Below are positions 1-64,000 of a stretch of 64,000 nt of DNA, piece after piece; within the stretch, counting starts at the first letter, position 1, and every line of letters starts with the position of its first letter. The translations under genes were made by a program, and so were the position numbers. The stretch comes from Siphonodentalium dalli (lineage: Eukaryota > Mollusca > Scaphopoda > Gadilida > Siphonodentaliidae): assembly GCA_032622095.1 (NCBI GenBank), contig CP136064.1, positions 172,554,310 to 172,618,309 of the forward strand. The letters are read 5' to 3'. The notes below the pieces were generated by a model. That model did not search any database, was not told the origin of the DNA, and worked only from the letters and a program-made list of their open reading frames with translations.

Positions 1-1150
1 TGGAAATTGTCCAACCTTAGAGGGGTGTCAGGCTGGAAATTATCAACAGTGGGTCCAACTTGATGTACCAGTTGGAAAGTTCCACCCTGGTCTGGATCAA
101 GGCCCGGGTACAGTTGGAAATGACAATGTGTATACCCCCTCCCTCACAAACGGATACCTCTAGCGACGTCATTGTGATAACTATACATGCAGGGGCACAA
201 GAATCATCAAATGACAAGGAGCAGTTTCAAGAAAAGGGCGAGCGCTCAAGTCAGTATAGTTTCCGGCACAAGAGACAAAAGTTTATTTCACTATAAATAA
301 GGGACATTTTAGGCACTTACATCAAGGATCACCCTCATATAAACTATTAGAAATGAATGGGTAGGTTTAATGGTTTGCCCTCATTGCAGTATATAGCCGT
401 TTACCTTCAGTTGGTATTTTAGGTTTTGACTTTATACGTTTACGCGCTGGTATATAAAATCGTACGGGGCGACGGGCGTCATAATTTTTAGGGGGCTGAG
501 ACTTTTTGCCTGAATTTGTTTACATGATATATTCATGACTGAAACACAGTTTTTGCATAATAATACCTCGTATGTACACAGAAATATAACAAAATAGATT
601 CAAATTAACCTTCAATATGTATGCCTATACAGTTCAGGCAGAAATGTGAAAAATACTGTAATTTGCCACAATTCCCCCTGAAATATCATTCAATTTGCTA
701 GAAACTTGTCAGAATTTGACCGAAAAAATCTCCAATTTGCCAGAAAATTACCAGAATTTTGAGCTTTCATAATATTTGGGGGGGGGGGGGCTAGCCCTCC
801 CACCCGCTGGACCGCACGGCTCACGATGGTAAATTTGCCTGGCAAATGTGCCGACAATTTGTCGCAGAGGGCTGTAGTGTGCCTAGATATGAACTACAAA
901 ACCATGCTTATAAAATACACATTTCTCATTGTTTACTACATACGCAATGAGATCTATGTAATTCCACAACGTAAATAATCCTTTCTTGACGGGAGCTGCG
1001 CTAGTGCAGCATTATGGGTCATGTGTCAGTGTATCTTTGCGAATGTCTGCCTGTCTGTATGTCTGTATGTGTTCTATAGAAATTCACAGGGGACCATCTA
1101 GATAATACCAAAGGGGTCTACTAGGAGTAACTTTTTACGAGAAAGATAAT
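1..1150. other. 3' flank, no gene recognised
   Basis: AT-rich sequence with a short G homopolymer (about 778-790). Short overlapping frames at 17-296 on both strands have no recognisable domains. I see no supported gene. Confidence 0.6.
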
Positions 1151-2990
1151 GGTGGGGGTTAGAATTTTCTAAAGTGACGCCGTTGTTGTCAGGGGCAGAA
1201 AATGGGGAGGGGCAGAAACATTTTTTGTTGCCGATTGCCACGAAACTTACATATAATCATACCCATGATATGAAGAATCTAATGGTGTGGTTTAGATATG
1301 TCAAAAGTGGCGTCGTTCGAGTCAGGGATGCACGGAAGGGGCGAGGGGCACCAAAATTGATCAAACTAATTTTAGCGCCGATTTCCACCAAATTGATATA
1401 TATTCTTCTCCATGATACAAGGAATCTAATTGTGCGATTTAACAACGACAAATTGTTGTCGTTTGGATGACATATTGGGGGTGGGCACTAAATTTTTATA
1501 AGAATGGGTTTAGACGCCGATTGCCGCCACACTTATACAAAATCATCCCCATGGTATGAGGAGTCTAATGGTGTGGCTTAACTCTATCAAATGTGGCCTC
1601 ATTCGAGTCAGGGGTGCACTGAAAGGGAGAGGGGCACCAAAATTGATACACAATATTTTTAACGCCAATTTCCACCAAATTGATACACGTTCTTATCTAT
1701 GATACGAGGAATCTAAAGACGCCATATTGGTGCTGCTTGGGTGAGAGATGGGGAGGGGTGGGGTGAGCACCAAATTTGATAAGAATTTGTTTAGTCGCCG
1801 ATTAGCACCAAACTTATAAGTAATCATCTCCATGATATCAGGAGTGTAATTGTGTGGTTTAAGGATGTCACAAGTGGTGCCATTCGAGTCAGTGGTGTAT
1901 AGAGGTGAGTGGGACACAAACAAATTATAACAATATGTTTAGCGCCGATTTCCACTAGATTGATACATATTCTTCTTCGTGATACGAGGAATCTTATCTT
2001 GTGGTTTAGATACACCAAATTGGTGTACTCTGGGTGAGAGATATGGGGATTAAATTTGATACGAATTTGTATACTTGCCAATTTTCACCAATTTTATATA
2101 TATGCATCTCTAGTGAGTCTAAGTGTGTGGTTTAACGTTGAAAGGTGCCGCCGCTTGAGTCCGAAGTAGGGACGTAAGGGTCACCAAAACTGATAAAACA
2201 TATTTTTAGAACCAATTACCATCAAATTCAGACACGTTCTTCTCAAATGATACGAGAAACCAAATCGTGCTGTCTGTCTTTCTGTCTCTGTATGCGTTAT
2301 ATATATAACTTCACGGGGTACAATCGAGATTGCACCAAGGCGTTCTAAGAGGGGTAACTTTTTACGAGGAAGATAATGGCGTGGGTTAAAATTTTCTAAA
2401 GTGACGCTGTTGGTGTCAGGGGAAGAAAAGTATGGTGAAATAGTTCTGTCGCCGATTTCCACCAAACGCATACATAATCATCTCAGCGATTTGGCGCTGT
2501 TCGAGTCAGCGTTGCAGGGGTCATCAACAATTGATTTAATAAACTATTTTAGCGCAGATTTCCACCAAATTGATATATTATTCATCTCTATGATACGAGG
2601 AATATAATCGTGTGATTTAAAGACGCCAAATTGCTGCCGTTTGGGTGAGAGATGGGGGGGGGGGTCATAACTATTCAAAAAATTTGTTTAGTTGCTGATT
2701 ACCACCAAACCTATATATAATCATCTCCAGTACCGTATATCATGCATCCAAGGGTCTAATGGACGTGGTTTAAATATGTCAAAAGTGGCGCCGTTGAAGT
2801 CATGCGTGAGGATGGCAGTTGCACCAAAGCTGATACAAATATATTTAGCACTTATTTCCACCAAATTCATACACGTTCTTCTCTAATAATGATACGATGA
2901 ATTAAATCACATTTGGTGTCGTTTGGGTCACGGATGGCGAGAGGATATGCACTATCATTGATAAGATTGCTATTCGCCGATATGAAACTA
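1150..2990. repeat. Degenerate satellite-like array, about 285-bp dimeric unit
   Basis: The motif 'gatttccaccaaattgata' followed by 'catgatacgaggaatctaat' recurs near 1379, 1663, 1941, 2211, 2553 and 2849, spaced mostly 265-300 bp apart. A related half-unit ('gattgccaccaaacttata', 'atgaggagtctaatggtgtg') lies midway (about 1234, 1515, 1798, 2447, 2696). Units are separated by 'gcgccgttcgagtcagggg' or 'cgtttgggtgagagatgggg' linkers. So the array is built of about 140-bp monomers arranged as dimers, diverged from one another. Confidence 0.85.
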
Positions 2991-3275
2991 TAAGTTATAT
3001 ATAGTCACCCATGCCATCTCCATATCATTTTAAGGAGTTTTTGGCGTTCAAATTTCACAATCTCGACAAATGGTGAACCATTTAAGTCACTTGAACAATT
3101 ATATCTTCTCAACTGTCATATGTATACGAGGATGGCAATCAGGGCATTCGCATAATGAGCTAGCAAAAAGAGATACATAGAAGAAGCATTAAAAGTATAT
3201 TTATTATTCTATTTAAGAGATACATATATTCTTGCAAACTGAGAGACCTCGAACCGTCAAAGGATTGCATATATA

Positions 3276-3605
3276 TTATAACACAATTGAGTCTGTTCCA
3301 TTCAATACAGTTTCCACAAAAAAGTTACAATTTGTCAAGAGATATGGAAATGTATCGAAGGCCTGTTCAAAAACAGTGGTCAGTGTGCAGTCAAATATAT
3401 TTTCTTCTGGTATAAAAGAAAACGCAGTCAGTAGCACATGACTTTTCAGGATACTCCAATACTGACATTCTGACAATGGTATATCTGCCCGATACAGCAG
3501 ATTTTTTAGAACAGACTCATTGACTGACATAAACAATTCAAAATCTCGCTCTGTGTCTGGCACATGTAGCTGATATACATGCGCAGCAACATTTCTTTTA
3601 AACTG
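3276..3605 (-). CDS. Candidate terminal exon of an unknown gene
   Basis: On the minus strand a plausible acceptor (atattctcag) is followed by 109 open codons, FKRNVAAHVYQLHVPDTERD ... ILKSHVLLTAFSFIPEENIF ... ETVLNGTDSIVL, ending in TAA at 3276-3278. The composition (mixed hydrophobic, few low-complexity runs) looks like protein, unlike the nearby satellite. I recognise no family. It could be the last exon of a neighbouring gene, a transposon remnant or chance. No upstream exon was found in the sequence to 17 kb. Confidence 0.25.
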   Translation of the reverse strand, partial: QFKRNVAAHVYQLHVPDTERDFELFMSVNESVLKNLLYRADIPLSECQYWSILKSHVLLTAFSFIPEENIFDCTLTTVFEQAFDTFPYLLTNCNFFVETVLNGTDSIVL

Positions 3606-3955
3606 AGAATATTTGGCAAATATATAGCACCATGATCAGAGGAGCACCTGTTATTTCTTTAAAACATCTGTATCTTCATGGAGATATGATAGCCAGGTGT
3701 CCTCAAGATCTTAGTCCAACCCACAAGATTGATTGATACATCTCTATATGTAAAACCCAATTGTCGTCTTTTATTTTTGTAAACTAATGTGTTTATGATG
3801 TTCATGTATCATATGATATCGTCTGAAGTATACGCAGTTGTAAATAAATAAATACTTCATTATTGGTGGAACGGATTAATCGCGATAAACAAAATGACAA
3901 TCGACAAGGTGAGCCACTATACTTATATTCCATGACGGTGTAAGAATCATGTTTT

Positions 3956-4075
3956 GTGATGCTATGTGAATATACAATTTATGAGAATACGTGTAACACT
4001 TTTAGCAAGAGTATTCTCTATTCCCAACAAATATCCACAGCATGCAGAGGGTTTCACATCACTTTAACCTGGGCA
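3956..4075 (+). repeat. Family E repeat, partial copy
   Basis: 'tgtaacacttttagcaagagtattctctatt' (read in parts) and 'gtttcacatcactttaac' match the right end of the family E repeats at 16745-17060, 37670-37930 and 59190-59455. The left part is not preserved. Confidence 0.6.
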
Positions 4076-4084
4076 ACGCCGGGT

Positions 4085-4300
4085 AACCCTGCTAGTCCTC
4101 TTATATATGCTATAGTCTCCCATAGGGAGCCTCGCATATATAATATAATGCTATGGCTTACAAGGTCAATGCAAATATGGTTAGGCCAATGCATTATCTT
4201 ATATATGCGAGGCTCCATTTGGGAGACTCGCACATATATAAGAGAATGCATTGGCACAGGTTTTTCGCAAATATCAGGAAGCTGCAGTCACGGAAGGGTA
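4085..4300 (+). repeat. Family C (TTAA-type) element, degenerate
   Basis: Contains the family's inner palindrome, 'ccaatgcattatcttatat' ... 'tataagagaatgcattgg', in one and a half copies. It ends with 'aagctgcagtcacggaaggg' like the right termini of better copies. Left terminus not recognisable; the right TTAA has decayed (gtaaatta). Confidence 0.65.
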
Positions 4301-5160
4301 AATTATACGACTGGCATCTGCCCGAAATTAGCCTAGGCTTTGGAATATATAGCAAAAATCATTCTTGCATTACCTTGTGGCATTTCATCGCCACAATAAG
4401 CAATAAACCAAATTCCAGAATGTATCACTGCAAAGTGTGTGAGATAACCAGCTATGTAAAGTTTCATGAAATGTTGCCTGCATGGCTATTTGATGCTATA
4501 TAATTTGCCAGCTGTGTGAACGACACTTTCCTGCAATTATGTGAAGCATGGAAGGGCTGCCTTTTATCCCCTGTGTTAACCCTCACAATTATACCCCTGG
4601 TTAAGTGGTCATGCTAATTTTATATGATGTTGGTGGGTCCTAGCTGTTGAATTGTCATGATGTCGGTTTTGCAAAATGATATTATTTTTAATTATATAAT
4701 AAAAAGAACTGTTATTTTATATTAAGTCTAAATTTTCGCCGTATTTTTGGCTGATCTGAACGAATCAATGAAACGCCTTTATGTGTATACAGCATTATAA
4801 AACATGTATATTGTAAAATAGTTGCACTGCCTTATGCAAACCGGGGTCAATACTATGAACAATTTTATACCTGTAAATACAAATTGTATTTATTAATTTG
4901 TAATTACAAATTTGTGTTAACTATCACTACAACCAATTTGGTATCATTGTTTTTACAAATTTACAATCATTCAGTTTGTGAAAACAAAATATTATTTTGA
5001 AGGTATAGCACTATATATATATTGTGACCATCCTATGATTTTTCAAACTGATCCGCTACTCTTATCATGCCATATCGAGGCAGTAACGTGGCTCTATTTT
5101 ATCGGGGGGGGGGGGGTATCGAAGCAGGGACGTTCTAATGGTCTCGGTTATAGGAGTGGT
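4300..5160. other. Gene-free stretch
   Basis: AT-rich sequence with several short 'acaaatt/aatttgt' dyads around 4880-4960. No coding, RNA or repeat-family signal that I can support. Confidence 0.5.
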
Positions 5161-5164
5161 GGGG

Positions 5165-5455
5165 GCCCCGGTGCATGGTCCAATCGGTAGAGTGCCAGGT
5201 GCATTACACCGTCACATGCCGTCCAGCGCTGACGAAGCTGGTTCGAACCCCACCATAGGGAGGGTGACCGGAATCGTGTATCTGTGCAAGTTTGTCAGTT
5301 GATTTCCGGGGGTCGGTGGTTTCTACACGCAGTGGGACAATTTCTCGGTGAAATCAAGCCTCTGCGTGGTCTTTCCTCCACCTGTAAAATTGACAACGTC
5401 GTGTGTGGCCTAGCGGCTAGAACGACGATAAACCCTAATAAACCAAACAAATCCA
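5165..5455 (+). mobile_element. tRNA-derived SINE, full-length-looking
   Basis: Has an RNA polymerase III promoter-like head: box A-like 'tggtccaatcggtagagtg' at 5176-5194 and box B-like 'ggttcgaaccc' at 5240-5250. A body follows with 'gtcggtggtttctacacg' and 'ggtctttcctccacctg', then a tail 'cgataaaccctaataaacca'. The 'ggtggtttc...tcctcc...gataaac' layout resembles the tails I know from bivalve SINEs, but the family name is not assigned. Confidence 0.8.
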
Positions 5456-7224
5456 ATAGGAGTGGTGGTCATTTTATAATTTCAAACTGTTTGACACCCT
5501 ATATAGACATTCTAGACATTCTAGACAAGTTCCTTAACGTTGTAACTTTCAATAAATAGGGTAATTCAGTAGTTACAATGAACACATACTGCTACCTCAC
5601 ATCCAAGCTGACACCCCCCCCCCCCTAAGGTTTGACAATTTCTAAATATAGGCCATTTCAATCCAAACTTTTGACCAAAGGAGGTAAATATGCAAATGTT
5701 GGTCTAAATCAAACATATACCGCCTAATAAATTGTTGGAAAAACAAAATAACAGAACAAGTTCAACCTATTGTTGTTGTAAAATTTCCAATTCATGTTGT
5801 TTCAGGTATCAAATTTCCAGCTGGTGAACGTGTTGATAAAATGTTTGGGGCGAGAAACATAACCCAACCCCCTTGTCACGACGTCCCTGTGGGTTGTACT
5901 TGAGATTTCCAGCTGACAAAATATTTTCACGAGGGGGTGAATCGAACCCTTGTCGCCACGTCCCTGCGAATCATAGATGGATATATTATCCGGGTTTAGG
6001 GTGCGAAAACTGAAAAATTATGTTTCATAGTACTCGAACATTCTTTGTGATTGTAGATATTTGTAAATACAAAGAACACGTACTATTTGTGATTTATGTT
6101 TGTAATCGTAGGTTCATAGTACTGGCGGAATGATAAATTGTTATTTCTTACAAACAATTGTAGATTCTTACAAAGAAAAAGTTTCATAGTATTGACCCCG
6201 GTCGTAATTGAATGGCTATGCCTGTTGTTTTTGCAATCACCAACGCCGCCATTATCAAAATATTTAAAAATAAAAATATTCGTGAATGTTTCATACAGAC
6301 ACTGGCTTTTTCTCAAATCGATCGAACTAAATAAACACCGCGAAAATGAAAATTTTAGAAGAAAAAAAAATAACGATACTTTATTATAACAGCATCATTT
6401 TGACCTACCGGCATCATTGTAATTCAGCGGGACATACCAACATCATAGCAAATTAGCAGGACCATTTACCAAAGGGTGATTTAGGCTGCGTGTACCAGTA
6501 TTGTCCGGGAAGTTATGATATACCCATATTGTAGGGGTCTTTGTGTGAAACACATTATTTTTAGCAACCCGAGGAAATTATATCTCAATATATCTAATTG
6601 CACCACAGTACTCATTTATTTCTTCTTCACTCAAGAATCTCGAATATACATGTATAAGCTAAACACCACAAATCCGACAAAATCCCCAAAGATTAGTGCC
6701 CGCATTATCAGAGCCGCTGGATCTATATTTAGTGAGTAATAACGGGGATAACGGACACACCAGTCTGTGCGGCACCAAGCTGCGTTAGTGATGGGTTCGG
6801 CATGTGTTTTGTAACACGATACAGGGCTATATAGCAAGGTATATACAGGTACTTATAGGCAGACCACAGTCTTCTCAATGAGCAGGTTACCTGGCGTGCT
6901 GACGAAATGGATTTTGCCATCCGCCTGAAGGTCGAACTAACGAAGAAACTCGTTCTTCAAAGTCATCGACGGGTTCTTTTGTAGATTGGTGTAAATGCCT
7001 GAGCGTTGCTATTCATAATCGTTAGCCGCTTTGAAGAGGATCCCTGTTTACCGCTGAGTTATGATTAAAGTAAGAAAAATGATGGCACGGTACCAAAGCA
7101 ATATTTTATTTACCAGGTTATTCGCGCGAGAGACAAATTGGTTCCGATGGATGATATAAGTTCCTGCAACTTTTATGTTTATACACAAGACCACACCCAT
7201 ATCCATAATCTCGAGCCGGTAACT
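5456..7224. other. Gene-free stretch
   Basis: Includes a short tandem 'agacattct' pair near 5505-5525, a C homopolymer at about 5613-5625 and AT-rich sequence. Small overlapping open frames near 6083-6920 lie on both strands and lack domain signal. Nothing I can support as a gene. Confidence 0.5.
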
Positions 7225-7676
7225 ATAGAAACTGCAAAGTAACTAAAACAATGGCAACTTGAGACTATAGATGCTTCCCGGAAGATGAGGCCTAAGCAGA
7301 ATGAGGTTCCAGAGGGTGAATTTGGTGACGCTAGCACTCGGGATAGCGTCACTAAATTCACCCTCTGGGGACCTCATTCTACAAATGACAGACACACTAT
7401 TTGCAGGCTTGTTAGCAGGACCGGACACCACACCGTTATCAAGTATATATATACATGTATGGCCCTAATTTGCAGAAGATAAAATGCATAATCGAGGTGA
7501 CTAATTGGTTAACATCACCAATTTCAACTGTGGAACTTCAATCTGATCCTATTGGTCTCACATAGCAGTCGAGCCTACGCAGAATGAGATCCCCAAAGGT
7601 TGTGTGGGACAGCATCACTAAATTAACCCTCTGTGGACCTTACTCTGCAAATGACTATGCACTATGTGCAGGCTTT
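7225..7676. mobile_element. Family B element, rearranged
   Basis: 7225-7412 is a forward right half ('aggcctaagcagaatgaggt' ... 'attcaccctctggggacctc' ... 'gcaggctt'). 7465-7676 is the left half in reverse orientation ('tttgcagaagataaaatgca' ... 'tgcaggctt'). The halves are adjacent in an order not seen in the complete copies, which suggests inversion or two insertions. Confidence 0.75.
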
Positions 7677-9010
7677 TTCATATCGGTGTGATGTTAGATC
7701 CTGCTAAATGATCCAGAACGTACATGGCTCATTTGAACCTTGAAATTTGGAAGGAGGGATAAGAAAAACAAATTATATACTGATACACAGGCTTTATATA
7801 CTCACATAAAACTTGCAAAACTCACAACAATTTTTCAACTTTTTTCTGGCTGTTTTCAATTTTGTCGCACAAACCGCTGCGCTCTTTAGGCCTATATATT
7901 GTTCCATGCTGAAATACCCGATTTTCTAAATTCTACAACTGTCGGAGTAAATCTTTCTGTGACATAAAAAGTATCACGCAATTGAGTGTAATATCAGCTA
8001 GGCTGCATCCCACAATGAGGCTTTATCAGCCGCAATCGACGTTTAAATAGGTTTCGTCCGTCCGTCTGTAATCTGTGTTATCTCAGTTATCATGATACAG
8101 TCCGGATTTTCGATGATCTTTGGAACCACCACGAAGAATGTCCACAAATTGTATTCATTAATTTGTTGTGGAGTCTCGACATGTACGTTCAGGTAAATAA
8201 GGTACCCGTGCCAAATATGCATGCATCTTCCTTTATATCCCCAGATGATAACTCCAGTTAGGGTTACTCGATTTTGATCGGTGATCACCAACAATTCTGA
8301 CATATCTGACTGAATTGGCACAAATTACAGGATGAACTCAAATCGGTTTCTCCCCAACTATTCTTGCTTTTTTATGGCTTAAAACAAATTTGTTTTCTGA
8401 ATGAGCTTGATATTTCAGCAAGGATGGCGGAAGCACGGCTGAATCCCCTGCATTCTCAACCCGCCTGCTCCGCCAGCCATGGCCGCGCGTGTGAGATTAT
8501 TGTCCAAAATATACAGTCTGATTTCGAATATTGATGGTTGTTTGACGATATTTGGGGTAACGTTATGGGCCTTTTTCATAATTTTCAACCTAAAAAGATT
8601 AAAGGTTTTTATAGTTAGCATCGGGAGGTTCCTGGTGATATCTCTTCATTGCATTGTAAAAAAGGGAGATCTTAGTGTAACATATGGTGGCCTACCCACA
8701 TGCATCGGCATAATACGCAGGACTGTGCATTTGTCAAGGAATGTTGGTAGACCATCATGCTGAAAAAGTATAGTAGCAATATTCGCTTTTTTCACCAGTA
8801 ACACATCATTATATACAACATGAACTATTGACTATAGGTTTGTGCCCTTATTGTCACCATTATAGTCTTGCCTAATTCTAAGTCTTCGACATATATGCAT
8901 GCCTTTGTACATTTGTCGCGGCCATATTGCAACTATAGGCACAGCTAGTTTGACCAGTGCACTTGGATTGACTTTCCCGATCTGTGTGTGGGATGTATCG
9001 GTTTCCAATA
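7677..9010. other. Gene-free stretch with one weak open frame
   Basis: A plus-strand frame at 8479-8763 starts in a good context (gccagccATGG) and has hydrophobic stretches. An equally open antisense frame overlaps it and there is no homology I recognise, so I do not call a gene. The rest is AT-rich and unremarkable. Confidence 0.5.
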
Positions 9011-9015
9011 CAAGT

Positions 9016-9262
9016 GAGATCACTGAGTCGCTACCATATTGGATCCATCCAGCGCCCATTCCGCGGTTTAAGTGCTACACCTGTCAAATTTCTTGAGTAT
9101 ATAGCATTCGCTATATGGAGTTTTGTATATTCATTAAGCCCCATATATGGAATGCTATAATCAAGAACTTTGACCTGTAGCACTGAATGCGCGGAGCGGG
9201 GCTGCATGGGTGTATCCAATATATGGTATATATAGCGACTCGGTGATCTCGCTTATATACCG
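9016..9262. mobile_element. 247-bp foldback (single-copy MITE-like)
   Basis: The left arm 'gatcactgagtcgctaccat' ... 'gtgctacacctgtcaaattt' pairs with the right arm 'aaactttgacctgtagcact'-like sequence through 'tatagcgactcggtgatctc'. The two arms cover almost the whole segment with a short loop around 9110-9140. I see no second copy in the window, so family membership is unknown. Confidence 0.8.
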
Positions 9263-10437
9263 AAATGGTCCGAAATAATGATGACGTTTCTAAAGATGTT
9301 CCAATCCGATTTGACAAAAGATTAGCCTCAAAATGAATACGACGATCGTGATACTAACTATATGCAACACATAATTAACAAGGCACTTAAAGTTGATCGG
9401 TTTTGGCCAGCTTAAGCTTTGTCATATATAGACATGCAATCTGTTAACGTTTCGGGTGTGTGGGCGCCTAACCATAACCACGTCAAAACTGCATGGCTCT
9501 TTTGAAAGCGATGACATCCAACACCTCAATTGAATGGGTTCCATCTCATGCAATATAGTTTCTGCTACACAACAGTTATCAAAATGTACAGTAATATATT
9601 TTGTGTTATATCGGATGAGATATATCTGAAAGAATATACTACTACATAGTATACCACCCACATTCCGTGACACATCATTTTGTTATATTCGTTGTTCCCG
9701 TTATATATATATATACTAGTGGATCAGATCGTTTTGTATGGCCCGTTTTATGTTCTGTCACGTGACGTCCATTCATTTTTCGTTTCCTGATCGCAACTTA
9801 AGTTCTATTGAACTAGATGAAATTAAATTTCGTTTATAGCTTCAAAACCACAAACTCAAAGTTTACTAAAGTTACGGTCTTTTTAAACTTTTAAACTCGG
9901 GTGTTCTTGGTTTCCGGGTGATAACTTCAGTTTATGTTGACTGAATGGAATGACTGAATGGTCTCCCTCACTCAAAATTATTATTTTATATATCCGAATG
10001 TGTACAGAAAGCTTGGGGACATGTGACACCATCTTTAATGGCTGTTTGGAAAACAGTTTCAAAGGTATATTCAGCAAACATCTCTTAAATTATCATCAGA
10101 TTTCCATGAAACCCTTTATTCGTTAACAGATATAATCAACAGTTGCTCGCCTGTGTATGAATAAAAAATTATCAAAATTCACACATACTTACTTATCAAA
10201 ACAAGATGAGTAGTTGCTAGAACAGTGTACTTTCTTAATAAAGTGACATTCATTTTTTTCCTGCGTGTTTCTTTATATTTATGTTTTAGTTTTGATTTTC
10301 TCGTTGCTTTCATATTTTGGGTTTTTTATTTGGAATTTTTTTCGAAAAAATGGCAAACGAAATAGAAATAGCCTAACAATTTACCACAATTAACAGCATG
10401 AGCCCTGTGGTGATGTGTTTACATACTAACATATATA
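9263..10437. other. Gene-free stretch
   Basis: AT-rich with a short (ta)n run near 9702-9714. No supported gene or repeat. Confidence 0.5.
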
Positions 10438-10520
10438 TTTTGCACATTTACTCGCTGCAAGTGCCTTGCCTGTAAATATTTTACAGATTTAACTTTGGTT
10501 TAAGGTTCAAATATGGAAAA
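10438..10520 (+). repeat. Short direct repeat flanking the long-TIR element (left)
   Basis: 'ttgcacatttactcgctgca' with 'agtgcctt' at 10438-10470 recurs in the same orientation at 13310-13345 ('ttgcacatttacccactgca'). The pair brackets the 10565-12842 element at a distance. It may be an older duplication or the remains of a larger element. Confidence 0.5.
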
Positions 10521-10861
10521 CTTATGTTCACAAATTGAAATGGCTTCTCTTTCAAAACTGAGAACTAGTATGGGCGGCCATTCGGTCGGGAATTACATGA
10601 AATAAAAGTTAATGGTGGTTTGTGAAAACAATTATACTATGCATCGAACATTCAATAGCAATCTATTTCAAACCAATAGTCTCCATTTTCAAACCAATAG
10701 TCGTCCTTGGATTCAATAAGAGACAAATAGGGACCTACTGCAAATCGTCATACCGATATGACATTGGGAATTCCCATGTTTATTTATATATTTCTGACGT
10801 CACATGAACAAAGTTTCATAGTCACCAGCGACCTCTAGCGTTAATTACGGTTTCAATTATC

Positions 10862-10965
10862 AGTTTTACATTTAGTTATTAGTTTTACATTTAGTTATTA
10901 GTTTTACATTTAGTTATTAGTTTTACATTTAGCTATTAGTTTTACATTTTGTTATTAGTTTTACG
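10862..10965 (+). repeat. 19-bp tandem repeat, about 5.5 copies
   Basis: Unit 'agttttacatttagttatt' begins at 10862, 10881, 10900, 10919 and 10938, with a partial sixth copy; later copies carry point changes. It lies inside the long-TIR element next to its left arm. Confidence 0.95.
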
Positions 10966-11118
10966 AAACCTATTCAATTGAAATAGAACGTCATTATTTG
11001 TGCATTGGTGATAATTTATATCTATTAAATATAAGAATGACTATAAGGTCTATTAGTTTGATAACGATATAATCATTGATCGTGGGGAATCGTCTATTGG
11101 TTTGAAATATGTCCTACT

Positions 11119-11195
11119 ATACGCAGCAAGTCCCTGTATATGCAGCAAGTCCCCGGTAACGCAGCAAGTCCCTGGTAAATGCAGCAAGTCCCTCT
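11119..11195 (+). repeat. Four 'gcagcaagtccc' units (inner inverted block, left)
   Basis: Four spaced copies of 'gcagcaagtccc' about 19-21 bp apart. They are mirrored by four 'gggacttgctgc' units at 12418-12488, so the element has a second, inner set of inverted repeats. Arrays of a short motif near the ends could be transposase-binding sites (inference). Confidence 0.9.
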
Positions 11196-11649
11196 AATTT
11201 AGGGTGGATTAGTGGAGTTGTTGATGAGTTTAATCAGTGTTTTATTATCCATTTGATTTATGATCTGTGGCAGTTGATTGGAAATCTTTATCCCTTTATA
11301 ATTATTTAAGATGGGTATTTGTAGATTTTTATATATAATACAATAGTTTTTCTAAGTTTTATTAAGTTGCTATTTCTTTTATTCTACTCACTATTTAATA
11401 TAATTTAATTAATATGATTTATATTTCTTTGTGATATTCCTGTTTTCACTTCGTAAACACATGTCGGTGATTAATTATCACTGAACAGGTGTTTGTTTTT
11501 GTAGGACAAAGGAACTTTCTGTGAGTTTCTCCTTTGAAGCTCATTTGAAGATTTTTTTGTTTTCTTAACCAGACTGAATAATTATCAACCAGTGTTATTT
11601 CAAGATCCAGCTCACGTCTGAGATGGCATGTTGTGTATTTAATCAAATG

Positions 11650-11657
11650 TATATAAG
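11650..11657 (+). promoter_or_regulatory. TATA-like box
   Basis: TATATAAG, 48 bp upstream of the ATG at 11705, with no intervening ATG in frame. Spacing fits a short 5' leader for the frame inside the long-TIR element. AT-rich context makes chance possible. Confidence 0.4.
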
Positions 11658-11704
11658 CTGCAACTGAGATTTCAGAAATCATAACCAATCTTAGAATTTA
11701 TACA

Positions 11705-12154
11705 ATGCGTCTTGCTGATCCTCGTTACCATTGTGGCGTGTGTGGTATTCGATGTGTTAAAGATTGCATCGAATGTACTGGCTGTAAACAATGGACACAT
11801 TACCAATGTACGTGTTCCGATGACGAAACAAGTTTTCAACATGTGGTCAGCAGACTTGAGTTACATCACGTTACTGCGTCAGTTTTCGACTACAGGGTTC
11901 AAAAAGCGAAAAGGACAATAGACTTAACAGCACCAGTATTCTCAGAATACTTTATGAACAGGATGAAGCCACTCCTTACTGAAAATTTCGCGACAGCACA
12001 ACTATCGGGATTGGCGATGTAGTTATCGAATTGGACCAACAGCAATTGTGAATCTCTGAACCATATTCTTAAACAGGCAGTGGACTGGAAATCAAAACCT
12101 TTAACGGAGTTAGTGCAGGCACTGTTTAGTATAGTTGACCGGACAGTGAAATAA
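11705..12154 (+). pseudogene. PHD-like finger fused to transposase-like C-terminal fragment, with internal stop
   Basis: ATG at 11705 opens 105 codons to a TAG at 12020-12022; the same frame then continues to TAA at 12152-12154. Residues 8-37 (YHCGVCGIRCVKDCIECTGC, then KQWTHYQCTC) show Cys10-x2-Cys13, Cys24-x2-Cys27 and His32-x2-Cys35, the first three ligand pairs of a PHD finger; the final Cys pair is missing. After the stop, LSNWTNSNCESLNHILKQAV then DWKSKPLTELVQALFSIVD resembles the 'WTNNNxESxNHxLK..xDWK' segment I remember from transposase-like (MULE-type) proteins common in mollusc genomes. The core catalytic domain is absent. Interpreted as a deletion derivative carrying the two ends of a transposase gene; the family is from memory. 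Confidence 0.55.
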
Positions 12155-12417
12155 AACAACATAGAGATAAACAACAATTTTAATACATGTATCCAAATAT
12201 TTACCAATAAAAACATCTAAACAAAATCCAACTCTTAATTTTATCATTCAATGATTCAGTCCCACAATTCAGTCCAATTCCCTTCAATAATCTATCAGTA
12301 TTACGATCAAATTAAAGCCCTTTGATTAAAGCCCGTTGTAATCAGCGCCTCCACTGATTAAACATATCGTTGTGTAAACAAACATGGCTAATCCGCCGTA
12401 ATCCACCCTCGGCGAGA

Positions 12418-12490
12418 GGGACTTGCTGCATATACCAGGGACTTGCTGCGTTTACCGGGGACTTGCTGCATATCCAGGGACTTGCTGCGT
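12418..12490 (-). repeat. Four 'gggacttgctgc' units (inner inverted block, right)
   Basis: Reverse-complement partner of the array at 11119-11195, with the same spacing and matching linker sequence ('tataccagg', 'taccgggg'). Confidence 0.9.
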
Positions 12491-12842
12491 ACAGTAGAAC
12501 CGGGTTTGAAATATGTCTATTGATTAAGAAAATATGGCTATTGAAACGGAATGTACGTTTATTGAATATGCTATATCTGTACTGATTGTTTGTTATTAAT
12601 TAGTTGAACAACGAATACTATTAAATTAAAATAGTACATTAATTCTGCATCGGTCAACATTGATTATGAATCTATATCTATTAAAACGGAATTGTCTCTT
12701 ATTGAATCAAAGAACGACTATTGGTTTGAAAATGGAGGCTATTGATTTGAAATAGATTGATATTGAATGTGCGATACATGTAGTTGTTTTCACAAACCAC
12801 CATTAACTTTTATTTCATGTAATGGCCGCCCATAAAAACTAG

Positions 12843-13990
12843 ACCGATTGGATTTGGTCACTTAATGGAAAATCTACACGGTCTTTGAAGTGAGTTCATG
12901 TGAAATATTTTTTGTATATAAAAGTCTGTAAAACAACTGTCATTAACAAGTATATGTAAAACGATATTGTTCTTATTTTCATTATTAATAACTCTCCAAT
13001 AATAAAAATTCGCATATCAAAACCTTTGTTATAGAAACATTACTGTTACTTTGGCATTAGAAATCGAAGTCTAATTAGTCCAATAAGATACAAAAGTTTA
13101 ATTAAAACTTGATGGCAAATACTGGAAAAGGTCGAAACATTGGAAAACATATCTAGACTATAATATTTAAACTTAATACGCGATTAGCGATGGTTTCAAC
13201 ACGGAAAATTTTGTTCTTGGGGATCTATCAATAATTAATATAAAGAGAAAGTTTTCCTATATCTGCATTCTTCTTAGTGATGATGTTTTTGTAGAAAAAA
13301 TATTTTTATTGCACATTTACCCACTGCAAGCAAGTGCCTTTTTCTGCAAGCGGTCTCTTTAAGATTACTCTTTAATACAGAAAATTTACTGAAACTTAGC
13401 TAAAACTTAGTATGAAGCTTTTGGAGTGGCATGAAGACGCTGTTAACCATGTGTAAATTGTATGTTACTTCATGTGGTTATAATTTATCCTAATTATTAG
13501 ATTTAGTGGTTTCCACATTTTAACACTATAAACAATACACCCAACAGGAGCCACAGATGATGTCAGCATCTGGGACCCAAAAATGTCAAGTCAACAATGG
13601 TAATACTTCGTTCATTATCAAAATCGTGGAGCTGATTGATACATGTTCGTTGTTTCAATATTAGGGTCCAGCAAATCCGAGTGAGCGAGTTACCAAGATT
13701 TTTGTAGTATTGCCTCAACTTAAAAAAAATGAGAAGGCTCACAAATTGTTATCCTGGACTCAAGAGTATGCATATGTGATCTGTGCATTGTCTGAAAGTT
13801 TTTTTAACAAGACCATGGTATTCAGAAAACTGTGAAATATACCCATGGGATAGAATGATCACCACAGAGAAATCCTGTATGGTGCAGTCGATTTTTCATG
13901 AAATAAAAACTATTGTATATCTGAATGCAAAATAAGCATTCTTCATATATATAAAAAAAGAGATGAGATTTTCACCACAATACATATATC
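12843..13990. other. Gene-free stretch
   Basis: AT-rich. Contains the second copy of the flanking direct repeat (13310-13345). Nothing else supported. Confidence 0.5.
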
Positions 13991-14168
13991 CTTTCAATCC
14001 AGGGCCCAGTTGGTAATCTGCATTGTGCATAAGGTCAATGAAGCTGGATTGAATCCCGACAAGCACAGATTTGTGAACCATGCTAACTTTGTCAGTTGCT
14101 TTCTGTAGGTTGGTGGTTTCTGCATGCAATAGAGTGATTTCCTGATGAATTTATTTCCTCCACCGATA
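13990..14168 (+). mobile_element. Degraded copy of the 5165-type SINE
   Basis: 'gaagctggattgaatcccga' corresponds to the box B region, and 'tttgtcagttgctttctgta', 'gttggtggtttctgcatgca' and 'tttcctccacc' correspond to the body of the SINE at 5165-5455. A family A MITE begins immediately after it, at the point where the SINE tail should be. Confidence 0.7.
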
Positions 14169-14170
14169 TA

Positions 14171-14383
14171 CAGTAATGCCCTAAATAATCGACTCCTTAA
14201 CCACAGCAGAATTATGGGTAACTTTTAAGGATTTATTCGGAAATATGGCTTGTTGCCATTCATCGGAAAGCTCTCAATGAGAGCTTTCCGATAGATGGCA
14301 ACAAGCCATATTTCCGACTAAATCCTGAAAAGTTACCCATAATTCTGCTGTGGATAAGGAGTCAATTATTTAGGGCATGACTG
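14171..14383. mobile_element. Family A MITE, complete palindrome
   Basis: Runs from 'cagtaatgccctaaataatc' to 'tagggcatgactg' between TA dinucleotides. Both arms carry 'gactcctt', 'cagcagaattatgggtaact', 'caggattta' and 'aaatatggcttgttgccat'; the arms meet at 'aaagctctc/gagagcttt' in the middle. Confidence 0.95.
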
Positions 14384-14762
14384 TAACTGACAATGCCTTG
14401 ATATGGCTGAAACGATGATACACCCCATTATACCAAACCTAACCTCCCAGCCTAGAGGGTGACATATTCTCCCTAAAATGTGGCACGTCAAGTTCTCCTA
14501 ATTACGTCCCAGAGAGAAGTGACTTCTCTCTCATATATCACTATGCATATATCACAACAGCATATTTAATATAGTTACCATTTATAATGTGTTCTTACCC
14601 ACCATAGTGGTTTTATAAATGGGGTGTTGCATAATAAGGATGATGCTGGGGTGTAAATTGAACTTCAGCCATTGTTGATTCTCCCTGAAAACAGTCCACT
14701 TCTCCCTAATAACCAAACAGGGAGTAGTGCATTCTCCCAATCTGAAAGCTCTAGACTGGTGC

Positions 14763-15107
14763 ACAAGGAGGTCCACAGAGGTTGAATTTAGTTATGCTAC
14801 CCACACAGTATCTATAGTCTCAAATTAACATTGTTTTTAGTAACTTTTTCCCTTCTGTTCAGATTCTATATCCCCCGATTTGCAGAAGATAACATGAATA
14901 TAATCGATGTGACTAATATGTGAGCATAACTAACTTCAATTGGGGAACTTCAATCTGATCCTAGGTCTCCCATAGTTGAGGCCTAAGCAGAATCAGGGTC
15001 CCAGAGGGTGAAGTTGATGATGCTAGCTCGCTGTGCTAAATAGTGTCACTAAATTCACCCTCTGGGGACCTCATTCTGCAATTGACAGACACACCATTTC
15101 AAGGCTT
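14763..15107. mobile_element. Family B element, near complete
   Basis: Left arm at 14763-14803 ('aggtccacagaggttgaatt'), interior with 'gtctcaaattaacattg', 'tttgcagaagataacatg' and 'ggaacttcaatctgatccta', right arm at 14980-15107 with its own inner dyad ('agggtgaagttgatgatgct' / 'gtgtcactaaattcaccctc') ending 'caaggctt'. Confidence 0.85.
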
Positions 15108-15327
15108 GGCCTTCATTTGCATGATAAATTGTCTATAAAGAAATAATATGTTAGCTAAAATTATATGGGGATATCCTCAGCTGGTAAATAGGTAACCCCC
15201 CTAAACCACAGTCCTGGTATAGTCTATATTGGTATTTTCCCATGGGCCTGTGCCCTGAACTGTCTAGATTCTTACCTGATGCAGTTGAATTAACTGCCTG
15301 TTGTTGTTAGAGGTGTTAATTAAGTTA

Positions 15328-15527
15328 CAGTAATGACCCTTTAACCACAGCATAATTATGGGAAATTTTTCAGGATTTAGTAAGAAATATGGCTTGTTGC
15401 CATTCATCGGAAAGCTCTCATCGAGAGCTTTCCGATGAATGGCAGCAAGCCATATTTCCGACTAAATCCTGAAAAAATTCCCATAATTATGCTGTGGTTT
15501 AGGGGTTGATTATTTAGGACATTACTG
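15328..15527. mobile_element. Family A MITE, complete palindrome
   Basis: Palindrome of about 200 bp from 'cagtaatgaccctttaacca' to 'ggacattactg', flanked by TA on the right. It shows the 'cagcataattatgggaaatt' variant also seen in the copy at 22984. Confidence 0.93.
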
Positions 15528-16060
15528 TATAGCACTGTATCTAGGCTTGGGTGGTCCCTGAAACCTCCAGACCGAGATATTTGGTTATATGGAATGTAGT
15601 CTGCATATAGTCAGTGGGCTTCAAAAAATGTCCTATCTGATAATTTGGCATGAAAGCTATTTTGTATTTAGATCTGTGGGTTTGATTAATGCATAAGATA
15701 ATTAGACAACTTATCAATTTTTTAAGTATAAATTTCAGTTTTAGGGAAAATTTATGTTCTAAAATGTGGTATCAGGGTTTGAAATTTTAACGTTAATTTT
15801 AAATTGTCAAATGTTCTATTTTCGAATCCGTTCCTGGCAGGTTAATTCCGATTGGATTGTTTTGAATAAGCCAAGCTGGAGGGTATTTCGTCCTCATCCT
15901 GAGTAACTAAGTCTAATCGAACCCATGGAAATTGTCAAAACTAAATGTTGTATCACATGACATAGTAATTTTTACTATAAATGTTGTCTAAAATCATGTT
16001 TTCTCATCAATCGGGGAGATATTTTAATTGTGCCATATGAAATAATACTGTAACACTTTC
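15528..16060. other. Gene-free stretch
   Basis: AT-rich sequence without recognised genes or repeat copies; probably MHC 3' intron or flank. Confidence 0.5.
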
Positions 16061-16197
16061 TTAACACTTCCATGACTGGAGCTTCCTGAAATTTGCGAAA
16101 ACCCTGTTCCAACACATTCTCTTATATATGCAAGGCTCCAATAGGGACACAGGATCTTTAATGCTGCACCAGTGCAGCTCCTGTCATCAAATGGTTA
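16061..16197. mobile_element. Family C (TTAA) element, short
   Basis: Begins TTAA CACTTCCATGACTGGAG and ends CTCCTGTCATCAAATGG TTAA: a TTAA duplication with 'cttccatgactggag' type termini as in the copies at 30825 and 47318. The inner palindrome is mostly deleted ('cattctcttatatatgcaag' remains). Confidence 0.8.
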
Positions 16198-16736
16198 AGT
16201 GTAATGACAGTAATTGCATATCATATAATCAACCATAGTTTTTTGTATCTCTGGTAATTTTTTTGGAGGATACAACTTTTAGAGAAGCCCATTGATAATA
16301 TGGTTTCCAGTGGTGTATTACAGTTTTGAGCCATCTCAAACTTTCCAATCAGGCCTGCCCTTTTGAAGTTGTAACCAACTTCCGCTAATATTCAAATCAA
16401 ATAGCAATATATTAATATTGGACCTATTGTAGACCAAATTTCAATCAATGGAATAAATAATCAACAAGAAGTAATCAGAGAAAAAATTCTTTATATTGCA
16501 GTCACACTATACTATAGATATAGTGCTCATATATTATAAAGAAACAGTGTATATTGTAACAAATTTCTAGACAAAAATTTTATAATGCACATTTCCCGGA
16601 AGATAAATTAATGATATTAAAGCAAGTTTTTGTCTCATGTTTTGAGTAAGAAACAGAAGAAAAACAGGCTGTTTTGCACTAAAAACCACACACAGTCCGT
16701 TGTCCAGTAGTCTGATCTTTTCAAGTCCTTCATGGC

Positions 16737-16742
16737 TTATAA
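16737..16742 (-). CDS. Possible terminal MHC exon start (acceptor plus stop), weak
   Basis: On the minus strand a very good pyrimidine tract and acceptor (cttctgtttttcttttag) precede TTA TAA. Spliced to w31 in phase 0, this would end the protein ...SSVSVQPL. The acceptor abuts a family E repeat. No convincing polyadenylation signal was pinned down. I list it because the true last exon must lie below 17822 and this is the best acceptor I noticed; it could easily be elsewhere. Confidence 0.15.
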   Translation of the reverse strand, partial: L

Positions 16743-16744
16743 CT

Positions 16745-17060
16745 AAAAGAAAAACAGAAGTGATATGAAACACTCCGGTAGGGTGATCAAATAGAAATAG
16801 AGAATAATGTTGCTCAAAGTAGTTATTTTTTACGAATAATAATCCAAATTTACAACACACACCGTTCATTCTTATATATGAATTAAATGCAATGACTCTT
16901 GATGGCAAAATCATTTGCGTTTGTTTATCACTGATAGTTGCGCCACGAATAAATATGTAAATATTTACAATTGAGGGTAGTTAACATGATGTTTTCTATG
17001 GAGTGGTATGCTCCATTTCTTTGAGATTTTCGACGATGTTAGTAGAATGCTACATTCCCC
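16745..17060 (-). repeat. Family E repeat
   Basis: The reverse complement contains 'ggggaatgtagcattctact', 'ccactccatagaaaacat', 'gccatcaagagtcattgcat', 'tatataagaatgaacggtgt' and 'ctaccggagtgtttcat', matching the copies at 37670 and 59190. Its 5' border reads like the end of an open frame (see 58963). Confidence 0.85.
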
Positions 17061-17204
17061 CAGTTGGCTAAGCACCTGAATGTGGGGATGTGAATTTGTG
17101 GATTTAGGCATCATATTTATCCACATCAATATGTCCAACAATAGCCAGTTTATGACATCATTGATAGTCACTATTGAGAAATTGGATCTCCAGGTAATTC
17201 AGCC

Positions 17205-17345
17205 CCAAATGGGTCCATATAGGTCTATATTTGAGTCGCAAGGCGCGCTCGCCGTCGGGCCGGGGTTCGCATCCCACCCAATCTCAAAAATTTGCATTGT
17301 CTCAAAAATCAAATTTGCTTCTAAAAATAGGCGCCTGGTGTGTTG
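17205..17345 (+). mobile_element. tRNA-related SINE fragment
   Basis: 'gagtcgcaaggcgcgctcgc', 'cgtcgggccggggttcgcat' (box B-like) and 'cccacccaatctcaaaaatt' match the copy at 17520-17660 almost base for base, including the tail 'aatcaaatttgcttct'. The tRNA-like 5' half is missing. Confidence 0.75.
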
Positions 17346-17519
17346 TATAGTCCCAAGCATGTTCTAAGAACAATGCTCGCCATGTTTCGGAGGCATAAAA
17401 TTTATAACATTGCTGCTGTGCCGTACCTCCTATATACATATATATATAGAGACCTTAAAATGTGAATATAGTGTCCTAAGTGCGACGTCGGAATACAGCG
17501 GCCATTCAAGCTTCCTTTT

Positions 17520-17660
17520 TTGGGGTTGCTTCGGTGGCCGTGTGGTATTGACGTCGGACTTTGAGTCACAAGGCACGCTCGCCATCGGGCCGGGGTTCGC
17601 ATCCCACCCAATCTCAAAAAATTTGCATTGTCTCAATAATCAAATTTGCTTCTATTATAC
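17520..17660 (+). mobile_element. tRNA-related SINE
   Basis: Box A-like 'ggtggccgtgtggtattgac' at 17532-17551 and box B-like 'ggggttcgcatccca' at 17592-17606, then 'atttgcattgtctcaa' and 'aatcaaatttgcttct'. A second family from the SINE at 5165. Partner copy 315 bp upstream. Confidence 0.75.
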
Positions 17661-17822
17661 AATGGATCAGACCATGTAGTATATAAACAATAACGAATAG
17701 GTCACTGGCAAATGACTCATACTAGTATTTTTAATATATTGATTACATTTCATCTCGTCTTCCGTGTTTTCCCTAACTATTTTTATGATATGCCGAAACC
17801 AAATGTCCACTTTTGTACTTAC

Positions 17823-17963
17823 TGGTTGGACGGACACAGAGCTCCTGTTACGAGCACGGAGTTTCTGTAAAGCCTGCTCAGCAGCATCTGCTCTTTCCTC
17901 CGCATCTTCTAACTCCTGCTGTACGCTTCTGTATTTGCTCAGGTTTACAGCAGCAATTTCCTC
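17823..17963 (-). CDS. MHC: MHC exon w31 (end of coiled coil, start of tailpiece)
   Basis: 141 nt, 47 codons, acceptor gttttcag, donor CCA|GTAAGT. Encodes [20 protein letters not shown] then [20 protein letters not shown] and SSVSVQP. In scallop the protein ends shortly after SSVSVQ. The strong consensus donor, phase 0, implies at least one more small exon. Without splicing, the frame would run on 52 codons to 17667 with an unrelated sequence. Confidence 0.96.
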
Positions 17964-20900
17964 CTGAAAAAAGTGCAAAACGTTTCATCAGTAAACATCT
18001 ATACAACAAATGGCTAATGGGCTATTACTTTGAATGTTTTGAATCTTCATTATTAATTTCATCATGCCGGTCATTATTAATTTCATCATGTCAGTCAATG
18101 AGTTGTGTCCGAAATTGCAATGATGAACTTATGAAAAGTGACCCTAGAATTGGGCTGACGTTGAAGTAACATATCTTCAAATATCAAATTAGAATAGTAC
18201 ATGTAATTTGAGGGTTTTATATCAGGGGATTCACAACAAAGCAAATGCAGGAAATACTTATATATGGACTTCATATGCCTTGGAAAAGTAAATTATCAGA
18301 AATTTTCTCAGGTAGTCACACATAAATTGATTTGTCTCATTCCATTTTCTGTATGTTATTGAACTCACTGTATGACATACCACAAAGAAAAGATATACTT
18401 GTCATCCGATGAAATAGGTTGAATATTTCTCGTTAAGATGTAGATTTTATGGTTTAGTTAATTTCTAGAATTAGTGAATTGTTGACTAAACCTTAGTCTT
18501 TGTGACTCCTTCAAATGACAACAGATCAACAGCACAGATCAGGCCTTTAGATTTGCTTAATTTTGGGCAGACCTCATCACATCGGGCTGATCATGGTTCA
18601 GCCTGGTCTAAGAAAAATATCAAATTTGGCATCAAAACTTACACAAAGCATGTCTTCATTAACCCTTTGAGTGCCATGTCAATTTTTGTATCAACCCATA
18701 TACCCTGTGCCAATGCATTATCTTATATATGCGAGTCGACCATAGGTCGCCTCGCATATATAAGAGAATGCATTGGCTTAACAATTTTTTTTTTTTTTAC
18801 AATTTTTTACAATTTTAATAATTTATTCTTATATTCTTTAACAGACTTATTTTGTAGGTTTAGGGCCGATGAGATTGGCCCCTGGCACTCAAAGGGTTAA
18901 CACTATTATGTGCACAATTCTATATTTTGGCAGACCCTTTTCTATCTTGAATAGGAAGGAATTTAACCCTTTCTATATACTAAATACTCATTGACAAGTA
19001 GTTCCCTTAGGAAATGTTCAACTAATAAGTATGTTTGTTGAACTTATTATTTGAACATTTCCTAAGGTAACCGACCTTATTATCTGAATATTTCCTACCA
19101 AAGAATATGAATCCTTCTGCCCTTCTATTATCTTTTCGTCATAAAATTGTCTGATAATTTATCGACCATACATATAAATGTATAATTTGACAGAATGGGT
19201 TAAAGGCTTGCAGAGGGATAAATTTCCCTGTGAGATCATTCCCCTGCATACTGAAACCACCGAATGAATCAGATTTCTACACTCTACAATTTTGAGCTGG
19301 ATCTGGAACCAGCTTCGCCAATGGCGGACAACTATAATACATGCTTAATGCACTATGCACCTTACCAACTGAGTGACCGGACCCCATGGCCATGAAATAT
19401 AACCAATCAGTCTACTTACCGCTTCCTCCATCTGTCTCTTCAATGTTTTAATCTTGGCATTGAGTTTGTCGGAAATGTCGCTTGCACGTTCCACAGTTTT
19501 GCGATCCTCGTCACCCTGTAGAGTGAGCTCCTTAAGACGACGATCAGCCTTACGAGTGTTCTTCTGTGACTCTGCATGACGTCTCTGTTCACCGTCAAGC
19601 TCTCCTTCCAGTTCTCTAACCTATTTAAAATCATATTAGAAGTTATTGTGAACAATAGGTTGAAATGAAATATCACATAAGAAATGAACCATGGTGTAAA
19701 TGTGGTCATGTGATCATGACGAGAACAAAATTAGCACATGCAGCACATTTTGCTGAACTTTTATTGCGGTCAAAATCCATGACCACGTTTATTACTTATA
19801 TTCACATGCTTAAATAAATGACAATTTCTAATTTTTTATATCATTTCCATTAATAATTCAACTTCGATGCAATCTGGTGTGGCTAATCTCTCAATTGATC
19901 CACTTGCAATAAAAGATTACTCCGAATCAGATTCCGTCTGGCTCACTACTAAAGCCTAACGTGAAAAATTATCATGCAGACACTTTCAGCATATGTAAAA
20001 ATAGAATGATGGTCCCATTCCCAACAGGGCTGTAATGATACATGCCTGCCATAATATGATACGTATCATTATTTATTTCTCACAATACAATATATACAAT
20101 TCACTTAAGACTTAAAACATTATTGAAATTTTAACCTGCAGTGACTTGGTGGCCAGTGACTTGGTGGCCAGTGACTTGGTGGCCAGATAAAATGATAATT
20201 CCATTTCTCATTTCTAATATCATACAATTCAATATTAACACCTGAGGTAATATAGTCTGACTGAAACAATTGAATTATCCTTTAGCTTTTGTTGGCCACA
20301 AGTATTGAATGCTAGATTTAAAAGTCACAGCCACTAAGGAACTGTACGTAGTCGACAAAATATATCAAAATGTGGGAATAAGCACATCACAATACATCTG
20401 TTAAGACCTATCACGATACAATTCTTCAGAAAGAACAATGATACACGTGTATCACGATTAATCGTGACACCCCTAGTTCTTAAATAGGAAGACAGAATAA
20501 TCGCAAAATTTTCAAAATACTTACCCTCGTTTCGAGTTTAGCAATCTCCTTTCTGCCTCCTTTAAGGCACTGTGCTTCGGCTTCGTCCAGTCTTGCCTGC
20601 AAATCTTTCATCTGTGATTCGATTTTCTTTCTGAGTGTTTCTATCTGCATCGAATGCTCCTGTTCCTGGCGGAGCTCATCAGACAGTCTGGTAGCGTCAG
20701 CATTTGCCTTCTTTGCTTGATCCTCGGCAGCCCTTCTCTCAACACTTAGGTCCTCCAGATCGGCCTGACAACAGAAAACAGGGAGACTTCATCAGGTAAT
20801 GATTTGCTGTGGGTTCATGCACACAAACAAAGCCTATTTCATCATGGAATTTATTTCGTTCAGATGGAGCTCAGAAACCAGCAGGTAATAAAAGAAACTT

Positions 20901-23900
20901 TTGCACTTGAATACCCAAGTGGTTTTAGTGTAATGTGAACACACTTGCTCAACAAAAATATTTTTAATAATGTTTTATACAGGTTAGTAGTAGCATACAT
21001 CATATGTAAAGGTTTGTAGATTATTTACAGTGGAATCATTTCCACATGCTTTTGAGTATAAATTCAATGTAAATGAAGGGCTAAATATTTACATGTTTAC
21101 CTAGGCTGCATGACATCATGTTTTCTGATGTGGCACAACCAATGTAGTTAGATTATAATGGCAACACTAAATGAGTGTTACATTCAGGCATACATCAGTG
21201 CTGAGACATTGAATAAGTGCACATTATGCCTTTAAAGGTATTCAATCCAATCAGAAGGTCCCCCATATCATAAAGTTACAAAAAAAATTCTTCAAATTAC
21301 GCTTTTGTTATCAGAATCGATTAATTGCAACAAAATAATGCTAACCGCTGTCAACTATGGTATAAAATGATTTATCAACATGTTGCTCAATGAAATATGG
21401 CCGTATTCTCACTTTCTTATCAAGAAATTTGGCCGTATTACCACTTGATTTTAGAGTTATCCATCTTCATCCGCAATTTTGTCCGAGAATGCTCGGTTTG
21501 ACAACTCATTTCTGGGCCACAAATAATTAAACATTTCGAGAAATTACAAATTGAAAAAATTTATATCTGATCACTCTGACCTTGAATCAAATATTTTTCA
21601 CCCCGAAGCCAATGAAATAGTCATTTGGCAGCATTAATTCGGATTATGCATCTTTAAAGATATACATGTATGTGCTTATTTCACTGCATCAAAATGATAA
21701 TACTGTTCCGCGATTACACCCATGCCGAGAATAAAATAATGAACTTCTATTTCAGATATTATAAGCAGAGAATAGGCAGGGAAATACTTTGAGGATTCAT
21801 TTATATGGATGTTCAGCTAATAATTTTAAACAAAAAGCCTACTCATCAGCGAGTGTTCAGTTCTATTCATATATCTGACAGTCAGACTTACAGACATGGC
21901 CTGGACATCAGCCTCCAGCCTCTTTTTCTGTGCATTCATATTAGAACTCTCCGCAGTTAGCTCGTTAACTCTTCCTTCAGCATCCGAGAGTTCATTCTCA
22001 GCAGATTTACGAGCTCTGTCAGCCTAAAATAGTAAGGTAAACAGTCATTAAATATTATCAAGTGAGTCATTAAATATTATCAAGTGAATATACTATGGTG
22101 TTATAATACAACATCATGATAATTATCAAATAATGGGTGGTTTTTAAAAATGCATTTCTCATAGATGGAACATACTTAGTCCCCTCATGATTTCAAACTG
22201 ATGATGTCAACAACTCGGGTATGAAAAATCTTCATTCTCAGAAGTTTAATTAAAACTCATCTGGCTTCCGGACTATTACCCATATTCACATGAAATATAT
22301 ATAAATATACCAAAGATACTCAATATATGCCCATTGGGTCAAGGGAGGGGTGGGTTCCATCTCCATATTACATATACAAATGTTCCAAATGATCGCAGGC
22401 ATTTCATCATTGTGAGTAATTGAAGTTACATAATCCATGACAATTATAGGTACATAATTATGTATTATCAAAAAGATTTTGATACTGGTGGTATATATAT
22501 ATATATATATATATTCTCAGTGGCATTACAGGTTTTATTTATATCCTGACAGGATTCCCCCCACCTGGGCACCCCCCCCCCCTCCAGAAAGTTTTCACTG
22601 TGAATAAGCTACATATCTTTAAAGTTTCATCCTTTAGCTACTAAAGTCACGATTCAACCCCTAAGGGACTCCACTATTACTGACCGAAGTTGAAGGGTCA
22701 TTGATACTAATTTTTGGTAATCTGACTAATTCGATTGAGAAGACTTTTTGAGGAGACATTATTTTGTAGACATACTTGTTCCAATGTCATGGTCAGCTTG
22801 TCGTTATCACCCTGAAGGTTGTTGCTTCTTCGTTCAGCCATGGAAAGGCTCTCACGGGTTTCATCTCGTTCTCTCAAAGCCTCCTCTACTGATGACTGCA
22901 TGTCCTGTATAATGAAAAAGTATTGATTGAACATGTTTTATTCTAAATATGATATAGCATACAACACATTATAGGTAAGAGTACAGTTATACCCTAAATA
23001 ATCAACTCCTTAACCACAGCATAATTATTGGTAATTTTTCAGGATTTATTTGGAAATATGACTTGTTGCCATTCATCGGAAAGTTCCAAGTGCATGTAGA
23101 GAGCCAAATATATTTTGAGCTGCAATTTCTTCCAGACTGCAATCACCATTTTAATGAAAGGGTTAGTGGTAAGTTAGTAAAAATTATCAGCATTTATGAT
23201 TTTGTCTGAATTGTCAAATTTGGATACAAAAGTTATTTTATTTCTTAACAGTTGGATGCTATCAAGCCTGCAAATAGTGTGTCTATCATTTGCAGAATGA
23301 GGTCCCCAGAGGGTGAATTTAATGACGCTGTCCCGCACGGCTGGCTAACATACCCAAATTCACCGTCTTATTCTGCATGCTTAGGCCTCAACTTGTATGG
23401 GATACCTAGGATCAAATTGAAGTTCCCCAGTTGATGTTGGTGTTGTTCACCATTTGGTCACCTCGATTATGCATTTTATCTTCTGCAAGTTAGGGGATAT
23501 CAAAAGTTCCCATAAGGGAAAAAGTTACTAAATTTTTTTTAATTTGAGACAATAGATACTTCCCTAAGTAGAATGTGCTAGCTTCACCAAATTCACCCTC
23601 TGGGGACCTCAATCTGCAAATGACGGACCCAATATTTGCAGACTTGAACACCACTTCAAATACATCTAGTACATACCCTGCATTGCTGCTGAGCCTTCTT
23701 GGAGTTTTTCTCATGCTCGGCTTTAGTTCTGTTTGCTCCATCCAAGGCAACTTCAAGTTCATTAATATCTGATTCTAGCTTCTTACGAATTCTCAGAGCA
23801 TCATTCTTGCCCTTAGATTCGGCTTCCAGTGATGCCTGCATGGATTCCAATGCTCTTTGGTGGTTGCGGCTGCAAAAACATTACACAGTTGAAGGACTTG

Positions 23901-26900
23901 AAATCTTAAAAGAGGTGTAATATCTCTTTTCATTTAGAATTAATGGGACTTCAAATCAGAATTTTTAACCAATTCTCTGTTATATTATTTAAAATGGAAC
24001 AATATCTTTGGGCATGTAAACTTAATTCAGCACATGGCTATATCCACATTATTAAAGGAGAAAAATTAAGTTATTTTAATCATTAGGATTGAATGGTTTC
24101 AAGGCCTCTCCTAGTGGATTTATGTGAATTGATTTATTGGGGTTTATATATCTGATATATATCTCCACCAATTATGTAATTTTCATGCATGATATTATGT
24201 GAAATATATTGAGAGTTGATAATTCCTCTCTCAAAGAAAATGTAACATACTTGCCAAACGTTTTGTTGGATGAAAATGTTTGCTAAATGGAAATAAATTT
24301 TGCAATTGGCAATTGGTAGAGCAAATTATTGACTGGGAAAAATGGCTCAAAATGTTCTGCAATTTCTACTTGTCACTGGGGACACAGGTAGAATTCCTTC
24401 TTTTGTACTTACATTAAGAATTTTAAGGATGTAGGTGGGCAACAGTTTACATGAAATCCAGCAAATTGATCTGGAATTATCATAGATTGAGAGATGTCTC
24501 ATAGTCTCTATATAGGTATTACATATACATAGGTATTATTCTACCTTCACAACATAAGCCCAAAGACTACTAGTAAGGTTACATGTCACTAACATAAGAT
24601 CAACTGATATAGGTGACAGGTTAGCAAACAATTCTACAGTAATGCTCTAAATAATCGACTCCTTAACCACAGCAGAATTATGGGTAATTTTTCAGGATTC
24701 TGCTGTGGTTAAGGAGTCAATTATTTAGAGCATTACTGTACTTGTCACCCACAAACAGTAACCTGCCAGTGAAAGGTGAACATATTTTGAGGCCTCCTTG
24801 TAATGATTCTCGGTCTCTTTACTTACCGGGTGTTCTCAAAGTCATCTTCCTTGTCTCTGATTCTCTTGTCAATATCAGCCTTGACCTGTGACATTTCGAC
24901 TGACGCACGCTGTACTTTAGCCTCTTCCTGTTCCAAAGCAGCCTCTGCCTCTTCAAGAGCTGACTGAAGCTCATCCTTCTCCATTTCAAGACGACGGCGG
25001 GCTTTCTCAACCTCGTGTGTGCTACGGCCTTCATCACTTAGCTGATCACTAAGATCATGGATTTCATCTGGAACAGGAGTAGAATTCATTAATTGTGCTT
25101 CCGCGTTGGTATTAGGCCTGGAAATATTGTGGCGAAAATTTGCAGAATGAGGTCCCAGAGGGTGAATTTAGTGATGCTACGCCGCACACCAGGCTAGCGT
25201 GACCTAATTCATCCTCTGGGGATCTCATTCTCATGGCCTCATCTGTTATGGGAGGAATAGACTCAGATTTAAGTTCCCAGATGGGGATGTGCACCCATTG
25301 GGTACCTTGATTATGCATTTTGTCATCTGCCAATTTGGATATATAGCGAAACTAAACTAAAAGAACAAAACAAAACTTTCTAAAGAAGTTTCTAAAGAAA
25401 CTAAAACTTGATGATTTGATGAAAAGATACGTTCTAGAGAGGCCTAAGCAGAATGAGGTCCACAGAAGGTGAATATAGTAATGCTGGCATGCTGGGGACC
25501 TCTTCTGCAAATGTCCGGCACCATATTTGGAGGCCTGATTGGCATTCTAAACAAACCATGATAGGAGGTGGTTGCCATGCAAATCAAACCTATCCCTGCT
25601 GAGATACAGTAATGCCCTAAATAATCGACTCCTTAATCACCGCAGAATTATGGGTAACTTTTCAGGATTTAGTCAGAAATATGGCTTATTGCCATACAAG
25701 CCATATTCCCGACTAAATCCTGAAAAGCTACCCATAATTCTGCTGTGGTTAAGGAGTCTATTATTTAGGGCATTACTGTATGGTGCAAGTTCATAATAGA
25801 CCCAATTGTGGTATTCGGAATGGATCTGATCAATAAACATATTTTATTGTGTTATCAACCCTGGTAAAATCCTTTGACGTTGACATGTGTTGCTCAATTA
25901 GCAACTAAGTGATGTTGTTGTTGCTGTTTCCAGTAAATTTTCCACTGTCTTCTGCTGTCTTTGGAGAAAATTACTGTCAATTTTCTCAAATTGTTATAGT
26001 TGATAATTGAAAAATTAAACACAAGGCTATTTGAATGTTCATTCTATTAATCTGATAGATACATTATATTGCACTAGTTGTAAATTTCAAAATATAAAAT
26101 ATGATTTCTTTTTACCAGAAAGATTCTTGTTTTCTCTTCTGAGTGACTCGATTTGATCTTCGCGCTCCTCAGTGGCAGCCTTGCTTCGGAAGAGATCTGC
26201 AGAGTATTGCCGGGACTCTCTCTGCGAAACATCAAGCTCGGTTTGCAATTCCTGGCATTTAGATTGCCATTCACCCAATGTCTTATCGAATTGTCTCTGT
26301 TTCTTTTCCAGAGAGTTAGCTTGTGCATTAGCCTGTGGATAATAATATTAATATTTAGTTAAGCCAACAGTTTGGAAATGTCTATGTATAAACCTAAAAT
26401 CAAAGTACTGCATGTAGTTATCCAATGTGTGAATGATTGCATGCAGTTAACAATATATAGTGCTATAGAATTACTGATCACAAAATGAAAATACAAAAAT
26501 CTCAGTTTCCTAATGTAATTACAATCGGTATGATGCCTTAAAACTGTGTAGTTATATTAGGAACCTGAGATTAATACAAGTTTGTAATTACATCTCAGTG
26601 AAAATATAACGAAGGGAATTTTCTATGCACAAAGGTAACTAATATAAAAATGATGACTGTGCGTGAGGGAAACATTGCTGATTGTCTACCCGAGGAACCA
26701 ATATCTCCCGAGGGAGATATTGGTTCCAAGGGGAAACTATTCTTAGTTTTACTATACCGAATAGACATGTCTCTCGAGTCCACAAAAAGTTTGTTGACAA
26801 CACAGGCGATGGAGATATTGGTTCCAAGAGGAGACTATTCTTATTTTTATTATACCGAATAGACATGTATCTCAAGTCCGCGAAACGTTTGTTGACAACA

Positions 26901-29900
26901 CAGGTATCCATGTTCTACATGAGATTGAGGAAGTCATTTTTCAGTCCAATAAAAAACGTCATATTCAGACATTTCAGTGAGATACTTCAGGACGTCTCGG
27001 TCTGAGCGGTAAACATTGCAAAAATTGTCGACCGGCAATGATTCATGGGAGGTAAACATTGCGAAAAGATTAATACAATCCAATGGGAAATTAACGCAGT
27101 GTTTTAATGTGAGGTATAATAATTCCAATTACGCTGTCGCGACATGCAGAGCAGTCAACAAACACAGTACCTGCAATAACCATAGAAACAAAGAACTTGC
27201 TTACTGCAGTCTTTGTAACAGGGTTCGCGCTGCCGATCGCCAATTTAGCAAATTGCTATACAAAAAAATGAAATGGCTCCAAAAAAATCCCGAATTACTA
27301 CAAAAATTGGCACCTAACTTTTTGGCTTTTGGCAATTGTTACCCATCAGGCATATAATAAAGCTTGCAGTCAATCGGTCGGAAACAAAACACACATTGAT
27401 ATCCGGTCCCGACATAGCATATAATAGATTCACAGCTTATGTCAGATTGACGTATTATATCGCTGGGGTGAATGGGTTTCGAATTTCTACTCGATTATAA
27501 CACTGAGTACCGCTATTGACTATATTGACTACAATTTGACAAACATTAGCGAAACAAAGGGCTTCCTGAAGTATACATGTTAAAGGAAACTGTGTATTGA
27601 TAGCAGAGGTTAGATAAACTATCATAAATATGTCCAAATACAGTGGTTGATTTAACATCGACGAGTGCTACACCACCTAAACCGAGCAAAATACTAGTGC
27701 CGAGGGTATCTGATTGTTTACACATCATTGATAAAATAAATATATACATACAATTATAGTTAATTTGCTTGTTCGTTTTTTTGTGTGGAAATTCAAAAGT
27801 GGCACCAAAAAAGATTGGTCAGAAAAAAGCGGCAACAGAAAGTATAAAGTAGCTCTAAAAATAATGCAATTGGCAACAGTGTTGGCACTTGGAAACTTTG
27901 GGCCAGCGCGAACCCTGCTTTGTAATTTCCTTAATGTGGGGTGTCTAGAATTTCAAACGTATAATGGCTTTGCCCATCAGTAAACAAAACCAGTAAAAGT
28001 GTCATGTTATTTCAAATGCAAATTGTGTTTAATTGATGCAAGGCTGTAATAGATATAGCAAGCGAGTTGGTGGTCACAGTTCCAAGATGAATCGTAAACA
28101 CAAGCTATAGATATTGTTTTGAAAAGTTTTTTCTGAAGGTAGGAAAACATTCAAATTTTCATCTAAAACAACAAATTACAAACTAATAATCAAACCATCC
28201 ATTCAAAATATTGAGAATAGCCCAAGTTTTAGCCCAATGATTTTTGTTGCAGTGCAGACATCATAATAGAATAATAAGCCTTGTATCTTGTTTCTTACCC
28301 TTTCACAATCGACCATACTATCTTCCAGTTCACCAGCTAATCTATTTTTAGTCTTTTCCAGGGAACTGACTTTACCACTAGCAGTTTCCAGGCTTGATTC
28401 TGCCTCCTGTAATTTCACTTGTAATTTCCTCCTGTTAAAAAGAATAAGACCAAATAAATAAAAATACTGTGTTCTGAGGCACCTCCCTCATCACCCAAAA
28501 GAGGGCCTCATTTTTCATTTCATCCAGATTTCAAAACCCATTCTCCAATATACAGTAATGCTCTAATTAATTGACTCTTTAACCACAGCAGAATTATGGG
28601 TAACTTTTCAGGATTTAGTCGGAAATATGGCTTGTTGCCATTCACCGGAAAGCTCTCGGGGAGAGCTTTCCGATGAATGGCAACAAACCATATTTCCGAC
28701 TAAATCCTGAAAAGTTACCCATAATTCTGCTGTGGTTAAGGAGTCGATTAATTAAAGCATTACTGTATCAACAATTAGAAATTTCAATAGGTTTTTATTG
28801 AAGACATAATGAAAAAAGGCATTGGACGATAGATTCTATACATTGCTTGGAAAATTGTAGGAATTTTACCATAAAATTAGCCATATATCCTGGAAATTAA
28901 TAAATATAAAAGGCCACCCTCCCTCATCCAATTTCCCATACGTGATTGTCTGAGAACACAGGTATTTATTTTATTGTTTGAATTTATTACGTAAATAAGA
29001 AATTGCAAATTTAATATGCAAATCATGATGGGATATGATTACACTGCAGTATGTGCATACTAAATACGAATATAAAAAACACATCTATGATTAATATGGA
29101 TGTGAAGCAGTAAAAAGGCTAGTCTGAAATTCTCTTCATATTAGACCAAGACATTATTACAAGAGACCCTGTTGGAAGGATAATACCTTAGTCTTCCAAA
29201 CTTCGGCAACTTATTCAGTAATCCCACCAAAAAATTTATATTTAAAATGGAAATTGAAGTCTCCTCATAAAAATATGGCCTGCTGGGTGCTTTTTATGGC
29301 GCGCCGAATATAAAAAATGTAAATCATCCTGCTGCTCGGCTTCACAATGCAATGTCCATAATCGCTGTCCACTACTGGCCATAAATCAAGCTGGATGCAT
29401 TTCAACTTGTATTTCATATTCCCCTTTGCAATTTCTGATGAAAGTAAAGTTTTATTTTTGGTTTGTTTAAACTGTATGTAGTTGGCTTGTACAACAGACT
29501 GTTACATTGATAGTGTATTAACACTTAATCATGAAAAGTCATTTTTCACACCCAACAGTGTTGTTGATAATTTGTGAACAAATACATAAAAACTGTCTGC
29601 TGAGAAATTTTGGTTGTAAAAACTGGGAAAAAAAACCTGCTTGCAGGTTTTATTTTGTATGTAACAAATAAAAATAAAATGGCCTGCCCATTTTGAAGAA
29701 AAAAATGAGTCGGAGAAACAGATAATAAACTTTGTGTGGCCTAAATTATTACGCACTTGGAATCTTCAAGCTCCTCAGTACGGGAAGCTCCCTCAGTTTC
29801 ATATTTTGACTTCCATTGTGCAGTCTCATTGTGAGCCTTGGTGAGTGCCCTCTGTAGGTCAGCCCTGCCCTCCTGTTCTTCCTCGAGGCTCTCGCGGGCT

Positions 29901-32900
29901 TGATCAAGGTCAGCAATCAAGTTTCGGATCTCACTGTGAGATTTCTGGCGAGCCTGGAGAGGATATATAGATTGATTACAATGGGGAGAAACTTCTTAAT
30001 AATATTATGGGGAAAAAAAGAGATAAAACTGTCCTCCATTGATTGAATTATTTGAAATTCTCTGACATAAAAAAGCATCTGCTTCTGAGGAGAGCATTGG
30101 TGTGGTGCGACTGATTCTCATATCGCTAAAAGGTGGTCCTGGCTTGAATAACAGAAATTGGTGAAAAATTTGTCACACTGTTGGTTTTTGGAAATAGATT
30201 TGATATAAATCATTTTCTGCAATCTTCAGTCATGACAGTATAGACAACTGAAAGTTCATGTACAGTAATGCCCTAAATAATTGACTCCTTAACCAAAGCA
30301 GAATTACCCATAATTCTGCTGTGGTTAAGGAGTCAATTATTTAGGGCATTACTGTATGGATAAAGCTAAAACATCTGTTCTCAGATGATTTCAAACTCTA
30401 GTTTAAACTTTACTGTTTCTATATATATAGTATTACTGTGGTTGATCATTAACTAAATGAACTTACAACGATTACATTTGAGGGAACTTCTTATAAGCCA
30501 CATGAAGCCTATTAGTAAAAATTGGGATAAGCACAACTGGAAAATTTCTCTTTAAAAAAAAACACTTACAATTTGAGCGCAAAATAATTTACAATAGAGT
30601 TCAAATAGTGTTTGGAATGTGTCATTTTCTGAATTTGTGATTATTACATTTTAGTGATCTCAATTAACTTTTAGATATTTTTTTTAAATATGCCTCTCCA
30701 TGTACAGAAGTAACTGTGCTATAGCACTATAATTCCAAGGATCTAGATTTGTATTTGAAAGTTTTGCTTCCCAGAGAAAATGTTCTTCAAATTACTGTTG
30801 ACTATTGACAATGTTTTTATTTGTTTAACCCTTCCATGACTGAAGCTTCCTGAAATTTAGCAAAAACTCTGTGCCAATGCATTCTCTTATATATGCGAGT
30901 CTCCCATAGGGAGCCTCACAATATATAAGAGAATGCATTGGCCTAACAATATTTACCTTGACCTTGTAAGCCAGTGCATTCTCTTATTTATGCGAGTCTC
31001 CCTATGACTCACATATATAAGAGAATGCAGTGGCACAGGATCTTTAATGCTGCACAAGGGTAGCTCCCGTCATGAAAGGGTTAAATTCAACATTTGATAT
31101 TCCATACAAAATTAATGCCTTTCTTCAGGCCCCATGCCATTTACAAAATTCAAACCCTACACAAGGCAGTTTTGTGATACAGTAATGCCCTAACTAATCG
31201 ACCCCTTAACCACAGCAGAATTATGGGTAACTTTTCAGGATTTAGTCGGAAATATGGCTTGTTGCCATTCATCGGAAAGCTCTCCGTGGGAGCTTTCCGA
31301 TGAATGACAACAAGCCATATTTCCGACTAAATCCTGAAAAGTTACCCATAATTCTTAAGGGGTCGATTACTTAGGGCATTACTGTATAATATGTTATTCT
31401 CTTACTCTTGACTCCTCTTCGAGTTGGTGTTTGAGATCCTCGAGCTGTGCAGTCAAGTTATTTTTATCCTTGGTCAAGTGATTAACACGAGACTCCGCCT
31501 CCTCTAGCTGCCTGGCAAGTTCGTTGTTGTCGGTGCCCAGCTTAGCCTTCTGAGCGGCGAAGTCCTGTACATTACGATTGGCTTCGTCAACCTTTGCTTG
31601 AGCTTCATTGATCTGTGATTCCATCTGCTTGGTCATCTTATCAGAAGCTCCCTAAAAACGAAGTCAGTTTTTGCAATGTAGAATGCAGCAGTATCTCCAC
31701 ATGTACATCAAGGTAACTTTTGTGACCCAATCATAAACATGGCGACACATACAATTAGGTTGTGTATTTATGTTCCGCATTTCCATGTATTAGGTTATTG
31801 GCATAAAAATATCAAGCCTAATTTCAGCCCTGTATATTTATTTGAGCCCACACCACTTAAATAAGTGCAGCCAAATTTTCCAACCTGCATTATTACATGG
31901 TGCCACACATTTATTTGATAAACAAGAGAAGAAAATTAGGTCAAAATTCACTTTATTTATCTAGTATGGCTCGTTTGTGACAATAGACTAATTTCTTTTT
32001 CTGTAAATGTGTTGTAAATATTATATATCAATGACTTCAACACACCATGAACTAAAGCCACTTGGCAGTTTGCACTCCAAAATAACCTAATAGTATATAA
32101 ATGTTCGGTTTTAAATTTTTCCCAGTATCAAAATATATTGATAAATACTTGAACCATTCTACGAGTAGTATATGTGCCAGAAAGACGCACTGATGTCATA
32201 AAAATTACAACTTTGACCATAATGTTTGGGTCCCAAAAAAAAACAGCCATTTGCCCGACATGGAACAGAAAGGAGCGTTCCGTGTTAGTCTATTCATGAT
32301 ATGGTAGAAATAAAGAGGGTTTGTTTCAATTTTATGCGAAAAATTGAAAACAGCTGGAAAATGGGTTTGGAAGCTCAAATGAGCCATGTCCGTTTAATAT
32401 GTCATGATCAACAGTTGATGACAAGACTGTTACACACATATACATACCCTATTCTTCTTTACATGTTCAATGTTGGCAATGGCATCGTCTACTTCACTCT
32501 TCAGCTGTCCTTTTTCTCTCTCCAATCTAGAGATCATGAAATATATGCTGGTGACTGATATCATTTCAGGGTCCTTATTTAAACATGGTGATAGAGATCC
32601 CAGCCAAATGTCTGAGCAGACTTCATGGCAGGGTCTGCGCTGGACCAAAATTTACTTTTGCCAAATAATTTGCCAAATGAAAATATTTTTTGCCAAATTA
32701 TTTCAGAATTTGCCAAATTATTTCAGAATTTGCCAAATTCTATCCCCAAGAGTATAATTTTCTGCAACATTGAGTCTTATTTTATGGTTTATCATACAAC
32801 AATAAACCAATCACCGAACATTAAATTTGTAGAAGGGTTGCATCCTCAGAAGGGCACATTACAAGAGGATTAGCTATGTAAACACCACCACCACACTAAA

Positions 32901-35900
32901 CACGGGTAATCCCTCACCCATCAATGCTAATGCCATCAGATTTACTGCATCTTAATAAAGGTGTTAACTTTTCCTAGACCTTATAAGACACCACTAATAT
33001 AACTAGTGAGTTTCTTGAAATGAATGGAATTGATTGACCAATATTTTTCAACTTTCTTGAGGAATTAAAAAGTGACTTGCCAAATGAAAATATTTTTTTG
33101 CAAATGTGAATTATTTTTTGCCATTGGCAAGTGGCAGCGAGAACCCTGCTTCATGGGTGAGATATAGGGGTGTCTGTGGCTCCCTATTGATGCATATGGC
33201 ACAAGGACCCAACGACCCAATCCATGACGTAATTAGTTGAGCGAGTATAAGCTATAACCTTTGATGCAGACACAAAACTAATCCGCAAACACTCAGTTCA
33301 AATGGGTCATACAGTAATGCCCGAAGTATATGACCCTTTAACCACAGCAGAATTATGGGAAATTTTTCAGGATTTAGTCAGAAATATGGCTTGTTGCCAT
33401 TCATCGGAAAGCTCTCTTGTGGAAATTGTATGGAAATTTTTGAACATAAAATATACAACTTTCCAATTACCAGTATATATTATCATATCTTATCACACAT
33501 TTCTTTTAGCCATTCATGTGAGAGCTTTCTGATGAATGGCAACAAGCCATATTTCCAACTAAATCCTGAAAACTTTCCCATAATTCTGCTGTAGTTTAGG
33601 GGTCGATTATTTAGGACATTACTGTAACTCCTTCAGATGACACAAAAATTTGGAAATTGACTGTGACTTTGTCATTTGTAAGCCATGTACAAAATTTCAT
33701 ATTCAAATTATTATCTGGACAATGGGCGATTAGACATTGCTCATTTCTATAATCCACGAAAAAATATTTGAAGAACATATATATAATATAACTTACTTGG
33801 CCTTGGCCTTCTGAAGCTGGTCAACTTGGTCGGACATTTCGTTGGCTGTATCCTGCTGTTTCTTCTTTAGGGCAGAAATCTGGGACTCACTTTGGAGTGA
33901 ACGCTCTTCAAGTTCACGCCTCAGTTTAACAAGCTCCTGCTCTCTCTTTTTGTTGAGGTCAAGCTGTTCAGACAAAAAAAAATGAGTATCAATCTCAGGT
34001 CTGCTATATAAAAGAACTGCTCCCCCACACCCAAAAAAATTCAAAACATTTCTTGTACTGTAAATTTAGGAATTTGTTAATTTACTTTAATGTTGGCAAG
34101 CACCTTCATATCTTGATGATATGTATGCTATACAAGAAATGTGGGATGAGATATGATATACAAATATACAAATTTCCACACAATTTCCATAATTATTGTA
34201 AGAAGATATGAAGCTTTAAAGCACAAGCACAGAACTATGTTATCCACGTGGATAAAATGTTATTTGTGAAGATAAAATGGAGATTGAAACAAAACTGACA
34301 GTCAACAGTGAACAAACTCAGTATTTTGCTGTCAACCAAAGAAAATTATTGATTATATTTAGAACAGTTTTAAGTGAGTGATTTGAACCTGTAAAATGGC
34401 CATTTCCAAAGGTTGAGATTCATACCTGTGCCTTGGTAGCACCTCCAGCTTCATCTAGTCGCTCGGTGATCTCATCCATCTCTCGGGCCAATTCTGCTCT
34501 CTGTTTCTCAACCTGCAAACAGACAGCTCAAAATGTAAATCTCAATCAGAATTAAGACATGAAAATCAGCATTTACCAGTAGGTAATCTAGATACTCTGG
34601 GATCATTGTACATACACAGAAAACCAACTTACAAGTGTGCATTGTTAAATGCAAACATCATCTTTCTTGATGGCTGGATGGGTTTTTTTTCAACAGTTTG
34701 TCATGTTGATGTACTTAATACACTGTAAATAAGATCGAGCTTCATGAGTAGAAGCCATGATTCAAATTTTGTCAAAATCGGATTAAGTTTGTTAAAGTTA
34801 TTGTGCTTAAACATCGCGAAATAGACACCCGGTAAACAATCCAGGAGACATAACTCCTGAAAATTTTTTTGGACAAGACTGGTGTACGAATTCATACAAG
34901 AGCTTCATGAGTAGAAGCCATGAGTAGAAGCCATGATCCAAATTTGATAAAAATTGGATTATGCTTGTTACAGTTATTGGGCTTCAAGTCTGGAAATGTG
35001 GTGTCTGTCATTTGTAGAATGAGGTCCCCAGAGGGTACATTTAGTGATGCTACTCCACACAGCGGGCTAGTATTACTAAATTCACCCTCTGGGGACCTCA
35101 TTCTGATATGGCTTCATCTTCTGGGAAGTCTCAAATTAACATTGTTTTTAGTTACTTTTTCCCTTCTGTTCAGCTTCTATATCCCCTAATTTGCAGAAGA
35201 TAAAATGCATAATTGAGGTGACTAATGGGTGAACATCACCAGCTTCAACTGGGAAACTTCATACTGATCCTAGGTCTTTCATAGACCTAAGCAGAATGAG
35301 GTTCCCAGAGGGTAAAATTGGTGATAGCGCCACTATATTCACCCTCTGCGGACCTCATTCTGTAAATGACAGACAGACAGCATATTTCCAGTCTTGTCGG
35401 GCTTACGTTGTGAAACAGACACCAAGTAAACACGGACGGACAGGCAGATGGACTTAGGCCCACAATCATTCATCAAATAGGTCGAGTTAGTTACATACTC
35501 GACAAAAAACTATGAGAGAATGTTGACTATAAAGCAATATCCATTATAAGAGATCTGTTTCAGTCACCATAATTATACAACTCACCTTTGACCTGACAGC
35601 CCTTTCAGATTCAAGCTCCTCCTCTAGCTCTTCAATGCGAGCTAGCAGTTCTTTGATTTTGCGTTGCAGTTGTGCCACCAGACTCTGTTCATCCTCCAAC
35701 TTTGAGTTGAGGGCATTGATTTCTTGTTCCTTCCTGTCAAATGAAGTTGAGAGTTTATATGTAAGCAGAGAGCATGTTATTCAGATAAAATGTCAACAAA
35801 ATTGTATTGAACTCTTATTTTCGCTTCCTGAATATTTGCTGAGGAGTCGTTAACTTGATTCCCATAGGTTCATTTGTATGGATGTTTACCTAATAAGTTC

Positions 35901-38900
35901 AACGAATGACCTTTGACTTTGTGTTGAAATTTAGCTGAACATCTCTACAATTGAATCCTTAGATTATTTCTATGTCTGTTCTATGTCTGTTGTCTGTTTA
36001 CATTATCTGACCATACCTACAAATGAAGAATGGACCATTCCAATGTACAATTTTACCATTAAATGGGAAACCAATTCAGTAAACAAATGGTTAAAAATCT
36101 GCTACTTGATTTAGATCTATTTATCCTTTCTTTACTAAATCGAACTCTCCGATCAATTATAAAAGTATACCTTGGAATAGTCTATTATTCATCTGGAGAT
36201 ATGTTCAGGAAATGTACACAGTTCTTATTCATATGTACACAGTTTCTTATTCATTGGTGGGAAATGTTCAGAAAATAAGTCCAACAAAATGTTGGTTGCA
36301 CTCATTATATGAACATTTCCTAAGGGAACTACTCGCCAATGAGCGTTTAGTAAAGAATGCGTTAAGGAAGTTCCCATTCAATGATTGGCTACAATTATAT
36401 GACAACTAGAATACAGCACTCTATATTTGGGAAATAGTTTGTTTATGATACTTATGGTGGAAACCAGTTAATCACACTGACCTCCTTGCACCATCCTCTA
36501 GATCTCTCTTGGCACGTTCCAGGTCCTCTACATTTTCCTGTGTGGATTTCAGATCTTGCTCAAGTTTTCGTTTGGCTTTTTCAACATCTGCTCTAACCTT
36601 CTTCTCTCTCTCTAGATTATCTTCAAGCTGAAGGATACATATCTCATTTCAAATAGTTGCACAGATTCAACTACTTAAACAAATAAGTCTCATCAAACAT
36701 GAGTGTGATATAAGGTTTAGGGTAATTAAACTTTATGGAAGCAAATTTTTATTATCTATACTCTACAAGTAAGTAAAAGTGAGACACTTAAATTACATTA
36801 ATGCCCTAAATAATCAACTCCTTAACCACAGCAGAATTATGTGTAACTTTTCAGGATTTAGTCGGAAATATGGCTTGCTGTCATTCATTGGTAAGCCCTC
36901 ACTGATCCATTCCCCCAACCCCTAGTGGAAACCCTGATAAAATGTATCAATTTATTACACTCACATCATCAAGTGTGGATTCAAGCTTCTGTTTGAGTTT
37001 ATTGAGGTGGTTCACTTTGTCCTCCTCCTTAGCCAAAGCATCCTGTGTTGCTTTATTGGTCTCTTCCAATGCTCTTTTGTCTTTTCCGAGTTTTCCTATC
37101 TGCTCATCCTGAGCTGCCATTTCATCCTTGAGGACTCTGATTTCGTTCTCTCTGGAAGCTTTCTCTTGCTCAGTCTTCAAAAGAAATTTAGCATAGCTCA
37201 GAGTTCTTGGAAAAATGTAGGTTGGAAAAGCAGACTTATTTGACAAAATTATGTGGCCATGGCCCAAACCAATATCGATATTTTTCTACCATGATTCAAT
37301 TTTGTCTTGCAGATTGTACTTGCATTACTAGTTTGTAGTGACATGTTACATATCCCTGATTGTTAAATATGACAAATCCAGTTTACAGCCAAGGTTTGGA
37401 TAACATGCATCAAACTAAAAACAGAAATAATTTCAGCATCATCCATAATACACATTAAATTAAAAAAATGTGTGGTTAACTGAATCCTATTTGTTTAAAA
37501 CTTGAAAGACTGACCATACATTCTCTACCTTACAGTTTTATGAATGATCTAGTTGGTCACGGTCCTAAAAGAGTCAGTGCTATCATATTTTGCAAGAATA
37601 TATGAAACAAACCAACAAAAGATTTTTCTCCAAGATTATAGTATTTTAACCAAACTTTGAAGGCATAATATGAACCATACCACTCCATAGAAAACATCGT
37701 CCAAATTACGCTCAATTGGCAATATTTACTTCTCGATTCAGGACGCAACTATTGGCGATAAACTAACGAAAATTATTTCGCCATCAAGAGTCACCATATT
37801 TAATGAATATATAAGAATGATGGTGTTTGTTGTCAATTTGGATATAATATTTGTAACACTAACTACTTTGAGCAAGATTATTCTCCATTTCTAATTGATC
37901 ATCATAGCAGAGTGTTTCACTTCACTTTAATACATGAAATCAAAATTTGCAATGATGAATATTCATAAAAACTTTCTCTGGTAAACATGACGGCACCAGG
38001 AAATAGTAGGATTGAAAGTGTTTTAAACCTAAAACAATACATACCTTGGTTAGCTGACTTTCCATGTCATCCAGATCAGCTTTAAGATCTTTGACCTCTC
38101 CATCCATCTTCTTCTTCATTTCCTCGAGATGAGCGGATGCATCTTCCTCATCCAACAGTCGGTCCTCTAACTCTTTTAATCTTTCCTCGTTGTCTATCTT
38201 CTGTTTGATGAAGTTCTCGACCTTCTCTTCAAACTCACTAATTTTGTCTTGCTCAGCCTGTAGCTGAATGACCAAATCATCCTTCTGTCCCATAAGCGTG
38301 ACGTTCTGAGTCTCCAACTCTTTCTTCATTTTCTCTGTCCTCTCAGACTCTTCTTTCAACTTATCAAATTCCTCTTCTTTCTTCTTCATGTCTTCCTCTT
38401 GACGAGCAATGTTGAGGAGAGGCTTGACCTGTAGGTAGAATGTAAATCTCTTTATTTTAACCCTTTACCCAACAAAACGGCCAAAAACGCCCAAATAAAG
38501 CTTCAACAGCCTAAAATATCTTCAGTCTGTCTCAATAACACCATACAAATATGGATATCATTGGAACCGGTTCATTGACCACATTGTGATGGTTACAGTT
38601 ATCCCCTGTGCCAATGCATTCTCTTATATATGCGAGTCGACCATAGGTCGCCTCGCATATATAAGAGAATGCATTAGCCTAACACTTTTACCATTTTTTC
38701 TTACATTCTTTAACAATTTTATAATTTTTTCTTACATTTTTTAACAATTTTTATAATATTTTTCTACATTCTTTGACAATTTTATCATTTTTAATATGTC
38801 TTAAGCCAATGCATTCTCTTATATATGCGAGGCGACCTATGGTCGACTCGCACATATAAGAGAATGCATTGGCACAGGGCCGTTCTGTTGGGTAAAGGGT

Positions 38901-41900
38901 TAACCTATTCACTTCTAAATGACATTGTGTGCTGCTGGGCCATTGATGTTTGGCCATTTTCCAGTGGAAAAATAAAATGTTAATATCACAAAAGCCTGAC
39001 TCTGTTGAAAGGCTATTATCATTCATAATAATTGGAACATAAAATTGTTTCAGTCAAGGAAATCAGTTAACAGCAGCATATGTCATTAGGAAATACTTTT
39101 TCGGCTGTGATGAGTATATGTAATTATAAAGGGAATCTTTAAAAAACACTTAAACTAAGTATAACATCAGATGTTTATCTTGGTGTTTAGGCAATATCAA
39201 TGCCAGCATGCCTTCACATCAAGTTAGAAATTTTGTTGTAGTTGTTTGAATTTCTGATGGTGAGACAAAGCATCTTGAAAACAATGTGTGAACAGATGAC
39301 CTGCACTAATACTGTTGATAGCAAGATTAAAGATAGTATGAAACATGCTGAGTAGATATGAAAATTACTACATTAGGATAAATTCTGTGGAATTTTAGGT
39401 ATATTCTGTGTAACACATTGGACCTTCCAGAAACATATGCTAAATTAAAACAAAGGAATTTTACATACACATCAATAACTACCCATTAGTACCAACAACA
39501 ACTTGAAACAAGAGCATCGTCAGGGCGTGGAAAAGTATTCCCATCATAATTTCAACAAAGGGACATAACTGGTAATTCTGACGAAAATGGACAGGCGGAA
39601 TCCAAATTTGAACCTGACCTGTATTTTAGGCTGGTAAACTCACATACCAAATTTCATTCAATTCAAACTTACTAAAGCTATATCATCCGAAATGAGAAAT
39701 GAGTGCAAATTCCAACAAACTGGTGGGCGTAACTCGAGTTCGAACTTGACCTGTATTTTGTGCTAGAAAACCCACATACCAAATTTTATTCCATTCAGTT
39801 CAGACTTACTAACGTTATCATCCTGAAACGAAAATTGACGCAAATTCCAACAAAAGGGCCGTAACTCTGGTGAACATTGGCGGAAGTTTTATTCATACCT
39901 GTGTGTACAATCTCCACCACTGCCAGTTCTTCAGTTTCAGCCATTTTCTAATGTTCCTCTGGATAACTGTCAGGCCAACTCTATATTAAAAAATAATTTT
40001 TTTCACTAAGTTTTCAACTGAAAGAGTATCTTCCAAGTTATGCATATATATATAATGAATTATGAGCTATATAACTGAAATGGGGTTGGAATAAAGTTGA
40101 TGAAATATTTTGTAATTACACTACTGTTACTTTTGTCTGAAATTTTGGATGTTTCTTATAATCAGGTATAAATTCTTTTGTCAATGTTTTGCCATTTGAT
40201 GAAAAACTTAGCTATTTTCAAGTATTTCAGCAGGTATCTAACTACAAAATTCAAACTAGAGGCAACATGCCTTGATATATTGTGTCTGACATGTGCGTAA
40301 TGATGTCTCCCAGATGGTGAATTTAGTGACGTTATCAATTATATGAGATAAAAGTAAAGAGGGAGCCTTGAAATGTGCCTGTCATCTGCAGAATGAAGTT
40401 CCCAGAAGTCGAATTTAGTGACGCTATCTCGCATGGCGGGCTGGCATCACCAAATGCACCATCTGGGGACCTCATTCTGCTTAGGCCTCGACTGCTATGA
40501 CAGCTGAAGTTTCCCAGTTGAAGTTGGTGATGTTCGCCCATTAGTCACCTTTAATAAGCATTTTATCTTCTGAAAATTAAGGGATATAGAAACTGAACAG
40601 AAGCGAAAAAGCAACTGATATCAATGTTAAATTGAGACTATAGATACTTCCCAGAAGATGAGGCGTTAGCAGAATGAGATCCCCAGATGACGAATTTGGT
40701 GATGCTAGCCCACTGTGCAGGCTAATCTCACTAAATCCATCCTCTGGGGACCTCATTCTGCAAATGTAAGACACACCATTTTAAGGCTAGAAAGGCAAAC
40801 TACATAGTTTAATATCACTGAGATGGGCCATAAACATGCTCAAAATAACCATGGGTCAGTACAAAAATTTATGAAAACGTCATCAATTTGAACTGCGTAC
40901 ATACCTCTGGTCGAAAAGTTTCTTGAAGTTCATTCTCATGAAATATGCCCTGATATAGGCCTGGAAATGGGAGATAATCTTTGACAGGGCCTCGTCACGC
41001 TGCTCTTCCAATGCACCGACCACGCCAGCTTTGAAGAACACTTTAGTGTGACCCATCCTGTACTCGGCCGTATCTAGTTGCAAGGCGACAATGATTTTCT
41101 CAGTCACAACCTTACCGTCGACGAAGCCTGATGGGATGGCATTTGGAGCAAGGATGGAGTATCTGTGAAGAAATTATGTAAGTGTTAATGGACAAGCAAA
41201 CAGACATTCAGGACTAGGCCAAGACCTTTTAGTTCTGAATGTCCAGTGGTGAGTCCACTGACTGACTTAAAATACAGTTTTAAACTATATAAGAAGAAAT
41301 TACTTGCTAAAATACAGATGAAAAATTCAGATAAATCTTGATAAATGAGGCAAATAAGAAAGTCTGTATAAAAATAGTCCTTGACTGACAACAAAACCAC
41401 ACCCCTTGACACGGTTCATGTTAGTGAAATGAGTGTACTTTGTCGTTAAGCATGCTGCAAAAGCAAATGTTGGCCTAGGCGACTCTGTTCAAAACCAAAT
41501 GTTAATGTGTGTATAGACACATCATAAAGAATTAGTTTTCTGCCATTTACAGTACTGTGAATGGCTTTAAATTTTTGGTATAAATTTTCGTGGTTCATCC
41601 TTTTTTTCGTGGGTTCGTAAATTTGTGGGTCTGTCGGTACTAACTGTTGCCCCCAATAATAACAACCAACTAATAGAAGTGCAGACACCTCAGCGATCCG
41701 TCGGAAATTGCACATCCGCACTATAGGCATGTAATTAATTAGCATGTCGTGTGTCCAATCTTCTGTTGACGACTATTGAGAATGTCAACAATGGGATTGT
41801 ATTACATAAACATACATAACCTAGGTGAAAGTCACTCTCTTCTCATAACATAACTCCCTAGGCTTTGAATGTACATGGGGACAATAGAGTTACATGTACC

Positions 41901-44900
41901 TCGCGCATGACATTCTCAAAATGGCGACTGCCATAGTTTCGAAGATAAATTTTTTTCGTGGGGTTTTTAATTTCTTGGTTATCAACAACCACGAAAATTG
42001 GACCACCAGGAATAAATGTACTTTTACAGTATATTCTAAAATTTATATTTAAGCAATGTATACTGTTGATGCACTTATCTGTATATTTGGGCATGTGTTT
42101 GGATAGAAGTTCCCTAGGCTTTGAGTGTACATGGGGACAATAGAGTTACATGTACCTCCCGCATGACATTCTCAAAATGGCGACTGCCATAGTTTCGAAG
42201 ATAAACATTTTTTGTGGGGTTTTTAATTTCGTGGTTATCAACAACCACAAAAATTGGACCACCAGGAATAAATGTACTTTTACACTATATTCGTATATTT
42301 ATATTTAAGCAATATATACTGTTGATGCACTTATCTGTATTTTTGGGCACGTGTTAGGATAGAAGTTCATATATGTGTTATACCAGCAGATGAACAGTAA
42401 ATCTATTACTGTATGCTCACATACTGGCATGCTCTGTGCTCTGTTAAACTTTTAAAGCTGTTGCTGGTTTGCAAATGAGTTGCAAGCCCCTATTGAGAAG
42501 AAAAATGAAGTGCATGGGGCTCATCAACTCTATTAACCCTTTACCCAACAAACCGGCCAAAACCGGCCAAATAAAGCTTCAACAGCCTAAAATATCTTCG
42601 GTCTGTCTCAATAGAACCATACAAATATGGATATCATTGGAACCGGCTCCTTGACCACATTGTGATAGTTACAGTTATGCCCTGTGCCAATGCATTCTCT
42701 TATATATGCGATTCGACCATAGGTCATATATAAGAGAATGCATTGGCACAGGGCCCTTCTGTTGGGTAAAGGGTTAAATTGTCCTTGTTTGTGGGTGGAG
42801 TGTAGATTTATGAGCAGTGCACTAGCTCTCTGTCAGATAGAGGTCTCAGTGGGGCTTGTTGTGCATAAATTATAGAGAAATCATTAACGAGGGTGCCACC
42901 CCCTTACCCCTTGGAATCCAGGATCCAGTTTAAGAATCTAACAATAAGGAATATCCGTATATGAGTTATTTTTGGAGAAAAACAGCATTGTATGCCATTA
43001 ATTTAAACAAATAAATGGCATATTTTTTTCCCCATGCATATTGAGTGTAATTCACGGAGGTCATTCTCCGAAATCGCTATCCAACAGTAAAGAGTGGAAC
43101 AGCAGAGATAATATAGGCCCAAACTGGTTACCGTATATGGTGTTTGGGGTCAAGTTATACGTTACTTCAGTGATCTTTATAGGCAGCTTATTAAAAATCT
43201 ATACATGTATTTATTTGATTTGGAAAGCACAAGATTGTGAAGACTATGAAGTACAGTAAATAATCAACTCCTTAACCACAGCAGAATTATGGGTAACTTT
43301 TCAGTATTTAGTCGGAAATATGGCTTTATGGCTTTCACTGAGAGCTTTCCGATTAATGGCAACAAGCCATATTTCCGACTAAATCCTGAAAAGTTACCCA
43401 TAATTCTGCTGTGGTTTATGGGTAACTTTTCAGGATTTTCAGGATCATTTCTGGAGCTTGCTCTCTAAAGTGTTTGTGTCGTTTTCAAAAATTGAAATCA
43501 GAGCTATTACGATAACTGAGTTCCTCAACAAAGATAATACTTTTGTATTCGAAACATGAGCATTCTCTATTGGAAATTTATAAAAACAAGCTTCTGCTCT
43601 GCAAATTGGAAATGTAAAACTGACCTCTGCTTGAACTCAGAGTAGATGATTCTGCTTGGGAATCCCTTTCGGCAGATACGGATACCTTCCAGTACACCGT
43701 TACATTGGAGCTGATGCAGGACCATACCAGCATCAATGAGACCTGAAAACAATGAAGACGAATGTTATTTGATCTGCACATCAATGAGATTCAAGGAAAG
43801 ATCTAAACAAAATTATTTTGAATTGGAATATCATAGTCTTACGTTTTTCCCTTATCACAACATGAAAGTAGTTGAATATGGAAAGCAACCAATGACAAAG
43901 AGGGCAAAAAGTTCAGAAATGGGCACCCTTTTATGTCAGGGGTAAAGCATAAATGCCCAAAAGACATTATTTTGGGCACTTAAAATGCACATACATTTTA
44001 GGTCATTAAAATAAATACCTAAGTTCTCAGGCCATTATATATGAAAAACTTGGTGTGAGGGAGAGAGGCTTTTTATTTTTATTTCACCCCCCCCCCCCCA
44101 ACATAAATCTAGAAATTTATGAAGTAAAGATAATTTTATGGAATATAGATATTTGCATGAAAAGTTTTCCAAGTTATCTATTGAATCTCTCTGCCCGAGT
44201 GTTTTAGTCATTATGTCTTCAACAACAAGACAGTCGCTCACCTGATTGTAAAGACTGAGATGACTGGGACTCTGGAAGACCACAATAATCAGTACTTGTC
44301 AAAATCATGTTTATTTAATAAGTTCAACAAATGACTAGTATGATCATTTGTTATAACTTATTATCTCAACATTTCCTAGGGGATAACTACTCATCGATGA
44401 TGCTTCAGTATAGAAAGTGTTAAACAATATTCATTTGTACCCTCAATGAACAATTAGAATAATTTTTTAACAAATTTTGATTTGATGACATAGATTTTAT
44501 AATCAAAAAGGGTGAAGAAGATATAATAGTATTGTCTCAGGTAAGCTAAAATCCTCTCTAAATTTATAACTGTATATAATTGGTGTTGGAGTTTTGAACC
44601 ATTGCCATACTCCGGGCTGGATAAAAATAAACAAATAACTAAAGATAAATTAGAAATAAAATTGATGATGCATTTATTTGGCATTATTTTATTTGAACCC
44701 TATCTTTACTAAATGGATTCTCCCATTCATTTGAATAGTCTATTATTCATCTGGAGGGGTGTTCTAGAATTGTAAGCAGACAACAGACAGAACAAAATAA
44801 TATAAGTGCAGACGGATTTCTATTAATGGAAGGGAAATGTTCAGATAATAAGTTGACTACAGTAATTCGTTGAACTTATTATCTGAACACGTAGTCAACT

Positions 44901-47900
44901 TATTATCTGAACATTTCCTAAAGGAACTACTCGTCAATGAGTATTAGTAAAGAAAGAGTTATTGGAATAACACAATAATCAACAAACCTGGCTGTTTGAA
45001 CTCGTTGGGGATGATACATCTGACAAAGTGAGGATGAGTCGTGTACAAGTTCTTCATCAGCTTGTTCAATGATTCCTGAAAACATAACATTGCCATAAAC
45101 AAAGTGCACATTACTTCATTTTTTTTATAATTTATTTTTATTTTTCATAGTCTGTCTCAATTACATATTAAAGTTGTACATAATAAATATACATTAAACA
45201 TGAAAAAATAAATTCTTATAACAATATATCTATTATCACATGCACACTTGAATAATCTCTGTTTTTGAAACTTATCCTTTTTCTTGTTCTGTCTTATTAA
45301 ATTATCTATAGCATTTTTTCTTGCTAAAGTGTCATTTTGACAGTTATTCTTTTTTTAATTCAGTGCACATTACTTGTTATGAGTTTCGCATACTATATCC
45401 ATAAAGTTTGAGAGAAAATGTGACAAAGTACTTTGGCCTAAAATAGTCCAGACCCCCGCCCCTACTAATTTTATCAACCCTGTAAAAACATTTTTAAAAA
45501 CCAAAACCAAAACAATTGTGTTTATAAATCTCAGGTCATTGTAAAACTGTGCTGATCAGTCGACGATCTGCATTATTCACACTGGCAGTCAGGGCTTGAA
45601 AATAGTGGTGCCCCTGTGTACACGGGCCGGTTGATGTCGCGATAATTTTTTATTAAAAATACTACCAAGGTCCAAGGCTTCATTATCCCTTCCAATGCCT
45701 ACAGTAATGTAAGCCTAATAGTGAATATTTTCAACTGATGGTGTTGATATTTCCTGGACATATTTTGTGATTTATAATTTATCAAACCCTTTCTATACTA
45801 AATGGAGTCTCCCACTCAGTTATAACATTATATATTGGAATGATTTATTATTCATCTGGATGGATGGAGGAAATGAAGAAATAAGCAGGTATCCTTGGTC
45901 CCAGATAACATACATACCCTGTGAGTAGCTGAGATAGTTTGGAAAGCAGAACTCTTCTTCTGTTTCTTGCCGCCAGCACCAGTCTCAGCTTTAATATAAT
46001 ATAATGGGAAATGAGATTGGTCCCTGCATGAGATTTGTTCAGGTCAGAGATTATGAAACATTATAAGGCATTCTCCAAATATAATAAGTTATTGGTTTGT
46101 ATTCATAATTAATAAACTAGACATCACTTCTAAACTAAAGGCACTTTTAGGGTTTAAAGCAACAAAATTTATTTTTCAAAATTAGGTGACATTTTTTGAG
46201 TTAAAAAGTCACTACAACTCAATCCATCAGTATTTTAGTTCATAATAATATGGATATCCAGAAATACAAGTTTAACAAACAGTCTAAGAATGTTTATTTG
46301 AACATCCCATTGTCAAAGAATTAACCTCTTGGGTGCTATACATCCCTACTGAGTAAGGACGTAAAATTTTCACGCTGTGTGTTGTAAGTCCATACTGAGA
46401 ACAGACCTACTTCAGCACACTAGCAGTTGGCAATTTATCATAACTGGAACACAGAATTAGTGCATCGGAATGATGCCTTTAATAATCGACTCCTTATACC
46501 ACAGCAGAATTATGGGTAATATATCAGGATTTCGCTGAGAGCTTTCAGATGAATGGCAACAATCCATTTTCCGACTAAATCCTGAAAAATTACCCATAAT
46601 TCTGCTGTGGTTAAAGAATCAATTATTTAGGATATAACTGTATGATATGTACGTGGTTTTGTAAACAGCATAGATACTACAGGCTCCTTTGACTCTCCAA
46701 GAAGAGAGACAACTGTCTCATTGAGAGGGTCCTTGTTCTTGTCCAACCAGTTGGCAATACTGTAGTTAACCTGTTAATGATAAAAAAGAAGCTGCATTTA
46801 AAGATCTGTTAAAGATACCCCATCCAATTAGTATAAATTTCTTAAAGGGACACTGTACACTACCTCTAGCCATTTATAATTCTTTCAGAGCACATTCAAT
46901 GAGTGTATTTTGAACTAATCGATGGCTCAAATTCATTCATTTGTTGCATATATTATTTTGAGATGGTCCCATAAATGGCCGGATTAAATGTACAGTCCCC
47001 CTTTAAGACAATTTTCTGCTTATCAGGCAAAACAAAAAGAACAATACTTGCAATCACCATCATTTGAATGGCACATGCATCGCAAAAGTCCATAAATTCA
47101 TCCATCAGTAGTATGCTGTAAAACTAGTACAAAAGATCATAATTGAAAACGCTCTTGATTAAATACCACATATGGTGAAAAATAGCTCATAGACAATCTT
47201 TATCAGAGACAATCATTGGAATCTTTTACATCTCTGACAAAAATCCAACATGTTCTAAAAACTTTCTCTTTTGAATCTGACCTTCAATACCTCCTATTAA
47301 TGGGCTCATGAATACGATTAACCCTTCCATGGCTGGAGCTTCCTGAAATTTAGCTAAAACTCTGTGCCATTGCATTCTCTTATATATATATATGCGAGGC
47401 TCCCTATGAGAGCCTAACAATATTTACCTTGATCTTGTAAACCAGTGCGGTCTCTTGTTTATGCCAGGCAGCCTATGGGAGACTTGCATATATAAGAGAA
47501 ATGCACTGGCACAGGCTCTTTACTGCTGCGCTAGCGTAGCATCCCACCATGAAAGGGTTAATTTCTTAATGTTATAACTTACAGTTCCAGCATAGTGATG
47601 GAGAGCAAAGTGTGCATCACCGACACCCTGCTTCTGTTTGCCAGGCTTTCCAAAGTTCTCAGATTTTCCCATGTGGTTCTGGTACAATTTGTCCTGGAAA
47701 GATTTGTCTGTTGCTTTTGGGAACATGCATTCTTCTTCCAAGATGGATAAGATACCCAAAGGCTGTAAAAGAAATGAAAAATTGAGCATTATATGTTAAA
47801 AGGATATTTGGTGAGATATCAAAATGTCTACTCAGAATGTATAACAGTAAAATTGAAAGGGTGAATTCATTCACTAACAAAGGGTTGCATGAACTAAGAA

Positions 47901-50900
47901 CTTCAGACGATTATAGTCCTCAGTACATTTCTAATTAACTTCAGTAATGCCCTAAATAATGGACTCCTTAACCACACAAGAATTATGGGAAACTTTTCAG
48001 TATTTAGTTGGAAATATGACTTGTTGCCATTCATCGTAAAGCTCTCAGTGAGAGCTTTCCGATGAATGGCAACAAGCCATATTTCCGACTAAATCCCGAA
48101 AAATTACCCATAATTCTGCAGTGGTTAAGGAGTCGATTATTTAGGGCATTACTGTACAGTCTTCAGATTACACACCTTTTCAATCAAGTCAATGCAAGCC
48201 TGCAAGTCCATACCGAAGTCAATGAACTCCCACTGGATACCTTCCTTGGCATAACATTCCTGTTCCAGGACAAACATGTGATGATTGAAGAACTGTTGCA
48301 GTCGCTCATTGGTGTAGTTGATGCAAAGCTGCTCAAAGCTGTTAAACTGTAAAGAATAGACATCACACCTTTAAAGATGTATTCAGGATTCTCGGCTAAT
48401 TTTTCAGAAAAACTGTTTTACATTTTACTTAGATTCTAGTGCATAAAATATTTGAAATTTATAGATGTATACGTAATATTGGGTTTTCAACTTTTTATTA
48501 AAAATCAAAGCAGAACGTTGTTAAATTATTTTTTTTTAAGTTGCTCCGGTAATTGGTGATCTGGAACCTGAATACACAGTTATTGATGGCAACAGAAGTA
48601 AAGTTGATTCATAATTCACACAAAATGGAGTCTCATTGCACGAAACAAATGGATTTTGTTATAACAAGTTTATTTGCTTGGTATTTTATTTTAATTAACT
48701 TAATGTTCAAATGCCAATTTATTTATTTTCCAAGAAATCAATATTCAGTTTTATTCATGAACTGCATCATAGAGATAAAAATATACATTCAGCCAAGATT
48801 TAACTTCAAGTATTATCCTATAGTCCAAAATATAAAATAAAGATGCCTAGAAAAAACCAAACCATTTCTACTTACGTCAAAAATTTCAAAACCGGCAATA
48901 TCTAGTACACCAATGAAATAGTTTCTCTTGGCCTTGGTATCCAGAGTCTTGTTGATTCTGATGACAAGCCAGCGGAACATTCTGTCATAAGTGGATTTAG
49001 CCAGTGCAGAGATTGAATAGACAACCTGATCCTTGGTTCGGCCTTGTGTGACAAATTCATTTCCGACTTTGATCTTTGGCTTGAGTAGGCCTTTCACCAA
49101 GTCACCAGCATTGATTCCCATGAGGAAAGCAACCTTCTCTGACTCTATAAAGGGATAGATACAGTATTGTATTCACTATACAATAATAAAACTACACTAC
49201 AATGAATAGCAGTTCTTTTAGACAATTAAATGAGATAAAAGTAAACAGGAAGTGGGGTTAAAAAATTATGGTACCATCACAAAAGCTTACAATGTCCAAC
49301 TTGCAATTTTTCAGTTATTTGTGTGCGTGTTTATTATGGTTTCTCAATTCGGCCAAAGTTTCTGCAAATGGCCTAATAATTTCAGAAATGGCCATAAGAA
49401 TGTTCATGGCCAGTGTGAACCCTGCTCTCACCAAGCCTTCAAATAGTGTGCCTGTCATCTTGAAAATGAGGTTCCCAGAGGGTGAATTTAGTGATGCTAT
49501 CCCGCATGGGGGGGGGGGGGGCTAGCATCAACAAAGTCACCTTCTGGGAACCTCATTCTGCTTAGGCATCAACTGCTATGAGAGACCTAGGTTCAGATTG
49601 AAGCTCCCCAGTTGAAGTTGGTGATGTTCACCAATTATCACCTCGATTATGCATTTTATCTTCTGCTAATTAGTTGATATATAAAAAGGATATAGAAAAA
49701 GTAACTAAAAACAATGTTAATTTGAGACTATATATACTTCCCAGAAGATGAGGCCTAAGCAGAATGAGGTCCCCAGAGGCTCTCACCAAACACTACCACA
49801 ACTATAAACCAAACACTCTAACCACTGTGATCTCTGCAGATTTTAGTCCAGTACAACAATATGATTTAGATTTATTGGGGGGTTATCTTCGTTTCAGCCA
49901 TTAGACCATATCACGATGTCAGTTTTATGGGTGAAGGAAAGATCACAAAGGCGGTTAATAACACTGGGAAATAAATGCACCACACATAGAAAACACTGTC
50001 TTCAGGAAAGTAACTAAAAATCTGCTCAGATATATTATTTTTAAAAGTATAATACATTTTTCCTTAAAGAAAGCCTGAACACTGAACTATATGGATATAT
50101 GTCCTGCTTTGTAAACCACAGTAGGAAAGGGGTTAACTTTTTGGTCGCCTCTTGACGTCTATTGGCTTGCCCAGATTTAGTCACGCATGAACTGTCCAAA
50201 TATAACCGGATGTATGCGATGAGAATCGTTAGTTTTATTTCCGACTCAATCAGGAGATTGACAAGTTGCGGGGTTGGGAATGGCACCGCCATGGGAGGGA
50301 CTTATGATAGTTCTGTGTTCAGGCTTTCTTTAAGGAAAAATGTATCATACTTTTAAAAATAATATTTTTCCGCTAAAGGAAGCCTTTCACACTGAACTAT
50401 ATGGATTAGAATGCAAGCCCAGGAGGAGGCACGAGCAATAAAGTTAATAGCCAAAGTTAGAGGGAAATGTACTCTTCTAAACAGATTGCACATAAATATG
50501 AACTCTTAATGAATCTGTGTACCTCCCCCCTTGTTTTGGAAGACAGGTGTGTGAAACACAAAATTCAAAAAGATACGGCCCTTAGATCTTGTTGGCTTCG
50601 CAGTAGGAATAAAACTAACGATTCTCATCGCATACAGCCGGTTATATTGGGACAGTTCATGCGTGACTAATCTGGGCAAGACAATAGACGTCAGGAGGCG
50701 AACAAAAAGTTAACCCCTTTCCTACTGTGGTTTACAAAGCAGGATATATGTCCATATAGTTCAGTGTGAAAGGCTTCCTTTAGCGGAAAAATATGAATCA
50801 GGTTACCTTTTCTTTGCATGGATTACAAATCAGGTTATCAAGTTCCCTTTGCATGGATAAGATATCCATGCCTATCGGGAATCAAACCACTGAGTTTTCC

Positions 50901-53900
50901 AATTGTAGGAAGGCTGAGCCATGCAGCTCACCAACTTAGCCACCACTCCAAAGTGCAATGAAAGTGTCAATGAAACTGTAGCTCAACTTGGAGAAGGATA
51001 ATTTCATGTGTTACAGCCAATATGGAGTGATTAGGGACACGGAATTGTTAAATTTGATAGCTCCCAGCTAGAGGTGATGTTTTTTTTTTTTTAAATTTGA
51101 AAATATCGGAGGGTCTCATCTAGAGGTTATCCTGAAGATCCATATAAAGTTTGGTGACATTCGGATTAGAGATGTGACATGTAGAATGTGTGCAAGGATT
51201 TAGTGATGCAAATAGTAAATCCAAGATGGCCTCTGGCGACCATGATTTTTCAACAAAATTCGGAAAACATTGATAACTCCAATCTAATGGTCATCCCGAA
51301 GATCCATATGAAGTCTGGTAACAATCGGATGAGGGATGCTGTCTGTAGGGTGTGCCGAAGGATGCAAAGACGCAAAGAGTCAGCCATGGTTTTCATCGAA
51401 AATAGTTCAAATTTGATAGCTCCTGTCTAGAGGTGATCCTAAACATGCCTGTAAATTTTCAAAACAATTCTCCAATAAATGTGGGCTGCAAGGTGTGCTG
51501 ATGGATCCCATCGTGAGGTCACCCCCAAGATCCATAAGAAGATTGGTGATGATCGGATGAGAGATGTAACCTGTAGGGTGTGTGAAAGCAGGGTTTACGC
51601 TAGGGGGTAGGGGAATGGGGCCGGTAGCCGTCAAGGGGAAAAATCCAGGTAAAAGTAGCCTGTTTTAGCACTGGTTGAACTACTTTCGTTATATCGGCCA
51701 ATAGAATTGTGTGAGAGTAGAAATGGCAGATTGTTTTGTTCCATTTCTGCCCAAGTGCCAAGCTATCAAACCTTATATTACATGTACCTGTAACTTTAAA
51801 ACTTGTAAATTTATTAGATATAAATTAATTTACGAAGTACAGAACACCAGTAATTTGGATCCCGAGTTAAACGTGCTCGTTAATGTTAAAAGACTCACTG
51901 TGGAAGACCCAGCAGATATTTCGGATGCATAACGTAATCGGAATATATTTTAGCAGCTGCAGTGTAAATATAGAAGGCTGATTACATATCTGGCCGATGA
52001 GTATTCTTTGTGGGCAGTGGTAAGTTGCCTTGATGCCTGGTGCGGCTACTCCCACATTTCTCTCTCGCACTATTACAAAGTGAACAGTATATTTTGCGGT
52101 ATAAAACATGACAGGTACGATTAAAATACTGCTCTTTTGCATAACATAACCGGGTTCTAATCGCAACGTAACTAACCAGCCTCAAAGGCATACCTTCTAG
52201 CAATGTCAGTTCCGACCACTTCCTGTTTCAATTTTCAGTATAACAACGCGTTTAGAGTGTGTGCACTCACAAGATATAAAATAAATTCACCTTTTAAAAT
52301 TCCTTAGTACTATTCCAACAAAATTCAGAAGTTTTAAACATCTTTATACCTTTATAGACATGCAGTATGTCCTGGGGTATGGCATGAGGGGAAAACTTGG
52401 CGAGGGGAACGGGGCCGTCAAGGGGACCCCCTGCCGGTATAGCGGAAACCCTGGTGAAAGGATTTAGTTATGGAATTTTTTTTAACAAATTTCAGTAAAA
52501 ATAGGAGGCTCCCATCTCGAGGTCACCCCAAATATCAAGTTTGGTGATGCTCGGATTCACGAGAGATGTGATCTGTAAAGTTTACTAAAGGAAATTGTTG
52601 ACAAATCATGGATGCCCCAACACATGGATGCACAGACAGATGCCAACCCATAGCAATAGCTCAAACTTGACTTCATCAAGTTAAGCTAGCGATGGCTCAT
52701 TCAGCATTATATATGCCCAAACATACCAGCTGATCCGTCAGCCTCAGCCTGCTCTTCTCTTGGCCTCTGTTTGAATTTCATTTCTCCAAACTGAACAACA
52801 GCAGATGTAATCTTGTACATGCTTTGTTTTTCTTCCTTAGTGAAGCCCAGTACATCAAAGGCAGCCTATAAATGACATAAAGAAAACTCTTGTACAGTGA
52901 AACCTCTCCAAACCGCGGACCCTCTATAACTCGAATCCCTCTCAATACCAAGCAAATTGTCTAGTCCTGAATTCAACCAAGTGCATTCTCACTAAAAATT
53001 ACCTCTGTAAACCGGAACCTCTCTATTCCGAACATCAGATGGATTTTTTAGTCCATAGGTGCAAATTTATTAATTTTTACCTCTGAAATACAAACCCGGA
53101 AAGTGATACCAAATGAATGCGCATGCGGTAGATTTAACATACAGTAATGCCCTAAGTAATCGACTCCTTAAACACAGCAGAATTATGGGTAACTTTTCAG
53201 GATTTAGTCGGAAAGATGGCTTGTTGCCATTCATCGGAAAGCTCTCCCCTGAGAGCTTTCCGATGAATGGCAACAAGCCATATTTCCGACTAAATCCTGA
53301 AAAGTTACCCATAATTCTGCTGTGTTTAAGGAGTCGATTACTTAGGGCATTACTGTACTTGATGCTTGCAGAGCTCTTAAATTGTTGACTCTGGTGTAGA
53401 CTGGGGATCTTTTCTAAGTTTAAATTTCTGGTCTGAGGGGTTGTTTTCGTGATGGCTCATTCATTGTGATAGGTTGATTAAAACTGTATTGATGACAATA
53501 CACTACCATTGCTTACTTTGAGTGAATTAGTGTTTAGTTTGAGTCCAACTCGTAAAAACAAAGTGTCAGTGCTCTAATTCTCCATGTCGAGGTCACCATT
53601 GTTCACTCAATGTGTGAAATAAGCACACAGTTATCTAATCAAACACCTGATGTTATAATCTGTTCACCGAATAAGACCGCTAATTAAATCAGTACGCATA
53701 TACAAGAGTACAAAACCTGTGCTACTATATCAGCGACATTTAAAAAAAAATGCGAATCGCTGTAAAGTTTATCACTTCCATGTTTCCTGTTTTATCTATG
53801 CTTGCATTATGTCTTATTAATTATACTACGTTTTAATTCTTATTATACCTGATTATACCATGTTTTATCTATTGTTATTATATTTTATTTGGTGATTTAT

Positions 53901-56900
53901 TGAACGAAGTTAATTAATCAATAATGATTTGGCTGTGCTTCGACAATGCTTAGTAATGACGGCAATAGATTCCGATCATAGTGCGATTTTCTATAAACCG
54001 AACACCTCTAAACCAAACAGAAGGTGCGGTCCGAAGGGTGTTCGGTTTGGAGATGTTTTACTGTAGTCAAAGGAGAAAAATTATCTGTATTGAATTCTAC
54101 ACAAAATTCAATATTTTCTGTTTACAAACAAAACAAGTTTCCTGAGAAGCGGGGGAACCTTATAGTGAACTTTTCCCACCAATGAATAGGATTCTTCTGC
54201 ACTTGTATTATCTGTTTTTCTGTCTGTCATCTGCTTATTTTTCTTGAACATCCCTCAGGATGAATAATTGACCATTCCAATGTGTACTTTTATAACTGAA
54301 TGAGAGAATTCATTCAGTAATTTAAAGAAAGTGTTATTGTAATCTCTCACAGGTTGGGCTTTCTGAAAATTTTAGGAGAACGATTTACCAAGGAGTGAAA
54401 TTGCTCCATGGACCCTCCAAATTCTTATACAAATGATCTAATGTTGAAGTTGGTTAAAAAAAGAATTATATCTAAAGGTTCACTTAATGTTTGAAAACCC
54501 AGGTCACATTATATACAACATATTATATACAGTAATGCCCTAAGTAATCGACTCCTTAACCACAGCAGAATTATGGGTAACTTTACAGGATTTAGTCGGA
54601 AATATGGCTTGTTGCCATTCATCGGAAAGCTCTCCCCTGAGAGCTTTCCGATGAATGGCAACAAGCCATATTTCCGACTAAATCCTGAAAAGTTACCCAT
54701 AATTCTGCTGTGTTTAAGGAGTCGATTACTTAGGGCATTACTGTACTTGATGCTTGCTGAGCTCTTAAATTGTTGACTCTGGTGTAGACTGGGGATCTTT
54801 TCTAAGTTTAAATTTCAACAAGCCATATTTGGGAGAATCCATTCAGAAGCCATATTTGGGAGAATCCATTCAATATAGAAAGGATTAAAGATTTTGAACT
54901 CACATCAGTGATTTTCATTTCATCGACATCATCAATTCCATCGACAATCATTGTTCCTTGGTTGATATTGGAGTAAAGTCCAGGATCAGCTTGGATCAAG
55001 GCCACCTCTGGAAAATATAAGTGTCAAATGCAACAGTCAAACAAAAATAATACCAGAGAAGTAGCATATAAGTGGCGCGCACTTGTTCTTCAATCCTGTT
55101 GCCGAATGTGTGTATTTATATGCATATATTGCAAATAAATATGTTTAAACGAAACCAGAGATTGAGAAGCTTGAATGCTGAATAATACTACAAAGAGTCT
55201 ATGACATTGGTCTGACATTTTGTGTGGGCAGCGAAAGATTCATAAATCTTACATGAATGGAATCAGTAGATGTTTGTTCAAGTTATCGCGATAATGGTCA
55301 TAAAATTGCAAACAAAATAAACAAACTGAGGGCCATAATTTTGAATTCATAAGTCAGGTCAAAATATCGGACAAACCTGGTTTTCAAACACAATCAAGAT
55401 ATTGTTGTGAAGGGGTCACATATCAAATATGAATGGAATCAGTTGACATTTGTTAGAGTTATCATGCTAACGGTCATAAATATTTTCTGAAAATAGACAA
55501 ACTGAGGGCCGGAACTCTGGGTAAACAAGGGTTGCACACCAAAGATGGTGCTTGTCGAGTTTTTTTGCCTATAAGAGTGAATAGATCTGTCGAACCAATA
55601 ATCACTAAAAATGGACGAACAAAGGAGTCATAACTCAGAACTATTGGTCATAAACTCAGATAAAGCTAGGAAATAAATGGATGGTATATGGTTGAGTTAT
55701 CGCAATAAATGGCTGAAAAATAGACAAACTAAGGGCCATAAGCCAGCTTGAGTTATCGTGTGCTTAAGTTCATAAAAATGGTTCTCCCAGTAAGTTCCAC
55801 AACTATACTTGTACATGTATTGAAATACTCCATTTTTCATTTGTAGGGCTTTCAGATACTTTAAGCAGTCTACAGGCAGAGAAAATTTCTTAAGGATTCA
55901 TATGTAGGTTGATGTTTGTTCAAGTCAACAAGCTAACAGTCATAAAAGTGCTAAAAATAGAAACAAAGGGCTATAAGTCAGGTAAACAAAATGAGACAAA
56001 CCCGGTTTTGAATTCGATCGAGATATTGTTGTGAAAGCTTCATATATCAAATATGAATGTAATCGGTGGACGTTTGTTCAAGTTATTTCGCTAACGGTCA
56101 TAAAATTGTTAAAAATAGACAAACTAGTAATTCAGGTAAAATAAATTGGATACATCTGATATTTTAAGTTGACCGAGATATTGTTGTGAAAGATCCATAT
56201 ACCAAATATGAATGAAATTGGTTGACATATGTTCATGTTATCCGCTAACGGACATAAATTTCCTAAAATTGCTAAAAAAAAATAGACGAACTAATGGCCA
56301 TAAGTCAGGTAAAAAAATCAGACAAATCTGATTTTCAAACTTGGCTAAGATATTGTTGTGAAAGATCCAAATTTGTTAACATTTGGTGAAGTTATCACAA
56401 TAACGAATATAAAAATGCTATAAATAAAAACAAGTGCCATAACTCTGGTTAGAAAGTCGAGGCAGAACCAATTTTATGTGTGCAGCTGTCGCACATGACA
56501 ATAAACTCAAATGCCAAAATTCATCAAACTGCCAAAATCCATCAATAAATGCCATGTCATAAAGTTTTAGGGCCACCAGCCAGCTCAGTTGCCACTGCAA
56601 CCGTCCCTCATCAAACCGTAAGTCAAGATTTGATTAGAACAAATTCAACTAAGAAATCGGACAAACCTAGTTTTCGAGTTGAGGTATAAGTTCAAGTGGG
56701 GGGTATATTTACCATGTATGGCAGGAATAGTGGGGGTATATTTACCATGTATGGCAGGAATAGTGGGGGTATATTTACCATGTATGGCAGGAATAGTGGG
56801 GGTATATTTATCATGTATGGCAGGAATAGTGGGGGTATATTTACCATGTATGGCAGGAATAGTGGGGGTATATTTACCATGTATGGCAGGAATAGTGGGG

Positions 56901-59654: not shown

Positions 59655-59713
59655 CTGAGAATGAATGACAGAAAAGTTTTTCAATAACAGCAAAACAACT
59701 ACCAGAGATATAA

Positions 59714-59967
59714 CCCTATCTTTACCAACTACTCATTGAGTTCCCTTTTGAAATGTGCAGACAACTTAAGTTCAACCAATCACAAGAGGCCATTTGTTAA
59801 CGTATTAACCTGAACATTTCCCACCGATAAATAGGATTAATTCTGAACTTGTATTATATGTTCGCCTGCTTGTCTGCTTATATTTCCTGAACATCCCTAC
59901 AAATGAACAATAGACCATTCCACTGTATACTGTTATAACTTGGTCGGAATCTATTCAGTAAATAAAT
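59714..59967. mobile_element. Family D element
   Basis: 'aaccctatctttaccaacta' left. Interior 'aacctgaacatttcccaccg', 'tgcttatatttcctgaacat', 'agaccattccactgtatact'. Right 'attcagtaaataaatgg'. Termini less clear than in the copies at 18963 and 44695. Confidence 0.65.
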
Positions 59968-60149
59968 GGATAAATGAAATAAAGAAGGTAAGAATATAAA
60001 AGAACAAGACATGTTCCAAAACCATATATCTGAAACTCCTATTTGTAGCTGTAATTCAGGTATTGAAGATGCCAACCATTATTTCCATGTATGTCTTCTT
60101 TTTTCTTTTTTTTTCGAAGAGAGGATTGATCCCTATCAATAGTTAAGTG

Positions 60150-60362
60150 CAGTATTGCCCTAAATAATTGACTCTTTAACGACAGCAGAATTATGGGTAA
60201 CTTTTCAGGATATAGTCGGAAATATGGCCTGTTGCCATTCATCGGAAAGCTCTCAGTGAGAGCTTTCCGATGAATGGCAACAAGCCATATTTCCACCTAA
60301 ATCCTGAAAAATTGCCCATAATTCTGCTGTGGTTAAGGAGTTGATTATTTAGGGCATTACTC
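60150..60362. mobile_element. Family A MITE, complete palindrome
   Basis: 'cagtattgccctaaataatt' ... 'atttagggcattactct' with decayed outermost bases; arms near perfect, meeting at 'aaagctctcagtgagagcttt'-type centre. Confidence 0.94.
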
Positions 60363-63253
60363 TATACATGACTTTCTTTCACTCAAAACAATAATTTCCT
60401 TTACGGAGCAGAAGGCATGCCCAACAACCAAAATACCATTAATCCAATCATACATAGCTAAAACAAAGCATTTGAACAACCCTAATCAAATCATTTGACT
60501 TGAAAAAAAAATAAAAAGTTTCATTACTGACTACCATCTTCATATTGCTTGGCCCTGAGACTTCAAAAATATCGAGTTTGGATTATGGATGGAACACCAG
60601 CCCCAACAACTCAAACCATCTATATACCATATCCCTTGCTAAACATTTCTGCTGTCTTGTAATTTTAATGTATTTTTTCAAATATATCAGGAGCGAGGCA
60701 CCATGTAGGTTGTAAAAACTTGTGCCTCAATTCCATATGTATTGCTGAATATTCTTAAAATATGCTTAAAGTAAAAAAGTTACAAGAAAGCTTGTTAAAT
60801 AAGGATAAATTCCAATATTTTCAAAGACTCTCTTCCACAAAATATCCACAAATTATTTCGAAAAATGGCAATAACTTCCACAAAATATCCACAAATTATT
60901 TCTAAAAATGGCAATGACTTTACCAAAATGACTCTGACTGAACTCAAAATTGCAGGTGAGCAGGTTCCCATGCTGGTTGACATCTGTGCCAAGTTTAAAA
61001 AATAATTACCAGAAAATGAAAGAATACAGATTCGGACAAAGTTCCGGATAGACGGATGCACACTATGGACGATGGTCATTACTATATAGTCCTCCGATGG
61101 AATGTTGGGAGACAATGAGTTTTCCAGAGGAATTAGCTGAAGTAATGTTATTTACCGGTAATTAGACTCTAATTATGACAACAGCTCTTGTAAAAACACA
61201 CCTATGAGTGGACAGTGAGCTGGGGCTAAACAGATATCACACCTGATTGGAGGTGTTAAGGAATGGGGTGGGCTTATCTCTGAGGACCGCCCCATAATTG
61301 TTTTGGGAGCAAAAGTTAGACTGAGCTTATCCTCCGTAATGGGACTGCTGATGGTGTGTACAGTATGTAATTTTATAGCTTTCATGAACAGACATATATT
61401 TTGGAAGGTCTTCAATTATTTCCAGTTAGGCACTTTTGTCACATGAGGATGAATAATGGCTTTTTGTGATGCCAACCAAATGCTAATGCAGAACTATTTT
61501 GTGATAAATAAGAATGTTTGGGTTTCATGAGATTTGGCATACAGATTTGAAACCTACACTCTGAGACTATCCTCTTCGTATGATAGTAACAATTTAGAAG
61601 ATCTATAAGAAATGGAAAACCTAATGTTAATAGTTCTAAATGAGAATACTCACTGCATAACAATCAAAGGTCAGGGGTCAAACAGGACACTTCTTCATGC
61701 TGGCAATATAATCACACTTCAACTCCTCAACTGCTAAATGCAATCTTATTTGAAAGTTCAAACAAAACTTGACATTAATCAAACAAATAACCATGCAATA
61801 GTGGAAAGACTATACATGCTATAATATTTCACACTATGAGAGTAATCACATCACACAATTTCCAGAACAGAAAATATGAACATATAATACAAGCGATAAA
61901 AGATTCACAACATCTGAATGATGTGACTGTAAATTTATTGAAATTCTTGTGAATAATATCCACATTAGTTGACCCAAGTTTAACCTTATATGGTAGGTCA
62001 AAATGTTAATTAAAAGCCACATCAACAATTCGAAGTATGCATATGTCTAACCTAATTCTGACATTATATGTGTCATGTGGAATAAATTTGCTTAGTTTTA
62101 AGATTCATGCAGTTCATTAAATAAATGGATTGATCCAGTTTCTAAGTTTTGGAGATTTTCCGTCTTATGAAGAAAAACAATCCACTGATAAAATATAGTG
62201 AATGACTGTCAACATTTAGAAACCAGTAGACTGATATAGTAACTTGAAACATTTAGTAATATCAAGGACAAATAGCATATATAGTACATATATGATGTGT
62301 ATATATATGTACTATATGTACAAGGACAAATAATACTAATATATACACATCATTGAACATGGTCTGTATAATTAATCAAGTAGCGGACATATGTTTAGTG
62401 AAGAGACTTGTTCAATGAAGAAAGACAAAATCAGGAAAAAAATGCATTCCATTCATGAAATTCACACAATGGATATCTTCCACATAATTAACTACTACTA
62501 ATATGAAATTACGAATAGGGTACGTCACTAGAATTTGTGTTCTTTCTATCAGTTGTCATTTTGCCATATCCGTTATAGTTACGATTATAGTTTTGAGAAG
62601 CAAAACATGGGCAATCATCGAGCCAGCCACTGACTATGACCTGATAACATAATTAAGTACAAAACAATCACGGCAAACAGAACCATATCACCTTACTGAG
62701 AGTGGCAAGAAGTTTGAACGGTTCTATTTTCTCACAAACGGACTTCTGCGAAAAGGATATTTAGACCATCTAAAAAATTATGACTATACTATTAGCTATT
62801 CGTAATTCTTATCAGTAGTAGTTTATTATGCGAAAGGTGTACAATGGCAAACAAAATGATAAACTGAACAAAGAGAGGATAGTTCAAATTCTTTTAAATT
62901 TGTTGGGAATACTAACAGCATTCATTTGAAATGTTACTATGGGTGTGTGTAAATAAGAAGACTATAGTGACAAAAGTGCAATGGTGAAAAAAATCACTGC
63001 TATAGTTTGATGGTGATTGTTGGAACTGATAACTAAAATATGTCATGACAGCCAGTTTTCTAAATGTATACTTATTTGGTTTTAGTAAAACATTTCCAAA
63101 AATCTTAGAACAGATGACTCACATTGGAAATCATATTTTTGTTTTATCATTTCCACTGCAGAGAGACCAAGCAGTACCCATGTATATTTGTATAGTAGGG
63201 GTTCAACAGTTTTTCTCTCTCTGATTGATCCGTATGGGGCACATTCATTATCT

Positions 63254-63443
63254 ACAGTAATGCCCTAAGTAATCGACTCCTTAACCACAGCAGAATTTTG
63301 GGTAACTTTTCAAGATTTAGTCGTAAATATGGCTTGTTGCCATTCATCGGAAACCTCGCAACAAGCCATATTTCCGACTAAATCCTGAAAAGTTACCCAT
63401 AATTCTGCTGTGGTTAAAGAGTCGATTACTTAGGGCATTACTG
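63254..63443. mobile_element. Family A MITE, shortened centre
   Basis: TIRs 'cagtaatgccctaagtaatc' and complement, TA-flanked. The centre has lost the second copy of 'gaatgg' ('catcggaaacctcgcaacaa'). Confidence 0.94.
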
Positions 63444-64000
63444 TACTTCGGATGTTATTACACCAGAATTTATCTGGTCATGAGATAAAAGGGGACTAGA
63501 AATACTCTTCTAAGGCCACATACAGTCAAATTCATGTTTCTCAGGCCTGCACGCATGGTACTGAAACTCCAAATGTGCAAACCTATTTATTCGCGTTAAA
63601 ATTGTCAGGAAAATTTTTAATCGGTAAGAAAAACAAACTTGTGGTACAATTTTTATGCGAAGTGAGATTGAACAGACCAAATTCAAATTTCCGATTCATT
63701 ACTGTAATTGGTAACTATATATGTTTGAACATGTGTTAAACACGTGATGCATTGCATCTGCAAACTCTGTAAAAATTGTGTCAATGATAATTTATTGGGT
63801 GATTTTTGACGAAATAAACACATAGAATCTATCAGCTGACTTTTATGGACTTCTGTTTGGGTAATAATGGCCACCAGCAACTGAAATTAATTTTATTATT
63901 AAACCCAGAGATAGCCCATGCAGAGGTGGATTAATTGCTTCGTTGGCATGTGCCCCAGGAATAAAACATTAATTTAAATGCCCCAAAGTTTAATATATTT

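Follow-up and report, generated by a model that had tools for sequence, protein, structure and literature searches.

A 33-bp minisatellite repeats the 5' splice donor of a myosin motor exon nine times, in frame, in the scaphopod Siphonodentalium dalli

We identified a 33-bp minisatellite lying across the 5' splice site of a motor exon in a muscle myosin heavy chain (Mhc) gene of the scaphopod Siphonodentalium dalli. Each of its nine copies carries the end of the exon together with the splice donor, and the myosin frame is open throughout. In the reading to which we give an even chance, the minisatellite is recent, the first donor (donor 1) makes the working myosin, and the downstream donors supply at most a minor ladder of in-frame products. 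The gene lies on the minus strand of the window, by which we mean the whole 64,000-nucleotide stretch of DNA analysed. The features discussed below are, in window coordinates:

59591..59654, minus strand: motor exon w1, with donor TTT/GTAAGT (the slash marks the exon end)
56977..57075, minus strand: exon w2, 33 residues, ending at the ancestral donor 1 (peptide match and sister loci)
56699..56994, minus strand: 33-bp minisatellite, nine copies, each with exon end and donor (TRF, copy alignment and genome search)
56713..56944, minus strand: duplicated donors 2-9, last exonic bases at 56944, 56911, 56878, 56845, 56812 (AT), 56779, 56746 and 56713
55008..56976, minus strand: intron w2-w3 as spliced from donor 1, containing the array and degenerate repeats, some spaced about 155-176 bp
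54904..55007, minus strand: exon w3, 35 residues, predicted equivalent of Drosophila exon 7 (ATP-lip), from the scallop match

The gene was recognized from peptide matches and genomic context, and ten motor exons were located between 59654 and 44986. P-loop and switch-1 motifs are present just upstream of the window (in L021), and tail-like coiled-coil stretches occur farther down the window. A 436-residue query made from the joined window exons matched Argopecten myosin (1DFK) over its whole length without a frameshift (E 3e-233). The best eight distinct chains by score were molluscan-type or scallop-like myosins; those without a name in the match table we take to be of molluscan origin. Exon w3 starts at 55007 behind the acceptor ttccag, and the predicted junction peptide of w2 and w3 is colinear with Argopecten myosin, in agreement with the proposal of the initial annotation that 56977 is joined to 55007. 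In a tblastn search of the window with the scallop motor (239-675), each of the ten exons was found once, along with three weak extra matches (E 5 to 8.6), one of which (40117-40079) covers part of w2. A cluster of mutually exclusive exons was ruled out on these grounds, w2 and w3 each being single in the window. A pseudogene was ruled out as well, given that the exons found are open, the seven resolved donors (w1-w6 and w9; outside this set are the w7, w8 and w10 donors and the w9 acceptor) are all GT, and the protein is constrained; this verdict covers the exons found and is not proof of an intact whole gene. Several introns of the window (53073-53456, 54512-54814, 60242-60361 and others) hold a dispersed repeat whose recurring translations resemble one 24-residue peptide.

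TRF reported the array at 56699-56994 with a period of 33, 9.0 copies, 99% match and a score of 585. The units run head to tail at a spacing of exactly 33 bp in all nine copies, and only two positions vary among them: donor +1, which is A instead of G in copy 6, and the last base, which is C instead of A in copy 9. As first noticed in the initial annotation, and as seen in the aligned copies, eight of the nine donors keep GT and the sixth is AT. The unit contains a single GT, and no AG was present when one was sought within the 33 bp. Donor 1 (ATG/GTAAAT, last exonic base 56977) is the end of exon w2, and the array begins 18 nt before it. The exon-derived part repeated in each copy is therefore 18 nt long (CTATTCCTGCCATACATG), the remaining 15 nt being the start of the intron. 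The unit does straddle the exon-intron border, as had been claimed; the proposed division into 16 exonic and 17 intronic nucleotides is one among several equivalent cuts of the unit. Translated in the myosin frame, the nine copies give a stop-free 11-residue repeat, and the frame stays open past the array up to 56648. Splicing at donor k would thus add 11(k-1) residues, with a maximum of 88. The TRF array, the open frame and the colinearity with scallop together bear out the original observation that a myosin motor donor was copied nine times in frame, by a unit whose length is divisible by three.

Nine copies at 99% identity are no chance match. When the 33-mer was searched in the organism's own genome (2.23 Gb, nine contigs) with up to two mismatches, by a procedure that skips very common words, only these nine places were found, and an exact 32-mer of the unit had no match in viral contigs. 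A dispersed repeat family as the source of the unit was thereby ruled out. The copies are nearly identical and the unit has CT as a short match at its two ends, which makes the array look like a young product of slippage. We suggest that slippage or unequal exchange built a recent minisatellite over the w2 5' splice site, in which 18 nt from the end of the exon, the donor, and 15 nt from the start of the intron would have been copied together. Other repeats occur nearby: the rest of the w2-w3 intron (55233-56434) contains degenerate repeats with 61-83% likeness, part of them at a spacing of 155-176 bp (TRF period 155), and a perfect 27-bp tandem duplication of two copies (54820-54872) lies downstream of the w3 donor, about 30 bp into the next intron.

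The genome contains many related genes. Exon w5 matched 21 other loci, so that at least 22 Mhc loci exist including the window gene; this is a lower bound, as 96 of the 284 candidates were scored and the count leaves aside further matches on C3, on C6 and at other places on C5. Most sister loci are on contig 4, many of them at 274.2-275.5 Mb and others at 221.3-223.7 Mb, 172.48-172.80 Mb and further positions; two are no more than about 200 kb from the window gene, and contig 5 is represented at 211.3 Mb. One of the w5 matches (C4:158547651) has an internal TGA. The limpet Lottia is described in PMC3912159 as having seven Mhc genes in an extended tandem array.

Twenty of the 21 sister loci were read (C4:274459867 was left out), and all 20 had matches to w1-w4 (E below 0.05). 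Their introns were tested for a donor at the w2 end and for tandem arrays. In 19 of the 20, exon w2 ended at the codon and phase of donor 1, with a GTA donor, indicating that donor 1 is ancestral. The remaining locus, L031 (G000:C4:223724200-223734199, w2 near 5419), has an exon end one codon longer with a divergent sequence, LLTPVSAGPYH; it departs from the fixed exon length used and was read by eye. None of the 20 had an array at the w2 donor or was longer by a repeat unit, and most simply, judging from these sequences, the array arose in the window gene itself.

Tandem arrays as such are abundant in this family: TRF listed 80 rows in the 20 sister stretches of 10 kb, and 44 of these have a copy number of three or above. 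Deeper in the w2-w3 intron, L024 has an array of 71 bp x 22 and L039 one of 38 bp x 9. Arrays of this kind therefore seem to arise often in the introns of Mhc genes, and here one reached a donor. No TRF array crossed any of the 160 edges of exons w1-w4 tested in the sister loci, these edges being the ends of tblastn matches; in L031 the match stops some 30 bases before the w2 junction. L024 (G000:C5:211318300-211328299) is the sister most like the window gene over w1-w4. Pairwise dN was 0.18 against a dS of 1.9 for L024 and 1.2 for L025 (131 codons, w1-w4), the only two loci with unsaturated dS, as it was saturated in the other 18 of 20. The Mhc exons and the gene family are thus constrained, and the pairwise ratios do not single out the window gene's own branch. 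The residues at the junction differ between sister genes (PAIH, PSYH, PEYH, PDLY, GPYH), suggesting no tight constraint on sequence at this place, although its length is nearly fixed.

How much the in-frame arrangement says about selection was judged against chance. When a 296-bp array was placed within 44986-59654, 25% of placements ran over one or more of 20 exon edges, part of these edges being no more than the ends of peptide matches; the position of the array is thus less surprising than it seems. A unit length divisible by three is expected for one in three lengths. For the 33-bp unit tried in 14 phases at seven donors of the window gene (w2 included), the frame was open in 87 of 98 trials. 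The open frame across the array is hence weak evidence, and an in-frame donor array by itself does not indicate selection. Nor do the copies inform on selection for the repeat peptide, since they are nearly identical.

The donors were compared by a weight matrix and by pairing with the 5' end of U1, with scores that are relative only. The eight GT donors of the array share the same sequence from -3 to +8 and all score 7.05. The next best GT within 57075-55575 scores 4.02, about 3 units lower, and six other donors of the window gene score from 5.4 to 9.1. Calculated U1 pairing ranges from -5.3 to -8.1 over the resolved donors of the gene, and the w2 donor and its seven GT copies, all at -5.3, mark the weak limit. 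Of the 19 sister donors at the place of donor 1, 15 score above the w2 donor. Donor 1 is therefore a fairly weak site, and there is scope for competition among donors. In predicted RNA folding, the unpaired probability was no higher than 0.0021 at every GT donor and 0.19-0.26 at copy 6 (AT), and the excess folding of the array over shuffled sequences was not significant (z -1.79, with five of 100 shuffles equally good). RNA structure was ruled out as the selector of the donor: burial is much the same for all intact donors, and the array's fold is not significant. Since the downstream donors are indistinguishable from donor 1 in local sequence and predicted folding, position and exonic signals must decide between them; the body of exon w2 immediately precedes donor 1 alone.

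The place at which any extra residues would be inserted could also be specified. Exon w3 is predicted to correspond to exon 7 of Drosophila Mhc (residues 298-332, ATP-lip), an equivalence based on the scallop alignment, in which the join falls after scallop residue 292, and on conserved intron positions of bilaterian Mhc genes. Conservation of intron positions in bilaterian Mhc motors is described in PMC3912159. Use of downstream donors would insert multiples of 11 residues at the edge of the ATP-lip, so the insertion site in the upper 50K domain stands as first proposed, and the "myosin loop" can be narrowed to the start of the exon 7 equivalent. In Drosophila, the exon 7 region lies at the surface of the upper 50K subdomain, where it makes up one lip of the nucleotide pocket, and swaps of exon-7 variants reportedly brought only a small rise in maximal ATPase and no change in actin velocity (PMC11944230). 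Such mild effects disfavour a large kinetic effect of an insert here, though an insert of at least 11 residues is another matter.

A close parallel is the minisatellite of the human interferon-induced gene IFI6, whose unit is 12 nt, a multiple of three, and free of in-frame stops. As in IFI6, the repeat unit of the myosin array contains a genuine 5' splice site, straddles an exon-intron border, is divisible by three and has no stop. In IFI6, the main product is a protein of 130 residues, and two downstream repeat units also serve as donors, giving three mRNAs (PMC4526556); Turri 1995 is cited in PMC3618361, PMC2572611 and PMC2915984. Unlike IFI6, with its reported downstream donor use, the myosin array has a 33-bp unit, sits on a myosin motor exon and offers candidate donors. 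By its sequence, it joins the minisatellites of IFI6 type with multiple splice donors; the kind is known, the place unusual. No minisatellite over a myosin splice donor was found in our literature search, but most subscription journals were outside it and this absence means little.

Metazoan Mhc genes have clusters of mutually exclusive exons, Drosophila exon 7 being an example (Kollmar and Hatje 2014, PMC3912159). The array resembles these clusters in that alternative splicing is predicted to alter the same motor region, the ATP-lip. It differs in that whole exons are duplicated in the clusters, whereas here the repeat takes in only the donor with 18 nt of exon end, and the window has a single w2 and a single w3. 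The creation of introns is another case for comparison: the duplicated unit must supply a donor as well as an acceptor. Tandem genomic duplication is reported as a source of intron gain in PMC4974935; splice signals are likewise multiplied within a gene in the myosin array, but its unit has no AG. With a GT and no acceptor, the array can yield no new intron, and intron gain was ruled out.

Several readings of the array were weighed. It may be inert intron, with donor 1 alone used, fixed by exon definition and enhancers in w2, and copies 2-9 never exonic. The ancestral state of donor 1 (19 of 20 sister loci), the nearly fixed junction length and the direct contact of only this donor with the body of w2 speak for such a situation. 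However, seven downstream donors share its -3 to +8 sequence and have near-identical local flanks, and the similar human array uses downstream copies (PMC4526556); we give complete inertness a modest chance. At the other extreme, the array might be a regulated or genotype-dependent length module, in which downstream donors including the last are used substantially, 11 to 88 residues are added to the ATP-lip and array length sets loop length. The frame is kept at every donor, in Drosophila the corresponding site is exposed at the surface as a lip of the nucleotide pocket (PMC11944230), and junction residues vary among sisters, L031 being one codon longer. Yet a repeat-sized insert is absent from all 20 sister loci read and from scallop, the near-identical copies carry no sign of peptide selection, a 33-bp unit mostly leaves the frame open in any case (87/98), and exon-7 swaps in Drosophila reportedly brought only a slight rise in maximal ATPase with the same actin velocity (PMC11944230). 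We consider substantial use of this kind unlikely. A myosin of variable length is possible, the open frame and the exposed site being all that would point to it. In its strongest form, downstream donors would be used in muscle and copy number would be a heritable motor setting, with myosins 0 to 88 residues longer at the ATP-pocket lip in different individuals and repeat length directly changing motor kinetics; this seems to us a very long shot.

The copies might instead act as decoys that bind U1 snRNP unproductively and lower or slow w2-w3 splicing, with array length tuning Mhc output. Eight equal donors 3 units above any other GT in 57075-55575, all predicted to be structured, would suit such a role; but the excess folding is not significant (z -1.79, five of 100 shuffles as good), and we regard it as quite improbable. 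Some points weigh against our preferred reading, a recent minisatellite with donor 1 as the working donor. An intron-proximal preference among equal donors could favour donor 9, predicted RNA folding does not favour donor 1, and the constraint seen in pairwise dN/dS is not specific to this gene's branch. SRSF1 and hnRNP A1 reportedly steer 5' splice-site choice in opposite directions (PMC5585400).

A motor of normal length requires that donor 1 be used, and under the preferred reading it would still yield one. Mainly donor 1 with a minor ladder is what likeness to IFI6 leads us to expect: the seven intact downstream donors, equal in sequence, would add n x 33 nt while introducing neither a stop nor a frameshift, and are probably used at a low level, giving a minor ladder of products with 11-residue repeats at the edge of the ATP-lip. 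We propose that the array survives because both splicing outcomes keep the frame.

The array is a natural competition experiment, in which eight donors identical from -3 to +8, with near-identical surroundings and 33 nt or multiples of it apart, are present in one pre-mRNA. The order in which they are used would gauge the effect of position by itself on the choice of a 5' splice site. Should downstream donors be used, the length of a motor-protein loop would be set by that of the repeat; if they are not, the array would show how strongly an exon holds to its own donor. With eight equal donors in a myosin motor, the array is a useful test system.
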